Assembly (NCBI GenBank): GCA_029938715.1
Contig: JAOZUK010000011.1
Location: 1-59,977, forward strand
Source of the DNA: Bacteroidales bacterium
Lineage (GTDB): Bacteria; Bacteroidota; Bacteroidia; Bacteroidales; GCA-2748055
Direction of reading: 5' to 3'
Length of the DNA stretch: 59,977 bases
The notes under the pieces are model-generated. The model was not told the origin of the DNA and made no database searches. It was given only the letters and a program-made list of their open reading frames with translations. Position 1 is the stretch's first letter. Each line of letters starts with the position of its first letter. The position numbers and the translations under genes were made by a program. Shown here one piece after another: positions 1-59,977 of this stretch.

Positions 1-493
1 TGTACCTTACCTGGAAAACACCAATCTCCTTCTGCTCCATAAGCTTTGGAAACAGTTTACGGTTATGCCCCGAAAGGGCCAGATGGTGGACCTCCCCTTT
101 TTCCTTCAGATTCAGAGCCAGCTCCATCACCTGTTTTCTTGGATTTCGTGGATGGTATCCCAGCATCAACACATCCACATACTCAAGCCCCAACTTTTTC
201 AATCCCTTTTGAAAATGACTCTTTCCAATCAGTTTTGAGTGTGTGTATTCCATCAAACAAACTACCAGTTTATCCCGGTCCCCTCTCCTGGTAATGTTTT
301 GAATGACCTGGATCATCTCTTTGGACCGTCCTTTCATAAAACTGCCCACCACAAAATAGTTACAACCTCTCTCGAAGGCTTCCTCATAGGCTTCCTCAGA
401 TGCTCCATAACTGGATGAAATACCCAATCTGCCCACCTTTAAACCGGTTTTTCCAAGTGTTACAGGTGTATTAAATTTCTCCATGAATCCCAT
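1..493 (-). CDS. Aldo/keto reductase family protein, N-terminal part (cut by window edge)
   Basis: The minus strand from 493 to the window edge reads as about 164 uninterrupted residues starting MGFMEKFNTPVTLGKTGLKV. The layout follows the N-terminal half of the aldo/keto reductase TIM barrel: 'LGKTGLKVGRLGISS', then 'AYEEAFERGCNYF', then 'LEYVDVLMLGYHPRN', the usual strand-4 region. A second in-frame ATG at 484 gives MEKFNTP and is an equally good start; no ribosome site decides between them. Family members are NAD(P)H-dependent carbonyl reductases using an Asp-Tyr-Lys-His tetrad. Here the segment that normally reads F-D-T-A-x-x-Y is FVVGSFM, and the usual TK strand reads VVCLMEY, so Asp, Tyr and Lys appear replaced. 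It may be a divergent or non-catalytic member. It lies 88 bp downstream of ppc on the same strand, with a short tandem repeat between them. Confidence 0.75.
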   Translation of the reverse strand, partial: MGFMEKFNTPVTLGKTGLKVGRLGISSSYGASEEAYEEAFERGCNYFVVGSFMKGRSKEMIQVIQNITRRGDRDKLVVCLMEYTHSKLIGKSHFQKGLKKLGLEYVDVLMLGYHPRNPRKQVMELALNLKEKGEVHHLALSGHNRKLFPKLMEQKEIGVFQVRY

Positions 494-534
494 CAATTTG
501 AAATAAAGATAGGTCTTATTGCATATCTGAGACC

Positions 535-578
535 CTTTCGACTTTAAGACTTTCGACTTTCGACTTTAAGACTTTCGA
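535..578. repeat. Two-copy 22-bp tandem repeat between ppc and the aldo/keto reductase gene
   Basis: Positions 535-556 and 557-578 are identical 22-bp units built from the word CTTTCGACTTTAAGA (AAGTCGAAAGTC on the minus strand), followed by a partial third copy that runs into the ppc stop codon at 582-584. The units themselves contain two CTTTCGA words. No protein is encoded. It could be a repeat family scattered between genes, or local slippage. Confidence 0.8.
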
Positions 579-581
579 CTT

Positions 582-3347
582 TCACCCTGTCGTCCCCATG
601 GCATTGGCAATGGCATTCACGCTTCGAAGCAGACCCTGTAAGACCTCTGCCGCTCTTTCTGTGTCTCTTTCATTTTGCGCCATTCGCCAGGCTCTCAACA
701 ACTTTACCTGCTCTCTGTGAAGGGGATTAAGCGCTTCGGCACGCAACTGGGTGGAATTGTGATGACTTACCCTTCGCTCTGAGATGGGGCTCTGAAGCAG
801 ATCCAGCATCATCTCCCGTGTGAGCTTAAGTTCATTCAAAAGCATTCCGAGGATGTCGGCCTTTACTTTGGGATCCTCTACCAGTTGAGCGTAGAGGGTC
901 ATAATATTTTCATCGGTGGCTGCCAGGCTTGTATCCACATTGGTCAATACATACCTGACGAAATCGTCACGCTTTTCCAGATCTTTTAAAAGGGCGTACT
1001 TATCTGCTTCCTCTTTTTTCATCTTTGAAAGCGTACTGCCCACTCCATACCAACTTGAAATATGCATCCTCGATTGGGTCCAGCTGAATACCCAGGGGAT
1101 GGCTCTTAAGTCTTCCAGGGTCCGTTTTCCCCTCCGACGTGAGGGTCGGGATCCAATCTTGCTGGATTCAATCACATCGATGGGAGTGGCCTGTTCATAA
1201 AAGCGAATAAAAGAGGGATGACCGGTAAGACCTTTAAAGGCCTTGTAGCTCTCTTCTGCCATGTATGAGAACAGTTCCTGAAAGGAGGCTTCACTGCCAG
1301 GTTTTTCCAGGGTATTAAGGATGGTTCGATGGGCAGTTCCCGCAAGCAGCAACTCCAGGTTATAAGCTGCATTACCCTTATTGGCATATTTTCTCTCGAT
1401 GGTTTCACCCTGTTCAGTCACTCTGATTAATCCGTTCAGTGTCGAATCTGGCAGTGACTTCAGAAACCAGTGGGTAGGTCCGGCTCCCCGACTGATGGTC
1501 CCCCCCTTTCCATGAAAAAACCTGATATTGACCCCATGCTTCTTTCCCACCTCAGAGAGTTTTGCCTGGGCATCGTAAAGGAACCAGGTGCTGGCAAGAA
1601 TTCCTCCATCCTTGTTGCTATCGCTGTATCCTATCATCACATCCTGCACCAATTGAGTTCGGTTCCTGCTTCTCTTCATATACTCGAGGCTGTTTTTGGT
1701 CAAAGGATGTGAGAGAAACTCATCCATAATTCCCGGACTCATTCGGAGGTCTTCTATGGTCTCAAAAAGTGGAACAACTGGCATGGGACAGTACATTCCA
1801 TCCTCGGAGTAACCCGATAATCCGGCTTCCCGTACGAACAGGTAAACCGTGAGCAGGTCCGTGGCATTTCTTGTCATGCTGACTATCAGTGAGCCCAGCG
1901 ATCTTTCAGAATAGGTATTGAGGTGCCGGGTAAGGGTAAGAAATGTTTCAACTGCCTCCCTTGCTGATTCAGACTTAAGCATATCGGGTCGACTGATAAA
2001 CGGCCTGTTTTGCTTCAGCTCTTTGAGTATAAAAGCTTTGAGTTTCTCTTTGTTGCCCTGGAGTTGCTCATGGCTGGCCGGCATACTACTCCTAATAATA
2101 TCCAGCAAGGCCTCTTCATAATACTGACTGTTCTGTCTGATATCCAGACTGGCCAGGTGGAATCCAAAAATATGCAGGTGACGCAACACCTGTTGAACAT
2201 CATATTCTGCAATGGACCACGCACCCAGGTGAATGAGGGCATTTTTCAGCAGAGTCAGATCTTCGGCCAGTTCACCGGAATTTCTGTACGAGAAAGTTGT
2301 ATCATAGAGTTCGAGACCACCCCCTACTCCCTCTTTTACCGGCAGGTTAAGTTTCAGCAGTTTAATAAAATACCTGAATGGTTCATTGCTGACCTGTACA
2401 AAAGGTTGGCTTATTTCATGTTCAAGCTTCTCAAGCCGCTCAACAAATTCTGTTGGCAATTCCTCCCTTTCGCAATAAATACTCAGTTTATCGGATAGTT
2501 CATCAAGTTTGGAGATGACCAGTTTAAAAGCGTGAAGCCTGAATGCTTCTAACGTATATGCAGTCACCTCCGATGTGACCAGGGGATGGCCGTCCCGATC
2601 CCCACCAACCCAATTCCCATAGGTAATGGACGGAAAATCAGACGTATCTTCAAGTGTTCCGGGTTCAAAACCCACCTCTTTCCAGGCCTGTTTCAACCTG
2701 AAATCGAGAAAAGGCAATACCTCGGGGAACACTTTGTAATAGTAGTGCAAAACATTTTCAAGCTCAGACTCAACCGCTGGCTTCTCAATAAATATTTCAC
2801 CAATAAACCAGAGTTTGTGAAGGATGCGTTTTATATCATGTTTTACCTCGTCACGCTCATATGAGTTATACATTGAATTTTCCAGCTTGACCAGCAAAAG
2901 ATAGAGCTGACGGTAAAGACTCAGAACAACGGGACGTTTGGCCTCGGTAGGATGGGCTGTCAGCACGGGTTCCACTTCAATCAGTCTGAATTGCTCCAGG
3001 ATTTTATCACCCTTAACTCCTCTCTCTTTGAGATCCCTTAATACACTCCCCCATAGGCCATTGACGCTGTCCAGCCCCCCCTTCTCCTGCTTTTGCCGGC
3101 GGTTTTGTACCTCCCCATTCACTTCTGAAAGGTTTAGCAACTGGAATGCAATGGAGTAGAGATGGAATAGCTTTTTCTGGTCGTGATTTCCAAAATCGGG
3201 ACCGGCTTCGGTAAGCCAGGGGATCTGTTTGGCCAGCCCTTCTTCATTATTCTCCTGCAATACCTCTGAAAGACACTGGAGCAAGAATTCCAGGTCCTGG
3301 TATGGTTTACCAAGTAAGGACTTGATCTTTTCGAATTTGACGCTCAT
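582..3347 (-). CDS. ppc: Phosphoenolpyruvate carboxylase
   Basis: Cytosolic enzyme that carboxylates phosphoenolpyruvate with bicarbonate to oxaloacetate and phosphate, refilling the TCA cycle. The 921-residue length is normal for bacterial PEPC. Landmarks in order: VLTAHPTEAKR with the catalytic His at residue 132; GNWVGGDRDGHP; LDIRQNS; VPLFETIEDL; MIGYSDSNKDGG; the glycine-rich loop FFHGKGGTISRG; TEQGETI; and GSRPSRR ... IPWVFSWTQSR with the conserved arginines. The C-terminus ends NAIANAMGTTG, the PEPC tail that closes the active site. The ATG at 3347 opens MSVKFEKIKSL with no competing start. It is divergent from the small barrel gene at 3459. The next gene downstream on the same strand is the partial aldo/keto reductase. 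Confidence 0.97.
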   Translation of the reverse strand: MSVKFEKIKSLLGKPYQDLEFLLQCLSEVLQENNEEGLAKQIPWLTEAGPDFGNHDQKKLFHLYSIAFQLLNLSEVNGEVQNRRQKQEKGGLDSVNGLWGSVLRDLKERGVKGDKILEQFRLIEVEPVLTAHPTEAKRPVVLSLYRQLYLLLVKLENSMYNSYERDEVKHDIKRILHKLWFIGEIFIEKPAVESELENVLHYYYKVFPEVLPFLDFRLKQAWKEVGFEPGTLEDTSDFPSITYGNWVGGDRDGHPLVTSEVTAYTLEAFRLHAFKLVISKLDELSDKLSIYCEREELPTEFVERLEKLEHEISQPFVQVSNEPFRYFIKLLKLNLPVKEGVGGGLELYDTTFSYRNSGELAEDLTLLKNALIHLGAWSIAEYDVQQVLRHLHIFGFHLASLDIRQNSQYYEEALLDIIRSSMPASHEQLQGNKEKLKAFILKELKQNRPFISRPDMLKSESAREAVETFLTLTRHLNTYSERSLGSLIVSMTRNATDLLTVYLFVREAGLSGYSEDGMYCPMPVVPLFETIEDLRMSPGIMDEFLSHPLTKNSLEYMKRSRNRTQLVQDVMIGYSDSNKDGGILASTWFLYDAQAKLSEVGKKHGVNIRFFHGKGGTISRGAGPTHWFLKSLPDSTLNGLIRVTEQGETIERKYANKGNAAYNLELLLAGTAHRTILNTLEKPGSEASFQELFSYMAEESYKAFKGLTGHPSFIRFYEQATPIDVIESSKIGSRPSRRRGKRTLEDLRAIPWVFSWTQSRMHISSWYGVGSTLSKMKKEEADKYALLKDLEKRDDFVRYVLTNVDTSLAATDENIMTLYAQLVEDPKVKADILGMLLNELKLTREMMLDLLQSPISERRVSHHNSTQLRAEALNPLHREQVKLLRAWRMAQNERDTERAAEVLQGLLRSVNAIANAMGTTG

Positions 3348-3375
3348 GACTCTAATAACACACCAGACTTAAGCC

Positions 3376-3392
3376 TGTTCACGAAATGAACA
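3376..3392. repeat. Short inverted repeat in the divergent ppc/barrel-gene promoter region
   Basis: TGTTCA (3376-3381) and TGAACA (3387-3392) form a perfect 6-bp inverted repeat around a 5-bp spacer, about 30 bp upstream of the ppc start and 67 bp before the small barrel gene. It could be an operator or a small hairpin in the ppc leader. The evidence is only the symmetry and the position. Confidence 0.3.
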
Positions 3393-3458
3393 AAAATTCG
3401 CCTTTCCTGTTTAATGACTTGTAAAACCACTAAAACAAAGCCCTTAAAAAAAATCACC

Positions 3459-3905
3459 ATGAAAAAAGTATTAATCGCACTTGCCCTGATTGCGGGCACA
3501 ATCTCTTTTACAAATGCGCAGGAACTTGGTGTTCGGTTTGGCAACATATCGGCAGGTAACGTGGCCATTGACGGAATATTTTCCACCGGACAATTCAGCA
3601 GGATTCACGCCGATGTCTCTTTTGGAGGTGGGGGAGTAGGAATCGATGCCCTCTGGGATTTTCTCTATCGCCCACTTGGTGATGAAGCCTTTAACTGGTA
3701 CGCAGGAGCTGGAGTATTCACCTTTATTGGTGACAATTTTGATCTTGGAATAATCGGAGAGATCGGACTGGAATATCGATTTAAAGCGGTTCCTATTGCA
3801 CTGGGGCTAGACTGGAGACCCTATTTAAAGATCATTGACGAAACCAAATTTGGAGCGGATGGTTTTGGATTAAACGTAAGATGGGTTTTTGGAAGTACGA
3901 ACTAA
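3459..3905 (+). CDS. Small exported beta-barrel-like protein
   Basis: A 148-residue protein beginning MKKVLIALALIAGTISF with a clear signal peptide and probable cleavage after TNAQ. The mature part alternates hydrophobic and polar residues and is rich in Gly and aromatics (GVRFGNISAGN, FGGGGVGIDALWDFLYR, WYAGAGVFTFIG, LGLDWRPYLKI), ending with an aromatic strand, LNVRWVFG. This is the look of a small outer-membrane beta-barrel. The open frame extends upstream to 3414, but the ATG at 3459 sits directly before the signal peptide, so I chose it. A similar barrel gene follows 22 bp downstream and is probably co-transcribed. The specific role is unknown. Confidence 0.8.
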   Translation: MKKVLIALALIAGTISFTNAQELGVRFGNISAGNVAIDGIFSTGQFSRIHADVSFGGGGVGIDALWDFLYRPLGDEAFNWYAGAGVFTFIGDNFDLGIIGEIGLEYRFKAVPIALGLDWRPYLKIIDETKFGADGFGLNVRWVFGSTN

Positions 3906-3927
3906 AAACACAAAAAATTTAATTAAC

Positions 3928-4506
3928 ATGAATGTCATGAAAAAACGTTATTTATTATTTGTATTTGCAGCGGCTTTTAGTCTAATCATTGCCGACCTGC
4001 AGGCCCAGGAAAAAAAGGGCGACCGTGTTGGCGGACTCCGTTTTGGCTTTCACGCATCTCAGTTATCAAAGGACGGGAATAAATGGGGGGACCCGGTGCA
4101 ATCCTTTTATGTGGGTTTTGCCAGAGACAATCAGGTCATGCCCCTGTTACATTTGGGAACCGGACTAGAATACTTTAAGAATGGGGTAAAACTCACCGAT
4201 GGGATCCAACGAGATTTTCATTATGTGAGCATCCCGCTCAATGTAAAACTGAAACTGGGGCCGGCATTTGCCTTAACTGGTTTCGCACCCAGCTTTAAAG
4301 TGGCTGAGCGGTATGTGACAGATGGATCCTCAGAGAAACCATCGGATGATATGAAGGCTGAATGGTTTGATATACCTTTCTTTGTGGGAGCCGGAGTAAA
4401 GATCTGGATGCTCTCCCTTGAAGCACGCTACCACTGGGGTATGATGGAAGTTACCGACGGGTATAAATCCCAGTATTTCCAGTTGGGTCTTGGACTCAAT
4501 TTCTAA
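3928..4506 (+). CDS. Outer-membrane beta-barrel protein
   Basis: About 192 residues with a signal peptide (MKKRYLLFVFAAAFSLI ... LQAQ) and a mature part with repeated amphipathic strands: LRFGFHASQLSK, MPLLHLGTGLEYFKNG, HYVSIPLNVKLKLG, IPFFVGAGVKIWMLSLEARYHWG and a terminal FQLGLGLNF. The terminal Phe and the pattern fit the 8-stranded OmpA/PorT-like barrel group common in Bacteroidota. Starts at 3928 (MNVMKKR) and 3937 (MKKR) are both possible; the open frame begins at 3889 inside the preceding gene and is less likely. It ends just before a strong terminator hairpin. Function cannot be read from the sequence. Confidence 0.8.
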   Translation: MNVMKKRYLLFVFAAAFSLIIADLQAQEKKGDRVGGLRFGFHASQLSKDGNKWGDPVQSFYVGFARDNQVMPLLHLGTGLEYFKNGVKLTDGIQRDFHYVSIPLNVKLKLGPAFALTGFAPSFKVAERYVTDGSSEKPSDDMKAEWFDIPFFVGAGVKIWMLSLEARYHWGMMEVTDGYKSQYFQLGLGLNF

Positions 4507-4522
4507 TTGGGATACCCAAAAC

Positions 4523-4566
4523 AAATAAAATAAGCGTTCACAAAAGAGTGAACGCTTATTTTATTT
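4523..4566. terminator. Bidirectional intrinsic terminator
   Basis: Positions 4523-4541 and 4548-4566 form a perfect 19-bp inverted repeat around the loop AAAAGA. The stem has an AAGCGTTCAC core and A/T-rich feet, so a U-rich tract follows the hairpin on either strand. It lies between the convergent barrel gene (stop at 4506) and the T9SS protein (stop at 4574) and can end both transcripts. Confidence 0.9.
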
Positions 4567-4573
4567 AAAGTAC

Positions 4574-6586
4574 CTATTTCTTAATCACTTTGATGTGTTT
4601 CATCTCAACTCCGGACTGAAGCTGGATGATGTAAACTCCATTACTAAAACCAGTCAGGTCTAAGGTCTCCAGGGAGGTCAGATTGGTCCTTCGTAAGATG
4701 GTCTTACCGGTCATATCCATTACCTTCAATCCGTCAACTGGCGAATTGATAACCACTTCCAGCTTTCCATTTGTTGGATTTGGGTAGGCTTTGGCATCAA
4801 TTTTAGAAAACGCATCATATCCAGTTGATCCGGTTACTGTAACTGTAGCAAAGGCAGAAGTCGAATTACCTGCAGCATCACTTACCTCAACATTCACATT
4901 CACATTTCCGATATCCTCTGTGGTAAATGCATACTTGCTTAACGTAGTATCGGTGACTCCACAATTGTCGTCAGCACTTGTTACCAGATCAGCAGGTGAA
5001 ATCGTGGCATTTCCAGTATCATCCAACTCAATGCTGATGGCCTGAACGGTCAGGGTCGGAGAGGTAACATCCTCAGTAATGGTGAATGTTCCATTTAGAT
5101 AGGTAAGCGTATAGTTGGGTGCACTTCCACCAGATGCGATGATGTCATAGGTTCCGGGTGCACTCGCCTGGTCGGCCTCGCAGGTGGCTGCCGCCTGTTC
5201 AGTCAGATCACTTTTATCTTCACCCTCGGCAAATCCGGTATAGGCAACTGTAAACAGGGGATTGGGTGAACAGGCCTCTCTGCTCTTATCTTCCGCGGTA
5301 ACCATAAGTTCCTTTGCTTCTATATCAGCAGTCAGTCCGTCTGGCTGTGTCAGCGAGTAGTTGGTACTGCTGTTTCCGGTCAGCGACATGGATGTGGTCA
5401 CCGCAAGGTCCGATCCTACTTCTGACTGTGAAAAGAGTCCTTGATCTTCATCAACCAGAATTACATCGTCGGTACCCACAACTCCTGTAAGTACTGCTCC
5501 ACTGATCACCGCATCTGCTGTACCATCATAGGGTTTGTTCTCAGCAACAGTTCCTGTTAGCGTAAGTTCCTTGACGTTTACGACCAGGTCCTGATCCACA
5601 GGTGCAGCGGTATCGTACGTGGCATCTCCGTTCTGTATGGCTGTTATCATTGCAGTTCCTGCACCGACGATGGTGAGGGTGGTTCCACTGATGGTCGCAA
5701 TAGCCTCATCCGAACTAAGAAAACTTACCGGTAAGCCGGAACTGGAAGTAGCCGTTAACTCAAAATCAGCATCTCCGTAGATTTTCTCTGTCAGTGCTTC
5801 AAAAGTAATGGTCTGAGCAAATTTCAGAGTGGAAGCTTCAGTAACATTTGAAGCATTGCTCATGCCATTCAAATTATAGGCATTTACACGGTAGTAGTAG
5901 GTAGTTGCAGGGGTGAGCCCTGAAACATCCAGCGAGAGCACATTGCCCACATCAATGTTGTTATAGCCGGTTACCCTGTCGTTGAAGTCCATATCGGTAG
6001 CTACAGTAATCCTGTACCCGTCCGCCCGCATCTTCTCGGTCCAGTTAGCTGTAAAGCTGGTCGTCTCAATGTTGGTGGCAGGAAGTGTCAGGGGATTCCC
6101 CGGAGGATCAATCAAATAACCATAGGCCATCACTTCGGTGAAAGAGGCACGGGCATCTTTAGATGTGATGTAATACCTTATATAGCGTATGGCATCCAGA
6201 CCAATAATATCGTAATTATACGTACCTGCTGTATCCGCTGAAATATCCCTGATATCGATCCATGTAACTCCATCTTCACTGGTCTGGAACGTAACTGCGC
6301 GGGGTAATTCAGTGGCATTCGACAGGATCATTCCAAATCCATGGATGTAATGAAAGGATCCCAGGTCCACCTGGAGCCATCCGGGAGCAGCTCCGGTTAC
6401 TGAACACCAGGTTGTAAGAAGTGTATCCACAGCTTTCTCAGGTTCAAAACCAACCTCTGAAGCACTGGCTGTGGCCGTTTTAAACGCCGCAACATTTGGA
6501 AGACCGCCGGTATATTGCCCCATGGCTGAGATGGAGACAAAAAGCAAAAGGATAAATAATTTGTTGAGATGTAGAGTTGTTTTCAT
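4574..6586 (-). CDS. T9SS type A-sorted extracellular protein with discoidin, FN3 and YDG/MBG-like domains
   Basis: 670 residues. A signal peptide (about 1-24, MKTTLHLNKLFILLLF ... AMGQ) is followed by a discoidin/F5-8C-like domain (about 29-157, with WLQVDLGSFHYIHGF and VTFQTSEDGVTWIDI), a fibronectin type III domain (about 165-253, GLTPATTYYYRVNAYN), an Ig-like module (about 258-338), a YDG-type module (about 341-426, KPYDGTADAVI), an MBG-type module (about 427-505, APNYTLTYLNGTFTI), another Ig-like module, and a type A sorting tail (about 600-670, YPNPTNGKLEV ... GVYIIQLQSG). The tail should direct export through T9SS and anchoring or release at the surface. No catalytic domain is visible, so binding to carbohydrate or surfaces is the likeliest role; the ligand is unknown. 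It is 101 bp downstream of the hydrolase gene on the same strand. Confidence 0.88.
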   Translation of the reverse strand: MKTTLHLNKLFILLLFVSISAMGQYTGGLPNVAAFKTATASASEVGFEPEKAVDTLLTTWCSVTGAAPGWLQVDLGSFHYIHGFGMILSNATELPRAVTFQTSEDGVTWIDIRDISADTAGTYNYDIIGLDAIRYIRYYITSKDARASFTEVMAYGYLIDPPGNPLTLPATNIETTSFTANWTEKMRADGYRITVATDMDFNDRVTGYNNIDVGNVLSLDVSGLTPATTYYYRVNAYNLNGMSNASNVTEASTLKFAQTITFEALTEKIYGDADFELTATSSSGLPVSFLSSDEAIATISGTTLTIVGAGTAMITAIQNGDATYDTAAPVDQDLVVNVKELTLTGTVAENKPYDGTADAVISGAVLTGVVGTDDVILVDEDQGLFSQSEVGSDLAVTTSMSLTGNSSTNYSLTQPDGLTADIEAKELMVTAEDKSREACSPNPLFTVAYTGFAEGEDKSDLTEQAAATCEADQASAPGTYDIIASGGSAPNYTLTYLNGTFTITEDVTSPTLTVQAISIELDDTGNATISPADLVTSADDNCGVTDTTLSKYAFTTEDIGNVNVNVEVSDAAGNSTSAFATVTVTGSTGYDAFSKIDAKAYPNPTNGKLEVVINSPVDGLKVMDMTGKTILRRTNLTSLETLDLTGFSNGVYIIQLQSGVEMKHIKVIKK

Positions 6587-6687
6587 TGTTCTTTATTTTA
6601 CACGTTTCTACGCTTTTTTAGCTTTTTGGTTTCTTTTTTTACATAAACATGCTAAACAACCTGATCAAAGCCTCTTCACCGGGATTG

Positions 6688-7737
6688 TTATTCCTCTTTT
6701 AGAGATGACTCAATAGATTTGCTTTTTATCTCTTTATTTCGAAGCAGATAATCGTGCCCCAGGGCAGGAAGATCATCCCAGGAAATCACATCTGTCACAT
6801 CTAATACCAGAACACTCCCGGGCAATTCATCAAGGTTTGTGACTCCGGCGCGACCCATTCGCAGCTTCATATTCATATACTGTGACATGGTCAGGGGCCA
6901 GTCCTTCCTGTTCACATAGACAAATACAGAATCGGACATCTGTGTAAGGTTATGAAATCCCTTCCCCTCTTCAAAGGAATCGTGGCCAGCATCACTACCA
7001 ATGAAAGCGGTTTTGTCGTATACCGGAACCAGGTCAATGCCCTGTTTTTCTCTCTTTATCAGATACCTTTTCAACAATTGGTTTCCCATGGAAGTACACA
7101 TCAGGTTTAAGGATATATCGTTGGGATTGTTGGCAAAGAATGCAGAATCGGACAGAAAGTCCTCCAGCATCTGTTGAAATATGGAAAAATCATTGGCCGC
7201 CCGGTTGGCCGATCGCTTTCCTTTGTAGTAAAATGGAGAGACTGCCTGATCCCCCCAGGCAAAGGTAATGATGGCCGTGTTCGCACTTAAAGTATCCGCA
7301 TAGACTTTCTGAAGACGAAACATAAAATCATTCAGCTGCTTCTCAAATGTTTTACCATATCCTGGTATAACGAACACAAAATTTTTAATACCTTTTTTTA
7401 TCCTGAGATTGTCATATATGGTATAGAAAACATTGTTCTCCACAGGCCCGATGGGATATACTTTTTTATCACAGGTTTTAGTGGCCATGTATTTTAAAAT
7501 GATCGAGTCGGTCTCAAAATTGTACAGTGAAAAATAGAGGCGCCCGGTCTGACGTGTCCAGCGGTTACGAAACGCAACGCTTCCATCGTCTGTCTTCTTG
7601 AGGGGTCTGTTGGTGAAAAAGAGTCCGAGAGTCCGCTCCTTATGCGTGGTGGTGTCAAGCAAATGGCTCTCTATCTGTGCCTGCCCTGGTACTGAAATAA
7701 GCAAAAGCAAAAAAATGAGATGGACTAATTGCCTCAT
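6688..7737 (-). CDS. Exported alpha/beta hydrolase (DUF900-like)
   Basis: About 349 residues with an N-terminal signal peptide (MRQLVHLIFLLLLIS ... GQAQ). The hydrolase core reads FVFVIPGYGKTF (first strand and oxyanion region), TAIITFAWGD, and SLNLMCTSMGNQLL, whose Ser216 occupies the nucleophile elbow although the usual GxSxG is C-T-S-M-G. An Asp in AFIGSDAGHDSF and a His in LPALGHDYLL can complete a triad. The layout resembles DUF900/COG4782 hydrolases of unknown substrate. The open frame begins at 7761 (MFFVNLFF), but the ATG at 7737 gives a more ordinary signal peptide, and a TAAATTTG promoter-like word (7744-7751, minus strand) falls inside the longer version. It is divergent from tamB. 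The product probably acts in the periplasm. Confidence 0.75.
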   Translation of the reverse strand: MRQLVHLIFLLLLISVPGQAQIESHLLDTTTHKERTLGLFFTNRPLKKTDDGSVAFRNRWTRQTGRLYFSLYNFETDSIILKYMATKTCDKKVYPIGPVENNVFYTIYDNLRIKKGIKNFVFVIPGYGKTFEKQLNDFMFRLQKVYADTLSANTAIITFAWGDQAVSPFYYKGKRSANRAANDFSIFQQMLEDFLSDSAFFANNPNDISLNLMCTSMGNQLLKRYLIKREKQGIDLVPVYDKTAFIGSDAGHDSFEEGKGFHNLTQMSDSVFVYVNRKDWPLTMSQYMNMKLRMGRAGVTNLDELPGSVLVLDVTDVISWDDLPALGHDYLLRNKEIKSKSIESSLKEE

Positions 7738-7788
7738 AAAAAACAAATTTACAAAAAACAACGATTCTACAAGTATATCGAAAATCAG

Positions 7789-7796
7789 TAAGTTTG
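7789..7796 (+). promoter_or_regulatory. Possible -7 element for tamB-tamL
   Basis: TAAGTTTG fits the Bacteroidota -7 consensus TAnnTTTG and would place transcription start about 55 bp before the tamB GTG. No TTG is found at the expected -33 distance, so the assignment is weak. Confidence 0.35.
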
Positions 7797-7860
7797 TCCT
7801 TAGATACAGCCCCTGAAGTTAGCTGGTTTTACGGTCAAAGTTGATAAATAGATCTTAACA

Positions 7861-10800
7861 GTGAGCAAAATCTTTCGCATTGCGATAAAGTCCCTGTTGT
7901 TAATCACTGGATTTGTGATTCTGCTCATTGTCTTTATCAACCTTCCATTTTCAAGAAACTTCGTTACCGGACGGGTCAATGCGCTGTTCCAGAAGCTGGA
8001 ACTCCCCTTAAACATCCAGACCATTAAAACGGTACGCCTGACAAAGGTACATGTTGAAGGTTTTAGCATCATCGACCCCAGAGGGGACACCATAGTCTAT
8101 GCCGGAAACGTGAAGGCCCATATTAAGCTTTTGGCCCTGATGAAAAGTAAAGTAGTATTGGATGAAGCAGAACTGAGCGGAATTGGGGTCTATTTGCTGA
8201 TGAATTACGATACGCACAACTATACGATTGCCGAGGCCTTTAAAAAGAAAACAAAGAAAAAACCGGCTGACCCTGACAAAAAGAGATCAAAGTGGGAAGT
8301 CAAGATTCAAAAAGGTGAAATCAATTCGATCCATTTCTTTATGGAAGACTCATTATCAGGGATTCGCATAGAACAGGAGGTGGATAATTTAAGAATTGAA
8401 AAATTCAGGCTGGGTTTGCTTGAACGGGAATTACGGGCCCGCGCCATTGAACTTAATAGCGCAAACGGAAGTGTAAAAATTTCACCTAAGCTTGTGGAAA
8501 AGAGAGAGCTGAAGAATAGAGCACGATCACCCTGGAATTTTGGGGTAACGGACCTGGCAATGGAAGATCTTGGCTTCACCTTTGAACAAACAAGTGATAG
8601 TTTATTTCTGAACCTGGTTCTGGAGAAAGGCGTGATCGGAACCAAAGAGATGGATATTCCCCGGAAAATAATTGATTTAAATGAAATCTCAATTGAAGGT
8701 GCCAGCGCCGCCATATTTACGGGTCTAAAACACGGTAATCCGGATGATTCAAATAAAGTTAAGAACAACGATTTTCCGTGGGATCTAAAAGCCCGCAAGG
8801 TTAACCTGGAAAGGATAGATTTTTCAAAGGGCAACTATTCCCACCCCCGTGCAGATTCATCGGTTCATGGGATTGGACTGGAAAACCTGGATATGAAACT
8901 TCGTGATTTTCAAATTAGTCTCGCACATACGGGTATGGATTTAAAGAAGTTAAGCTTCGATCTTAACAATGGATTTACATTGGAGCAGATGAAGGCCGAC
9001 TTTGATTCTGATTCTGAAACCACCAGGTTAAACCTGGCCATTGAAACCAGTAACAGCCAGTTTAGTATGGAGGCAGAAGCCAGGGGAAGCTTTTTTGACC
9101 TGCTTAAGGATCCATCTGGAACCGGAAATGGACATCTGGTCATAGACCAGTCTTTAATCTCTCTCAATGATATATCCACATTTGCCCCTTCTTTGAAGGA
9201 GATCCCCGCATACGAAATGCTTGCCAGTTCACCCACCAGACTTGAAGTCCGAATGGATAAAGAAAAAAATACAATATCACTTTCGGAGTTGAGTTTATTA
9301 CAGAATAAAAACTTTAAACTGTCCCTTATTGGATCTTTTGATCTTTCTGCCGAACCAAAGAACACCTTTGGAAAGATGGATCTGAAACTATCAGAAATTA
9401 ACATACGATGGTTGAACGACCTGTTGCTTGCTTCAGGACTTGACCACAGTCTGCCCGATTCCACCGAAATTCTTCTTGAAGCCCGTATTTCTGAAGTATT
9501 GAAGTCTCCTGAAATAGGCCTGCAACTCCAAAGCAACATGGGCAACATTGATCTATCGGGCCACCTGAATCTTAAAGAGAAAGAGTATCGTCTTAATTCC
9601 AAATTTGGACAAATTCACCTGGGTAAAATAATGGGTATTGAGGAATTGGGTTCCTTAACCGGATGGGCTGTGATTGAAGGATCGGGGCTTACGGCCAAAA
9701 ACATTGAATCGAACATTGAAGTCCGCATCGATTCTGTGGGGTACAATGGCTATGCTTACACGCAGATAATGCTGGACGGCATGCTCCAGCCTGGTAAATA
9801 TGAATTCATCCTTCAATCCAGCGATCCCTCTTTTAATAGCAACCTGACTGTAGATCTGTTTCAAACCGACACCCTGTTCAGTGCAAAGGTTACCGGCTCA
9901 CTATTTGCTCAATTGGATCACCTTCAATTTTTCAACGATACACTCTCTGTTAACACCGGTATAACTGCCACTTTGGTGAATGAACCGAATGCATTTGAAT
10001 CCCATATACTCTTCGATGGAATCGAACTGACCAGCCCGGAGAAGAGTGCTACACTTCAGCATATGAGTGCAGCTTTCAGGACAGACACCAGCAGTACCTC
10101 GCTTATTGGTGAAGGGGACTTCTTCAACTTTGACATCCAGGTGGATAAGTCCATCCATAAACTGGGAACCATTGGGGAGAGCTATAGCAACTATCTGAAG
10201 ACATTTGTAGATTCTTCAAGGTCAAATGCGGAACAGCGGGTGGCCGAGCTTCCTGGAATCTATGCCACAAGCAATATCACCAATCATGAAGCCCTGGACC
10301 TGCTTTTTCAGGATACCGGTTTTCACATATCAAACTTCTATTTTTCAATTGTAAATGATCCTTCAAAACACCGGGTAGAATACAATATCGAGGGATCTGA
10401 GATCGACTATAAAATGGTGCATGCCGGAGATTTGGATGTGGAGGTAACCGACTCGGCCGGGAACCTTAGTTTTGAGGTCATTTCCAATAGCAGCTCCTTG
10501 TATTCGGGTCCGCTCAGTTCATTTCAGCTAAATGCTCAGTTTGCCAATTTGAAGAATAACACCCAATTATCTATTCTTGATCAGGAGCTGGACACCATTT
10601 ACAACATAGAAATTGCAGCCGAGATTGATAGCAACATGATGTTCTTCAAAATTCCCCCAAATCAGATCACCATCAACCGTGACCTGTGGCAACTGGATAG
10701 ACCCGATTTTCTAACCATCGACCTGGAGAGCAGCCGATGGTCTCCGGAGTTTAAGATAAATACGGATTCTTCCTCCCTGCATATTGTGAGCAGTACTGTC

Positions 10801-12729
10801 GACGGGGAACATACCTTTCAGATTGAAATGGACCAGGTGAGAATCGCATCCCTCCTCTGGGATGACTTGATGGCCAACAAGCCGGCTGGCTCCCTTTCCG
10901 GATCAGTCGATTTTACTACAAATGATCGCGCTGAAAAGAGGATCAGCACAGATCTGTGGATAAGAGAAGTAAACTATTCAGATCTTAAATTCAACGAGAT
11001 CCATCTGGATGGCTTTGCTACAAGCAGCGACTCAGGTGGTTTCTCCACAGAACTATCTGCCAGGCTGGATTCAGCAAGAATTGAATTCGCAACTGAAAAC
11101 ATGTTTGACAATAACCGAACCATTAATGCTGATTTTTCTAAAATCCCATTGAATACCTTACAATCCTTTACACGGGACTATTTATCTGATATGAAAGGAA
11201 ATATATCAGGGAATTTCAATGTGGCCAGCAAGACAGGATCTGAGAAATTCAATGGAGAACTAAAATTCAATGGAGCACAACTTAGGATAATACCTCTGAA
11301 TTCTAACTTCAAAATACCGGATCAGGGCATTCAATTCGAAGATGACAGAATGGTATTTAGCAATTTCAGCATCCTGGATTCCTCTAACAAAGCCCTGGTT
11401 GTGGATGGATTTGTTGACTTCAGAGGCCAGCGGATCATCACCGACCTGGATATCTCTTCCTCAAGACTTCATTTAATGAATACCACAGAGAAAGATAACG
11501 AAGCATTTTATGGCAACCTGTTTGTTGATTCAAAGATATCATTGAATGGACCTTTAACCAATCCAGATATTGATGCTAAGATCCTTCTTTCGAGTGGTAC
11601 CAAATTGCATTTTAACTCCACCGATAATGTGGATCTGTCGGAAAGTTCAGAAATTGTAAACTTTATATCGGTCGCTGAAGAGGAGGCCCCATTGAAAGTG
11701 TCTCCCATTTCAACCCGAAGCAGATATAACCTCTCCACAGTGGAAACCAGTATAGAGATTGAGCCAACAACTCAAATAAATTTCAATCTGTCCAAAAGGA
11801 TATTCAACATTAATTTACAGATCCAGGGGGGAGGGTTACTTAATTACAACATGCTGAACAACAACCAGGTTTCGTTATCCGGAAGATATGAAATAAGTGA
11901 AGGTTCAGCTGATCTCAACATTGTGGGCTGGCCAAACAAGTATTTTAATATTACCCGGGGAGGTTATGTAAACTGGGATGGAAACGTGGAAGACCCCGAA
12001 TTAATGTTTGAAGCCGTTAACAGGGTTTCCACCACTTATGCCAATCCTGTGGATGGCAAGGCCCGCACTGTAGACATTAATGTGGTACTGCGACTCTCCA
12101 GTCATCTGTCGGATCTGGACATTTTGTTCACGATTAATACTGCGGATCAATACCTGATGAGCATCATCAATACCCTGAGTCCCGAAGAACAAATGCGGCA
12201 GGCCATCACCATTCTCTTATTCGAAATTATCGACTTGCCCGGGATCTCAAGTTCTACCAACTATATGACCCAGCAGGTAAACCAGATTATATCAAGTCAA
12301 CTGAACCAACTTACCAAATCAGCCATTAAGGGAGTTGATATTTCCTTTGGCATAGACTCATATTCTCAACAAAACCAGGGGGGTGGCAATCAGACAACCA
12401 CCAGCCTCTCCTATGAGGTGAAGAAGTCGCTTCTTAACGACAGGGCAGTTATCGAGGTTTCGGGGCGACTCTATAATCAAAATGAACAACCAGGAACAAT
12501 GGACCAATCACTCAACAATGTTTCATTTGAATACCAGCTGGACTCAGCCGAAACCAAGTATCTTAAAGTATATAATGAACAAACCTATGAAGATGTTTTC
12601 GAGGGCCAGGTAACGAAAACAGGAGTGGGCTTCTCATACAGAAAACCGTACCGAACCCTGGGGGATATCTTTAAGCGTCAGAAGAAGAATAAAAAAGATC
12701 CCAAAAAGATCGAGGCAGATGAAAATTAA
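7861..12729 (+). CDS. tamB: TamB-like translocation/assembly module protein
   Basis: A 1622-residue protein of the AsmA/TamB type, thought to span the periplasm as a long beta-groove and to help deliver outer-membrane proteins or move lipids. A single N-terminal membrane helix (about 12-30, LLLITGFVILLIVFINLPF) is followed by FVTGRVNALFQKLELPLNI, typical of this family, then hundreds of residues of repeating short amphipathic strands. A TamB C-terminal (DUF490) region occupies about 1250-1600 (GGLLNYNMLNNNQVSLSGRY, PWDG-like NWDGNVEDPEL, and ITILLFEIIDLPG). The start is GTG at 7861, directly before the membrane helix; no ATG is available there. tamL overlaps its last 11 bp, so the two are translationally linked. 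The pairing with a BamA-type barrel strongly supports the assignment. Confidence 0.9.
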   Translation: MSKIFRIAIKSLLLITGFVILLIVFINLPFSRNFVTGRVNALFQKLELPLNIQTIKTVRLTKVHVEGFSIIDPRGDTIVYAGNVKAHIKLLALMKSKVVLDEAELSGIGVYLLMNYDTHNYTIAEAFKKKTKKKPADPDKKRSKWEVKIQKGEINSIHFFMEDSLSGIRIEQEVDNLRIEKFRLGLLERELRARAIELNSANGSVKISPKLVEKRELKNRARSPWNFGVTDLAMEDLGFTFEQTSDSLFLNLVLEKGVIGTKEMDIPRKIIDLNEISIEGASAAIFTGLKHGNPDDSNKVKNNDFPWDLKARKVNLERIDFSKGNYSHPRADSSVHGIGLENLDMKLRDFQISLAHTGMDLKKLSFDLNNGFTLEQMKADFDSDSETTRLNLAIETSNSQFSMEAEARGSFFDLLKDPSGTGNGHLVIDQSLISLNDISTFAPSLKEIPAYEMLASSPTRLEVRMDKEKNTISLSELSLLQNKNFKLSLIGSFDLSAEPKNTFGKMDLKLSEINIRWLNDLLLASGLDHSLPDSTEILLEARISEVLKSPEIGLQLQSNMGNIDLSGHLNLKEKEYRLNSKFGQIHLGKIMGIEELGSLTGWAVIEGSGLTAKNIESNIEVRIDSVGYNGYAYTQIMLDGMLQPGKYEFILQSSDPSFNSNLTVDLFQTDTLFSAKVTGSLFAQLDHLQFFNDTLSVNTGITATLVNEPNAFESHILFDGIELTSPEKSATLQHMSAAFRTDTSSTSLIGEGDFFNFDIQVDKSIHKLGTIGESYSNYLKTFVDSSRSNAEQRVAELPGIYATSNITNHEALDLLFQDTGFHISNFYFSIVNDPSKHRVEYNIEGSEIDYKMVHAGDLDVEVTDSAGNLSFEVISNSSSLYSGPLSSFQLNAQFANLKNNTQLSILDQELDTIYNIEIAAEIDSNMMFFKIPPNQITINRDLWQLDRPDFLTIDLESSRWSPEFKINTDSSSLHIVSSTVDGEHTFQIEMDQVRIASLLWDDLMANKPAGSLSGSVDFTTNDRAEKRISTDLWIREVNYSDLKFNEIHLDGFATSSDSGGFSTELSARLDSARIEFATENMFDNNRTINADFSKIPLNTLQSFTRDYLSDMKGNISGNFNVASKTGSEKFNGELKFNGAQLRIIPLNSNFKIPDQGIQFEDDRMVFSNFSILDSSNKALVVDGFVDFRGQRIITDLDISSSRLHLMNTTEKDNEAFYGNLFVDSKISLNGPLTNPDIDAKILLSSGTKLHFNSTDNVDLSESSEIVNFISVAEEEAPLKVSPISTRSRYNLSTVETSIEIEPTTQINFNLSKRIFNINLQIQGGGLLNYNMLNNNQVSLSGRYEISEGSADLNIVGWPNKYFNITRGGYVNWDGNVEDPELMFEAVNRVSTTYANPVDGKARTVDINVVLRLSSHLSDLDILFTINTADQYLMSIINTLSPEEQMRQAITILLFEIIDLPGISSSTNYMTQQVNQIISSQLNQLTKSAIKGVDISFGIDSYSQQNQGGGNQTTTSLSYEVKKSLLNDRAVIEVSGRLYNQNEQPGTMDQSLNNVSFEYQLDSAETKYLKVYNEQTYEDVFEGQVTKTGVGFSYRKPYRTLGDIFKRQKKNKKDPKKIEADEN

Positions 12730-15007
12730 GCATTCCATATTCCTGCCCCTTTTATCACTGATCATTGGGGGGTGTTCCAATACCCGCTTTCTGACCGATG
12801 ACCAGGTACTTTACAACGGCAAGGAGAAAGTGGAATACGTTACCAGTCAACCCAAACGGGATGTTAATTCTGTAAAAACCCATGTGGGTTCCATCACCCA
12901 TCAAAAAGTAAACAACAGCCTGTTTGAGCGACGCATTCTTCCGCCCATTGGCTTATGGACGCACAACTACTGGAATATTGAGGAGGCAACAAAGTTTAAG
13001 AAGTGGCTTTACAAATCACTTTCAGCTCCACCTGTACTCATCTCAGATGTGAATCCCGACCTGAGGGCTCAGAAAATCCAGAATGATCTTTTCGATCTGG
13101 GGTACTTTCAATCCAGGGTGTGGGCCACAGTGGATACAAGTAAACGAAATCCAAAAAAGGCAAGAATAAAATACACAGTCGAACTTCCTCCTCCCTTCCA
13201 TTATAATCAGATCCAACTGGATACATTATCCGGGCCCATCGACACCATAATCAATCTGGAGTATTTCAGTAGGCAGGTAAAACCCGGCGACCAGTACAAC
13301 CTGGAGAAATTAAAATCCGCAAGAAATGGACTAACCACGCAGATTCAGGATCAGGGCTACTTCTATTTTAACTCAGATATTATCCAGCTGAATGCGGATA
13401 CCACCATTGGAGATCATCAAATAAATCTGACCCTTGGGAGAGACCGAGAGCTTCCTTCTGAACTTCTCTCCACCTATGAAATAGGCCGGCTCTTTGTCCA
13501 TATGTACCGATCCTCGGATACGGGTTATGTCCGGATCGATACCATCCAATATGAGGATCTGACGGTTTTCTCAGCCGGCAATTTCCTGAAAATGGATGTC
13601 CTTGATAAAGCGGTCTTTTTCCACAGCGGCGATCTGTATTCATACAAAGCTCATCAAAGTACTCTTACCCGCCTTAATAGCCTGGGCATATTTCGATATG
13701 TTAAGATCACTTTTGAGCATCCTGAGTCCGATAGCGTCTCTCCAATTCTCAATGTGAGGATAGATTTAGATATGTCGGATAACATCAGTGTAACCCTGGA
13801 GGCCGATATGGTCATGAAATCAACCGGATATATTGGACCGGATCTTGGTGCCGGGATCTCACACGGCAACATATTCAAAGGTGCTGAAAATATGCTACTC
13901 TCCTTAAACGGTGGGTTTGAATGGCAGTGGGGACCTGCCACACAAGCTCAGTTGGGAGCTCACTCCTACAATTATGGTATTACATATAGCATTACCTACC
14001 CCAGATTCATTCTTCCTGGCCAGAAGGAGAAGATCAATCAGATATTGAATCAGCGAACCACGATGAATTTCGAATTAAATATGTTAAACAGGCCTGCTTA
14101 CTACACCATGTTTTCTGCCATGACCAATTTAGAGTACAAATGGAAGCAGCGACAGGAGATTCAACATGCCGTTTCTCCCATCTACATAAACTCAGTAAAC
14201 CTGCTTGCCACTACCGCCGCATTTGACTCGGTGGTAGACGAGAATATCTATATCCGGAAGAGTTTTGAGGAGCAGTTTATCTTTGGAATGAAGTACGTAT
14301 TTGAATACGACAACACTTTTAAAACCAGACCCCACAATCTCTTCTTCCAGGCTGGCATCAGCACCTCAGGTAACTTAATAGACCTGTTTGAGAGAGTGGG
14401 TAAAGATGAATCCGAAAGGCCCTTCTCCTTTTTAAATAACATTTACTCCCAGTATATCAAGCTTACCACCGATTTCAGATACTATATCAACAGACATAAT
14501 AAAACCCTGGCCATGAGGGTTTATGCTGGAATCGGTCTGCCCTACAGCAACTCGCAGGTACTCCCATATGTGGAACAATTTTTCAGCGGCGGCGCTTACA
14601 GCATTAGAGGTTTTACTGCCCGTACCCTGGGCCCGGGATCCTATTATGAACAGGATAACTCCTACATCGATCAGTCGGGAGATGTTAAACTGGAAGCAAA
14701 CCTGGAATACAGGTTTGTAATCACCAGGATCATGAACGGTGCTTTCTTTGTTGAGACAGGTAATATCTGGCTGATCAATGAAGATGAGGCCAGACCAGGG
14801 TCCAAGTTCGATTTCAACACCTTTTACGATCAGCTGGCCATTGGATCCGGAGTTGGTTTAAGGTTCGATTTCAACTTCTTTGTACTCAGAACGGACCTGG
14901 GATTCCCTCTCAGAACTCCTTATGTTACAGATGACAGCAACTGGCTAATTGGGCAAGGAATTCTGAAAAATACACTATTCTATATCGCCGTGGGATATCC
15001 ATTCTAG
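12719..15007 (+). CDS. tamL: TamL: lipoprotein BamA/TamA-family outer-membrane barrel
   Basis: 762 residues. The signal peptide MKIKHSIFLPLLSLIIGGC ends in a lipobox with Cys19, so this TamA-type protein is lipidated; Bacteroidota are known to carry this lipoprotein variant, called TamL. POTRA-like regions lie at about 70-350 (AQKIQNDLFDLGYFQSRVWA; NGLTTQIQDQGYFYFNSDI; STLTRLNSLGIFRYVKITF), followed by an Omp85 barrel from about 380. The barrel contains the lid-lock motif region FFSGGAYSIRGFTARTLGPG and ends LKNTLFYIAVGYPF with a terminal aromatic residue. The ATG at 12719 lies inside the 3-prime end of tamB in another frame. Together they should form a TAM-type envelope assembly machine. An alternative is another Omp85 assembly factor, but the tamB neighbour argues against that. 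Confidence 0.9.
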   Translation: MKIKHSIFLPLLSLIIGGCSNTRFLTDDQVLYNGKEKVEYVTSQPKRDVNSVKTHVGSITHQKVNNSLFERRILPPIGLWTHNYWNIEEATKFKKWLYKSLSAPPVLISDVNPDLRAQKIQNDLFDLGYFQSRVWATVDTSKRNPKKARIKYTVELPPPFHYNQIQLDTLSGPIDTIINLEYFSRQVKPGDQYNLEKLKSARNGLTTQIQDQGYFYFNSDIIQLNADTTIGDHQINLTLGRDRELPSELLSTYEIGRLFVHMYRSSDTGYVRIDTIQYEDLTVFSAGNFLKMDVLDKAVFFHSGDLYSYKAHQSTLTRLNSLGIFRYVKITFEHPESDSVSPILNVRIDLDMSDNISVTLEADMVMKSTGYIGPDLGAGISHGNIFKGAENMLLSLNGGFEWQWGPATQAQLGAHSYNYGITYSITYPRFILPGQKEKINQILNQRTTMNFELNMLNRPAYYTMFSAMTNLEYKWKQRQEIQHAVSPIYINSVNLLATTAAFDSVVDENIYIRKSFEEQFIFGMKYVFEYDNTFKTRPHNLFFQAGISTSGNLIDLFERVGKDESERPFSFLNNIYSQYIKLTTDFRYYINRHNKTLAMRVYAGIGLPYSNSQVLPYVEQFFSGGAYSIRGFTARTLGPGSYYEQDNSYIDQSGDVKLEANLEYRFVITRIMNGAFFVETGNIWLINEDEARPGSKFDFNTFYDQLAIGSGVGLRFDFNFFVLRTDLGFPLRTPYVTDDSNWLIGQGILKNTLFYIAVGYPF

Positions 15008-15093
15008 ATACCTCTACTCCTCACTCATTACACTCTTCACAGCAATGAAAAAAAACTTTATACATTTACATCTGAACGTTAAACAACCTTCCA

Positions 15094-16332
15094 ATGATAA
15101 AGGCATCTCTATCTTTCACAATCTTAATCTTATTTGCATTCATCCATAGCTGCGAACAGCCCTTGGCACAGTGGCGGGGGCCCGACCGAAACGGCATCTT
15201 CCCCGAAAGCAACCTGATGGATCAATGGCCGGATGATGGTCCCGAATTGCTCTGGAAATATGAAGGATTGGGACGGGGCTATGCTGCACCTGCCGTAACT
15301 GATGATAAAATCTTTATTAATGGGGAGCAGGAGGGCAAAAGTTACCTGTTTGCCATGGACCTGGAGGGTAACCTGCTCTGGAAATCACCAAATGGAGATG
15401 AGTTCCTGGGAGAGGGTTTCTCAAGTACCTATCCAGGCTCCCGTTCCACCCCCACGGTTCATGGAAAATTGGTCTACGCTACCTCTGGCCAGGGTCAGAT
15501 CGCCTGTTTTGAAACCTCAGGTGGAAAGGAAAAATGGGTGGTGAATATCGTGGAATACCTGGATGGTGAAGTAGGCGAATTTGGATATTCAGAATCAGTG
15601 GCAGTGGATAAGGACCGCGTCTACTGTTTTCCGGGTGGTTCAGGATCCAACCTGGCAGCACTCAACAGATTCACAGGAAAGGTCACCTGGACTCAATCGG
15701 CCCTCCAGGATACATTTGCCTATGGTTCACCGGTTTTGGTGGATCTTCCCTCCGGTGATATCCTGATTACCACTTCACGGCACCATCTGTCTGTGGTGGA
15801 CCGAAGCAATGGAGAGCTGCTTAGCTCCTATGTACTGGAGGGCTATGAATACGATGGCGAACACTGCAATACAGCGGTTTACTCCAATGGATACATCTAC
15901 TTCGTGGCCAATGATATACCCGGACAGGGAGCCATCAGACTTCAGCTCTCTCCGGATGGGAAGAGCATCAAAGAGGTGTGGAGGAACCAGGAGATTATGA
16001 ATAATTTCGGGGGACTTGTAACGGTCAACGATCACTTGTTTACCACCATTAAAGGAAACAAGCTCGTATCCCTGGATCCCGGGAACGGAGAGGTGGTTGA
16101 TACCCTCAAGGTGGCCACAGGAAGCCTGATCTTTGCCGATAACAAATTCATATGCTACGGCAACAACGGAACCATTAACCTGGTTAACTACAGCCAGGAA
16201 AAACTTGAACATGCGGGACAACTAAAAGTAAGAGATGGGTCCGGACAACATTTCTCACACCCCGTGGTGGCTAATGGAATATTGTATATCAGGCGCGGCG
16301 ATGGATTGATGGCATATCGCATTAAAGAATAG
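15094..16332 (+). CDS. PQQ-type beta-propeller lipoprotein
   Basis: 412 residues. The N-terminus MIKASLSFTILILFAFIHSC gives a lipobox with Cys20. The rest is a repeated-blade beta-propeller of the PQQ/BamB-like class, with blade motifs such as GELLWKY, YLFAMDLEGNLLWKS, GQIACFETSGGKEKWV, AALNRFTGKVTWTQS and LVSLDPGNGEVVDT. The opening 'AQWRGPDRNGIFPESNL' is shared with a set of PQQ-like proteins in Bacteroidota and Planctomycetota that usually accompany carbohydrate or respiratory genes. No catalytic Asp/Glu pattern of quinoprotein dehydrogenases or haem motif is evident, so the propeller may only bind. It lies 86 bp after tamL and may be read from the same transcript; the next gene is a DUF1080 protein. 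Confidence 0.82.
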   Translation: MIKASLSFTILILFAFIHSCEQPLAQWRGPDRNGIFPESNLMDQWPDDGPELLWKYEGLGRGYAAPAVTDDKIFINGEQEGKSYLFAMDLEGNLLWKSPNGDEFLGEGFSSTYPGSRSTPTVHGKLVYATSGQGQIACFETSGGKEKWVVNIVEYLDGEVGEFGYSESVAVDKDRVYCFPGGSGSNLAALNRFTGKVTWTQSALQDTFAYGSPVLVDLPSGDILITTSRHHLSVVDRSNGELLSSYVLEGYEYDGEHCNTAVYSNGYIYFVANDIPGQGAIRLQLSPDGKSIKEVWRNQEIMNNFGGLVTVNDHLFTTIKGNKLVSLDPGNGEVVDTLKVATGSLIFADNKFICYGNNGTINLVNYSQEKLEHAGQLKVRDGSGQHFSHPVVANGILYIRRGDGLMAYRIKE

Positions 16333-16441
16333 AATTCTTCCAAAGCCTCCTTCACTTCATGACTAAATGGAGTATAATCCCTGTGGTCAGATGAAAGCAG
16401 GAAAATTGTATCTTGTCATTTCACAAATAGAACTACTTCCC

Positions 16442-17044
16442 ATGAAAAAATTATCAGTAATCTCAATTACTCTGCTTGTCTTATTCCAGGGACTAATCCT
16501 TGCACAATCTGAATCGATTTTCAATGGAAAAGACCTTACAGGTTGGACCATCTACGGTACTGAAAAATGGTATGTGGAAGACGGGGTGCTGATATGTGAG
16601 AGCGGGCCCGACAAGGAATATGGATACCTGGGAACAGATAAGCAATACAAAGATTTTGAGCTGACTGTAGAGTTTAAACAGGGTGCCGATGGAAACAGCG
16701 GAGTATTTTTCCGTTCCTCAATTGAAGGAACCAAGATTACCGGATGGCAGGTCGAAGTTGCACCTCCGGGAAGCAATACCGGGGGGATTTATGAATCCTA
16801 CGGAAGGGGCTGGTTGATCAAACCTGATATTGAACTTGACAAACACCTTAAATTCGGGGAGTGGAACCACATGAAAATACGTGTGGTGGGAAACCTGGTG
16901 GAAACCTGGTTAAACGGTAAAAAAATGATCACATTTGAGGATGAAAAGATAGGCGGGGCAACAGGAAGTATTGCCCTTCAGATCCATTCCGGTGGTGGAA
17001 TTAAAGTGATGTGGAGAAACCTGGAAGTCAAGGTCATTGAATAA
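16442..17044 (+). CDS. DUF1080 protein (3-keto-disaccharide hydrolase-type jelly roll)
   Basis: 200 residues with a signal peptide (MKKLSVISITLLVLFQGLILAQ). The mature part is one concanavalin-like jelly roll of the DUF1080 family: SIFNGKDLTGWTIYG, WYVEDGVLICESG, YKDFELTVEFKQG, GNSGVFFRSS, GWQVEVAPPGSN, GEWNHMKIRVVGN, VETWLNGKKMITF and GSIALQIHSGG. Some family members hydrolyse 3-keto-glycosides; whether this one does is an inference. The open frame reaches back to 16367, but the ATG at 16442 starts the signal peptide. Its stop codon overlaps the ATG of the following serine hydrolase by one base (17044), so the two are almost certainly co-translated. Confidence 0.87.
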   Translation: MKKLSVISITLLVLFQGLILAQSESIFNGKDLTGWTIYGTEKWYVEDGVLICESGPDKEYGYLGTDKQYKDFELTVEFKQGADGNSGVFFRSSIEGTKITGWQVEVAPPGSNTGGIYESYGRGWLIKPDIELDKHLKFGEWNHMKIRVVGNLVETWLNGKKMITFEDEKIGGATGSIALQIHSGGGIKVMWRNLEVKVIE

Positions 17045-18549
17045 TGAAAAGATTTCTTTCCATCCTGATCCTGGTCCCGCTCATGGGACTGGTTGCATGC
17101 ACTTCAGCCCGGAAAGGTGATATTACCGACAACTCTGGCTACAGTACTCCTGAAGAAGAAGGTATCTCCTCCAAAGCCATTCTGGAATTTGTGGAAGCAC
17201 TGGAAGCCTCTCAACCAGACGCCATTCACAGTGTGATGGTACGAAGGCATGGAAAGATCGTGGCAGAGGGATGGTGGTCTCCCTATAACCCTGATACTCC
17301 ACACCTGTTATGGTCCCTGTCCAAAAGCTTTACCTCCACCGCCATAGGAATGGCTCAGGACGAGGGATTAATAAACATCAACGACCAGGTGATAGCTTTC
17401 TTCCCTGATGATACTCCGGAGGAGCCCACTGAAAACCTCAAAGCCATGCGAATTCGCGATCTGCTGAAAATGAATTCGGGGCATCAGTGGGGTACCAGTG
17501 GCGGAATGATGCAGGGCGAAAATTGGGTGAAGGGATTTTTGGCACAGGAGGTACAGCACAAACCGGGTACCCATTTCGTCTACAACAGCGGCGCGACCTA
17601 TATGCTTTCGGCCATCCTTCAGAAGGTAACCGGAATGACCGTACTGGATTTTCTCACCCCCAGGCTATTTGATCCACTGGGCATAGAAAAACATACCTGG
17701 GAATCGGATCCCAACGGCATCAATGTCGGAGGATGGGGGTTAAGTATGACCACCGAAGATATCTCAAAATTGGGACAACTTTATCTCCAGAAGGGTTCCT
17801 GGGAGGGAAAACAGCTGCTCTCCCAAGTATGGGTAGAAGAAGCCACCGGGTATCAAACCTCCAATGGCAGCAGTCCGGAGAGCGATTGGGAACAAGGGTA
17901 TGGATACCAATTCTGGCAATGTCGGCACGACGCTTACCGGGGAGATGGTGCCTTTGGACAGTTTTGCATTGTGATGCCAGAACGGGATGCTGTGATTGCC
18001 ATCACCTCCGGCTCAGACGATATGCAGGGGATTTTGAATGTGGTTTGGGATCACTTGCTACCCGCCCTGGAGGAGGCCCCTCTCCCACCCGATGAAGAGG
18101 GGGTGAAGCAAATGGATCAAAAACTAAAAAGTCTGGCTATGGGTACTGTAAAAGGAGATCAAAGCTCTCCAATGGCTTCAGAAGTGTCGGGGAAAACCTT
18201 CACCATGGAGGCCAACGATCGCTCCATCAAGACCATCTCATTCAATTTTGACACCTCTCCAGTCCAAATCAAAATTACCACTCATAAGGATGAGTACTCA
18301 CTCACGGTGGGATACCATGAGAGCGAGTTGAGTGAATTACCAACTCCACCACTGGTTTCCGATAAAGTCGCTGTTAGTGGCGCCTGGGAAGACACCAACA
18401 CCTATACAGCGCGTTTCATCTATTATGAAACACCTCAAAGCACCAGTTTTACCTTTAAATTTAAGGAGAACAAACTCATTTGGGATACGGAGAACAAAGC
18501 ATCCTTTGGCCCGAAAAATCCGGTACAAATGACCGGTATTGCTCAATAG
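17044..18549 (+). CDS. Serine hydrolase lipoprotein (class C beta-lactamase fold)
   Basis: 501 residues. Signal peptide with lipobox (MKRFLSILILVPLMGLVAC, Cys19). The penicillin-binding/class C beta-lactamase fold is shown by SVMVRRHGKIVAEGWW, the SxxK motif Ser91-Leu-Ser-Lys94 in LLWSLSKSFTSTAIG, MRIRDLLKMNSGH, the YNSGATYMLS segment in the position of YxN, and GWGLSMTTEDISKLGQLYL. About 140 C-terminal residues form a separate beta-rich extension (SGKTFTMEANDRSIKTISF ... FTFKFKENKLIWD). Members of this group are often esterases or peptidases rather than true beta-lactamases. The substrate cannot be read. Overlaps the DUF1080 stop by 1 bp. Confidence 0.85.
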   Translation: MKRFLSILILVPLMGLVACTSARKGDITDNSGYSTPEEEGISSKAILEFVEALEASQPDAIHSVMVRRHGKIVAEGWWSPYNPDTPHLLWSLSKSFTSTAIGMAQDEGLININDQVIAFFPDDTPEEPTENLKAMRIRDLLKMNSGHQWGTSGGMMQGENWVKGFLAQEVQHKPGTHFVYNSGATYMLSAILQKVTGMTVLDFLTPRLFDPLGIEKHTWESDPNGINVGGWGLSMTTEDISKLGQLYLQKGSWEGKQLLSQVWVEEATGYQTSNGSSPESDWEQGYGYQFWQCRHDAYRGDGAFGQFCIVMPERDAVIAITSGSDDMQGILNVVWDHLLPALEEAPLPPDEEGVKQMDQKLKSLAMGTVKGDQSSPMASEVSGKTFTMEANDRSIKTISFNFDTSPVQIKITTHKDEYSLTVGYHESELSELPTPPLVSDKVAVSGAWEDTNTYTARFIYYETPQSTSFTFKFKENKLIWDTENKASFGPKNPVQMTGIAQ

Positions 18550-18569
18550 CTCCTTCTAAATCTGCCTGG

Positions 18570-18597
18570 ATTAATCCCTGGAATACACGGGAATTAA
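18570..18597 (+). terminator. Weak hairpin after the serine hydrolase gene
   Basis: TTAATCCC (18571-18578) pairs with GGGAATTAA (18589-18597) with one bulged base and a 10-nt loop. It sits 20-50 bp after the stop at 18549 and before the next promoter. There is no clear T-run after it, so termination is only possible. Confidence 0.3.
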
Positions 18598-18621
18598 AAT
18601 ATTCTTCAAAATAATGTCGTG

Positions 18622-18656
18622 TTTACTTGTCATTATGTATGCTTTACTTATCTTTG
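18622..18656 (+). promoter_or_regulatory. Promoter with overlapping direct-repeat operator for the membrane-protein/XRE cassette
   Basis: TTG at 18627-18629, a 19-bp spacer and TATCTTTG at 18649-18656 match the Bacteroidota promoter (-33 TTG, -7 TAnnTTTG), giving a start near 18663 and a leader of about 50 bases. Two 10-bp direct repeats, TTTACTTGTC (18622-18631) and TTTACTTATC (18643-18652), differ at one base, lie 21 bp apart (two helix turns) and cover both promoter elements. This is what an autoregulating XRE repressor site would look like. Binding is inferred. Confidence 0.65.
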
Positions 18657-18710
18657 TGTATATATTTATTTACAATTAGTATAATTTATCATACATATAA
18701 GCTGGAAATC

Positions 18711-19157
18711 ATGTCATATCAAGAGAGACAAAACATTGTAAACATCTTTAGCGGATTGCTAATCACAACCATCTATGCTATAATCGTCTATCAAAGACAC
18801 ATTCAGGGAAGATTTGATCTAACAACTGATTTTGATAAATGGGGAGTTATATTCCTGATATTTATTGGAGTCTCCATTGTGGCGCGCATCATCATCCAGA
18901 TTATTTTTCACATCATCAATGCCATCGCCACCAGAGAAGAGAAAACGCCGGTTGAAGATGAACGGGACAACCTGATCAAATTAAAAGCCACCAGGAACTC
19001 CTACTACGCGTTCACCAGTGGTTTTGTACTCGCTGTTATGGGACTGGCAGTGGGTATGCCCGTTTACGGAGTCTTTATTGCCTTTGTAGGCTTCGGTCTG
19101 ATTGCCGAAATCATAGACAATGGTTCACAAATTTATTATTACAGGAAAGGAGTCTGA
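18711..19157 (+). CDS. Four-helix membrane protein of an XRE-linked cassette
   Basis: 148 residues starting MSYQERQNIVNIFSG. Four hydrophobic segments lie at about 10-28 (IFSGLLITTIYAIIVY), 44-66 (WGVIFLIFIGVSIVARIII), 101-120 (YYAFTSGFVLAVMGLAVG) and 121-140 (VYGVFIAFVGFGLIAEII). Between helices 2 and 3 is a charged cytoplasmic loop with TREEKTPVEDERDNLI; that 'DERD' loop is typical of small membrane proteins encoded beside YozG/COG1476-type regulators. The open frame extends to 18627 but would include the promoter, so I use the ATG at 18711. The regulator's ATG follows the stop by one base. The biochemical role is unknown; it may sense the membrane or be the regulator's target. Confidence 0.8.
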   Translation: MSYQERQNIVNIFSGLLITTIYAIIVYQRHIQGRFDLTTDFDKWGVIFLIFIGVSIVARIIIQIIFHIINAIATREEKTPVEDERDNLIKLKATRNSYYAFTSGFVLAVMGLAVGMPVYGVFIAFVGFGLIAEIIDNGSQIYYYRKGV

Positions 19158-19158
19158 G

Positions 19159-19386
19159 ATGGCTACAAGTAAAATACAAAATAACATCCGCAGGCTGCGG
19201 TTTAATGCAGGCGAGATGACCCAGCAACAGCTGGCAGATAAGGTGCATGTATCCCGACAGACCATTGTGGCCATCGAAAAGGGGAACTACTCCCCTTCCC
19301 TCGAATTGGCATTCAAGCTGGCGCGTATTTTCAAAACTCCACTGGAGGAGGTGTTTTATTATGAAGCCGAAGAGGAAAAACTGTAA
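19159..19386 (+). CDS. XRE-family helix-turn-helix transcriptional regulator
   Basis: A 75-residue single-domain regulator. The HTH reads IRRLRFNAGEMTQQQLADKV, then HVSRQTIVAIEKGNYSPSLE and LAFKLARIFKTPLEEVFYY, matching the compact COG1476 regulators. The ATG at 19159 lies one base after the upstream stop and has GGAG 8 bases before it (inside the upstream gene); the longer open frame to 19120 is not needed. It has no ligand or effector domain, so it probably acts as a dimeric repressor. The direct repeats over the cassette promoter at 18622-18652 are the natural candidate site. The tail EAEEEKL is acidic. Confidence 0.9.
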   Translation: MATSKIQNNIRRLRFNAGEMTQQQLADKVHVSRQTIVAIEKGNYSPSLELAFKLARIFKTPLEEVFYYEAEEEKL

Positions 19387-19449
19387 TATTTCATAAAAAA
19401 AACAGCAATATTTAATGCTCCTCCGGCACTCTCAAAAAGTCTACCAGGC

Positions 19450-19457
19450 TACCTTTG
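19450..19457 (+). promoter_or_regulatory. Likely -7 element for the DUF1847 gene
   Basis: TACCTTTG matches TAnnTTTG exactly and lies 23 bp before the ATG at 19481, giving a short leader. No TTG is seen at the right distance upstream, so only half of the promoter is supported. Confidence 0.45.
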
Positions 19458-19480
19458 CGAAAAATTAAGAATCGCAGAAG

Positions 19481-19963
19481 ATGGAAAAAACAGAGTTCGC
19501 TCATTTATATGATGAGCAGGATAAGCAAATTCTTAAAGTTGCAGAAGATTCTTTGAACCCAAGGATCGACAGGGTGGATGAGATTATTGAGTATGCAAAA
19601 GAAGCTGAGATCAGTAAGCTGGGAATTGCCAACTGCATAAGTTTCAACAAAGAGGCCGATCAACTGGAAGGCATCCTGACGAATGCCGGATTTGAAGTTG
19701 AAAAAGTCCATTGCAAATACGGCAAAGTTCCATTCAATGACCTGCTTCCAGGATATAGAGGCACTTCCTGCAATCCGGCAGGACAGGCTGAATACCTCAG
19801 GGAAAAGGAGACCGAACTAAATATCATGATGGGTCTGTGTCTTGGACATGATATCATCTTTAATTCCAAGTCCAAAGCACCGGTTACTCCTCTTATTGTA
19901 AAGGACAGGAAGCTGAAACACCATACACTCCAGGCGTTTGATAAGAATGATAAGCAAGTTTAA
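19481..19963 (+). CDS. DUF1847 protein without the N-terminal cysteine cluster
   Basis: 160 residues, cytosolic (no signal or membrane segment). The pattern SKLGIANCISFNKEADQLE, AGFEVEKVHCKYGKVPF, GTSCNPAGQAEYL, NIMMGLCLGHDIIF and SKAPVTPLIVKDRKLKHHT matches the DUF1847 family, putative metal-binding proteins frequent in anaerobes. Four conserved Cys positions (NCIS, VHCKY, TSCNP, LCLGHD) remain. As I recall them, family members usually begin with a Cys-rich knuckle; here the N-terminus (MEKTEFAHLYDEQDKQIL) has none. It is 17 bp from the convergent GT39 gene. The function is unknown. Confidence 0.8.
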   Translation: MEKTEFAHLYDEQDKQILKVAEDSLNPRIDRVDEIIEYAKEAEISKLGIANCISFNKEADQLEGILTNAGFEVEKVHCKYGKVPFNDLLPGYRGTSCNPAGQAEYLREKETELNIMMGLCLGHDIIFNSKSKAPVTPLIVKDRKLKHHTLQAFDKNDKQV

Positions 19964-19980
19964 ATAAAGTGAGCAGATAT

Positions 19981-21393
19981 CTACCTCTTCTGAAACAGAA
20001 CAAAATTGTTTAGCTCAACATCCACTTTAAAATAGTCTGGCAGCTTTTCATTCATGGTACTTGTCAGATAGTATTTTTGTACGCTGTCATTCACCATCAG
20101 ACTCACATTGCCGTACCTTGCCATATACCCATGAAGGCTCCAATCAGTATATAAATCGGTCGAGAGGCTAATTAATGAGTTCTCTTCAACCACCTGAATG
20201 ATCGCATGGCAGTCAGCTATTTTCTCTTTATCTCTACCCGTCCTCCCCACCTGAGCAACTGAAATTGAGATGGAAATAATAAGAAGCGAGAGGGCAATTA
20301 TCCTCAACGCCCTGGTTTGCTTCTCCGATATTCTGCTTATAAAAGTCTCTACCTTGAATTGAACCAGCATGCCTAACGAAACTGCGAAAAGCGGGTAAAC
20401 GGTCAGGATATAAAAGCCTCGTTGCTTCAGGCTGATCATGATAGGCAGGATTCCGGAAAGAACCACCAGAAACAGGAAAAGAGAGTGATTTGTGTTCTCC
20501 TTTATTGCGCCTATAGCTTTCTCTCTGTTTTTCCTAATACCCAGAGCCAGAAGCAACAGGGTAATAACCAGGGGAATGATGGAATTTTGAAGGAACTCTC
20601 GTGTTATGGCAAATCGGGAATCGACTGTTGCTACATTTTGAATGCTTCCAATGACCTGATGGTTTAAATAATTATTTAGATGGATGGAAGCACTCTCAGA
20701 AAATAGGTAGAGTGAAACAATGGGTAAGGCTGTGGCGGAGGCCATAACCAGTGATCTCAAGAACATCTGCACAAAACTCTCCTTCCTGTAGATCAACCAG
20801 GCGAAGAGGGGCATGCTCCAGACATAGAGACCTGTAAATCCCTTGGTTAAAAAAGCCAGCGACAAGACCAAACCACTTAATACCAGCATTATATGCCCGT
20901 TTTTCTCTCTGCTTTTCAGAAAGAGTAATACCGACAGGCTCACAAAGACGGTCATGGTGTTTTCAAGCAGATTATTGGCACAGGCCCATGAAACCTTGGA
21001 TACGGTTATCCAGAGGAGTAAAGGAAGCCACACGTATTTATGGGACTTTGTAAAATATTTCCATATATGGATGGTAATTAATCCAACCAGCAGAAATGTA
21101 AAGAGGGAGTAGAACCTTTCAATGTAAATCGAGTCTCCAAATAGCTTATAACAGATACTCTGCAGTCCTAATGCCAGCGGAGGATGTTCATAAAACTCAG
21201 GGAATAATCCATAGGAAAAGTGGGGTTTCCAGAAACTACCCAGACCAGCTGACATGTTCCTTGATATGGCTGCATAGGTTAACCCATCCGTAAACATCCC
21301 GTCAGAAAACAGATTCGGAGCAACTGTTCCCAGAAAAATGGAAAAAACAATGATGAACAGAGATCTGTGTTTCTCAATCTTCCACATGCTCAC
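19981..21393 (-). CDS. GT39/ArnT-type membrane glycosyltransferase
   Basis: A 470-residue GT-C fold integral membrane protein with about 10-12 hydrophobic helices. After the first helix comes the acidic loop SDGMFTDGLTYAAISRN, carrying the catalytic-type Asp residues, followed by FPEFYEHPPLALGLQS, the conserved EHPP-like loop of PMT/ArnT enzymes. These enzymes use polyprenyl-phosphate sugars to glycosylate lipid or protein on the outer side of the inner membrane. A short soluble C-terminal part (about 385-470) follows the last helix. The ATG at 21393 is 9 bp after the aldolase stop, so the two genes form an operon. A decayed relative is encoded divergently at 22552-23330. The sugar donor and acceptor are not evident. 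Confidence 0.87.
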   Translation of the reverse strand: MSMWKIEKHRSLFIIVFSIFLGTVAPNLFSDGMFTDGLTYAAISRNMSAGLGSFWKPHFSYGLFPEFYEHPPLALGLQSICYKLFGDSIYIERFYSLFTFLLVGLITIHIWKYFTKSHKYVWLPLLLWITVSKVSWACANNLLENTMTVFVSLSVLLFLKSREKNGHIMLVLSGLVLSLAFLTKGFTGLYVWSMPLFAWLIYRKESFVQMFLRSLVMASATALPIVSLYLFSESASIHLNNYLNHQVIGSIQNVATVDSRFAITREFLQNSIIPLVITLLLLALGIRKNREKAIGAIKENTNHSLFLFLVVLSGILPIMISLKQRGFYILTVYPLFAVSLGMLVQFKVETFISRISEKQTRALRIIALSLLIISISISVAQVGRTGRDKEKIADCHAIIQVVEENSLISLSTDLYTDWSLHGYMARYGNVSLMVNDSVQKYYLTSTMNEKLPDYFKVDVELNNFVLFQKR

Positions 21394-21402
21394 CGATTCA
21401 GG

Positions 21403-22344
21403 CTACTCATAGTCGTGCATCTCCTTCATAAAAGCCACAAAATCGTCTCTGTTTTCTGAGGCCATCCATTTGAGGGCAGACCTGGGATGCTCATTGAGTG
21501 CACCTGTAATCAGGTAGGGAACATGGTATCCCCAGGGTATATCCTGCTGCAAGGGGTGTATGTGATTCTGGATCACATCCAGAAGAGGCAAAAGTCTGTA
21601 CTTGGGATTTTTTAAGAATGCGATCAAAATCTCCATAGGGCAATTCCCCGCTCCTCTGCCCATACCCAGCAGTGTGGCATCCAGCATATTGCAATTGGAG
21701 GACAGTGCAGTGATGGTATTGGACATGGCCAGCTGCATGTTGTTATGGGCATGAATTCCAAGGATTTTGCCGGGGAGTGCTTTTTTATACTTCTCCACAA
21801 GATACTGAATGTTCTGGCTGTACATGCTTCCAAAACTGTCCACGATATAGATGATGGGCACCGGGGATTTGCCAATGTCCTGAAGGGCCTCATCCAGGTC
21901 CATTTCATTCACCTTTGAAACCGCCATCAGATTGATACTTGTCTCATATCCCTTATCCATACAATCCTGTGCAAGTACAATGGCTTTATCTATCTGGTGT
22001 ACATAGCAGGCTACCCTGATCATATCAAGTACAGACTCATTGGCAGGGAGGATGTCTACCGGATCGATCCTTCCAATATCTGCCATGGCAGATAATTTCA
22101 CGGGAGTCTGATTATCACCAACCACCCTGCGAAGATCCTCTTCATCGCAAAACTTCCATGGCCCCACCTCCTCGCGTGAAAATGCAAATTCGCTACTTTT
22201 ATAGCCGATCTCCATGTAATCGATACCCGCTTCTACACAGGCTTCATAAACTGCACGCACAAAATCGTCACTGAATTGCCAGTTGTTCATTAATCCCCCG
22301 TCACGTACTGTGCAATCCAATACCTTTACATCTTTCCTGTACAT
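21403..22344 (-). CDS. DRE-TIM metallolyase family aldolase
   Basis: A 313-residue cytosolic protein. It opens with VLDCTVRDGGLMNNW (Arg14-Asp15 of the DRE signature), then DYMEIGYKSSEFAF, VKLSAMADIGR, IIYIVDSFGSMY, GIHAHNNMQLAMSN (the His-x-His metal ligands), and MLDATLLGMGRGAGNCPME, the C-terminal loop of 4-hydroxy-2-oxovalerate aldolase and HMG-CoA lyase relatives. It is shorter than isopropylmalate synthase and has no regulatory domain. Proteins of this type occur in Bacteroidota surface-polysaccharide loci; the product may be a sugar-acid or precursor for the linked GT39 enzyme, but that is inference. Substrate and reaction direction cannot be read. Confidence 0.87.
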   Translation of the reverse strand: MYRKDVKVLDCTVRDGGLMNNWQFSDDFVRAVYEACVEAGIDYMEIGYKSSEFAFSREEVGPWKFCDEEDLRRVVGDNQTPVKLSAMADIGRIDPVDILPANESVLDMIRVACYVHQIDKAIVLAQDCMDKGYETSINLMAVSKVNEMDLDEALQDIGKSPVPIIYIVDSFGSMYSQNIQYLVEKYKKALPGKILGIHAHNNMQLAMSNTITALSSNCNMLDATLLGMGRGAGNCPMEILIAFLKNPKYRLLPLLDVIQNHIHPLQQDIPWGYHVPYLITGALNEHPRSALKWMASENRDDFVAFMKEMHDYE

Positions 22345-22372
22345 TTTCTTGATTTTTTAACCGCTTCTCAAT

Positions 22373-22428
22373 GGCATGAAATGCACCACCGTTTCATTGC
22401 CAATCCTAAATCACTGCAATATATTGCA
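22373..22428. repeat. Inverted repeats between the aldolase operon and the GT39 pseudogene
   Basis: Two symmetric elements lie upstream of the aldolase start. An imperfect hairpin has GGCATGAAA (22373-22381) pairing with TTTCATTGCC (22392-22401). TGCAATATATTGCA (22415-22428) is a perfect 14-bp palindrome. Either could be an operator or leader structure of the divergent region. Only symmetry and position support this. Confidence 0.35.
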
Positions 22429-22551
22429 AAATGATACAATAAGAAAAGGGAATTGTGATTCCTGTGGTTTCATTGTATGGTTAACTCTGATATATTTACA
22501 TATCAACTTCGATTCCCATAACATGGACAAGATGGTAAGCGCCCTCCTCTG

Positions 22552-23330
22552 ATGAAATCAAACAGGATATTTATTCTTCTCTTACTCGCTCTGGTTATCA
22601 TCTCTTTTGTGCCTAATCTTTTGCAGAAGGGTATGTTTGTGGACGGCTTGTGGTACGCCACCATTTCAAAAAACTTATCCGACGGGTTGGGATCCTTTTG
22701 GAATCCCTGTTTACCAGAACCATGAACCCGGTATTTCATGAGCATCCACCGCTGGTATTTGGAATCCAATCACTATTTTATGGGGCAGTTTCTCTCTTAT
22801 CCTGCTGTTATATTTTCTTAATGAAAATGCATCAACATCCATCAAGGACTATCTGGATATTCAGGTGATCTCGGCACTCAAGGGTGAAAGAACCGAAAAC
22901 ATCCAGGCAAGTGTAGCACCCATTATGCTGGTCACCGGGGTAACGCTCATCTCCTATTTCAAATTTGGAACCAGGAATCTTTTCAGGTATAAAAAGGAGA
23001 TCCTGTTTTTCGCTGTACTTGGATTAACGGGTTTACTCCCTGTTCAACATCAACACGGTAAACAGGCGGGACATGACCCTGCTCGCCGATATGGAACAAC
23101 TGGATGAGTTCCTGGAGCCAGGAACCACTATGGGTTGTATTACCAAAGAGACTGAACTGTCGCTATATGCCTACTTCATGCGATGTCATTCCATCAGCCT
23201 GGACACTTTGAATCCATACAATCATTCCGCAGTCATCATTGAGAAAGAGATGCCCTTCGATTCGATGCGCTACGTGCAAAAGAATTTAAATACGGGAAAG
23301 CTCTCCCTTTTACTAAGAAAAGGACACTAA
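22552..23330 (+). pseudogene. Decayed GT39 glycosyltransferase (paralogue of 19981-21393)
   Basis: The remnant starts MKSNRIFILLLLALV and contains KGMFVDGLWYATISKN, DGLGSFW, parallel to DGMFTDGLTYAAISRN, AGLGSFW in the intact neighbour. The first frame stops at 22723-22725. The next frame carries VFHEHPPLVFGIQSLFYG (the EHPP loop). A third frame continues LLLYFLNENASTSIKDYLDI, parallel to LYLFSESASIHLNNYLNH, with about 150 residues missing in between. The last part (23073-23330) resembles the soluble C-terminus, with another gap before it. So the gene has frameshifts and at least two internal deletions. It is oriented divergently from its relative. Confidence 0.85.
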
Positions 23331-23396
23331 GAGGTTGTTTTTGAGTTAATAAGTTAATAGAGTTCTTACCTTCAGACATTATTAAATTTATTAAAT

Positions 23397-24149
23397 ATGG
23401 ATACTAAGAATAACAAAAGGCCTGAATACCGAAAAGGGATTCGTTCTATGGCCTTTCTCCTGTTCTTTTCGCTCTTTACACCTGTTGTAGATGGCCAGGT
23501 GTTGATATCCCTCCTATTGGGCGACGAGCTAAATTCGCCCAAAATTGAATTTGGACTGATGGGAGGAATCAATCGGTCCTATTTCCTGGATGTGGAAACT
23601 TCAGAAGGATTAAACAACCTCAACCTGGGTTTCTATTTCCACATCAATCTCAAAGAGAGCTCTTTCCTGAGTACCGGTGTTCTTGTAAAATCAAACGTGG
23701 GTGCTACGGGAATGCCTGTTTACCCAATTGGAGATGATGACTTAGACGATGTTTTCAAGGATGGAACACTGACCACCAAAATTAGTTACTTCTATGTTCC
23801 CATACTCTTCCACCAGCGTTTCAACAACAGTTGGTATTTAGAAGGGGGGCTCCAGGCAGGCTTGCGAAGTAAAGCCAGGGATTACTTTGATAAAGACTAT
23901 TACGAAGGTGAACTGGATTATAAAATGGACGTAGGAGATCAATACGCCCGTTTAGATGCGGGACTATTTGCCGGAGTCGGATACAAGTTTAAGAAGGAGC
24001 TTAAGAGCATGAGTGTCGGGATTAACTATTATTATGGTCTGGTGAACGTAAGTAAAGTCCCCGATGTCACCATTAAAAACTCCTACATAAACGTCTTTGT
24101 CAAAATACCCATAGGGCTTGGCGAAAGTAAAAAGGAGACGCAAGAATAA
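23397..24149 (+). CDS. PorT-like outer-membrane beta-barrel protein
   Basis: 250 residues. A short charged leader (MDTKNNKRPEYRKGIRS) precedes the hydrophobic signal MAFLLFFSLFTPVVDGQ; the in-frame ATG at 23448 could therefore also be the start. Mature strands alternate in the manner of the PorT/OMP_b-brl_2 group: IEFGLMGGINRSYFLD, LNLGFYFHINLKESSFLSTG, SYFYVPILFHQRFNNSWYLE, GLFAGVGYKFKKELKSMSVG and YINVFVKIPIGLG. In these families the barrel sits in the outer membrane; a few take part in T9SS, but nothing here shows that. A fragment resembling another barrel's 3-prime end follows directly. Confidence 0.78.
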   Translation: MDTKNNKRPEYRKGIRSMAFLLFFSLFTPVVDGQVLISLLLGDELNSPKIEFGLMGGINRSYFLDVETSEGLNNLNLGFYFHINLKESSFLSTGVLVKSNVGATGMPVYPIGDDDLDDVFKDGTLTTKISYFYVPILFHQRFNNSWYLEGGLQAGLRSKARDYFDKDYYEGELDYKMDVGDQYARLDAGLFAGVGYKFKKELKSMSVGINYYYGLVNVSKVPDVTIKNSYINVFVKIPIGLGESKKETQE

Positions 24150-24153
24150 TTGA

Positions 24154-24333
24154 CTACTTTTGAATAGGACAAAACTTCTTTATGAATTTAAGCACTTTTA
24201 CCTTGGGGCTACGGGTTCCACCATCTTAAGAAGTTTCACTTACAAAGATTATAAGGTCGACCTGGGGACCGAACAGTTCAGAGTTATAATCGGGAAAAGA
24301 TTTGATGTATCCCCGAAAATTAAAACAAAGTAA
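24154..24333 (+). pseudogene. 3-prime remnant of a beta-barrel gene
   Basis: After the in-frame TGA at 24151, about 59 open codons without a usable start read, in part, RTKLLYEFKHFYLGATGSTI, then YKDYKVDLGTEQFRVIIGKR, ending FDVSPKIKTK at the TAA 24331-24333. The alternation and terminal strand look like the end of a barrel protein related to those nearby. It overlaps the last 14 bases of the convergent T9SS gene. I read it as a truncated relic; a chance open frame is possible. Confidence 0.5.
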
Positions 24334-27300
24334 TCAGCTTTGTAAGCTCCTGTTCATCTGATCGAAGCCTTAGGTAATACATACCTCTGGCTATGTCGCC
24401 TACATCAATGGTCTCGGTAAACTCCTTCACATTGGTGAACTGTCTGTTAAAGACTATACGGCCGTTCGAGTCAAAGAGATCAAGGATAAGGTTTTCAGTT
24501 TTCGCATAGCTGTATTCTACATGTAGATACCGGGATGCAGGTACAGGATAGACCTTTAGATCGCCAGGCAGGAGGAGATCCTCAATAGCTGTCATGCTTG
24601 TGAGGTAGATAGAATCTTTTCCAAAACAACCGTCCGGATCAATAACCTCAAGGTTGTACCAACCAAACCGGGCGGCATCATAGGTCTGCTCACCAGCGTC
24701 TCCGTTCCACAGGTAGGCTGCAAAACCTGCTCCTGCATCCAGGGTATAAGGCAGCTGGGTTCCAAGCGTATCGTTAACTCCACCAAGTTCAGGTGCAGGA
24801 AGACCCAGGTGTGTAATAATCACATCCAACGTATCGGTATATGGATCCGCATCCTGCCCATAGATGGAATAGGCTGTTACGCTATGATCTCCTTTCGCCG
24901 ATAAGTCAAAAGTAAAACCGACAATAAATTGAACGGAATCCCCGGGATTAAGAACCTGGGTTAGAGTTCGAAGTACCGTAACCGGAGTTTTATGGTCAAC
25001 CGAGACAGTGACGCTGATGGGCTCATTATCTATGGCATGCATCCCAAAATTCTTCACATGAAGACTTAGCTCTTCCTGGTCAGTAAGTATGCAACCAGAG
25101 ACCGGACTCTGGATGGAAGAGACGCCCACATCCCACAAATCAAATCCGATCTTGATATCATCTGAGGCTTCGCAGCCATGTTCATCTGTCACTACAACCA
25201 TATAAATTGAGTCGGTTGTTTGATTTGCATGTTCTGCTACAAATTGCTGACCGGAAGATCCATCCTGCCACAAATAGTAGATAAACCCAACGCCGGCATC
25301 CAGTGTGTATCTTGCCGTATTCACTACGAGATCATCTCCAAGTGAAACTGTGGGTGGAATAAATACTTCAATGGTCTGGTCAAAAAGGTTATTTCCAGGA
25401 ATCAGATCCTTACTGTAAGCAACATCCACAGAGAACTGATAGCTGGTGGTGCTCTCCACGTCAACCGTTCCCGACGAGGAGAATAGAATTGAATCACCAG
25501 GTACTACCTGCTTGTCCACAATAAGTGAATCATATACCAGGCTACCCCCATCAAACTGATAGGTAATAAAGAGCGTATCATTTGACTGGAGGGTATCAGT
25601 ACCAGAATTCAAAATATAAAATTCCACATGTTCTGAATCAGAAAAACTGCAACCATCAGTAGGATTGGACAGACTTGTTACACCGATGTCAGGTATCAGC
25701 ATGGTCACAAGTACTGAATCGGAGTTCGCACACATACTTCCTGTCTGCACCATCACCCTGTAGAGTCCGGTTGTATCGATCACCAGGGTCTGCTGATTCG
25801 AACCATCCTGCCACTGGTAGGTGTCATATCCTACCCCTGCATCAATGGTATATTCAAATGCCCTGACCACTGTGTCGGACCCAAGATAAATGGGGGTATA
25901 TCCATAGACCTCGATGCTCACATTGGTTGTATCGTTGGTCCTTGCATCATCAAAGTCCAGATCAGTAAAAGAAGATATGGAGTATGTTTTTATCTCACTC
26001 ATGTCGGAGGCAGTAGAGAACAAATACTCGAAAACACTGTCGGGAAGAACCTCCACAGTTACAACAGCGGTTTCCTCTATGACTGCATCTGCGTCGATCT
26101 GGTATCGAACCGGAATTTCATCTCCAATCTGCAGGGTATCAGTACCAAAATTCTTCAGTTCGATCCTGGGCATAACCGTTGCACCCAACTCACAGCCGGT
26201 GACAGGCTCCAGAATATCCGTTACACCCACATCAGCAATAAGGCGATACACATAAGCAGTATCACTGAAGCTACAGTATGTATTGCTGGCAGTCACATGG
26301 TATATTCCATCTGCCATTGCCGTCACCTGATAGAGCGGATCGGTGGATCCGTCCTGCCAGAGGTAGGTATCCCCGGCATAACCCGTATTTGCGTCCAGCA
26401 CAATGGTATCGGGCCTCACCGAATAAATATGTGTGGGCAGCAACACAATGGGGGTCTGTGCCACTTCAAATGATTTGCTTGCTGTGTCATTTGCAGTTTT
26501 CGTATTGTAGAAATCAATGTCATCAACCAGCAGTGTATAGGCTTCGATGTCCAACCAACCTACTGTCAGGACCTCCAGAGGTTTTGAAAAAACAAAGGGT
26601 GCAGAACTTCCACTCAACAGATTGCTCTCCAGTACAAAGGTATCTATGACTACCGGCTCAGACTCAATTTGATAACCTGCAATCAGCGTATCGCCCACCA
26701 TCAGTGTATCAATGCCATAATTCATGATAGTCACTGATACATGGTCCCCTATCTCCTGTACACAGCCATTTATGGGAGACTCTATGGATAAAACTCCCAC
26801 ATCCCTCGGGACCTCATAGATGCGTATATCATCAATTCCAATTCCCTCTAATCTTCCTGAAGCGTCACTGGCGAAATGGAATCGGAATTTCACACTGGGC
26901 TGGTTCCTGAAAACCATCGTATCCAGCTCTATTCTGGAGGTCTGCCAATCATCTGTATTTCCGGTCCATCCATGCCCACCAGTCAGAGAGGATATGGTTT
27001 GCGAATTGTACCAGTTCCAATCATAGGAATCCCCATCTCCAAGATTACCCAATCGAGACCAGGTCTGCCCATTGTTTAATGAATATTCTATCTGAGTTCC
27101 ATCGTTAGCACTTTCAGAACTGAGGTATAGTTTGCATTCAAATACCGGATAGTCTACCCCTGTAAAATCAAAGCAGGGCCCTATCAGGTAACTATCCTCA
27201 TTGTTGGCATACTCTCCATCCAGATTGGTAACCCAGGCATTTACGCCTGAGGCCGTGGTATGGATAATGGATCCCATGGGAGCGCCAAACTCAAATGTAG

Positions 27301-29320
27301 GATTGACCCCCTCCACCCGCCAGAAATCGCTTCCTGTCTCAAAGTCCTGAATATAAGGCAGGGAGTAAGTAGGATCCACATATATCACAGTATCAAATCT
27401 GTTGTTTGTGGAATCCTCGTCCACACCAAGAGCGGTTTCAAGAACTACATTATAAACACCAGGTGTGGTTAAGTCCACCACATCGGTAAAATCAAAATCC
27501 ACCTGGCCCTCAAGAGCAATAACTCCGTTTAGGATATCATCGGTAAAAGTTGATCCCCCGTCAACGGAGTACCTCACCGGTATTTTGTCAGGTGTGGCCC
27601 CGGGTCCAAAATTTTTAACCCTGATTCTGACCGTTTCTGCCGATGAGTGTCCACAACCCGTCACAGGCGAAAGCAGAGCAACAGGCCCCACATCGTATTC
27701 CACATAGTTCCCGGTAATGGAGAAGTTTTCAATGTTCCAGCCAGATAGATGGTCTGTAGCCGTAGTGGGTCCCAGATTAAAACGGACCTGCACCTGGGAA
27801 TTCCTACTCGCACCAGACAAGTTCAGTGAAAAGGGCTTCCATTCGCCGTCTGTGAAAACATTGTTATCATTGGACCATACTTCGCTCCAGCTATTTCCAT
27901 TATCCAAACTCATCTCTATGGAGGCTGTATCGTTGTTGGCCACATTCAACCACCTCAGGAAATTCATCTGGATTTCATTGTAATAGAACAGGTTGGATAC
28001 TGGAGTTTCAGCCAGGTTGGTATATTTGTTAATGCTGGCTTCATAATCACCCATGTTTGAACCCAGACCTGTGAGGTCATTCCCCAGCACCATGGTGTCG
28101 CCGGAAGCAAATATCGGATCTGGGTTACCCAGGAAATTCCCTCCCAGTCCGCGAGGCCTGTCCCGTTCAAAATCACCTTCCAGTACCCAGTTTTTGTCGG
28201 TAGAAAAATCATCGTAAAATATGGCTTCCTGAATCACCCTGTTACCGGCTGGCGAAACACTACTCCCTGGAAAGGGACCTCCGTTTATACTTATGCTTCC
28301 CGCAGCCAACATGGCATCGGCCAGATTGTAATGAGAAGCATCTGCTTTAATGTCATAGGTGACCCACAGGGAAGTGTGACCGCTGGAAAGATCCAGATCC
28401 AGAGCACTGAATACAGCTTCACCGGATACAAAAGTGATCGAATCAAGCAGAGTGGCAGCAAAGAAGTTCCGGTTGATGTAATTGTAATATAACTTCACCC
28501 CATTGGTTTCAATATCGTCATCGGATGTATTCAGTGAGGTTAAATCCAGTGAATTCAGGGAAACTGTTCCAGAATTGCCCTTTACCGATACATTAATTCT
28601 AAGAATGGGATTGTTCTTTGATCCGGTGGGAAGAATACCTGTATCCTCCTGGAATATATCCACCGCCTCAACTTCTCTGAGTTGGATTTCGGTCTCTATC
28701 ACCTTCACATCGTCTATACCCACGCCCCAGCCATAATTGGTCTTTGCCCTAAATGCAAAATAGCATTCAGGAACAAAGGCCTCTCCTGGCAACTGAACAA
28801 TCTGCTCGGTCCAGTCATAAACCTCATCTGTAAACTCCGCGATCTTTCTGATCTCGGTCCAGGCACTGTCAAAATGGGTTTTATAGTAGATTCTGAGCTC
28901 ATCATGGGCAGCACCAAATCCCAGGTTCCCCTCCCGCTGTACGTGCATAAATCTAAGCTCTGGTCTAATGGCAAACTCAAGGTTAACAGGCGGAGTAACC
29001 AGTATCACCTCTTCACCCTCCAGGCTTTCAAAAAAATAGAGAGCATTTACCGTACCGCTATAGGCGGACGATGGTCTCCGGCTTCCCGGTATCTCTGGAT
29101 TCTTTGTACCCCCTCCATCGACAAATTCCCATTTGCTGTCACCAGCCTCCAGTTCGGTGGTCCACCCAAAGGGTTTTGAGCCCGGTGAACTGTCAAAATT
29201 CTCATAGAAAAGAGTATCCTGTCCGGCCAGTGGATTAATGAAACCTATTACAAACAGCATCGTATATACAAATCTTAACGCCTTCATTGGATGTGGGGAA
29301 TTGAATAAATGCTTTCTCAT
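24320..29320 (-). CDS. Giant T9SS type A-sorted extracellular protein (jelly-roll and CARDB-like repeats)
   Basis: 1666 residues. Signal peptide MKALRFVYTMLFVIGFINPL; the ATG at 29287 starts exactly there, 29320 adds 11 residues. Domains: jelly-roll/MAM-like module at about 35-210 (DTLFYENFDSSPGSKPFGW; GIDDVKVIE), a BNR_assoc_N-like module at about 215-360, a second jelly roll to about 540, another at about 650-830, then at least five CARDB-like repeats each opening 'DVGV ... P..GC' (near 544, 834, 1032, 1185 and 1420). Short 'YLWQDGS' modules sit between them. The end is a type A sorting tail (KVYPVPASRYLHVEYSY ... GMYYLRLRSDEQ). No enzyme domain is seen. It should be exported by T9SS and act in adhesion or surface structure. 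It is divergent from the PKD giant at 29452. Confidence 0.88.
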   Translation of the reverse strand: MRKHLFNSPHPMKALRFVYTMLFVIGFINPLAGQDTLFYENFDSSPGSKPFGWTTELEAGDSKWEFVDGGGTKNPEIPGSRRPSSAYSGTVNALYFFESLEGEEVILVTPPVNLEFAIRPELRFMHVQREGNLGFGAAHDELRIYYKTHFDSAWTEIRKIAEFTDEVYDWTEQIVQLPGEAFVPECYFAFRAKTNYGWGVGIDDVKVIETEIQLREVEAVDIFQEDTGILPTGSKNNPILRINVSVKGNSGTVSLNSLDLTSLNTSDDDIETNGVKLYYNYINRNFFAATLLDSITFVSGEAVFSALDLDLSSGHTSLWVTYDIKADASHYNLADAMLAAGSISINGGPFPGSSVSPAGNRVIQEAIFYDDFSTDKNWVLEGDFERDRPRGLGGNFLGNPDPIFASGDTMVLGNDLTGLGSNMGDYEASINKYTNLAETPVSNLFYYNEIQMNFLRWLNVANNDTASIEMSLDNGNSWSEVWSNDNNVFTDGEWKPFSLNLSGASRNSQVQVRFNLGPTTATDHLSGWNIENFSITGNYVEYDVGPVALLSPVTGCGHSSAETVRIRVKNFGPGATPDKIPVRYSVDGGSTFTDDILNGVIALEGQVDFDFTDVVDLTTPGVYNVVLETALGVDEDSTNNRFDTVIYVDPTYSLPYIQDFETGSDFWRVEGVNPTFEFGAPMGSIIHTTASGVNAWVTNLDGEYANNEDSYLIGPCFDFTGVDYPVFECKLYLSSESANDGTQIEYSLNNGQTWSRLGNLGDGDSYDWNWYNSQTISSLTGGHGWTGNTDDWQTSRIELDTMVFRNQPSVKFRFHFASDASGRLEGIGIDDIRIYEVPRDVGVLSIESPINGCVQEIGDHVSVTIMNYGIDTLMVGDTLIAGYQIESEPVVIDTFVLESNLLSGSSAPFVFSKPLEVLTVGWLDIEAYTLLVDDIDFYNTKTANDTASKSFEVAQTPIVLLPTHIYSVRPDTIVLDANTGYAGDTYLWQDGSTDPLYQVTAMADGIYHVTASNTYCSFSDTAYVYRLIADVGVTDILEPVTGCELGATVMPRIELKNFGTDTLQIGDEIPVRYQIDADAVIEETAVVTVEVLPDSVFEYLFSTASDMSEIKTYSISSFTDLDFDDARTNDTTNVSIEVYGYTPIYLGSDTVVRAFEYTIDAGVGYDTYQWQDGSNQQTLVIDTTGLYRVMVQTGSMCANSDSVLVTMLIPDIGVTSLSNPTDGCSFSDSEHVEFYILNSGTDTLQSNDTLFITYQFDGGSLVYDSLIVDKQVVPGDSILFSSSGTVDVESTTSYQFSVDVAYSKDLIPGNNLFDQTIEVFIPPTVSLGDDLVVNTARYTLDAGVGFIYYLWQDGSSGQQFVAEHANQTTDSIYMVVVTDEHGCEASDDIKIGFDLWDVGVSSIQSPVSGCILTDQEELSLHVKNFGMHAIDNEPISVTVSVDHKTPVTVLRTLTQVLNPGDSVQFIVGFTFDLSAKGDHSVTAYSIYGQDADPYTDTLDVIITHLGLPAPELGGVNDTLGTQLPYTLDAGAGFAAYLWNGDAGEQTYDAARFGWYNLEVIDPDGCFGKDSIYLTSMTAIEDLLLPGDLKVYPVPASRYLHVEYSYAKTENLILDLFDSNGRIVFNRQFTNVKEFTETIDVGDIARGMYYLRLRSDEQELTKLITLF

Positions 29321-29451
29321 CTAAATCTATTACGGTGAATGATTAGAAATGGTTGCAAATTTCAAATTCAATATTTTTTCATACTACATACAACCATTCC
29401 CCGTTTTGATTGGTCCACAAAAAAAGTGCTTACGATATTAATGAGCTTTTA

Positions 29452-32400
29452 ATGCATACCCAACTGCGATATATATATATCAAAAGTTTTCTTCTGGCCA
29501 TGCTGTTGCTGACTCAGGTCCTTAACAGCCATTCACAGACAGATACTGAATTCTGGTTTGTGGCTCCTGAAATAACCATCGGTCATGGGAACTATCCAGG
29601 TGGTGAGCCTGTCTATTTCAGGGTATCGGCCCTGGAACTGGATGCCACCGTAAGAATTTATCAGCCAGCCAATAATGCCGGCATGGATACCACCTTCACC
29701 GTATCAGCCAGAACCACCATTTCCATTGATGCCTCTCCATGGATAGATGATCTGGAAAACAGACCGGGTGGAATCGTACTCTACAAGGGGATTCATATCA
29801 CCTCCACAAACCTGATCACCGTTTACTATGATGAGGATGAATACTGGAACCAGGATATTTTTGCCCTGAAAGGCGGGAATGCGTTGGGACTGGAATTTTA
29901 TACGCCATTCAACAGTGTCTGGAGGAATGGTAATTACAACCCCCTTCCCTACAGCTCTATCGATATTGTGGCCACCGAGGATAATACCGTGATCGATATT
30001 ACACCCACCTCAGATCTTGTGGGAGGCCATTCTGCAGGGGCAACCTTCTCAATCACTCTTAACAAAGGGGAGACCTACTCCTGTCTTGCCAGCAGTCAGG
30101 CCGCTGCCGGCCACCTGGGCGGTAGCCATATCGTATCCACCAAGCCCATTGCGGTAACCTTAAAGGATGACTCTGTATGGGCAGAACCTCAAGGTTGCAA
30201 AGATCTCATCGGGGACCAGACCGTTCCCATTATAAATGCGGAGGGTGAGAGAATTGTGGGTTTTGAATACATTGTAATGCGGGGTAAAATCAACCTGAAT
30301 AATCCCTTTGCCAATCCCCCGGACCCGGAAGGTGTCGCCACAGGAGAGAGGATCTTTATCATGGCCACAGAGCCAAATACCCAGGTGTCTATAGATGGGT
30401 GGCCAATTGCGACCCTGACCAATCCAGGTGAACAGATAGATTACCAGATTCGGAACAACTCCACACATGTGAAGGGCGATAAGCCCATTATGGTTCTCCA
30501 TGTGGCTGGCTTTGGCTGCGAATTTGGAGGCGCTGTTCTTCCCACCGTGGATGGTTGTACAGGTTCGGTGGAAGTAAGTTTTACCAGGTCCACCACCAGG
30601 AATTTTTATCTGAATATCATGACCATTGATGCAGCTAAGAACGGTTTTACCATGCATTATGAGGATGGCAGTACCTTTTCCATTCCGGATTTCTGGTTTG
30701 AAGCCGTGGGAACCACAGACTTCGTTTGCCTTAAGAATCTCAACAAGAAATTTGATAACAACAGAGGCGGCGGGGTACCCCAGGGTGAAGTGGTTAAAAT
30801 CACCAATTCGGTCACTGTTTTTCACCTGGGATTGATTGAAGGGGGAGAAACCAGTGGTTGTAAATATGGATACTTTTCAGATTACAGTGCCTCAAGGGGC
30901 GATGTATTGGTGGTTGAATCGGGATCAAAATCTATATTCCGGTGCTTCAACGATACCATACAATTGCGGGCAAACGGGGGGATCTCCTACTCCTGGTCTC
31001 CTTCCTCCTACCTGGATGATCCTTTCATTCCCACACCCATAGCCACACCCCCTCCGGGCGTACATAATTATGATGTCACCTTCACCAGGGGATGTTTCCC
31101 CGATACCACCATTACTGTGATTGTGGGAATTGCACCCGAGGTGGAATCATTCTTTGAACAGGACAAATGGTATATCTGTGCACCGGATACGGTTACCTTT
31201 GATAACCAGTCATTTGGAGTGGACCTCTCAAGTGCCTCCAATGTGCAGTGGGACTTTGATCTGCAGGATCCTACCAATCCATACGTCTATGACACCAGTC
31301 CGGTAATGCAGCACAGCTACACCAATACCACGGATTCCGTTGAAACAAAGACTGTACAGCTTGTTGTATGGAACGAACAGAGTTGTGTCAGTGAATTTCG
31401 TCGTGACATTATAATCAGGCCAGAGATTCAAGCAGGTCTCACCAACGATATATCGGAAGGTTGCCAGCCGGTAACTGTTAATTTTTCAAATACTTCCACA
31501 GGCAACACCGACAGGTACAAATGGGACCTGGGAGACGGGACTTCTGCCAATACCTCAGATGTTTCCCATACCTATCTGAACATGGGTATGGCCGACAGCA
31601 TCTACCATGTAGAGATGGTTGCCATCTCCCCGTATTTCTGCACAGATACGGTGAAAACGGATATTGCCGTCTACCCCTACCTTGAAGCTGCCTTTGCCAT
31701 AGATACCTTTCAGGGGTGTTCACCGCTTGTGATCAGCATCGACAATAATTCGGCCGGCTACATCGAAGAGTATGAATGGATTTTTGGAGATGGGGATGGA
31801 TCTTCCTCTTCGGCCCCCACCCTAAGTCATACCTATACAAATACCACCGGTTTACCTATCATCCATAACCTCCGGCTGGTGGTAAGAAACATTGCCAGGG
31901 GGTGTACCGACACCCTTGTGAGGGTCATCTCAGTCTTTCCTGAGGTCAGCTCTGACTTTCTAATGGATCAGAGCAGCGTATGCCACGGATCCGAGGTAAA
32001 GTTCACCAACCTTTCCACAGCCACTGCCTCCATATTTGAATGGGACTTTGGAGACGGTGGATCTACTTCCACCAGGCATCCGGCCCACACTTTTGAGAAC
32101 ATGACCGATCTAAATGCCGATTATGCAGTGAGGCTGGTGAGTACCACACCCTATCTGTGCAGCGACACATCCTATCACACCATCCAGACACATCCCTATA
32201 TTAACGCAGGGTATTCGGTGGATGACTTCCAGGGTTGTGCACCCTTTACGCTTAGTCTGCATAATGATTCTGAAGGTGCCATCTCAGGCTATGAATGGGA
32301 CTGGGGAGACAAATCCTCTCCTTCCACTTCGGACGATTCAATACAGACACACCTCTATAACAACAGTGGTTCGACCGTCATGACCAACAGCCTTCAGCTC

Positions 32401-35307
32401 ACGGTACAGAATGCTGATGGATGTACCGATTCCATGATCAGAACCATTACAGTATTTCCGGAGGTAAGTTCACAGTTTAGTCCGGATGTAACAGCCGGCT
32501 GCAATGAACTGCAGGTAAATTACACCAATCAGTCCAGTGGATCGGCCACCTCTTTCCTGTGGGAATTTGGAGACGGCGGATCCTCTGACCTGCTAAATCC
32601 ACCTCATCTGTTCCAGAATCCCGGATTGGCAGATTCCATCTATACCACCAGGCTTATTGCCTTCACAAATGAGAATTGCACCGACACCTCCCAGGTGAAT
32701 ATTACAGTCTACTCCTATGTAAAGGCAGAATTTACATTCAGTCAGCCAACCCTCTGTTCACCACAGGACCTGACACTAAATAACACCTCCATTGGTGGGG
32801 TAAGTTTTCATTGGGACTTCGGGGACGAAACCGATACAACGGTATTGACCACTGCTCCGGTTGTACACCAATTCAACAATCCCTCCTCAACCAATCCGGT
32901 TACTTACCAGATCGTACTCACGGTAACAAATGCCCAAAATTGTATCTCTGTTCAAACCAAGGATGTTACCGTCATGCCTTTCGTAGAGGCTGCGTTTACG
33001 ACTGGTATAGTTGAGGGCTGCAGTCCGGTGGAATTAACGTTTACAAATAATAGCATCGGGGCCTCTGGCTATACCTGGGATTTCGACAACGGTCAATCTT
33101 CTGATGATTCCATTCCAACCATGACTTTGGAAAACTATGGATTGGATGATATTACTTTTAATGTTCAACTGATTGCCTCCAGTGTTCACACCTGCCATGA
33201 CTCAATAACGGTCCCCATTGTGGTACATCCTTATGTAAATGCAGATTTTGCTATCGAATACCTCGATCAGTGTACACCTGCCACCGTAAGCTTCAGCAAC
33301 TCCTCGGTAAACGGTCAGGAGTTTTCCTGGACCTTTAACGGAGAGCCACTGCTCACCAACAGCACTGATCCCATCGAACGGCAATTTTTCAATAGTAGTT
33401 TTGACACCACAGCCATCTTCCCCATCGATCTTTCAGTGCTAAGTCCCCAGGGATGCACCTCATTCATTACTAAAGAGGTCACTGTATTCCATCGCGTCGA
33501 AGCTGCTTTTACGAACATCAGTGAGGGATGCCATCCCCTGGAAGTAAGTTTTAACAACATTTCATTGGGAGGGTTGGATTATAAATGGGAATTCGGAAAC
33601 AGCACTTCATCTATACTGAAGGATCCTACGATCACCTATACAAATGAGGGAAACTCCAATACGGTGTACACTGCGAAACTAACTGCAATTTCCGAGAACT
33701 TTTGCACGGACTCAGCCTTTACTCAGATCACAGTATATCCGGGGCCCAGGGCCAAGTTTGATGTGGACCTTACCAACGGTTGTTCGCCATTGAATATAAC
33801 CGTTCAGAACCTCTCCGAAGCAGGAGACAACTATAGCTGGAGCTTTGGCGATGGCACCGACCCTGTTAATATGACAGATACACAAGAGGTAACACATAGC
33901 TATTTTAACGATCAGCCCGATGTAGGGTACCATGAGTTGCGGTTGGATGTAACTACCAGTAGGGGCTGTAACGATTACATCACACAAAACATCTCCGTTT
34001 ACCCAAGCGTTGAGGTCGATTTTGAACGCGACTCTGCAGGTTGTTCTCCCTATACCTCGCAATTCGTAAACACCTCACAGAGAGCCATTAATTTTGAATG
34101 GCGTTTTGGAGACGGCGGATTCAGCTATATAAAAGATCCAGGCCATACCTTTGTAAATACAGGAATAGCCAATGCTATCATGGATGTGGAACTGAAGGGT
34201 TATTCCGAGTACGGTTGTCCCGACTCCATGACCAGGCAGGTCACCATCTATCCTTCACCAGAGGCCAGGTTCAATTATACCCCCATCTACCAGTATTTCC
34301 CAAGTGCGACAGTTACGCTTGTGAATGAAACCAATGCGGGCGATTACAGTTACGAATGGGGTTTCGACGACGGAATGACTTCAACTGAGCGAGATCCCGG
34401 AACACATACTTATACACATTGGGGTGAGTACAACATCAGCCTGACCGCATCAAACGACCAGTGTTCCGATTCCATGGTCCACTGGATAAAGATCTTTCCT
34501 CCCCAGCCCATAGCTGCTTTCGTACCCGATCGAGATTCGGGATGCGTATCCCTGACGGTCTCCATGACCAATAATTCAATTTACGGGGAAGCATATCTGT
34601 GGGAATTCGACGATGGAAGCAACTCCACTGATTTTGAACCAACCCATACTTTTAACGAAGCAGGTTTCTTCCAGGTCAAGCTGACCGTAACCGGAGAAGG
34701 CGGAGTAGATTATGCCTTCCATGAGTTTGAGGTCTATGAGCTTCCTGAGCTGGACTTCTTTGTGGAACCTATCCTGGTTATGCTTCCCGACGAGCCGGTA
34801 AAAACCTTTAACCTCTCTAAATATGGGACCAGGTACCAGTGGGATTTTGGAGACGGGACGACTTACGAAGCAAAAGATACCATCCATCAGTATACCCAGG
34901 TGGGGATCTATGATGTATCACTCACTGCATGGACTAAGCATGGCTGCGAGGCATACATGATCATACCCGAAGCCGTTACGGTGATAGGAGAAGGATCCAT
35001 CATGTATCCCAACGTGTTTCGACCCAGCACCTCAGGCCCGACCTATGGGGCATATAATGCCAGTCAGCACCTGAATGAAATATTCTACCCTGTCTATGAA
35101 GGTGTGGTGGAGTACGAGCTGACCATTTATAACCGCTGGGGAGAGCGCCTGTTCGAAACCTCTGACATCAGCCAGGGTTGGGATGGATACTACGACGGAA
35201 ACCTCTGTCCGCAGGGAGTCTATGTGTGGAAAGCTACAGTTACCTATGGAAATGGCAAAGCTGAAATTCTTTCCGGGGATGTAACCCTGTTGCGGAAGAA
35301 TGAGTAA
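29452..35307 (+). CDS. Giant PKD-repeat surface protein with T9SS type B (gliding-motility/CHU_C) C-terminus
   Basis: About 1951 residues. Signal peptide in MHTQLRYIYIKSFLLAMLLL ... NSHSQ. The open frame can begin with TTG at 29410, but the ATG at 29452 fits the signal better. Residues about 30-480 resemble the IgGFc-binding N-terminal domain (TDTEFWFVAPEI; ISIDASPWIDDL; GCEFGGAVLP). About 15 PKD-like units follow, each with a WDFGDG-type turn (examples: YKWDLGDGTS, FEWDFGDGGS, YQWDFGDGTT), mostly 80-95 residues apart. Most units carry two Cys, one in a 'GC.P' strand and one in 'C.D'. The last about 95 residues are the type B tail (YPNVFRPSTSG; YELTIYNRWGERLFET; GWDGYYDGNLCPQGVYVWKA). A T9SS-exported adhesin-like filament is likely; the ligand is unknown. 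Confidence 0.92.
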   Translation: MHTQLRYIYIKSFLLAMLLLTQVLNSHSQTDTEFWFVAPEITIGHGNYPGGEPVYFRVSALELDATVRIYQPANNAGMDTTFTVSARTTISIDASPWIDDLENRPGGIVLYKGIHITSTNLITVYYDEDEYWNQDIFALKGGNALGLEFYTPFNSVWRNGNYNPLPYSSIDIVATEDNTVIDITPTSDLVGGHSAGATFSITLNKGETYSCLASSQAAAGHLGGSHIVSTKPIAVTLKDDSVWAEPQGCKDLIGDQTVPIINAEGERIVGFEYIVMRGKINLNNPFANPPDPEGVATGERIFIMATEPNTQVSIDGWPIATLTNPGEQIDYQIRNNSTHVKGDKPIMVLHVAGFGCEFGGAVLPTVDGCTGSVEVSFTRSTTRNFYLNIMTIDAAKNGFTMHYEDGSTFSIPDFWFEAVGTTDFVCLKNLNKKFDNNRGGGVPQGEVVKITNSVTVFHLGLIEGGETSGCKYGYFSDYSASRGDVLVVESGSKSIFRCFNDTIQLRANGGISYSWSPSSYLDDPFIPTPIATPPPGVHNYDVTFTRGCFPDTTITVIVGIAPEVESFFEQDKWYICAPDTVTFDNQSFGVDLSSASNVQWDFDLQDPTNPYVYDTSPVMQHSYTNTTDSVETKTVQLVVWNEQSCVSEFRRDIIIRPEIQAGLTNDISEGCQPVTVNFSNTSTGNTDRYKWDLGDGTSANTSDVSHTYLNMGMADSIYHVEMVAISPYFCTDTVKTDIAVYPYLEAAFAIDTFQGCSPLVISIDNNSAGYIEEYEWIFGDGDGSSSSAPTLSHTYTNTTGLPIIHNLRLVVRNIARGCTDTLVRVISVFPEVSSDFLMDQSSVCHGSEVKFTNLSTATASIFEWDFGDGGSTSTRHPAHTFENMTDLNADYAVRLVSTTPYLCSDTSYHTIQTHPYINAGYSVDDFQGCAPFTLSLHNDSEGAISGYEWDWGDKSSPSTSDDSIQTHLYNNSGSTVMTNSLQLTVQNADGCTDSMIRTITVFPEVSSQFSPDVTAGCNELQVNYTNQSSGSATSFLWEFGDGGSSDLLNPPHLFQNPGLADSIYTTRLIAFTNENCTDTSQVNITVYSYVKAEFTFSQPTLCSPQDLTLNNTSIGGVSFHWDFGDETDTTVLTTAPVVHQFNNPSSTNPVTYQIVLTVTNAQNCISVQTKDVTVMPFVEAAFTTGIVEGCSPVELTFTNNSIGASGYTWDFDNGQSSDDSIPTMTLENYGLDDITFNVQLIASSVHTCHDSITVPIVVHPYVNADFAIEYLDQCTPATVSFSNSSVNGQEFSWTFNGEPLLTNSTDPIERQFFNSSFDTTAIFPIDLSVLSPQGCTSFITKEVTVFHRVEAAFTNISEGCHPLEVSFNNISLGGLDYKWEFGNSTSSILKDPTITYTNEGNSNTVYTAKLTAISENFCTDSAFTQITVYPGPRAKFDVDLTNGCSPLNITVQNLSEAGDNYSWSFGDGTDPVNMTDTQEVTHSYFNDQPDVGYHELRLDVTTSRGCNDYITQNISVYPSVEVDFERDSAGCSPYTSQFVNTSQRAINFEWRFGDGGFSYIKDPGHTFVNTGIANAIMDVELKGYSEYGCPDSMTRQVTIYPSPEARFNYTPIYQYFPSATVTLVNETNAGDYSYEWGFDDGMTSTERDPGTHTYTHWGEYNISLTASNDQCSDSMVHWIKIFPPQPIAAFVPDRDSGCVSLTVSMTNNSIYGEAYLWEFDDGSNSTDFEPTHTFNEAGFFQVKLTVTGEGGVDYAFHEFEVYELPELDFFVEPILVMLPDEPVKTFNLSKYGTRYQWDFGDGTTYEAKDTIHQYTQVGIYDVSLTAWTKHGCEAYMIIPEAVTVIGEGSIMYPNVFRPSTSGPTYGAYNASQHLNEIFYPVYEGVVEYELTIYNRWGERLFETSDISQGWDGYYDGNLCPQGVYVWKATVTYGNGKAEILSGDVTLLRKNE

Positions 35308-35357
35308 ACCAGGTCATTCAATATTGAATCCCGCTCGCGCATTGACTTCCTTTAAAT

Positions 35358-36107
35358 TTACAATGTGTAAGACAATCCCACATTCCATTTGAATTCGGGG
35401 AAAGGAGTAATGTTGCTATGCAGCGCTTGAATTGCCTGAAAGAAAACGGCAAATGGTATATTTCGAATTGAAGCTGAAATATTCCCAGCCACAAATAAAC
35501 CGTCATTGCTGCCAGTATAATTTAGGTAGAAAAGTTGAAGGCGAGCAGAAAGCAATCCCTTCTTCCCCAAACTGATATCAGATCTATCAGCTTGTAGATT
35601 AAAGAAATGACCTATCAAGGTCCCTGGATCCTGTCCCCTGTCGTGAAGGTAGGTGAATGATAAAGAGCCCTGGGGGCTAAATTTATATTTCCCAATAAAT
35701 TCTACAGCCAAATATTTCTGAGCTTGCAAGATCATCTCATCCTCTGCTTCATACTCACTAAAAAATGCACTGATCAATGCCCCCGCTTTAAATTCAAAAC
35801 GAGGTCTGTCAACAATTTTATAATGGAACCAGTTGTCAATAATCCATGGCTTTAGATCCAGACCATAAGAAAGTTGAGGATCATAGCTAAACCGGCCCTT
35901 AATTAAGGAAAATGTGCCGATTATAGCCGGTTTATCAAGTGAAAAAGCTGGTATATATGCAATGCCATTGCTATTCACGCTAATGGTTGCCGCAGCTTCC
36001 AGTTTAGATTTAGTGCTGTCTGCATTCTCCTGAGACCACGAAACAGTGAAAATGAAAAACAATACCAGAGGTGCTAAAAGTTTAATCATGTATATCAATC
36101 GTTTCAA
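35358..36107 (-). CDS. Exported outer-membrane barrel-like protein
   Basis: 249 residues with a signal peptide (MKRLIYMIKLLAPLVLFFIF ... SWSQ). The mature part has regularly alternating strands: AATISVNSNGIAYIPAFSLD, GTFSLIKGRFSYDPQLSYGL, RPRFEFKAGALISAFFSEY, KYLAVEFIGKYKFSP, LSARLQLFYLNYTG, FVAGNISASIRNIPFAVFFQ and the final FKWNVGLSYTL. This suggests a 10-12 strand barrel, but I do not recognise a named family. Convergent with the PKD giant, 50 bp apart. The following gene upstream on the same strand (36165-36974) is 57 bp away; a shared transcript is possible. Confidence 0.7.
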   Translation of the reverse strand: MKRLIYMIKLLAPLVLFFIFTVSWSQENADSTKSKLEAAATISVNSNGIAYIPAFSLDKPAIIGTFSLIKGRFSYDPQLSYGLDLKPWIIDNWFHYKIVDRPRFEFKAGALISAFFSEYEAEDEMILQAQKYLAVEFIGKYKFSPQGSLSFTYLHDRGQDPGTLIGHFFNLQADRSDISLGKKGLLSARLQLFYLNYTGSNDGLFVAGNISASIRNIPFAVFFQAIQALHSNITPFPEFKWNVGLSYTL

Positions 36108-36164
36108 AAGATAGTCAAATTAAACCATCATTAAACCTTATAGGGTGTCCACCTTGCACCAATA

Positions 36165-36974
36165 TCAAAATTTCTCCATGATCAACCAATCGTCATCCAT
36201 TTCGTATCTCTTTGAAAGGTTATTCCATTTTTTAGGCATTACCCCATTTGATAAAGCTTCCAGAAATTCTATGAGAGGTCGCTTTGGAGGATGTTCCAAT
36301 TCAATTTTATCCAACCTGGTGGGTGGGTTGACTGTCATCTGTTCGCTGAAAGCCGATGTTTGAAATCCAAAGCCATCAAAGAAATTTTCACTTCCAACCA
36401 CCGACATATACCACAGGCTCGGTACACCCATCTCATTTTGTCTTATGGGTATTTCACTCTCCAATACAGCAACTAACTCTTTCAGCTCTTCGTTATTCGC
36501 TGTTTTCTCCTTCAGTTTATTGTAACCCGGAAATGTCACCGGTGGACTTACAAATAAAACAGGTTTACGCTGTTGCCTGGCAACCACAATTTCATGTACA
36601 GTCCCCACACTATATATATTTGTGGGACAGTAGGCAATAATGAAGTCACTGATATCCACCATTCTCAGATCAATATGAACTGTTCTGTTAAACTGATCGG
36701 CGCAGTTTGCCCTTGCTTCACTGCTCTGATCGTCGTTTCCAAAACTCCATTCCTTCCTGATTTCAAGTGTTGCAGAGTCTTCCTTTCCATACTCATGTAT
36801 GCCCACAACTTCGGGTTTCTCCCAGGGATCAAATACAACCACTCCTTTCGACTCCAGGTAGCTTTTTATTCTACTCCTCCAGCCAAACTCTTTTTCGTCT
36901 TCCCTTGAAGCCACAAAATCCATCGGTCCGGATAGATATACCCTCGAATTTTTTAATACATTTTTATGATCCAT
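36165..36974 (-). CDS. Nucleoside 2-deoxyribosyltransferase-like protein with an extra C-terminal domain
   Basis: 269 residues, cytosolic. Residues about 10-145 follow the nucleoside deoxyribosyltransferase-like Rossmann fold: SRVYLSGPMDFVASR, WRSRIKSYLESKGVVVFDPW, VHIDLRMVDISDFIIAYCP, SVGTVHEIVVARQQRKPVLF. Glu128 in GTVHEI occupies the place of the catalytic Glu of the family, and the Asp pair in DLRMVDISD is also conserved. Residues about 150-269 are an unrecognised part with aromatic clusters (SLWYMSVVGSENFFDGFGF; MPKKWNNLSKRYEMDDDWL). The enzyme family breaks or exchanges N-glycosidic bonds of nucleosides; relatives also serve as nucleotide-acting effectors, but nothing here proves either. 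The start at 36974 is the first ATG. Next to it lies a ruined oxidoreductase gene. Confidence 0.65.
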   Translation of the reverse strand: MDHKNVLKNSRVYLSGPMDFVASREDEKEFGWRSRIKSYLESKGVVVFDPWEKPEVVGIHEYGKEDSATLEIRKEWSFGNDDQSSEARANCADQFNRTVHIDLRMVDISDFIIAYCPTNIYSVGTVHEIVVARQQRKPVLFVSPPVTFPGYNKLKEKTANNEELKELVAVLESEIPIRQNEMGVPSLWYMSVVGSENFFDGFGFQTSAFSEQMTVNPPTRLDKIELEHPPKRPLIEFLEALSNGVMPKKWNNLSKRYEMDDDWLIMEKF

Positions 36975-36998
36975 AACCGGAGAGCTATTTTGTTCAGA

Positions 36999-37297
36999 CT
37001 AAAATACGAAAAGGGGGGCCACAAAACGATCCTTTTCATCAAATGACTTCAACAGGGCCGCCTCACTTGGTGCAGTGGGGCACTTAAATGGGAAACCATG
37101 TGTAGCAGCGAAATCATAACCGGCGCCAAGTGCCACCACCAGAACATCAGCATGATAGGTTCCGTTTTTCGTATTCACACGCCTTTTTACCGGGTCGATG
37201 GCAGTGATGGTTTCTGAGAGTACAGAAGTGACCTCCACCCCCCCAAACCGCCCCCCAGCACAACAACACGCAATTTATTTCTACTCAAAGTCAGCAT
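36999..37297 (-). pseudogene. Remnant of an FAD/NAD(P)-dependent oxidoreductase (SQR/NDH-2-like)
   Basis: On the minus strand from 37297: MLTLSRNKLRVVVLGGGLGG, the start of an FAD-binding Rossmann fold. About five codons later the frame is lost, and another frame continues VEVTSVLSETITAIDPVKRR, then VNTKNGTYHADVLVVALGAG and PFKCPTAPSEAAL, which are mid-protein parts of sulfide:quinone reductase/NDH-2-like enzymes. Roughly 60 residues between these blocks and everything after residue about 160 are missing (stop at 36999). The break lies in a G-rich tract (37238-37256). Clearly a decayed gene; which enzyme it was is uncertain. Confidence 0.75.
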
Positions 37298-37500
37298 AAT
37301 TATGATACAGATCCATCAGTTTGAACAACAAAAAGAGTATTTAGTTTCATGTGCAGATTTGAACAAATGCATTCCTTCCGGGTTCTTCTAGAAATGAATC
37401 TCATCAAATCGGTCCTGATTCTCCTTCTTACCATGCAGAGCATGAAAGGGTCAGAATGGCATAATTTTTGATTCCACCTGCATAAATAACGCATCAAGAG

Positions 37501-38832
37501 ATGAAGGGAAAGACCTTTAAACCCATTATTCTGACAGCACTTTTATTTCTGTTTGTGATTCCTGCGGTTTCGCAGAACGGGAACGGATCGAAATATGCCT
37601 CAAGTGAAGACAGTATCCAATGCGGCAAGTACCTCTCAGCTTACAGGAGCTTTTTTATGCTGAAGCTCTATGAAGATGCCTACAATACCTGGTGGTATAC
37701 TTTTAACAATTGCCCGGCATCCAGTAAGAGGATGTACGTGGATGGGGTCACCATGTACCGCAGTTTCATTGAAGCAGCTCCCGAGGGGCCGGTCAGGGAA
37801 GGCCTGATCGATACCCTGACGTTCATATATGACCAAAGGATAGAATATTTTGGGGAAGAAGGAAATGTTCTGGGCCGCAAGGGAAAAGATCTGCTCACCT
37901 ACCGTGGAGAGGATATTGATGAGGTGCATAAAGCTTACGAAATGCTGAAAAAGAGCATCGAAATTCAGGGGCAGAAGTCCCGGGAGGGGGTAATGGTCCT
38001 CTTAATATCGTCTGGTATTGTGTTGAACAATGAGGACAAGATAGATGATAATCAAGTTATTGAAGATTACTTTAGTGTGATAGCACTACTGGATCAGCTG
38101 GAGGGAAAGAGCGTCCGCTGGGAGAGGGCCAGGGCAACCATCGATGGGATGATGCTAAAGGAAAATATTCTTTCCTGTGAAGCGCTCAACGGTTATTTTG
38201 AACCGCAGTTTGATCAGAGCAAGAACGATAAAATTTTCCTTGAGAAGGTGATTACCTTTTATACAACTGCTGGGTGTGGCCGTTCGGATATCTATGTGGC
38301 TGCATCGGAGAATCTGTACAGAATTGAACCCGGCCCCGAATCCGCCCACAACCTGGCCATCCTGTTTATTACCAGGAATGATTTTGAAAAGGCTGCCGAC
38401 TATCTGAAAGAGGCCGTGCAGGGAGAAGACACCAACTCGGAAACCAGGGCCGAATGGTATTATGAACTGGCTGTGGTGAGCAATGCCAACGGAGACTACT
38501 GCGAAGCCATGGAATATGCCCGTGAGGCCATCCAACTGAAAAGCGATTATGGGAAAGCCTATGTCCTGCTAGGAGATCTCTATATCGCATCGCGCGATAA
38601 CCTGGGGGATGACTTCCATAAGCGTACAGCCTTTTGGGCAGCAGCTGATATGTATAAGAAAGCCACCTCTGCGGATCCCTCCGTGGCAGAGGAATCCAAT
38701 AAGAAACTGACCGACTACGCCGGTCAGTATCCCAACTCCGAGGATATTTTCTTCCGTGATATGAAGGAAGGGGATTCCTATCTGGTGGAGGGATGCATCA
38801 ATGCATCTACCACCGTTCGATCAAGGAAATAG
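37501..38832 (+). CDS. Exported tetratricopeptide-repeat protein
   Basis: 443 residues. Signal peptide MKGKTFKPIILTALLFLFVI ... AVSQ. Helical repeats cover most of the protein. Early ones are imperfect (CGKYLSAYRSFFMLKLYEDA, AYNTWWYTFNNCP). The clear TPRs are at about 275-385: ESAHNLAILFITRNDFEKAA, AEWYYELAVVSNANGDYCEA, GKAYVLLGDLYIASRD. Several Cys are spread through it. Proteins of this build are common in Bacteroidota and presumably scaffold complexes in the periplasm or at the envelope. No enzyme motif is present. It stands alone between the FAD-enzyme remnant and the convergent sigma-factor gene. Confidence 0.82.
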   Translation: MKGKTFKPIILTALLFLFVIPAVSQNGNGSKYASSEDSIQCGKYLSAYRSFFMLKLYEDAYNTWWYTFNNCPASSKRMYVDGVTMYRSFIEAAPEGPVREGLIDTLTFIYDQRIEYFGEEGNVLGRKGKDLLTYRGEDIDEVHKAYEMLKKSIEIQGQKSREGVMVLLISSGIVLNNEDKIDDNQVIEDYFSVIALLDQLEGKSVRWERARATIDGMMLKENILSCEALNGYFEPQFDQSKNDKIFLEKVITFYTTAGCGRSDIYVAASENLYRIEPGPESAHNLAILFITRNDFEKAADYLKEAVQGEDTNSETRAEWYYELAVVSNANGDYCEAMEYAREAIQLKSDYGKAYVLLGDLYIASRDNLGDDFHKRTAFWAAADMYKKATSADPSVAEESNKKLTDYAGQYPNSEDIFFRDMKEGDSYLVEGCINASTTVRSRK

Positions 38833-38923
38833 GAAAAACTGCACTTGACAGTATCCCGTCATTCGGATCTTCCCGATATATCTTCCCCTTCTGTTTCACC
38901 ATCATGCGGCTCCACTTTGCCAT

Positions 38924-39418
38924 TCATCCTGGCTTCATACTTCTGCCTTCACCGGTGAGTTCAGAGATCTCTTTAAAACTCATATCTTCAAATTCGTTCA
39001 TTACAAACACTTCACGCTGAGCCTCGGGCAGACGCTCCAGGCAGGCCTCAATAGTCTCCCAGATCACCCCCCGCATAAATTCATCCTCCGGGGACCGGGT
39101 CAGAGAGGGAAGGATATCCTCCAACATCAGGGGACCCTCCTCGCTGTCCATACCTGTCAGTAACTTGTCTGAAATAAGTGCGGGTCTGCTCTTCCTGAAA
39201 TAGTCTGTAATCCGGTTACGCGCTACGGTAAAGAGCCAGGAGGTGATGGAAGCCACCGACCGTATATCATCAAACCCAACAGTGAGCTGGTAGTACACAT
39301 CCTGCGCAATATCCCTGGCATCCTCTTCATGGACCACCCTCTTACGGATAAAACCCAGCAGTCTGCCCTGCTCCTCTTTTACAAGCTTCTCAATCCTTAT
39401 TTTATCTTCTGCGGTCAT
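38924..39418 (-). CDS. ECF RNA polymerase sigma factor, truncated in region 4
   Basis: 164 residues. Region 2 is intact: QGRLLGFIRKRVVHEEDARD, DIAQDVYYQLTVGFDDI, ITSWLFTVARNRITDYFRK (the -10 recognition part). A linker with LEDILPSLTRSPEDEF follows, then region 4: CLERLPEAQREVFVMNEFED, MSFKEISELTGE. After TGE, where the recognition helix of region 4.2 should follow, the frame reads only GRSMKPG and stops. Related ECF factors carry about 25-30 more residues. None of the three frames over 38833-38923 restores the helix, so a deletion is more likely than a simple frameshift. It may be non-functional or act without normal -35 contact. No anti-sigma gene is adjacent. Confidence 0.82.
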   Translation of the reverse strand: MTAEDKIRIEKLVKEEQGRLLGFIRKRVVHEEDARDIAQDVYYQLTVGFDDIRSVASITSWLFTVARNRITDYFRKSRPALISDKLLTGMDSEEGPLMLEDILPSLTRSPEDEFMRGVIWETIEACLERLPEAQREVFVMNEFEDMSFKEISELTGEGRSMKPG

Positions 39419-39583
39419 GCTTCTGTTCTGCCTCCTGTTTCTGTAGACGAATGAGAGGCAATAATATTTTAAATCCCTGTGATTTCGTGTTAAATTACAT
39501 AACTAAGCCGGAATGATGCGGTCAATCTGATAGTGGATCTGGATTATGTAAGACAACTGGGTATAGCTTCTGAATCACTCCAC

Positions 39584-39614
39584 TTGCAATTTAAATAATG
39601 ATCGCTTATATTTG
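39584..39614 (+). promoter_or_regulatory. Promoter of the arsR operon
   Basis: TTG at 39584-39586, a 20-bp spacer and TATATTTG at 39607-39614 match the Bacteroidota promoter well. The start would be near 39620, leaving about 15 bases before the arsR ATG. The -7 element overlaps the left half of an inverted repeat (39612-39633). Confidence 0.7.
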
Positions 39615-39633
39615 TTCGGTATTTTACGAACAA
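39612..39633. promoter_or_regulatory. ArsR operator 1
   Basis: TTGTTCG (39612-39618) and CGAACAA (39627-39633) form a perfect 7-bp inverted repeat with an 8-bp spacer, overlapping the -7 element and the likely transcription start just before arsR. ArsR-family repressors bind such sites. The same half-sites with the same spacing recur at 39949-39970. Confidence 0.7.
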
Positions 39634-39634
39634 T

Positions 39635-39934
39635 ATGGAGCCGGCAGAAGTTATTACGGAGGAACAAAAATCCATTGCGCGATTTGCGAAAGCGATGGGA
39701 CACCCCATTCGAATGTATGTGCTTGAGCTATTATCGAAGCAGATCTGCTGTTACAGCGGGGACCTTACTGAAGTATTGCCCATTGCAAAATCCACCCTTT
39801 CCCAGCATTTAAAGGAGTTAAAGGATGCTGGTTTAATCCAGGGCGAAATAGAGGCTCCTAAGATTAAGTATTGTCTGAATCAAGAGAACTGGAAGCTGGT
39901 TCAGGACCTGTTTAACGGATTTCTGAACACATAA
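39635..39934 (+). CDS. ArsR-family metalloregulatory repressor
   Basis: A 99-residue winged-helix repressor. The core is SIARFAKAMGHPIRMYVLEL, then IAKSTLSQHLKELKDAGLIQ (recognition helix and wing). Possible thiol ligands are Cys38-Cys39 (KQICCYSGDL), near the place of the ELCVCDL metal site in classic ArsR, and Cys80 (IKYCLNQ). In the family, binding of As(III), Sb(III) or another soft metal releases the repressor from DNA. It heads a five-gene operon and has an inverted repeat over its own promoter, which supports autoregulation. The inducer is inferred, not shown. The ATG at 39635 follows the operator by one base. Confidence 0.92.
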   Translation: MEPAEVITEEQKSIARFAKAMGHPIRMYVLELLSKQICCYSGDLTEVLPIAKSTLSQHLKELKDAGLIQGEIEAPKIKYCLNQENWKLVQDLFNGFLNT

Positions 39935-39948
39935 AAAATTTATAATTA

Positions 39949-39970
39949 TAGTTCGTAGTTTTGCGAATAA
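39949..39970. promoter_or_regulatory. ArsR operator 2, overlapping an internal promoter element
   Basis: TAGTTCG (39949-39955), an 8-bp spacer, and CGAATAA (39964-39970) repeat the GTTCG-N9-style arrangement of operator 1 (core TTCG-N8-CGAA). The spacer itself is TAGTTTTG (39956-39963), a perfect TAnnTTTG -7 element, so an internal promoter for the redox/transport genes may be controlled by the same repressor. No good TTG lies upstream. Confidence 0.6.
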
Positions 39971-39986
39971 CGAATAATCCGGAATA

Positions 39987-40226
39987 ATGGAAATAAAAGT
40001 TTTAGGTACAGGCTGTGCCCGATGTAAATCATTGGAAAAAGTAACCACCAAAGCAGTAAACGAACTGAATCTTGATGCTACTGTGGAAAAAGTGGAAGAC
40101 ATCCAGAAAATCATGGAATACGCGGTCATGTGCACTCCAGCGCTAGTGATCAATGAGAAGGTGGTGGTGTCGGGACAGGTTCCCAAAATCTCAGCAGTGA
40201 AAGAGTTGTTAACCAATAATTTATAA
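39987..40226 (+). CDS. Small thioredoxin-family protein (redox-active disulfide protein)
   Basis: 79 residues, cytosolic, a minimal thioredoxin fold: MEIKVLGTGCARCKSLEKV with the CxxC pair Cys10/Cys13, then AVMCTPALVINEKVVVSGQV, in which Cys49 precedes the cis-Pro. This is the short thioredoxin type often found beside ArsP/COG0701 permeases. It probably reduces or hands over thiols for its neighbours. It starts 52 bp after arsR, right behind operator 2, and the next gene begins 4 bp after its stop. Confidence 0.88.
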   Translation: MEIKVLGTGCARCKSLEKVTTKAVNELNLDATVEKVEDIQKIMEYAVMCTPALVINEKVVVSGQVPKISAVKELLTNNL

Positions 40227-40230
40227 GCCC

Positions 40231-40653
40231 ATGAAACTACTAAACTCCTCACTTTTACTTCTGTCTGCAACTCTGATCCTCTTCTCATGCAAATCACAGA
40301 CAACTGAGAATCAGGCCAACGAAAGTGTTACATCCAATGATGTTCAGGTCTACTATTTTCACAATACCAAGAGGTGTGCCACCTGTAATGCAGTTGAAAA
40401 TGAAACCAGGGTGGCGCTTGAAATGTACTATGAAGACCAGATGACAGTTGGCACCATGGAATTCACTTCTTTAAATCTGGAAGAAGATAAGGGAAAAGAG
40501 ATGGCAAAGTCGCTGCGTGTTTCAGGACAGACCCTGCTGATTACAAAGGGCGATACCCATGTGAATCTGACCAATGAAGGATTTATGAATGCCCGTACCA
40601 ATCCCACAAAATTTCACGAAATTTTAAAGGCTCAAATTGACAAACTACTCTAG
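40231..40653 (+). CDS. ArsF-like thioredoxin-fold lipoprotein
   Basis: 140 residues. MKLLNSSLLLLSATLILFSC gives a lipobox with Cys20. The mature domain is thioredoxin-like: VQVYYFHNTKRCATCNAVE (CxxC Cys49/Cys52), a central TSLNLEEDKGKEMAKSLRVS, then GQTLLITKGDTHVNLTNEGF and a C-terminal helix. Proteins of this type next to ArsR and a DsbD-like carrier have been called ArsF, proposed to work with ArsG on nitro/arsenical compounds; here that name rests on fold and neighbours. It would face the periplasm, linked to electron delivery by the next gene. Confidence 0.82.
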   Translation: MKLLNSSLLLLSATLILFSCKSQTTENQANESVTSNDVQVYYFHNTKRCATCNAVENETRVALEMYYEDQMTVGTMEFTSLNLEEDKGKEMAKSLRVSGQTLLITKGDTHVNLTNEGFMNARTNPTKFHEILKAQIDKLL

Positions 40654-40656
40654 TGC

Positions 40657-41259
40657 ATGGAGGAGTTTCTCAATAACCTGTATTCAAATACCTCAGTGCC
40701 CATTGTATCAGCACTTATTCTTGGATTGTTAACAGCTATCAGCCCGTGTCCCATGGCCACAAACATCACCGCCATCGGATTTATCAGCAAAGACATCGGG
40801 AACAAGAACAGGGTCTTTTACAATGGATTGATCTATACCCTGGGAAGAACCTTATCCTATACTTTACTTGCTATTGTCCTGTTTCTGGGAGCAGATCAAT
40901 TCAGGATATCTGATGTTTTCCAGCAATACGGGGGGAAGATCATAGGTCCGCTTCTGCTGGTCATCGGAATCTTCATGCTGGGTATCATTAAAATTAATTT
41001 CCCTGCTTTCAACAGGTTTTCAGAGAGGTTTCAGAATCGCAGCACCTACAATTACTGGGACGTGTTTATGCTTGGAGTGATCTTTGCCCTTGCCACAGGG
41101 ATTCCAGTCATTCTGTTTGCATGGATAATTGCATATACAATTTCCGGAGTAGGTGGCTTTTATAGAAAAATCAAAGCATTTGAATATTGGTTCAGAAGGT
41201 TGGTGGCCATCCTATTCATTGGAATCGGTATCTATTACATTGTAACGGTCTGGTTTTAG
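40657..41259 (+). CDS. DsbD/CcdA-like transmembrane thiol carrier (ArsG-like)
   Basis: A 200-residue membrane protein with six hydrophobic segments. It opens with PIVSALILGLLTAISPCPMA, the first CcdA/DsbD helix with its SPCP motif. The second half, which in DsbD repeats a Cys, here reads MLGVIFALATGIPVILFAWI without Cys, so only one of the usual two membrane thiols is present. Homologues move reducing power across the membrane or act as ArsG-type permeases. The gene sits 3 bp after the ArsF-like lipoprotein and 1 bp before the permease. A role in handing electrons to the lipoprotein is plausible but affected by the missing second Cys. Confidence 0.8.
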   Translation: MEEFLNNLYSNTSVPIVSALILGLLTAISPCPMATNITAIGFISKDIGNKNRVFYNGLIYTLGRTLSYTLLAIVLFLGADQFRISDVFQQYGGKIIGPLLLVIGIFMLGIIKINFPAFNRFSERFQNRSTYNYWDVFMLGVIFALATGIPVILFAWIIAYTISGVGGFYRKIKAFEYWFRRLVAILFIGIGIYYIVTVWF

Positions 41260-41260
41260 A

Positions 41261-42295
41261 ATGAGCCGAATTAAGAACAAAGCACAACTTGTCATCCTCC
41301 TGATCCCCATCTGGGTTGTAATCTATAAATACCTTCAGGAGATATCAGATTTCATTGTCTTCCGATTGTTCCGGATGGTACCGGAAAAGCATTTGACAGA
41401 GGCCATACGTTTCTTCATCTATGAAGTTCCAAAGGTTATGCTTCTGCTGGTGTTGATCATATTCGTGGTTGGGATGGTCAGGACCTACTTTTCACCTGAG
41501 AAGACCCGAAAGGCACTGGAGGGGAAATCACTATTCGCAGGAAATGTAATGGCTTCTCTGCTGGGTATCGTAACTCCCTTCTGCTTCTGCTCCTGCTCTG
41601 CAATCCCGCTTTTCCTGGGATTTGTAGAAGCCGGAATCCCACTGGGCGTTACCTTCTCATTCCTGATTGCTGCTCCAATGATCAATGAGGTTGCGCTGAT
41701 TCTACTTATGGGTTTGTTTGGATGGAAGGTGGCTGTAATTTATGTAATTACGGGTTTGACCATTGCAATTCTGGCAGGGTACATTCTTGAAAAACTGAAC
41801 CTGAAAAGATATGTAGCGGATTGGGTTTACAAAACACATGCAAAACAAATTCTGGAGGAAGAGGAATCCATGACCTTTCATCAGAGGATATCTGCAGGTG
41901 GGGAAGTAGTGAAGGAAATTGTTGGAAAAATATGGATCTATATTCTTCTTGGAATTGCAGTGGGTGCAGGAGCACACGGATTTGTACCCGATGAATACCT
42001 GGCAGGTGCACTGGGTAGCCAGAACTGGTATTCCGTTCCACTGGCTATACTTGTGGGTATCCCCCTCTATTCAAACGCAGCCGGTATCATTCCAATAGTG
42101 GGTGTGCTGATTGAAAAAGGGGTGACCCTGGGGACGGCGCTGGCATTTATGATGTCGGTCATTGGCTTGTCCCTTCCCGAAATTATTATCCTCAAGAAGG
42201 TCCTCAAATGGCAATTGATAGGAATATTTATTGGAGTGGTAGCTATCGGGATTGTGATCGTTGGTTTGATATTTAACTACCTCCTTTTTATCTGA
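41261..42295 (+). CDS. ArsP-type permease (COG0701/DUF318)
   Basis: A 344-residue membrane protein with 8-10 helices in two blocks joined by a charged loop (AKQILEEEESMTFHQR). The key region is TPFCFCSCSAIPLFLGFV, with Cys108, Cys110 and Cys112 in a membrane helix, as in COG0701 permeases. The second block carries SVPLAILVGIPLYSNAAGII, the matching half. ArsP members export trivalent organoarsenicals; other members of the family export other soft-metal species. Here the ArsR gene and thiol proteins favour an arsenical or soft-metal role. It is the last gene of the operon; no terminator is obvious after 42295. Confidence 0.87.
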   Translation: MSRIKNKAQLVILLIPIWVVIYKYLQEISDFIVFRLFRMVPEKHLTEAIRFFIYEVPKVMLLLVLIIFVVGMVRTYFSPEKTRKALEGKSLFAGNVMASLLGIVTPFCFCSCSAIPLFLGFVEAGIPLGVTFSFLIAAPMINEVALILLMGLFGWKVAVIYVITGLTIAILAGYILEKLNLKRYVADWVYKTHAKQILEEEESMTFHQRISAGGEVVKEIVGKIWIYILLGIAVGAGAHGFVPDEYLAGALGSQNWYSVPLAILVGIPLYSNAAGIIPIVGVLIEKGVTLGTALAFMMSVIGLSLPEIIILKKVLKWQLIGIFIGVVAIGIVIVGLIFNYLLFI

Positions 42296-42439
42296 GCGTT
42301 CGGCTAAGTCCATAATTAACAGTTTTCACATGCTCCCAGACCTCAAGAGGCTGATGGGAAACTTTCGAACATGTTTTATGCAAATAAAAGCGTATATATT
42401 GTATATTTAAAAGCCATAGCAGAACTTGCTTCCGTCTGT

Positions 42440-43327
42440 ATGATATCGAGAATACTGTATTACATTGTTTTTGGGCTGATGTGGACCTTAACCCTGCTCC
42501 CGTTAAGCGTGCTTCATATTCTGTCGGATTTCCTCTTTCTAATTTTTTATCACTTGGTTTCTTATCGCAGAAAAATAACAGAAGCCAATCTTAGAAATTC
42601 TTTTCCAGAGAAGTCGACCCAGGAAATAAACCAGATAGCCAAAAAATTCTACAGGCGCTTGGCCGATCAAATCATAGAATCATTCAAGCTTCTTCATTTA
42701 TCAAAGAAGGAGATATCAAAGCGTTTCAAATATGTAAATCCAGAATTACTTGAAGAGCTTTACCAGTCAGGAAGAAGCATCATGTTGCTTTGCGGACACT
42801 ATGGGACCTGGGAATGGATGGTGGGGATGCCGTTAATAACAAAATATAAGGTTCTGGCTGTCTATCAGCCTCCTTCATTTTCGGAATTCAGCAGAATCTA
42901 CCATTACATTTCCAACAGGTTTGGTATAAACCCCGTGCCCATGAGAGAGATATTCAGGGAGATCATGGAGAGCAAATCTAAGAATGAGTTAACCGCTACT
43001 TTTATCCTGGGTGATCAAAGCCCACCTCCAGAGCAGATCAAATTCTGGACAACCTTCCTGAACCAGGATACACCTGCAATTACAGGCTTCGACCGCATTG
43101 CACAGAAAACCAACCAGGCAGTGGTCTATATGGATATCGTCTGGACAAAACGGGGGTTCTATGAAATAACCTTCCAGATAATATCCGATAATCCCAAGCA
43201 GGTAGAAGAATATGGCATCACCAGGGACTATCTTAAGGCTCTCGAAAAAACCATTATCAGAGGACCCGAATTATGGTTGTGGACACATCGACGCTGGAAG
43301 CGCAAAAGAGAACACCACACAGAGTAA
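42440..43327 (+). CDS. LpxL/HtrB-type lysophospholipid/lipid A acyltransferase
   Basis: About 295 residues. An N-terminal membrane helix (MISRILYYIVFGLMWTLTLL) is followed by the LpxL/HtrB family pattern: ITEANLRNSFPEKS, SIMLLCGHYGTWEW with the catalytic H-x4-E (His120, Glu125), YQPPSFSEFSRI, TFILGDQSPPPE and GPELWLWTHRRWKRK, the typical C-terminal end. The family transfers acyl chains to lipid A precursors on the inner face of the inner membrane. The open frame begins at 42371, but the ATG at 42440 matches the family's usual length. Its stop is 11 bp from the convergent phosphoesterase gene. The acyl group is not readable. Confidence 0.9.
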   Translation: MISRILYYIVFGLMWTLTLLPLSVLHILSDFLFLIFYHLVSYRRKITEANLRNSFPEKSTQEINQIAKKFYRRLADQIIESFKLLHLSKKEISKRFKYVNPELLEELYQSGRSIMLLCGHYGTWEWMVGMPLITKYKVLAVYQPPSFSEFSRIYHYISNRFGINPVPMREIFREIMESKSKNELTATFILGDQSPPPEQIKFWTTFLNQDTPAITGFDRIAQKTNQAVVYMDIVWTKRGFYEITFQIISDNPKQVEEYGITRDYLKALEKTIIRGPELWLWTHRRWKRKREHHTE

Positions 43328-43338
43328 AGTTTTCAGAA

Positions 43339-45942
43339 CTAATCTTCATCGATACCCGCATATCTGAGGGGATAGGGTTTGTCTCCCTTTGCCGCATGCC
43401 ATAGGATCCTGTTAAGCAGATCGTCATCACCGGTATCAATGCCTTCAAATTGTGGTTCGAGACTTTTCTTGGCATAATAAAGCGCGTTGCCCTCAAGAGC
43501 CGACAAGGGTGGATTCATCTCATCCAGAGGGACCTGGTTTGGAACAGCCTGGTAAGGAGTCATATCAGGAGATTGGTTAAAACAGGCGACCATGGGTTCG
43601 GCAATGGCATCCAGGATGTTCATGGGGGGAAGTCCAAGTATTTGTTCTATGGTTCTCACCATACTTGGTTGGTTATAGGGTGCACTAATTGTAGTTTTCA
43701 ACCTGGAATAGGGACTGATTACAATTCCAACAGTGCGGTATGCCGATACATGATCCCACCCAGCCTGAGAGTCATCTTCCACCACAAATATGACGGTATT
43801 GTTCCAGAATCTGCTGCTGGAGACCGCTTCCACAATTCTGCCTAAAGCAAGATCGTTATCTGCAATCATTGCTCTTGGAGTGGGCAGACCAGGTTGGGTT
43901 CCTCCGGTATGATCATTGGGCAGAGCCATGATGATGAGTTCGGGCAGGGAATCTCCTTCCATGGATTCATAGCTATGCAGATCCTCAATAAAAGTCTGAG
44001 CCCTTAAAACATCCGGTATTCTATGCCCGTGCCCGTAGGCCGGAAAAGTGGGTGATAGAATATCCTGTACGGTATTTAAAGTGGTTACATTGGTAAACTG
44101 AAGCTGTTCACCTCTAAGGAAGCCAGAATAGATATCGGTCCAGGTCAGAGATAGATCCTCCATTACCGGTTTGGCTGCCTCTCCATAGATCATCACTTTT
44201 TTACCATTGCGTTTTGCATTATCCCAGAGGAATCCGGAGGGTGCATACACCAGGGCATCTGTCTGAACATGAGGATAACTTCGAAACCATCCCTTTACGT
44301 TTTTTTCAACATAATCCGTTACAATTGAAGCATCTGTCCACTGATGACCTTCCGCAGAGCTTTTCCCCGACACCATGAAATTATCCATAAGCTGAAATTC
44401 CCTGGCCAGCTTATGTGCATTTGGAGTTACCTGCCTGCCGTATATGCACAGGCTCGAATCCCCCTTTCCTTCCGGCATATCGCCCAGGACCTGATCATAG
44501 GTCCGGTTTTCCCTTATGATATAGATAACATGTTTGAAAACTGAAGGTTCACCAATTCGATCGGGAACAGGTTTAGCTGCTTGCTCCACTCTTGGAGGAA
44601 GTTCTGTAGTTTGCAGTCTGGACAGCTGATTAATTGCATAAACAGTATTGGTATGAGATTTAAGCTTTCGTTCACCCGGCATTTTAACCACCGAAACGGA
44701 GGCTAGTTTGATATGAGCATTATAGATCGGGGTATTCAATCCTTCTATTTTGACCGGCAAGGTACCAGCCGAAGCTTCAAGGTTTGTGATATATAGCTTC
44801 TCCTTACTTGAAATAACCACCGAGGAGGGGTATGCTTCGGTTGGAATGAACCCCTGAACCTGACTTTTCTCTCCAGTTCCTGTAGTAGAAGCGTTGCTTC
44901 CCAGTTGCACCTGGGCAACGGCATTGTCCATGCCGTTGGCTACAAATAGCAGGGAACCATCGCATGAAAGCCCGATCCCATTGGGTGAATCGCCAAAATA
45001 AGAATTATGCGTTTCATCCATTCTCAATGAAATGGATTCGGAAACCTCATCCGAAGCCGTAGCAATCACGCTCACTTCATCGCTGTTTGAATTGGTGAGG
45101 TAGATATAATCCCCTTCAGGGGAAGCGATGATTTCATTGGGATGAAGGCCAACAATAATTTCTTTTATCACCTGGCCACTCATTGGATCGAAAACAGAGA
45201 CACTTCCTTCACGGGAGGCAGCATTGGAAGGATCTATCCGCATCATTCCCCAGGGAACCCCCGCCACATCACGGTCCGATTCCAGGGGTATTCGACCTCC
45301 CCAGTTGGTAACATAAATCTTATCGTTGGCGAAGGCAATTCCGTAAGGAGCCACTCCCGTATTCTTGGTCCACACCCTTTCATCCGTTTCAAGGTCCTGT
45401 TTAACCAGCTGGTTGTTGCCATTAAGCACAACATACATATAATCTCTTCCAGATTCCTTTCTGATCAAAAGTTCATTGGGGAGGGCCACAACAGCGGGTT
45501 GGATGGCAGGATAAAAGAATAACCTTACAATTTTTGCCTCGGAACCGTTCCAACTGGCCTTTACAACAAAAGACCCCCCTGTTCTATTTGCGCAACTCCA
45601 AAATACATAATCTTCTTCCATGATGGTGTACCAGGTGATACCGGAATAGGTACTCATGGCAGTTGGAATGCTTTCGGTATTTTTAAAAGGAAGCGTATAG
45701 GTAACTTTGTTGTTCCTGGTATTGATAAAAACGAGGCTGTACCTTTCCTCCACTACAAGCCACTTTTCATCGGGCGACAGCGCACAATCCAGGGCATGGT
45801 TTTCCAAAGTGGAATCACCAAAATAGATGACCTTCCCGACTGGACTTAACATGCGTCCATGAGGCAACGCCTGGTTCGAAGATTGTCCGTAGGCCCAGGA
45901 GAAACCAGCGGCGATCAGAAGTGCTAGAATGAGGTTCTTCAT
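43339..45942 (-). CDS. YncE-type beta-propeller fused to a phosphoesterase/alkaline-phosphatase-fold domain
   Basis: 867 residues. Signal peptide MKNLILALLIAAGFSWAYGQ. Residues about 35-440 form a YVTN/YncE propeller: HALDCALSPDEKWLVVEERY, YGIAFANDKIYVTNWGG, LHPNEIIASPEGDYIYLTNS, GIGLSCDGSLLFVANGMDN. Residues about 480-840 are a PF04185-type phosphoesterase: FKHVIYIIRENRTYDQVLGD, MVSGKSSAEGHQWTDASIV, FVVEDDSQAGWDHVSAYRT. The acidic Glu/Asp/His residues in these blocks fit metal coordination in phospholipase C/acid phosphatase relatives. The fusion is common in Bacteroidota. It should act in the periplasm or outside on a phosphate ester, not identified. The start has no competitor. Confidence 0.88.
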   Translation of the reverse strand: MKNLILALLIAAGFSWAYGQSSNQALPHGRMLSPVGKVIYFGDSTLENHALDCALSPDEKWLVVEERYSLVFINTRNNKVTYTLPFKNTESIPTAMSTYSGITWYTIMEEDYVFWSCANRTGGSFVVKASWNGSEAKIVRLFFYPAIQPAVVALPNELLIRKESGRDYMYVVLNGNNQLVKQDLETDERVWTKNTGVAPYGIAFANDKIYVTNWGGRIPLESDRDVAGVPWGMMRIDPSNAASREGSVSVFDPMSGQVIKEIIVGLHPNEIIASPEGDYIYLTNSNSDEVSVIATASDEVSESISLRMDETHNSYFGDSPNGIGLSCDGSLLFVANGMDNAVAQVQLGSNASTTGTGEKSQVQGFIPTEAYPSSVVISSKEKLYITNLEASAGTLPVKIEGLNTPIYNAHIKLASVSVVKMPGERKLKSHTNTVYAINQLSRLQTTELPPRVEQAAKPVPDRIGEPSVFKHVIYIIRENRTYDQVLGDMPEGKGDSSLCIYGRQVTPNAHKLAREFQLMDNFMVSGKSSAEGHQWTDASIVTDYVEKNVKGWFRSYPHVQTDALVYAPSGFLWDNAKRNGKKVMIYGEAAKPVMEDLSLTWTDIYSGFLRGEQLQFTNVTTLNTVQDILSPTFPAYGHGHRIPDVLRAQTFIEDLHSYESMEGDSLPELIIMALPNDHTGGTQPGLPTPRAMIADNDLALGRIVEAVSSSRFWNNTVIFVVEDDSQAGWDHVSAYRTVGIVISPYSRLKTTISAPYNQPSMVRTIEQILGLPPMNILDAIAEPMVACFNQSPDMTPYQAVPNQVPLDEMNPPLSALEGNALYYAKKSLEPQFEGIDTGDDDLLNRILWHAAKGDKPYPLRYAGIDED

Positions 45943-46232
45943 TTCAATGTCTGTTAATTAACTTTGGAACATATATTAATAGTACAATGTGATATCTCAG
46001 TCGGTTTTCATTGGAGGCGGTCAGGTAAATATATATAAATATCTCGTTCGTTGTGAAACAGACTAATGCCTGATTATTTAGCTACCATTAGATGAAAAAC
46101 GGAAACACTGCATTCATAACACGCTGAACACCAAATATGTTCACATCAAATAACAATTACAGCTCTACAGCTGCAAAAGTTTGCTACTCTCAGTTCTAAC
46201 AAAACTGTATCTCCTGTGTTATCTGTATTACT

Positions 46233-46823
46233 ATGGAATATCCGAACTATTACAATGAAGTTGAGCATATTATTCTTAAGGATGAATTAAGCAGGTTTCT
46301 AGGATCCAGCGAGGAAGGAATCATAGATATCTCATACCTTGATATAGTTAAAATGGCAGGTCATAGCTGTGTACTTGTAAGCGGCACTTATCTTATGGCC
46401 CTTAAAGGACTTAAAAAGCTATATGGAACAGAGCTGCCCAGGAGAGGGGAGATTAAGGTAGAATTACGAGAATCTTTTGACGACGGAAATACGGGTGCCT
46501 CCGCACAAGTGTTGTCAAATATTACCGGCGCAACTGCTGATTCCGGATTTCGCGGTATTAATGGCAAATTTAACCGCAGGGGACTTTTGTCTTATGGTGC
46601 AGATATTACTTCAAATGTGCGCTTTACTCGACTCGATACATTCAAGAGTGTAGAAGTAAGTTATCAGCCATCTAAGGTGGTTAATCCCGGGGTGGTTATG
46701 CAATCTGTACTGGGTCCGGATGCTACAGAAGAAAGCAAGAAACTTTTTCCCATCAAATGGCAGGAAATGGTAAAAACCATTTTCGATAATGCCGACACAG
46801 TTATTTCAATCCCAGACTTTTAA
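46233..46823 (+). CDS. FmdE-like protein, function unknown
   Basis: 196 residues, cytosolic. MAGHSCVLVSGTYLMALKGL contains a GH-x-C segment as in the FmdE (formylmethanofuran dehydrogenase subunit E-like) family, where the His and Cys bind metal. Other striking strings are YGTELPRRGEIKVELRES, SNITGATADSGFRGINGK, FNRRGLLSYG and RFTRLDTFKSVEVSY. There is no second Cys cluster, which some FmdE proteins carry. I am fairly sure it is a real gene (start, composition, no overlap except the end), less so about the family. The neighbours (phosphoesterase, M3 peptidase) give no pathway. Its last 23 bases overlap the convergent peptidase gene. Confidence 0.65.
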   Translation: MEYPNYYNEVEHIILKDELSRFLGSSEEGIIDISYLDIVKMAGHSCVLVSGTYLMALKGLKKLYGTELPRRGEIKVELRESFDDGNTGASAQVLSNITGATADSGFRGINGKFNRRGLLSYGADITSNVRFTRLDTFKSVEVSYQPSKVVNPGVVMQSVLGPDATEESKKLFPIKWQEMVKTIFDNADTVISIPDF

Positions 46824-48861
46824 TATAGGCTTCATTGTTTGAAGGCCTTCCCAGAAACTCCTCCACAACCTCGGTAATGTCACGCTGTATTCCGTTGGCC
46901 AGAATCAGTTGGCGATACCTTTTCCCGGTCTGGGTATCTGTGAGCCCGTTCTTTTCAAAAACAGTGAACATATCCTGGGCAAAAACTTCAGCCCACAGGT
47001 ATCCGTAATAGTAAGTGGGATGGGTATTAATGTGGATCCAGTTTGCCTGCGGATGGGTTCCCTCTATGTACATGGGTAAAGCCATCTGCTTATCAATTTT
47101 CCTCCACAGCTCATCTGTGTCTAAACCGGCCCCGGGATCGAAGGAATCGTACAATACCATGTCATACACGCAACTCCTGAGCGAACCCTGAGCATCAAGT
47201 CCGGATGTTATATTTTTTGCATCCTGCATATTATCAAACATTTCCCTGGGCAGGACCTCTCCTGTTTCGTAATGTTTTGCAAATGTGCTGAGCATGTCAT
47301 AGTCCCAGATCCAGTTCTCAAAGATCTGGGACATGGCTTCGGCAAAGTCCTCCTTAGAGCCGGACTGACTGGCAAACTCACCGTTGTAAGACATGTTATC
47401 CATGATATGTCCGAATTCATGGAACAGGGTACTCAACTCACCATGACTGAGCATGGAAGGAAGAGTCTCTGTGGGACTGGGGAAATTGGCCAGGAGCATA
47501 CACACGGGAATCTCGTATCCGGTTTCCGTTTGCTTTCCCGGCTTAATACCCACCCCGTAAAACCACGACTCCTTATGTGGCCTGGGATATAAATCAAGAT
47601 AGAAACGGCCAATGACTGAACCCTCTTCCAGCACCTCATACAACAGAACATCTTCGTGCCAGACCGAAGGATTATCCACCCTTCTGTATTCCAATCCCAG
47701 TAATTCCGAATAGATATCCAGCATCCCCGACAGACAACTTTCCATGGGAAGATACTCCCGGATTGCTTCATGATCGACCTTGTATTTCGATTTAAGCAAC
47801 TGATTTCGCAAGAAGCTCACATCCCATGGATTCAAAGGTTCGGTACTAGCAACCCCCCATTGCCGGTTCCTGAACTTCTTCAGAGTTTCACTATCCTTCA
47901 GCGCTTTCTCCTCTGAACGGTCAATCAGGTCATTGATGAAACTCCAGACAACTTCGGGATTTTTTGACATTTTCTCGGCAGTGGTGTATTCCGCATACGA
48001 TTTATGGTCCATCAGCCGAGCCAGTTCATAGCGTTTGCTAACCAGTTCACCCAGGATCTCCAGGTTCTTTTCCCAGGCCCGGTTCTGGTATAGCATCAGG
48101 AAGGATTTCCTGGTCTCCTCCCGGCTGGCATTATTAAGCACAGGCCTGCGTGTGGCTGGCATCACCGGAATTTCATACCTGGTACCATCCACCCGGTAAC
48201 TCTCTTTAAAATTCTCAGGCAAACCTTCTGCCCCTTCCTCATCAAGCACCAGCACCTGATTGGCTGTATTCATGTTGATGGAATATTGGGAGGAGAGCTC
48301 ACTGATCTCCGCCTTCAGAGTCTTGAACCGTGCCTGAGGCTCAGGATCAAGGTTCACCCCCGCACGCTCGAAGGACCTTATCACATCATCCACAAAGATC
48401 TTCCGGTGTCCGGTCAGCTTCTTATAAGCTTCCATATTCGCAAATGCAATCATCTGCTTGAAGATGCCTGCGTCAGAAGTCAGGCTGGTGGCCAGTGAGT
48501 CGAGCATCTGGTAACCTTCCAACCCCCTGGCACGGGCAAGAGAGTCTGTGGAAACCCAGTAGAACATGAAGCAATTGTTACTTGCCTTGGATAAGTCATT
48601 GATTATATTGTCATAAGCAACAAATACATTGTTAAAATCAGGCGATTTCTCTTTCCTGATTCCTTCCAGTGCTTTGTCTATCTCCGTCCGTGTGATGTTT
48701 GCGTACCCGGTGAGATGCTCGTGGGTTACATCAGCATACTGAACAGGGTCATTGAGCCCTGCAAAGAAAGGATTCCCGGCACGGTCATCGTTTGAAGCCG
48801 GATCTTGAGTACATGCAATCATAGTCATCAGGATAAGCAGAGTAAGTGCAGATTTCATCAT
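46801..48861 (-). CDS. M3-family zinc metallopeptidase lipoprotein (oligopeptidase)
   Basis: 686 residues. MMKSALTLLILMTMIACTQD gives a lipobox (Cys17). The thimet-oligopeptidase-type catalytic part is clear: STLFHEFGHIMDNMSYNGEF with zinc ligands His481 and His485 and the base Glu482, then SKEDFAEAMSQIFENW with Glu508 as third ligand. Earlier parts (LKTLKAEISEL region; EETRKSFLMLYQNRAWEKNL) match the helical lid. The C-terminus has THPTYYYGYLWAEVFAQDMF, as in Dcp/PrlC relatives. It should degrade short peptides in the periplasm. The start at 48861 is MMKSAL. It ends tail-to-tail on the FmdE-like gene with a 23-bp overlap. Confidence 0.94.
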   Translation of the reverse strand: MMKSALTLLILMTMIACTQDPASNDDRAGNPFFAGLNDPVQYADVTHEHLTGYANITRTEIDKALEGIRKEKSPDFNNVFVAYDNIINDLSKASNNCFMFYWVSTDSLARARGLEGYQMLDSLATSLTSDAGIFKQMIAFANMEAYKKLTGHRKIFVDDVIRSFERAGVNLDPEPQARFKTLKAEISELSSQYSINMNTANQVLVLDEEGAEGLPENFKESYRVDGTRYEIPVMPATRRPVLNNASREETRKSFLMLYQNRAWEKNLEILGELVSKRYELARLMDHKSYAEYTTAEKMSKNPEVVWSFINDLIDRSEEKALKDSETLKKFRNRQWGVASTEPLNPWDVSFLRNQLLKSKYKVDHEAIREYLPMESCLSGMLDIYSELLGLEYRRVDNPSVWHEDVLLYEVLEEGSVIGRFYLDLYPRPHKESWFYGVGIKPGKQTETGYEIPVCMLLANFPSPTETLPSMLSHGELSTLFHEFGHIMDNMSYNGEFASQSGSKEDFAEAMSQIFENWIWDYDMLSTFAKHYETGEVLPREMFDNMQDAKNITSGLDAQGSLRSCVYDMVLYDSFDPGAGLDTDELWRKIDKQMALPMYIEGTHPQANWIHINTHPTYYYGYLWAEVFAQDMFTVFEKNGLTDTQTGKRYRQLILANGIQRDITEVVEEFLGRPSNNEAYIKSLGLK

Positions 48862-49169
48862 GGTATCATTTTATTTATCGGGGGGGGATAAAGATAATAA
48901 ATTCAAATCTGCAATCCGATTTTGTACCTTGTATGAAACATATTAAATCATTTATTGCGCAATTTCCGAAAACCTGTGAATGAAGCAGGATATCGAATTT
49001 TTAAAAAATTGTTGGATATTGTTATTGATTAATACTTTTAGCTTGTCAGCTCAGAAATACAAAAGTGGTGATTCTGATAAACTGAGTGTATGTTAAAAAT
49101 GTGACAATACGCGGGCAATTCGCACAAAGGTTTAGAAACCGGTTTTCATCAAGCAAGGAGATCTGAGAA
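48862..49169. other. Intergenic region between the M3 peptidase and the glycosidase
   Basis: About 308 bp between divergent genes. It holds a run of 8 G (about 48879-48886) close to the peptidase start. I found no RNA gene, terminator or complete TTG/TAnnTTTG promoter; a few near matches (such as TACTTTTA) remain below what I would call. A GGAG lies a few bases before the ATG at 49170. Confidence 0.6.
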
Positions 49170-50297
49170 ATGAAAAATAATAGAACATTAATACAAAAAT
49201 CTATTGCAATTACTGCAATCAGTTTAATTGCAATCCTGGCTTTCGCTCAAACTGAAGGACAAAAAGGAAAATCCGGCAATCCATATGGGATATCGGCAGA
49301 AAAGATTCAATGGATGAAAGAAGCGACTCTCAAACAATTGAAAGGTTGTAGAGTTAAAGGGGCTGGTGATACATGGATTCATACTCCAGACGGAGTAGGT
49401 AATTATAAGTCTCTTTGGACAAGGGATTCTTACTATATGGTTGAGTATGCAGGTGACTTGATGGATCCGAATGAAATTAAAGCATCCATTTACTACTTGC
49501 TGAAGGGCCAACGTGATGATGGATGTATACCTGACAGGGTTAATGCTGCAGGTCAACCGGTTTACAGCCCAGGACCTCCAGGCAAACCTATCGCAGATAA
49601 TGCATTGGACAATGGCCCGTTTATGGCCATGCTAGTATGCACCTATGTTAATCAATATCAGGACGAAGCACTTTTTCGAGAAGTTGAGCTGCAACTGCGC
49701 AGAGGACTTGATCATACTACTGTAAAGGAAAGCGGATTAGTTTACAACAGTCCTGAAAATCCACAGTGTGTTTATGGGTTTACAGATATTGTAAGAAAAA
49801 CCGGAAACCTTCTTTTTTCATCATTGCTTTACTACAAGGCCAATCTTGATATGTACCAACTCTGCAAAAAGTATGAATGTGGCAACCCAGCGATCTACAA
49901 AAGAAGATATGAATACGTTCGACAAAGTATTAATAAATTATGGAACGAAGACAATGGAATGTTTTGGGCTGCTGATATCGACTGCAAGCAAATAGATATT
50001 TGGGGAAGTGCCTACGCCGTAGAAGTAGGGATCACCAGTGAAGAACAGACCATGAGGATCACAACGTACTTGGTGGAGCATTACGACGAGACGGTAATGA
50101 ACGGACAGATCAGACACCTTACCCGTAGTGAGGGAACTTGGAACAATTTGTTTAAACCCAGCTTAGCCAAGGATATGCTGGAAAAAGTAATTACAGATTT
50201 TCAGGAAAATGGCATCAATGAGTGCATCAATGATGGATATGTTAAAGTACCAAATTTTGTTGTCAGTGCGACGAATGTATACGCCCTAACTCGTTAA
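49170..50297 (+). CDS. Exported six-hairpin ((alpha/alpha)6) glycosidase-like protein
   Basis: 375 residues. Signal peptide MKNNRTLIQKSIAITAISLI ... AFAQ; AAGGAG before the ATG at 49170 supports the start. The body looks like an (alpha/alpha)6 barrel: NYKSLWTRDSYYMVEYAGDL, ASIYYLLKGQRDDGCIPDRV, KPIADNALDNGPFMAMLVC, INKLWNEDNGMFWAADIDC, IDIWGSAYAVEVG and EGTWNNLFKPS. The WTRD and QRDDGCIPD acidic residues are in the places used by glucosidase/trehalase-like enzymes (GH15/37/63/65 group). It is somewhat short for these, so a subfamily with a reduced end is possible. The substrate is unknown. Next to the Rieske-TPP gene (convergent), 5 kb from the GH127 gene. Confidence 0.75.
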   Translation: MKNNRTLIQKSIAITAISLIAILAFAQTEGQKGKSGNPYGISAEKIQWMKEATLKQLKGCRVKGAGDTWIHTPDGVGNYKSLWTRDSYYMVEYAGDLMDPNEIKASIYYLLKGQRDDGCIPDRVNAAGQPVYSPGPPGKPIADNALDNGPFMAMLVCTYVNQYQDEALFREVELQLRRGLDHTTVKESGLVYNSPENPQCVYGFTDIVRKTGNLLFSSLLYYKANLDMYQLCKKYECGNPAIYKRRYEYVRQSINKLWNEDNGMFWAADIDCKQIDIWGSAYAVEVGITSEEQTMRITTYLVEHYDETVMNGQIRHLTRSEGTWNNLFKPSLAKDMLEKVITDFQENGINECINDGYVKVPNFVVSATNVYALTR

Positions 50298-50329
50298 TAA
50301 GTAATACCATCATAGATTCTTCATCATTC

Positions 50330-52276
50330 TTAGATCAGTTTCACATCTGCCTGCACCTCCAGCAGTGCAGGTCCTTGTGCCGCAAACAGTTGCATAAATG
50401 CAGTTTCTAATTCTTCTTTCTTCGATACTTTCAAACCCACACCCCCGCAACTGACGGCATATGCGGCAAAGTCAGGATTTACCAGATCTGTAGCCCATTT
50501 ATCCCAACCTCCCGCTCTCTGTTCTTTAGTGATCTTTCCAAGTTCGTTATTGTTGAGCACAATTACTTTAACGGGCATTTTATATTTCACCAGTGTAGTA
50601 AATTCGGCCAAATATTGGCAAAGACCGCCATCTCCTGCAACAACTACTATTGGTCTGCTATCACCTACGGCTGCCCAGGCTCCCATTGAAGCAGGTAAGG
50701 CAAATCCAATTGAACCGAGATAACCTGACATTAAGAAGCTATGATTTTTTGATTCAAAATACCTGCCAAACGAATAAGCGTTATTTCCCACATCCACACA
50801 CATTACGGCATTTTCAGGCGCCAGGCGTGTTAAGGCTTCAAACACAGCAATGGAGCTTACTCCATTTCCTCTCTCTTCCGATAATCTCTTGAGTTTTTCA
50901 TTTCTCCAAATGGCCCACCTTTCAGATATTTCAATTTCCTGATTGACTTTACTAAAAGTCAAATCTTCGTTTGAATTATTTATCAAGCTTATTGTCCTTG
51001 AAATTTCTCCATAAACAGCTACATCTATCTTATGAAATTTCGCAATGGCAAGAGGGTCAAAGTCAATTTGAATGATTGGTTTTTTAGGAGTGATACCTGT
51101 ATGGTTAGAGAAAGAAGCTCCAATCACAAGTAGCAAATCAGCCTCGTTCATAAAGTAGGACGCGACAGGTGTACCGCTTCTGCCCAGAACTCCACAACCC
51201 AATCTGTGATGGTCTGATATTAGCCCTTTTCCTTTGAAGGTTGTCATGACGGGGCAATTGAGTTTTTCGGCAAACCCGATGATTTCATTCATATGAAATC
51301 TAGCCCCGTGCCCTACAATGATTACAGGTCTTTGAGCAGATTTAATCCTTTCAATGGCCAGGTTTATGCTCTCTTCCGGTGGTGCTATCGTAAGTGGTGT
51401 GATTCTTCCTTCGGGTGTCTGAGCTTCTGCCCCATCAGCTTCTAAAACTTGTACCTGATCCGGAAAAGTTAAATGAGAAACATCTCTTCTTAAAATAGCA
51501 TGTTTAATGGCCAGAGACATCAGTTCTGCATGATTACTTTGATGCTCCACGCGTTGATTAAACTCAGTAACGGTTTGAAAAGCTCTTACTAAATCAACTT
51601 CTTGAAAATTACCCGTTCCAACTACTTGTGTAGCTACCTGACCTGTGAGTGCCAGGATGGGAGCTCTGTCTACTTTGGCATCCCACAGACCCGTGAACAT
51701 ATTAGTGCTTCCGGGGCCTGCAATAGCAAAACAGGCTGCAGGTTTACCTGTCAATTTACCATAAGCAGAAGCGGCAAAAGAAGCAGCTCCTTCATGTCGG
51801 ATTCCAATGAATTTTAGTTTTCCTTTCTCCTCTTGCCGGCGAAAAGCATCGGCAAGCCCTAAGTTTGAGTGCCCTACCATCCCAAACACACGATCCACGC
51901 CCCAGTTCACCATGGTCTCTGCCATAACATCGGTTACAGTGGGCTTATGGGATGGCTCTTCTTCCAACCCAACATAAACAGCATCCCCTTCAACTTTTAA
52001 GGGGTAGGTTTCTAAACCGTCATCAAAATCATCTGAACTACCACCATGGGGGCAAAAATCCCAACCATGCCATGGACATCTTAACAAACCATTTTCAATG
52101 GACCCTTCGCCCAACGGACCACCCTGATGAGGACATCTATTTTCCATTGCCGTCCACTCTCCTTTCCAATGGGTAAGACAGAGATCTTTGTGACCTGCGG
52201 TAACCGTCATTACACGATTTTCAGCCAGTTCATTTTTATTTGTGAGGACTTGGTGCCAAATCATTTGCTTGCTCAT
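50330..52276 (-). CDS. Rieske [2Fe-2S]-thiamine pyrophosphate enzyme fusion
   Basis: 648 residues in one frame. Residues about 1-105 are a Rieske ferredoxin-like domain: MENRCPHQGGPLGEG and LLRCPWHGWDFCPHGG, with ligands Cys48, His50, Cys67, His70. From about 112 a complete TPP enzyme follows (acetolactate synthase/pyruvate oxidase class): TVTDVMAETMVNWGVDRVFG, RHEGAASFAASAYGKLTG with the catalytic Glu162, IAGPGSTNMFTGLWDAK, the central domain RPVIIVGHGARFHMNE ... IIQIDFDPLAI, and the TPP/Mg site VVVAGDGGLCQYLAEFTTLV ... IVLNNNELGKI. No regulatory subunit gene is near. The TPP part presumably decarboxylates a 2-oxo acid and the Rieske part accepts electrons; both are inferred. No frameshift lies between the domains. 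Confidence 0.9.
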   Translation of the reverse strand: MSKQMIWHQVLTNKNELAENRVMTVTAGHKDLCLTHWKGEWTAMENRCPHQGGPLGEGSIENGLLRCPWHGWDFCPHGGSSDDFDDGLETYPLKVEGDAVYVGLEEEPSHKPTVTDVMAETMVNWGVDRVFGMVGHSNLGLADAFRRQEEKGKLKFIGIRHEGAASFAASAYGKLTGKPAACFAIAGPGSTNMFTGLWDAKVDRAPILALTGQVATQVVGTGNFQEVDLVRAFQTVTEFNQRVEHQSNHAELMSLAIKHAILRRDVSHLTFPDQVQVLEADGAEAQTPEGRITPLTIAPPEESINLAIERIKSAQRPVIIVGHGARFHMNEIIGFAEKLNCPVMTTFKGKGLISDHHRLGCGVLGRSGTPVASYFMNEADLLLVIGASFSNHTGITPKKPIIQIDFDPLAIAKFHKIDVAVYGEISRTISLINNSNEDLTFSKVNQEIEISERWAIWRNEKLKRLSEERGNGVSSIAVFEALTRLAPENAVMCVDVGNNAYSFGRYFESKNHSFLMSGYLGSIGFALPASMGAWAAVGDSRPIVVVAGDGGLCQYLAEFTTLVKYKMPVKVIVLNNNELGKITKEQRAGGWDKWATDLVNPDFAAYAVSCGGVGLKVSKKEELETAFMQLFAAQGPALLEVQADVKLI

Positions 52277-52402
52277 ATTTTATAATGTAAAACAGTCCGG
52301 ATATACTATTGTTTGCCAAAGTCGCTCCTTTTTGCATAAGGCGTGTCATAACAAATTAAATCAGTCTGCCCTACACTAACCTTAGTCGTGGTGAAGAAAT
52401 AA

Positions 52403-52424
52403 CCTTACTTTTACCTTACTTTTA
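52403..52424. repeat. 11-bp tandem direct repeat upstream of the propeller/kinase operon
   Basis: CCTTACTTTTA occurs twice in a row (52403-52413 and 52414-52424), about 80 bp before the ATG at 52502. It may be a regulator site, for instance for the downstream OmpR-type regulator, which binds direct repeats. Only the repeat itself is observed. Confidence 0.45.
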
Positions 52425-52457
52425 CATAACCATGACCTTCTGATTTCTGTTCCATAG

Positions 52458-52465
52458 TAATTTTG
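52458..52465 (+). promoter_or_regulatory. Possible -7 element of the propeller/kinase operon
   Basis: TAATTTTG fits TAnnTTTG, 37 bp before the ATG at 52502 and 33 bp after the 11-bp tandem repeat. No TTG at the usual distance was found. Confidence 0.35.
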
Positions 52466-52501
52466 TTGACGGATACTCATCAAACTTTGGAGGAACTGAA
52501 A

Positions 52502-54634
52502 ATGAAAACACCAACCGTATGTAAATTGCTCGCCATGCTGGTAATACTGGCAATAGGAATTCAATGCCCCTTACTGGCCCAGAATCCTGAAGCACTATTT
52601 CAACAGGGTTTAATCAAAGAGGAGGGCGAAGGATCCCTTCAGGAAGCCATTGATATTTACATCAAAGTTGCTTCTGATGAGTCTGTTGAACGACCCCTGC
52701 AAGCAAATGCCCTGCTTCACATCGGGCTCTGCTATGAGAAGCTGGGAAGGACGGAGGCCCGAAAGACCTATCAATATATTATTCAGAACTACCCGGACCA
52801 GCCAGAAACCGTAAAAGTGGCCAGGGAAAAGCTAGCTCTGCTCTCACAAACTGAAATCAACGAGACTGAAAAGTCAGGAGAGTTAAACATCCAAAAAGTC
52901 TGGGAAGTTCCGGATTATCTGCTTGGGGAAGTTTCACCTGATGGAAAATACATTTCATATTGTGTCTGGAGTACTGGTGATTTGGCAATTTATGAGCTGG
53001 CTAACGGAAAGACCCGCCGTCTGACCAATAATGACAGCTCGGATAGAAGCCAGGTATATGCGGAATACTCAAGATGGTCAGCCGATGGAAAGCAGATTGT
53101 TTATACCTGGCGGAATGGTATGGAATATGAATTACGCACGATCGGACTGGATGGTTCTGAGCCTAAAGTGCTCTACACCAATAAAGAGGCAAGATATATT
53201 GCCGCCTGCGATTGGTCCCCCGATGGCAAGCAAATCCTTGCATGTATGGACTATAAGGACAATAAGATCGAGACAGCAGGATTGATTAATATATCTGATG
53301 GATCGATGCAGGTACTAAAAACTCTTGAAGAGGGGTCGGGAGAGGGGTCGGGAATGATGTGCTTTTCAAAAAATGGTAAGTCCATTATTTACGACCGTCA
53401 GCAGGAAAGCAAGACAAGCATACGGGATATTTATATGCTTCCCCTGGACGGAGGTGCTGAGATAGCGCTGGTAAAGCATCCTGCCAATGATCTTTTCCTG
53501 GGACTTGCTCCAGATGGAGAAAGCATATTGTTTTCCAGTGACCGTGATGGCAGTACAGGATTATATCTAACTCGTATTGAAAATGGTCTGCCCAGTGGGG
53601 ATCCTCACCTCCTAAAATCTGACATAGGACAAATTGAGGTCCTGGGCTTTAAGCCCTCAGGCGCTTTTTACTATACTACTGCAAAAGAACTCAGTGATGT
53701 ATATATGGCAAAGCTGGATGCCTCGGGATACGCTCATACACCATTGGAAAAGATGGAAACAAGGTTCCAGGGAAACAACAGACTACCAGCCTACTCACCT
53801 GATGGAACCCACCTTGCATATATAAGTGTGATGCAACCCTCCATTGTTAACTTTAACAGAGGGGGAGGAAATATGTTGGTCATTCGTTCCCTTGAAACGA
53901 AGCAGGAACAAAGAATCATACCTGAACTCCATCAAATAGGCTACCCCCATTGGTCACCAGACAGCAAACAAATCATGGTAGTGGACTTTACCGAAAATAA
54001 TACCATGGGCTTACACCAGATAGATATCCAGAGCGGTCAGGTGAAGACCATTCTTTCTCCTGATGAAGGATTAAGCCTTTTTGGGAGGCATGAATATTCA
54101 CCTGATGGAGCTACACTCTATTATGGTAAAATGGATATGAAAACCAGGGTGAGAAAAGTGATGTCGAGGGATCTGGAATCTGGTGCTGAAAAAACACTCT
54201 ATGAATCAAAAAAATTTCTGCAAATAACACTGTCACCTGATGGTCTCTGGCTAGCTGTAAACTCAAGAGATCCATCAAAACAAGGGGATGCAATGTTTCT
54301 TCTACCCACTTCTGGAGGGGAGGTCAAAAATCTTATTACATCCAAAGAAGGTAAAGATTTCTACATTGGTTTCCATGGTTTTTGTACCTGGACTAATGAT
54401 GGAAAGTACATTCTATTCCAGAGAATAGATGAACATGCGGATGGATATGAGGCGTATATATGCAGGGTACCTGCCTCGGGTGGAGAGATAGAGAAAATTG
54501 GCGTAGCAATTCCAGGAGAAAGAGCTTCCAGTCTTAGCATGGCTCCTGATGGCCGAAGTATTGCATTCTCATTCTATACCTTGCCCCTATCCCCTGCAGT
54601 ATGGGTGATGGAAAACTTTTTACCCTCTGACTAA
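52502..54634 (+). CDS. Exported TPR plus TolB/PD40-type beta-propeller protein
   Basis: 710 residues. Signal peptide MKTPTVCKLLAMLVILAIGI ... LLAQ. TPR-like helices cover about 25-110 (LQEAIDIYIKVASDESVE; ALLHIGLCYEKLGRTEARK; YIIQNYPDQPETVKVAREKL). From about 140 a TolB/PD40 propeller runs to the end: GEVSPDGKYISYCVWSTGD, SRWSADGKQIVYTWRNG, CDWSPDGKQILACMDYKDN, PAYSPDGTHLAYISVM, PHWSPDSKQIMVVDF, LSMAPDGRSIAFSFYT. GGAGG ahead of the ATG at 52502 decides the start over the TTG at 52463. The histidine kinase gene follows 7 bp after the stop, so the protein may be a binding partner or sensor for it; that is inference. Confidence 0.85.
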   Translation: MKTPTVCKLLAMLVILAIGIQCPLLAQNPEALFQQGLIKEEGEGSLQEAIDIYIKVASDESVERPLQANALLHIGLCYEKLGRTEARKTYQYIIQNYPDQPETVKVAREKLALLSQTEINETEKSGELNIQKVWEVPDYLLGEVSPDGKYISYCVWSTGDLAIYELANGKTRRLTNNDSSDRSQVYAEYSRWSADGKQIVYTWRNGMEYELRTIGLDGSEPKVLYTNKEARYIAACDWSPDGKQILACMDYKDNKIETAGLINISDGSMQVLKTLEEGSGEGSGMMCFSKNGKSIIYDRQQESKTSIRDIYMLPLDGGAEIALVKHPANDLFLGLAPDGESILFSSDRDGSTGLYLTRIENGLPSGDPHLLKSDIGQIEVLGFKPSGAFYYTTAKELSDVYMAKLDASGYAHTPLEKMETRFQGNNRLPAYSPDGTHLAYISVMQPSIVNFNRGGGNMLVIRSLETKQEQRIIPELHQIGYPHWSPDSKQIMVVDFTENNTMGLHQIDIQSGQVKTILSPDEGLSLFGRHEYSPDGATLYYGKMDMKTRVRKVMSRDLESGAEKTLYESKKFLQITLSPDGLWLAVNSRDPSKQGDAMFLLPTSGGEVKNLITSKEGKDFYIGFHGFCTWTNDGKYILFQRIDEHADGYEAYICRVPASGGEIEKIGVAIPGERASSLSMAPDGRSIAFSFYTLPLSPAVWVMENFLPSD

Positions 54635-54641
54635 ACAGGCA

Positions 54642-56672
54642 ATGGCTCGCAAGAAAAAACCGGTTCTCAGGCTGACTCTATTCTTTATAGCTGTTGTCAT
54701 TGCATCGGGGAGTATTCTTGCCTACTTAAGCATCAATAACATATCCAATCTCAAGGAGTTAACTGAAAAAAGAATTCAGGAGGAGCAGAAAAACCTTGCA
54801 CTTACTCTATCAGATCATTTTGAAGAGGAAATAACCGATCTGGCTGAAAAGTTCTCAGACTATTGGGATAGACATAATATAGGTCTGTCCAATGGTATGA
54901 TGCTGATGGATACCTTTGTTCTGATAGAGCAGGTATTTCTCCTGGATGACTACGGAAAATTTATTTGGCCATGGTTTATTGATGGCTTCGAAAACCGCAA
55001 TATAAGGAAGTCACCTGCAAGATTTCATACTAATTTTGATCAGGGAGAAAGAGCTGAGTTTATTGAAAAGGACTTAAGCAAAGCAAATAGCAAATACCTT
55101 TCAGCCTTAAGAGCATCTACTAATAATCTGGATTCGGTACAAAGCCTGAATGCCCTGGCAAGACTATCAGTGAAAAAGGAGGATGGAAAACAGGCATTCA
55201 TATACTATTCATCCATTATTTCGGAGTTTCCTGGTATATGTGATTCGCATGGATTTCCCTATGTCTATTATGCGATCCCTCAATTGATCAAGATATCCAA
55301 TCAAGCCAACTGGAATCGTATTCTTCAGGAAATTTGGGGATGTCTGATCAGCATAGATACCGGAAAAATCCCTCTGAACCTTACTACCCGTGATATTTTG
55401 GAACAGATTTCCCATTGGATTGAAACGGAGCCGACACCCCATGAAAAATCACCAGAATTAGCACAAATCATCGAGCGTATTGGGAACCGTCTCTCTTTCA
55501 TTGCGAGGAACAGAGATGTGATCCGGGCGTATTTGCAAGATGGGAACAGAGATGAGCTTTCGCTTATTAATGACAGTTACCATGCTTTGAACGGAAATTC
55601 ACAGGATCGTGACGAATTGATACTGATAAAGCTTGATGGTGACAGTGCTTCAGGATTTTCTATTGCCTTTCAAAAGCTTTGGAGTAGAATATTGGAGCAA
55701 GAGCTTAATGAAGATGCAGAATTTGAATATGAGTTTAAACCTCAGAAAGAGGTCAATGGAATGAATAATTCTGTAAGTCCGCTCACCACTTCTTCGGAGA
55801 TTTCTCCATATTTCCCCGGATACCAAGTGTTGATCGAGTTAAAAAATGAAAGACTGATTGATGAGTTTGTCAAAAGACGCAGCTGGATCTATGGGATTGC
55901 GCTTACGCTATTGCTAGGGGGAATGGTACTTGGTATTCTCTTGATACTAAGGGATATTTCCAGGGAGGAACACCTCTCGCGACTGAGAGCTGACTTCATA
56001 TCCAATGTGACCCATGAATTGAAAACACCACTCACATCCATTCAGTTGTTTGCCGAATCGATAGTACTCAATCGCATCAAAACTGCAGCACACAGGAAAG
56101 AGTATTTGCAGATTATCCTAAAAGAGACCGAGAGCCTCAAAAGGATGATCAATAACATACTTGATTTTTCAAGACAGGAAAAGGGTAAACAACAGTATAA
56201 CTTTGAAGAAGTGAATGTAACTTTACTGTTAAATGAAGCAATTCTTGATCTGGAGTACTGGCTGGTGGAAAAAAAGTTTATACTGGTAAAAGAGATTGAG
56301 GAGCATGTAACAACAATGGCAGATCGAGGGGCCATTAAACAGGTCATCATAAACTTATTGAACAATGCAATCAAATTCTCAATGAACAGGAAGGAGATTA
56401 CCGTACGACTAAAAAAAGAGAATGAAATGGTGATGATCCAGGTAGCGGATAAAGGTATCGGGATACCTGAAGATCAAAGAGAGATGATCTTTCAACCCTT
56501 TTATCGGGTTGGCCAAAAGAAAGCCGAAGACATCAGTGGAACCGGCCTCGGGCTATCGGTAGTCAAAGAAATTGTGAAGGCTCATCAAGGTACAATACAG
56601 GTAGACAGCCAGTTGGATAAAGGTAGCACGTTCACCATCCTATTAAAATCAACTCAGGAAAATTCAGCATAA
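54642..56672 (+). CDS. Two-component sensor histidine kinase
   Basis: 676 residues. First membrane helix at about 8-29 (LRLTLFFIAVVIASGSILAY), a large periplasmic region (about 30-410) with TPR-like helical stretches (LNALARLSVKKEDGKQAFIY), and a second helix at about 412-433 (WIYGIALTLLLGGMVLGILL). The cytosolic part has HisKA with the H-box FISNVTHELKTPLTSIQ (phospho-His458) and HATPase_c with N-box INLLNNAIKFS, G1 VADKGIGIPEDQ, F-box MIFQPFYRVG and G2 GTGLGLSVVKEI. So it autophosphorylates on His and passes phosphate to the regulator, whose ATG overlaps its stop by 1 bp. The signal is unknown; the upstream exported propeller is a candidate partner. Confidence 0.94.
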   Translation: MARKKKPVLRLTLFFIAVVIASGSILAYLSINNISNLKELTEKRIQEEQKNLALTLSDHFEEEITDLAEKFSDYWDRHNIGLSNGMMLMDTFVLIEQVFLLDDYGKFIWPWFIDGFENRNIRKSPARFHTNFDQGERAEFIEKDLSKANSKYLSALRASTNNLDSVQSLNALARLSVKKEDGKQAFIYYSSIISEFPGICDSHGFPYVYYAIPQLIKISNQANWNRILQEIWGCLISIDTGKIPLNLTTRDILEQISHWIETEPTPHEKSPELAQIIERIGNRLSFIARNRDVIRAYLQDGNRDELSLINDSYHALNGNSQDRDELILIKLDGDSASGFSIAFQKLWSRILEQELNEDAEFEYEFKPQKEVNGMNNSVSPLTTSSEISPYFPGYQVLIELKNERLIDEFVKRRSWIYGIALTLLLGGMVLGILLILRDISREEHLSRLRADFISNVTHELKTPLTSIQLFAESIVLNRIKTAAHRKEYLQIILKETESLKRMINNILDFSRQEKGKQQYNFEEVNVTLLLNEAILDLEYWLVEKKFILVKEIEEHVTTMADRGAIKQVIINLLNNAIKFSMNRKEITVRLKKENEMVMIQVADKGIGIPEDQREMIFQPFYRVGQKKAEDISGTGLGLSVVKEIVKAHQGTIQVDSQLDKGSTFTILLKSTQENSA

Positions 56673-57361
56673 TGGACCTATTAATAATTGAAGACGACAT
56701 CAGTATTTTACGTGGACTGAAAGATAACCTGACTTTTGAAGGATACCAGGTTCAAACCATTGGGGACGGACTGGAGGGTCTGAAGATGGCGCTTGAACAC
56801 CATTTTGACCTCCTGTTACTGGATCTCATGTTACCCGGGATGAACGGATACGAAATATGCCGCAGGATCAAAAAAGAGAAGCCGGGACTACCGGTGATTA
56901 TGCTTACCGCCAGGGGTTCGGAAATGGATAAAATTGCAGGGCTGGATATTGGAGCCGATGATTATCTCACAAAACCGTTCAGTATTCCTGAATTACTCGC
57001 AAGGATCCGTGCAGTGCTGCGCAGATCAAAACCGGAATATGACCATCTGGCAGAATTTTCATTCGCAAATGTCAAATTGGACTTCAAAAAATTTCAAGCA
57101 ACAGTTAATGATACAGAAATCAAGCTAAGCAGCAAGGAATTCTCCATCATGAAATACTTCATTGAACACGAAGGAGAGGTTGTTCAGCGTGAAGATTTAC
57201 TGGAGGCCGTCTGGGGATACGACATCATGCCAGATACCCGGACTGTTGATAATTCCATTCTCGATTTAAGGAAAAAACTCGAAGAAATCCCCTCAGATCC
57301 AAAACACATTGTAAGCGTCAGAGGAGCAGGATATAAATTCAATGCCCAGGCCGGTAACTAG
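56672..57361 (+). CDS. OmpR/PhoB-family response regulator
   Basis: 229 residues. Receiver domain at about 1-115: LLIIEDD (acidic pocket), LLLLDLMLPGMNGYE with phospho-acceptor Asp51, VIMLTARG (Thr79), DDYLTKPF (Lys101). A winged-helix Trans_reg_C domain runs from about 130 to 225: VNDTEIKLSSKEFSIMKYF, VVQREDLLEAVWGYD, RTVDNSILDLRKKLEE, HIVSVRGAGYKF. It is translated with the kinase (ATG overlaps its stop, 56672). It ends 11 bp from the convergent GH127 gene. Targets are unknown; the tandem repeat at 52403-52424 before its own operon is one candidate. Confidence 0.96.
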   Translation: MDLLIIEDDISILRGLKDNLTFEGYQVQTIGDGLEGLKMALEHHFDLLLLDLMLPGMNGYEICRRIKKEKPGLPVIMLTARGSEMDKIAGLDIGADDYLTKPFSIPELLARIRAVLRRSKPEYDHLAEFSFANVKLDFKKFQATVNDTEIKLSSKEFSIMKYFIEHEGEVVQREDLLEAVWGYDIMPDTRTVDNSILDLRKKLEEIPSDPKHIVSVRGAGYKFNAQAGN

Positions 57362-57372
57362 TTACTATTACT

Positions 57373-59472
57373 TCATTTTACAATGTTGATAGTGGGAAAT
57401 TCAGTAATTCGAAGCGTAGTGCAGCCATATGGTATAAGTTCTATCTCGTTGATTCTCAGATCATCTTTATTTAGATCTTTCGAACTCCATGGCAGAGATA
57501 AGGGGATTCCTGCTACTTTTTTCCATCCCGGGGTAACAACGCCTCTTGCCTTAATTGCCACAGGCGAGTTTTCTAAATTCCACGGATAATCTGAGTTATT
57601 ATTGACAGAAACAAATTCAAATGCTCTTTCCAAATCTTTCAGATCCTCCTCAATCAGAGAATAGTTCCATTGACTCACGGGATAAACTTCATAATAGTCC
57701 TTAAACTTATCGTTGTTCTTAACAAATTTCCAGGATTCCTCTATTTTCAATGAATATACCAATGGCCCTCTTTCAACTGCCACTGAGAAATCATGCCATC
57801 TGTTTGTTTTTATTTTCATTGGTAGAACTAATTCAACAACATCGCCATCGGACCATTTCCTGTCAAGTATTACAATATTGTTACCGTTTTCTTCTACAAA
57901 ATCATGCTTATTAATTATCACTGCTGCTTGCTCACACCAGGCAGGGATTCGCAAGTGCAGAGGAAAGGAGATATCCTGCTCAGCACTAAAAGTAAAACGT
58001 ATTGTGTCGCTGAACGGATATCCAGTCTCTTCTAAGAACTTCACGGTTACCCCATTGCTAACCTTTGCGGTAACTTCACTGGATGAATAGACCAGGGCTG
58101 CAAGGCCATGATCAGCAGTAGCATACCATAAATTTTGAGTAAACTTCGGCCATCCCTGGTGCATATTGCATAGGCAACATGGGTATCCGGAAACTGTTCC
58201 AAAGCAGCTGCCTGTACAATCATGTTCAACATCCTGATAAAAGTTATTGGGGTTTCTTGAAATTTCAACCTGATTTGCTGCCTGGAAATACTGCTTCATG
58301 GAATAATCATCCATTGCTTGCGTAGGCAAAGCATTGAATGCTAATTTCTCCAAATGATCGGCGAATCCGATATCTTTGGTAATCTTCAACATTGTTTCGA
58401 GAGAATACATCATCTCAACAACTGAGCAAAGTTCTACTCCCTGAGTTGGGTCTGTTCCGTGGAGGGGCTCATCGCCACCAAACATACCCTGAGGTTGTCC
58501 ATGGTAGGTTTCCAAATCATAAAACGCTCGTTTTACAGCTTCTATAAGAGAACTATCCTTGTTTTGCTGAAAATAGACGATGGGCTCCTTTATTCCTTGC
58601 GCTACATTTACACAGTGGAATCCTCCGAAATGTTTAAGAGAAAGGTTGTCAAGTTCCTCTGTATCATATGGATACCTTTTTATTTCAAAACAGTGCCAGG
58701 GTGTCTCCGCGGTTTCAGTGATATCATCATTTAAAAATACAATGCTCCATGGAAATGTTTGTTCGTGTATTAGTTCTGCCAGGTCCAACAGATATTCTTC
58801 ACCTGTTATATTGTAGAACCAGTAAACCATCATAAGGTTATCTCCTCCCCTTCTGTTTCCCCAAAACGTCAGAAAATCAAGCGGTTCTTTTGGTAACTGC
58901 TTCAACTGATACCGGAAATATTTATCCATTAAAATTATAACACGTTGATCATTAGTGGCACTATAGTATTGCTGCAATACCTTTAGCATAACCATTTTGG
59001 GCCACCAGTCCTGACGCTTTGTTCGTTGGACTCCGGGTATTCTGTCCACCTTATCTTTAAAAGGTACCGGGCCAAAATAGCCATCTTCCTGCTGGTTATT
59101 CAGCGACCAATCGACCCAATCCTGAGCTTTAGCCTTCAGTGAATCATCATTCAGAATATAAGCCAATGGCAGCAATCCGTCAATCCAGTATGGGCCTCGT
59201 TCCCAGCCATCACCATCGCCTCCCAGCCATCCATTACTCTCTCCGACAACTTCGGGGTATATTTCATCAAGATGCCCTGTTAATCCATCCCGCATCAGGT
59301 TCAATTGCTCCAACAACCACCCTTCCGGTTTAATTGCCCCAAGAGGAAGTTCCATGTATGTGTTCTCATTCAGGGGGGCACGGTTATTTTGATACAGGTG
59401 CTTAGAATCCTGTGAATAGACAGACGCAGAAAAACAAAAACTCACTGAAATAATTATTATTTTAATATTCAT
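57373..59472 (-). CDS. Beta-L-arabinofuranosidase-type glycoside hydrolase (GH127/DUF1680)
   Basis: 699 residues with a signal peptide (MNIKIIIISVSFCFSASVYS). An (alpha/alpha)6 barrel of the DUF1680/GH127 family: MELPLGAIKPEGWLLEQLNL, GDGWERGPYWIDGLLPLAYI, FLTFWGNRRGGDNLMMVYW, then the zinc and catalytic site. GVELCSVVEMM has Glu347 and Cys349, and GYPCCLCNMHQGWPKF has Cys432 and Cys433. This matches the Glu-x-Cys plus Cys-Cys arrangement of GH127, where a Cys is the nucleophile. A C-terminal beta-sandwich (HLRIPAWCEQAAVIIN; VAVERGPLVYSLKIEE) follows. It probably removes beta-L-arabinofuranose from plant or algal glycans; the exact linkage is unread. Convergent with the response regulator gene. 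Confidence 0.92.
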   Translation of the reverse strand: MNIKIIIISVSFCFSASVYSQDSKHLYQNNRAPLNENTYMELPLGAIKPEGWLLEQLNLMRDGLTGHLDEIYPEVVGESNGWLGGDGDGWERGPYWIDGLLPLAYILNDDSLKAKAQDWVDWSLNNQQEDGYFGPVPFKDKVDRIPGVQRTKRQDWWPKMVMLKVLQQYYSATNDQRVIILMDKYFRYQLKQLPKEPLDFLTFWGNRRGGDNLMMVYWFYNITGEEYLLDLAELIHEQTFPWSIVFLNDDITETAETPWHCFEIKRYPYDTEELDNLSLKHFGGFHCVNVAQGIKEPIVYFQQNKDSSLIEAVKRAFYDLETYHGQPQGMFGGDEPLHGTDPTQGVELCSVVEMMYSLETMLKITKDIGFADHLEKLAFNALPTQAMDDYSMKQYFQAANQVEISRNPNNFYQDVEHDCTGSCFGTVSGYPCCLCNMHQGWPKFTQNLWYATADHGLAALVYSSSEVTAKVSNGVTVKFLEETGYPFSDTIRFTFSAEQDISFPLHLRIPAWCEQAAVIINKHDFVEENGNNIVILDRKWSDGDVVELVLPMKIKTNRWHDFSVAVERGPLVYSLKIEESWKFVKNNDKFKDYYEVYPVSQWNYSLIEEDLKDLERAFEFVSVNNNSDYPWNLENSPVAIKARGVVTPGWKKVAGIPLSLPWSSKDLNKDDLRINEIELIPYGCTTLRITEFPTINIVK

Positions 59473-59591
59473 TTATTTCAAATTTTGATTTACTATTATA
59501 AATATACGCCAATTTGTAGCATGTGTACAGGTAAGGAAAACATCAATTAAATGGCTAATTTCAACCACCACTAACATATTTCCCTTCCCCC

Positions 59592-59977
59592 ATGCTCACC
59601 ATACTCGGACCCGCTAAAACCATCGATACTTCTCCTCACGGAATTACAGAAAGAAGTAGCTTCCCACAATACATTGATCGAGCCGAAGAATTGGTGAATC
59701 AAATTCGACACTATTCCATTGCTCAGCTGAAAAGCGTGATGAATGTGAGCGAAAAATTGGCAACCCTGAGTTTTGAAAGATATGCCGAATGGCGCAGTTC
59801 CTATTCTGCTGAAGAAGGTCAACAAGCCATCCTGGCATTCTCAGGCGAAGTATTTAATGGTTTGCAAGCAAGAAAACTAAGCGAAGAGGACCTCTTATTT
59901 GCCCAGGAGCATATTCGCCTGCTCTCAGGATTATACGGAGTATTAAGACCCCTTGACCTGATCCTTCCCTACCGGCT
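59592..59977 (+). CDS. yaaA: YaaA-family peroxide-stress protein (DUF328), N-terminal part
   Basis: Open from the ATG at 59592 to the window edge (about 128 residues, no stop). MLTILGPAKTIDTSP, FPQYIDRAEELVNQI, MNVSEKLATLSFERYAEW, QAILAFSGEVFNGLQA and FAQEHIRLLSGLYGVLRPLD are the conserved opening half of YaaA; the full protein is about 250 residues. YaaA lowers free intracellular iron during hydrogen peroxide stress in E. coli and binds DNA in some reports. It faces away from the GH127 gene across a 119-bp gap with no clear promoter. Confidence 0.92.
   Translation, partial: MLTILGPAKTIDTSPHGITERSSFPQYIDRAEELVNQIRHYSIAQLKSVMNVSEKLATLSFERYAEWRSSYSAEEGQQAILAFSGEVFNGLQARKLSEEDLLFAQEHIRLLSGLYGVLRPLDLILPYR

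Follow-up and report, generated by a model that had tools for sequence, protein, structure and literature searches.

The window analysed here, a 59,977-nucleotide stretch of a Bacteroidales genome, raises the question of what a Rieske iron-sulphur centre does when it is built into a thiamine pyrophosphate (TPP) enzyme, and where its electrons would go. The first-pass annotation had read a Rieske site and a TPP enzyme in one frame, and had proposed that such an enzyme could pass electrons from a 2-oxo acid directly. The gene has the following layout:

50330..52276, minus strand: Rieske-TPP fusion gene, a single ORF with an ATG start, encoding 648 aa
52037..52249, minus strand: Rieske [2Fe-2S] domain, aa 10-80 (Pfam PF00355)
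51941..52036, minus strand: last part of the Rieske fold, followed by the linker, aa 81-112, the stretch between Pfam domains
51587..51940, minus strand: TPP_enzyme_N, aa 113-230, with catalytic Glu162 and F224-Q225 (Pfam)
50990..51364, minus strand: TPP_enzyme_M, aa 305-429, with a probable FAD site (Pfam and loop comparison)
50354..50794, minus strand: TPP_enzyme_C, aa 495-641, with GDG 548-550, N576, Lys581 and Glu585 (Pfam)

All four domains exceed their curated Pfam cut-offs (PF00355, E = 2.2e-15 and 56.8 bits against a cut-off of 20.3; TPP_enzyme_N, 2.6e-33; TPP_enzyme_M, 2.4e-34; TPP_enzyme_C, 4e-31), and the single 648-aa frame with both halves thus stands as the first-pass annotation had described it. 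An AlphaFold2 (AF2) model of the protein has a pLDDT of 91.4 and a pTM of 0.89; the linker region contains strands at residues 93-96 and 99-105 (mean pLDDT 75 for residues 81-90, 95 for 91-100 and 91 for 101-110), and pLDDT falls below 50 in the loop 217-223. The gene stands alone between a convergent ORF (49170-50297) and a divergent propeller ORF (52463-54634), and the ORF listing of the window gives no operon context around it. The convergent ORF has a weak, below-cut-off Pfam match to an MGH1-like glycoside hydrolase.

A chance join, a frameshift or an assembly artefact is ruled out, because complete plasmid records and many separate genomes carry both halves without a break. The same domain order recurs, Rieske included: in a scan of genome contigs, all of the best 80 of 189 relatives match from fusion residue 20 or earlier, and full-length fusions with 52-57% identity lie on plasmids of Halorubrum, Haloferax, Halorarius, Salinirubellus and Mycobacteroides abscessus. 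The other 25 of the best 30 (of 1648) plasmid records begin no earlier than query residue 106 and have identities of at most 37%, and these neighbours lacking a Rieske domain are mostly annotated as pyruvate oxidase (33-37% identity). Fusions occur in Bacteroidota, Pseudomonadota, Acidobacteriota, Cyanobacteriota, Calditrichota, Planctomycetota, Nitrospirota, Myxococcota, Thermodesulfobacteriota, Chlorobiota and KSB1. Within its own phylum the gene is uncommon, being present in 11 of the 392 genomes sampled; among 61 near genomes it is full-length in the window genome (G000) and in G003, G008 and G019, partial (residues 3-472) in G040 and represented by short pieces in G014, G022 and G024. Imperfect copies include one divided over two frames (L032), one carrying a single in-frame TGA (G148) and three cut at or near contig ends (L010, L045 and L066). 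Genes for DsrE, SRPBCC, mercury(II) reductase and TauE/SafE proteins, varying by record, lie near the fusion on the haloarchaeal plasmids L120-L123.

The fusion is widespread in bacteria and haloarchaea and often accompanied by further Rieske-fused redox proteins, and for this reason appears to be a real electron-transfer enzyme that has not previously been characterised. A search of the open-access literature, by titles and abstract openings, found no description of a Rieske-TPP fusion enzyme, and the five plasmid fusions carry only the annotation 'thiamine pyrophosphate-binding protein', which agrees with the initial impression that no such enzyme had been described. In the part of PMC6037941 that was available, Rieske and pyruvate oxidase are named as separate proteins.

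The residues singled out at first reading, the Rieske ligands Cys48, His50, Cys67 and His70 together with Glu162 and GDG of the TPP half, were correctly placed: none of them varies across the 69 aligned fusion rows, and neither does Asn576. That alignment was made without the five plasmid proteins, all of which retain the Rieske ligands and the catalytic Glu; in the four haloarchaeal plasmid fusions SDG replaces GDG and Asp replaces Asn576. The Rieske ligands are spaced Cys-x-His and Cys-x2-His within the local sequences CPHQGG and CPWHGW, and the sequence around them contains no extra disulphide cysteines of the bc1 type. Rieske proteins of bc1 type carry two such cysteines and ferredoxin-type proteins lack them, so by this absence the domain would be classed as ferredoxin-type rather than bc1-type. 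Its closest solved chains by sequence, which share the Cys-x-His and Cys-x2-His spacing, are the Rieske ferredoxins of aromatic oxygenases, 1vm9 (T4moC) and 2qpz (naphthalene dioxygenase system), which are stand-alone proteins serving oxygenases, unlike the fused domain here.

The TPP half was compared with E. coli PoxB, IlvI, IlvB, Gcl and Oxc and with two Bacillota proteins annotated as pyruvate oxidase. By alignment, fusion Glu162 corresponds to PoxB Glu50, the FQE segment containing PoxB Gln113 is kept (FQD in some rows) and Glu585, the equivalent of PoxB Glu469, is retained. The position of PoxB Phe465, which we take to be important at the contact between thiamine diphosphate (ThDP) and FAD, is occupied by Lys581 in all 69 fusion rows and in the five plasmid copies, and by Met in a Metabacillus protein annotated as pyruvate oxidase. 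A glycine loop of the middle domain, presumably a marker of FAD binding, reads GVLGRSG in the fusion, GMTGLIG in PoxB and GMLGMHG in IlvI and IlvB; it is thus shared with pyruvate oxidases (POX), PoxB and acetohydroxyacid synthases (AHAS), and is missing from the oxalyl-CoA decarboxylase Oxc, which has a gap there. In the match to 3ey9 the fusion ends opposite residue 531 of PoxB's 572, and a PoxB-like C-terminal tail is not present.

Which branch of the TPP enzymes does this half belong to? A tree built on 48 rows of the TPP half groups the 40 sampled fusions in a single clade (support 100/100), and a branch with support 98/96 sets them, together with four references from the POX side (PoxB, a TPP protein of Pelagibacterium and two proteins annotated as pyruvate oxidase), apart from Oxc, IlvB, IlvI and Gcl. 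The tree is rooted at its midpoint only, several references sit on very long branches and the program cautions against spurious joins; the fusion clade looks to be placed beside the pyruvate oxidases, a position that rests on long branches. Within the clade, the haloarchaeal fusions group with two rows from Acidobacteriota and one from an unclassified bacterium (100/99), a nesting which suggests that the gene moved between domains of life. The top NCBIfam score is to pyruvate oxidase PRK08611 (403.6 bits, below the equivalog cut-off of 742), the score to acetolactate synthase TIGR00118 is lower (311.8 bits, below its cut-off of 538.35), and none of the 25 listed families out of 58 reaches its NCBIfam cut-off. 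PoxB is also the top sequence match in the PDB (239.9 bits). By these sequence measures the fusion is kin to pyruvate oxidase within the TPP oxidase/decarboxylase superfamily, and by curated cut-off not a member of that family. A housekeeping acetolactate synthase is ruled out, since the fusion scores under the TIGR00118 cut-off and the window genome holds a separate biosynthetic enzyme, L002 (698 against 538.35).

A fold search with the AF2 model returned two tied matches, PoxB (3eya; Z = 42.1, 514 residues aligned, 2.5 Å) and the ThDP-dependent HKA synthase (8xod; Z = 42.2, 499 residues aligned, 2.1 Å, 30% identity); the matches span aa 109-648 and so barely cover the Rieske part. HKA synthase (8xod and 8x3x, BbmA) shares the fold over the TPP half only, and its chemistry is carboligation. 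This tie, together with the replacement of PoxB Phe465 by Lys581 and the fact that several FAD-containing relatives are carboligases, raises the alternative that the fusion is an AHAS- or HKA-synthase-like carboligase or lyase with a structural FAD, its Rieske cluster acting as a redox or oxygen switch that forms no electron path. We consider this unlikely: the AHAS score is lower than that for POX, the window genome already has L002 for acetolactate synthesis, and three recurrent partners of the fusion are redox proteins, two with their own Rieske domain and one FMN-reductase-like.

The kinship and the loop bear on the path of the electrons within the enzyme. With the FAD-type loop retained and pyruvate oxidases as its closest kin, the enzyme probably has a flavin between ThDP and the Rieske cluster, and the early proposal that electrons pass directly is in that respect probably wrong. 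A direct path would mean that no flavin redox step occurs and that the cluster itself oxidises the ThDP enamine in single-electron steps, as in pyruvate:ferredoxin oxidoreductase (PFOR). PFOR likewise oxidises 2-oxo acids with TPP; its in-enzyme iron-sulphur centre is [4Fe-4S], not Rieske, and no PFOR Pfam family was found in the fusion, whose six matched Pfam families are three of TPP_enzyme and three of Rieske. The loss of the aromatic ThDP-FAD contact residue in every aligned row would suit such a mechanism, which fits the word 'directly'; retention of the FAD-type loop and a closest kinship to flavoenzymes make it a quite improbable account.

Our preferred reading, to which we assign a probability of about one half, is that the fusion belongs to the pyruvate-oxidase branch as a 2-oxo-acid oxidase that depends on ThDP and probably on FAD, and that it sends electrons out through its own Rieske domain into a Rieske-based chain. 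Pyruvate would be the likeliest substrate because of the kinship to pyruvate oxidases. A 2-oxo acid would be decarboxylated at ThDP to give an enamine, oxidation of which would deliver two electrons to FAD, and the fused, low-potential [2Fe-2S] cluster would then remove these one by one. The electrons would thereby bypass both O2, the acceptor in the lactobacillal POX route, and quinone, reached through a C-terminal membrane anchor in the PoxB route. Their destination would be a Rieske-based chain: in some hosts this may include a heme membrane protein of ferric-reductase type that bears a Rieske domain itself, and in most sampled hosts the fusion is accompanied by a Rieske-fused, glutamate-synthase-like FMN/3Fe-4S protein. 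The data establish the fusion, its conservation, its grouping as one clade among the sampled rows, its closest kin and its partners; we infer the FAD, the substrate, the direction of electron flow and the contact with partners. With POX of the Lactobacillus/Bacillus type and with PoxB the fusion shares the three TPP domains, the catalytic Glu, FQE, the Glu585 equivalent and the FAD-type loop; it differs in its added N-terminal Rieske, in Lys581 for Phe, in having no PoxB-like tail, in scores below the NCBIfam cut-offs and in an identity to POX of 37% at best among the plasmid matches listed. The reading is weakened by Lys581, by these NCBIfam scores and by the structural tie with HKA synthase, and also because FAD is judged by loop sequence, the partners are not specific to the fusion and the placement beside POX lies on long branches.

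If electrons leave through the Rieske domain, which genes could receive them? Flanks were surveyed at 85 loci (80 contigs and 5 plasmids), and four gene families, c1 to c4, recur. The c1 protein (~537 aa) carries an N-terminal Rieske domain, a Glu_synthase FMN domain and a C-x5-C-x4-C motif like the 3Fe-4S motif of glutamate synthase; the member scanned matched no glutaminase family in Pfam. The c4 protein (~343 aa) joins a ferric-reductase transmembrane domain to a C-terminal Rieske domain (FRD-Rieske), and its His86, His98, His168 and His181 are invariant in 16 rows. The c3 protein (~262 aa), usually with one hydrophobic segment, adjoins c4 just behind it or overlaps it, and both form one 666-aa frame at L070:4263-6263; the c3 member scanned matched no Pfam family. 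By eye, c3 shows the recurrent Cys/His motif GEIxDxKCxxGxMKPGxGKxHRxCAxxC. The c2 protein (~266 aa) is DUF5996-like: 11 of 28 members match PF19459 (best 1.2e-45), and for DUF5996 no paper was found in the open-access literature. The c2 member that was folded, L084:697-1494, is one of those with no PF19459 match (AF2 pLDDT 94.1); its fold matches are only weak, partial and type-III-secretion-chaperone-like (Z of 6.0 or less), and may reflect a common arrangement.

By locus, c1 flanks the fusion at 37 of the 85, c2 at 32, c4 and c3 at 25 each, a Na/H exchanger at 19 and an FMN-reductase/flavodoxin-family gene at 10; at least one of c1-c4 is present at 58 loci and none at 27, a few of which lie on short contigs. 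L043 and L049 were left out of the c1 counts, their matches being to the fusion's own Rieske part. All four families and the fusion form a same-strand run of five genes, c1-c4-c3-c2-fusion, at L132:5629-12367. A malic enzyme adjoins the fusion in L025, which would point to pyruvate, at that single locus only. On a Vibrio fortis plasmid (L139:5680-7230), a c1 relative ~64% identical in the FMN part has zf-CDGSH stretches in place of the Rieske domain; given this replacement, members of the c1 family seem in general to begin with an iron-sulphur carrier whose type can be exchanged.

Association was also counted across genomes, with c1, c2 and c4 scored in what are apparently the same 392 genomes as the fusion (same handles and totals), only the best 3-6 first-look candidates being scored per genome. 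A c1 match was taken as Rieske-bearing if it started at position 8 or earlier, and 11 of 61 listed genomes were left out for a later start. On this basis c1 occurs in 50 genomes, c2 in 38, c4 in 12 and the fusion in 11. The fusion is accompanied by c1 in 10 of its 11 genomes, against 50 of 392 overall (p = 5e-9), and by genus in 8 of 9 against 26 of 174 (p = 7e-7; both by Fisher's test, relatedness ignored). It occurs with c2 in 7 of 11 genomes and with c4 in 5 of 11, against c4 in 12 of 392. The 392-genome sample supersedes an earlier test on 35 picked genomes, in which c2 was found in 9 of 15 with the fusion and 0 of 20 without. Likewise, c1 is present in 11 of 12 c4 genomes and 28 of 38 c2 genomes. 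Because most genomes with c1 (40 of 50), c2 (31 of 38) or c4 (7 of 12) have no fusion, c1 is the hub of the gene set and the fusion is one spoke.

Fusion and c1 lie on different contigs in G000, G235, G243, G299, G314 and G416. On plasmids, all three records with a c1 match from residue 8 (Halorubrum, Halorarius and Salinirubellus) bear the fusion; on the Haloferax and Mycobacteroides fusion plasmids c1 was found neither among the best 15 c1 matches listed nor in the fetched flanks. The window genome has c1 at G000:C746 and c2 at G000:C628, and c4 was not found in its 945 contigs (97% complete). FRD-Rieske as the electron outlet in all hosts is therefore ruled out, c4 being present in only 5 of 11 fusion genomes and not found in that of the window. 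This result, the solitary position of the fusion gene in the window, the two fusion plasmids on which c1 was not found and the 27 loci with none of c1-c4 also count against the preferred reading. In the window genome, the gene for an MTTB family protein (L128:14340-15764; PF06253, 3.1e-52) lies at a distance of ~4 kb from c1.

A more elaborate version of the electron-export reading joins these partners into an NAD(P)H-free circuit, in which 2-oxo-acid oxidation by the fusion would drive reductive amination on the Rieske-glutamate synthase protein c1, or the reverse, by Rieske-to-Rieske transfer. FRD-Rieske would then serve as an optional quinone outlet, and the DUF5996-like protein would help in binding or assembly; we regard this circuit as speculative and rather unlikely. 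That the Rieske is instead an inlet, through which a reductase or the quinone pool feeds a reductive or oxygen-consuming TPP reaction, is very unlikely: its nearest solved kin are oxygenase ferredoxins fed by reductases and an FMN-reductase/flavodoxin-family gene flanks 10 of the 85 loci, but we know of no TPP enzyme of this fold that needs electron input, and a scan of 20 neighbour representatives found no oxygenase domain.

Our best reading of the sequences is thus that electrons taken from a 2-oxo acid would be exported by way of the Rieske centre. What is new here is the fusion's company of other Rieske-fused redox proteins; ferric-reductase-domain proteins joined to Rieske as an electron-transfer domain were already described as model M4 (PMC3591440), which resembles c4 and which, in the part of that paper available, comes with no mention of a TPP enzyme or of the set formed by c1-c4 and the fusion.

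If the preferred reading is right, the fusion would represent a third electron-disposal route for ThDP/flavin oxidases, beside O2 and direct quinone reduction. It would also, to our knowledge, belong to the first gene set to combine several unrelated proteins that all bear a Rieske domain. Entries in bacteria and haloarchaea now called 'thiamine pyrophosphate-binding protein', 'glutamate synthase-related protein' or DUF5996 would thereby gain a testable function.
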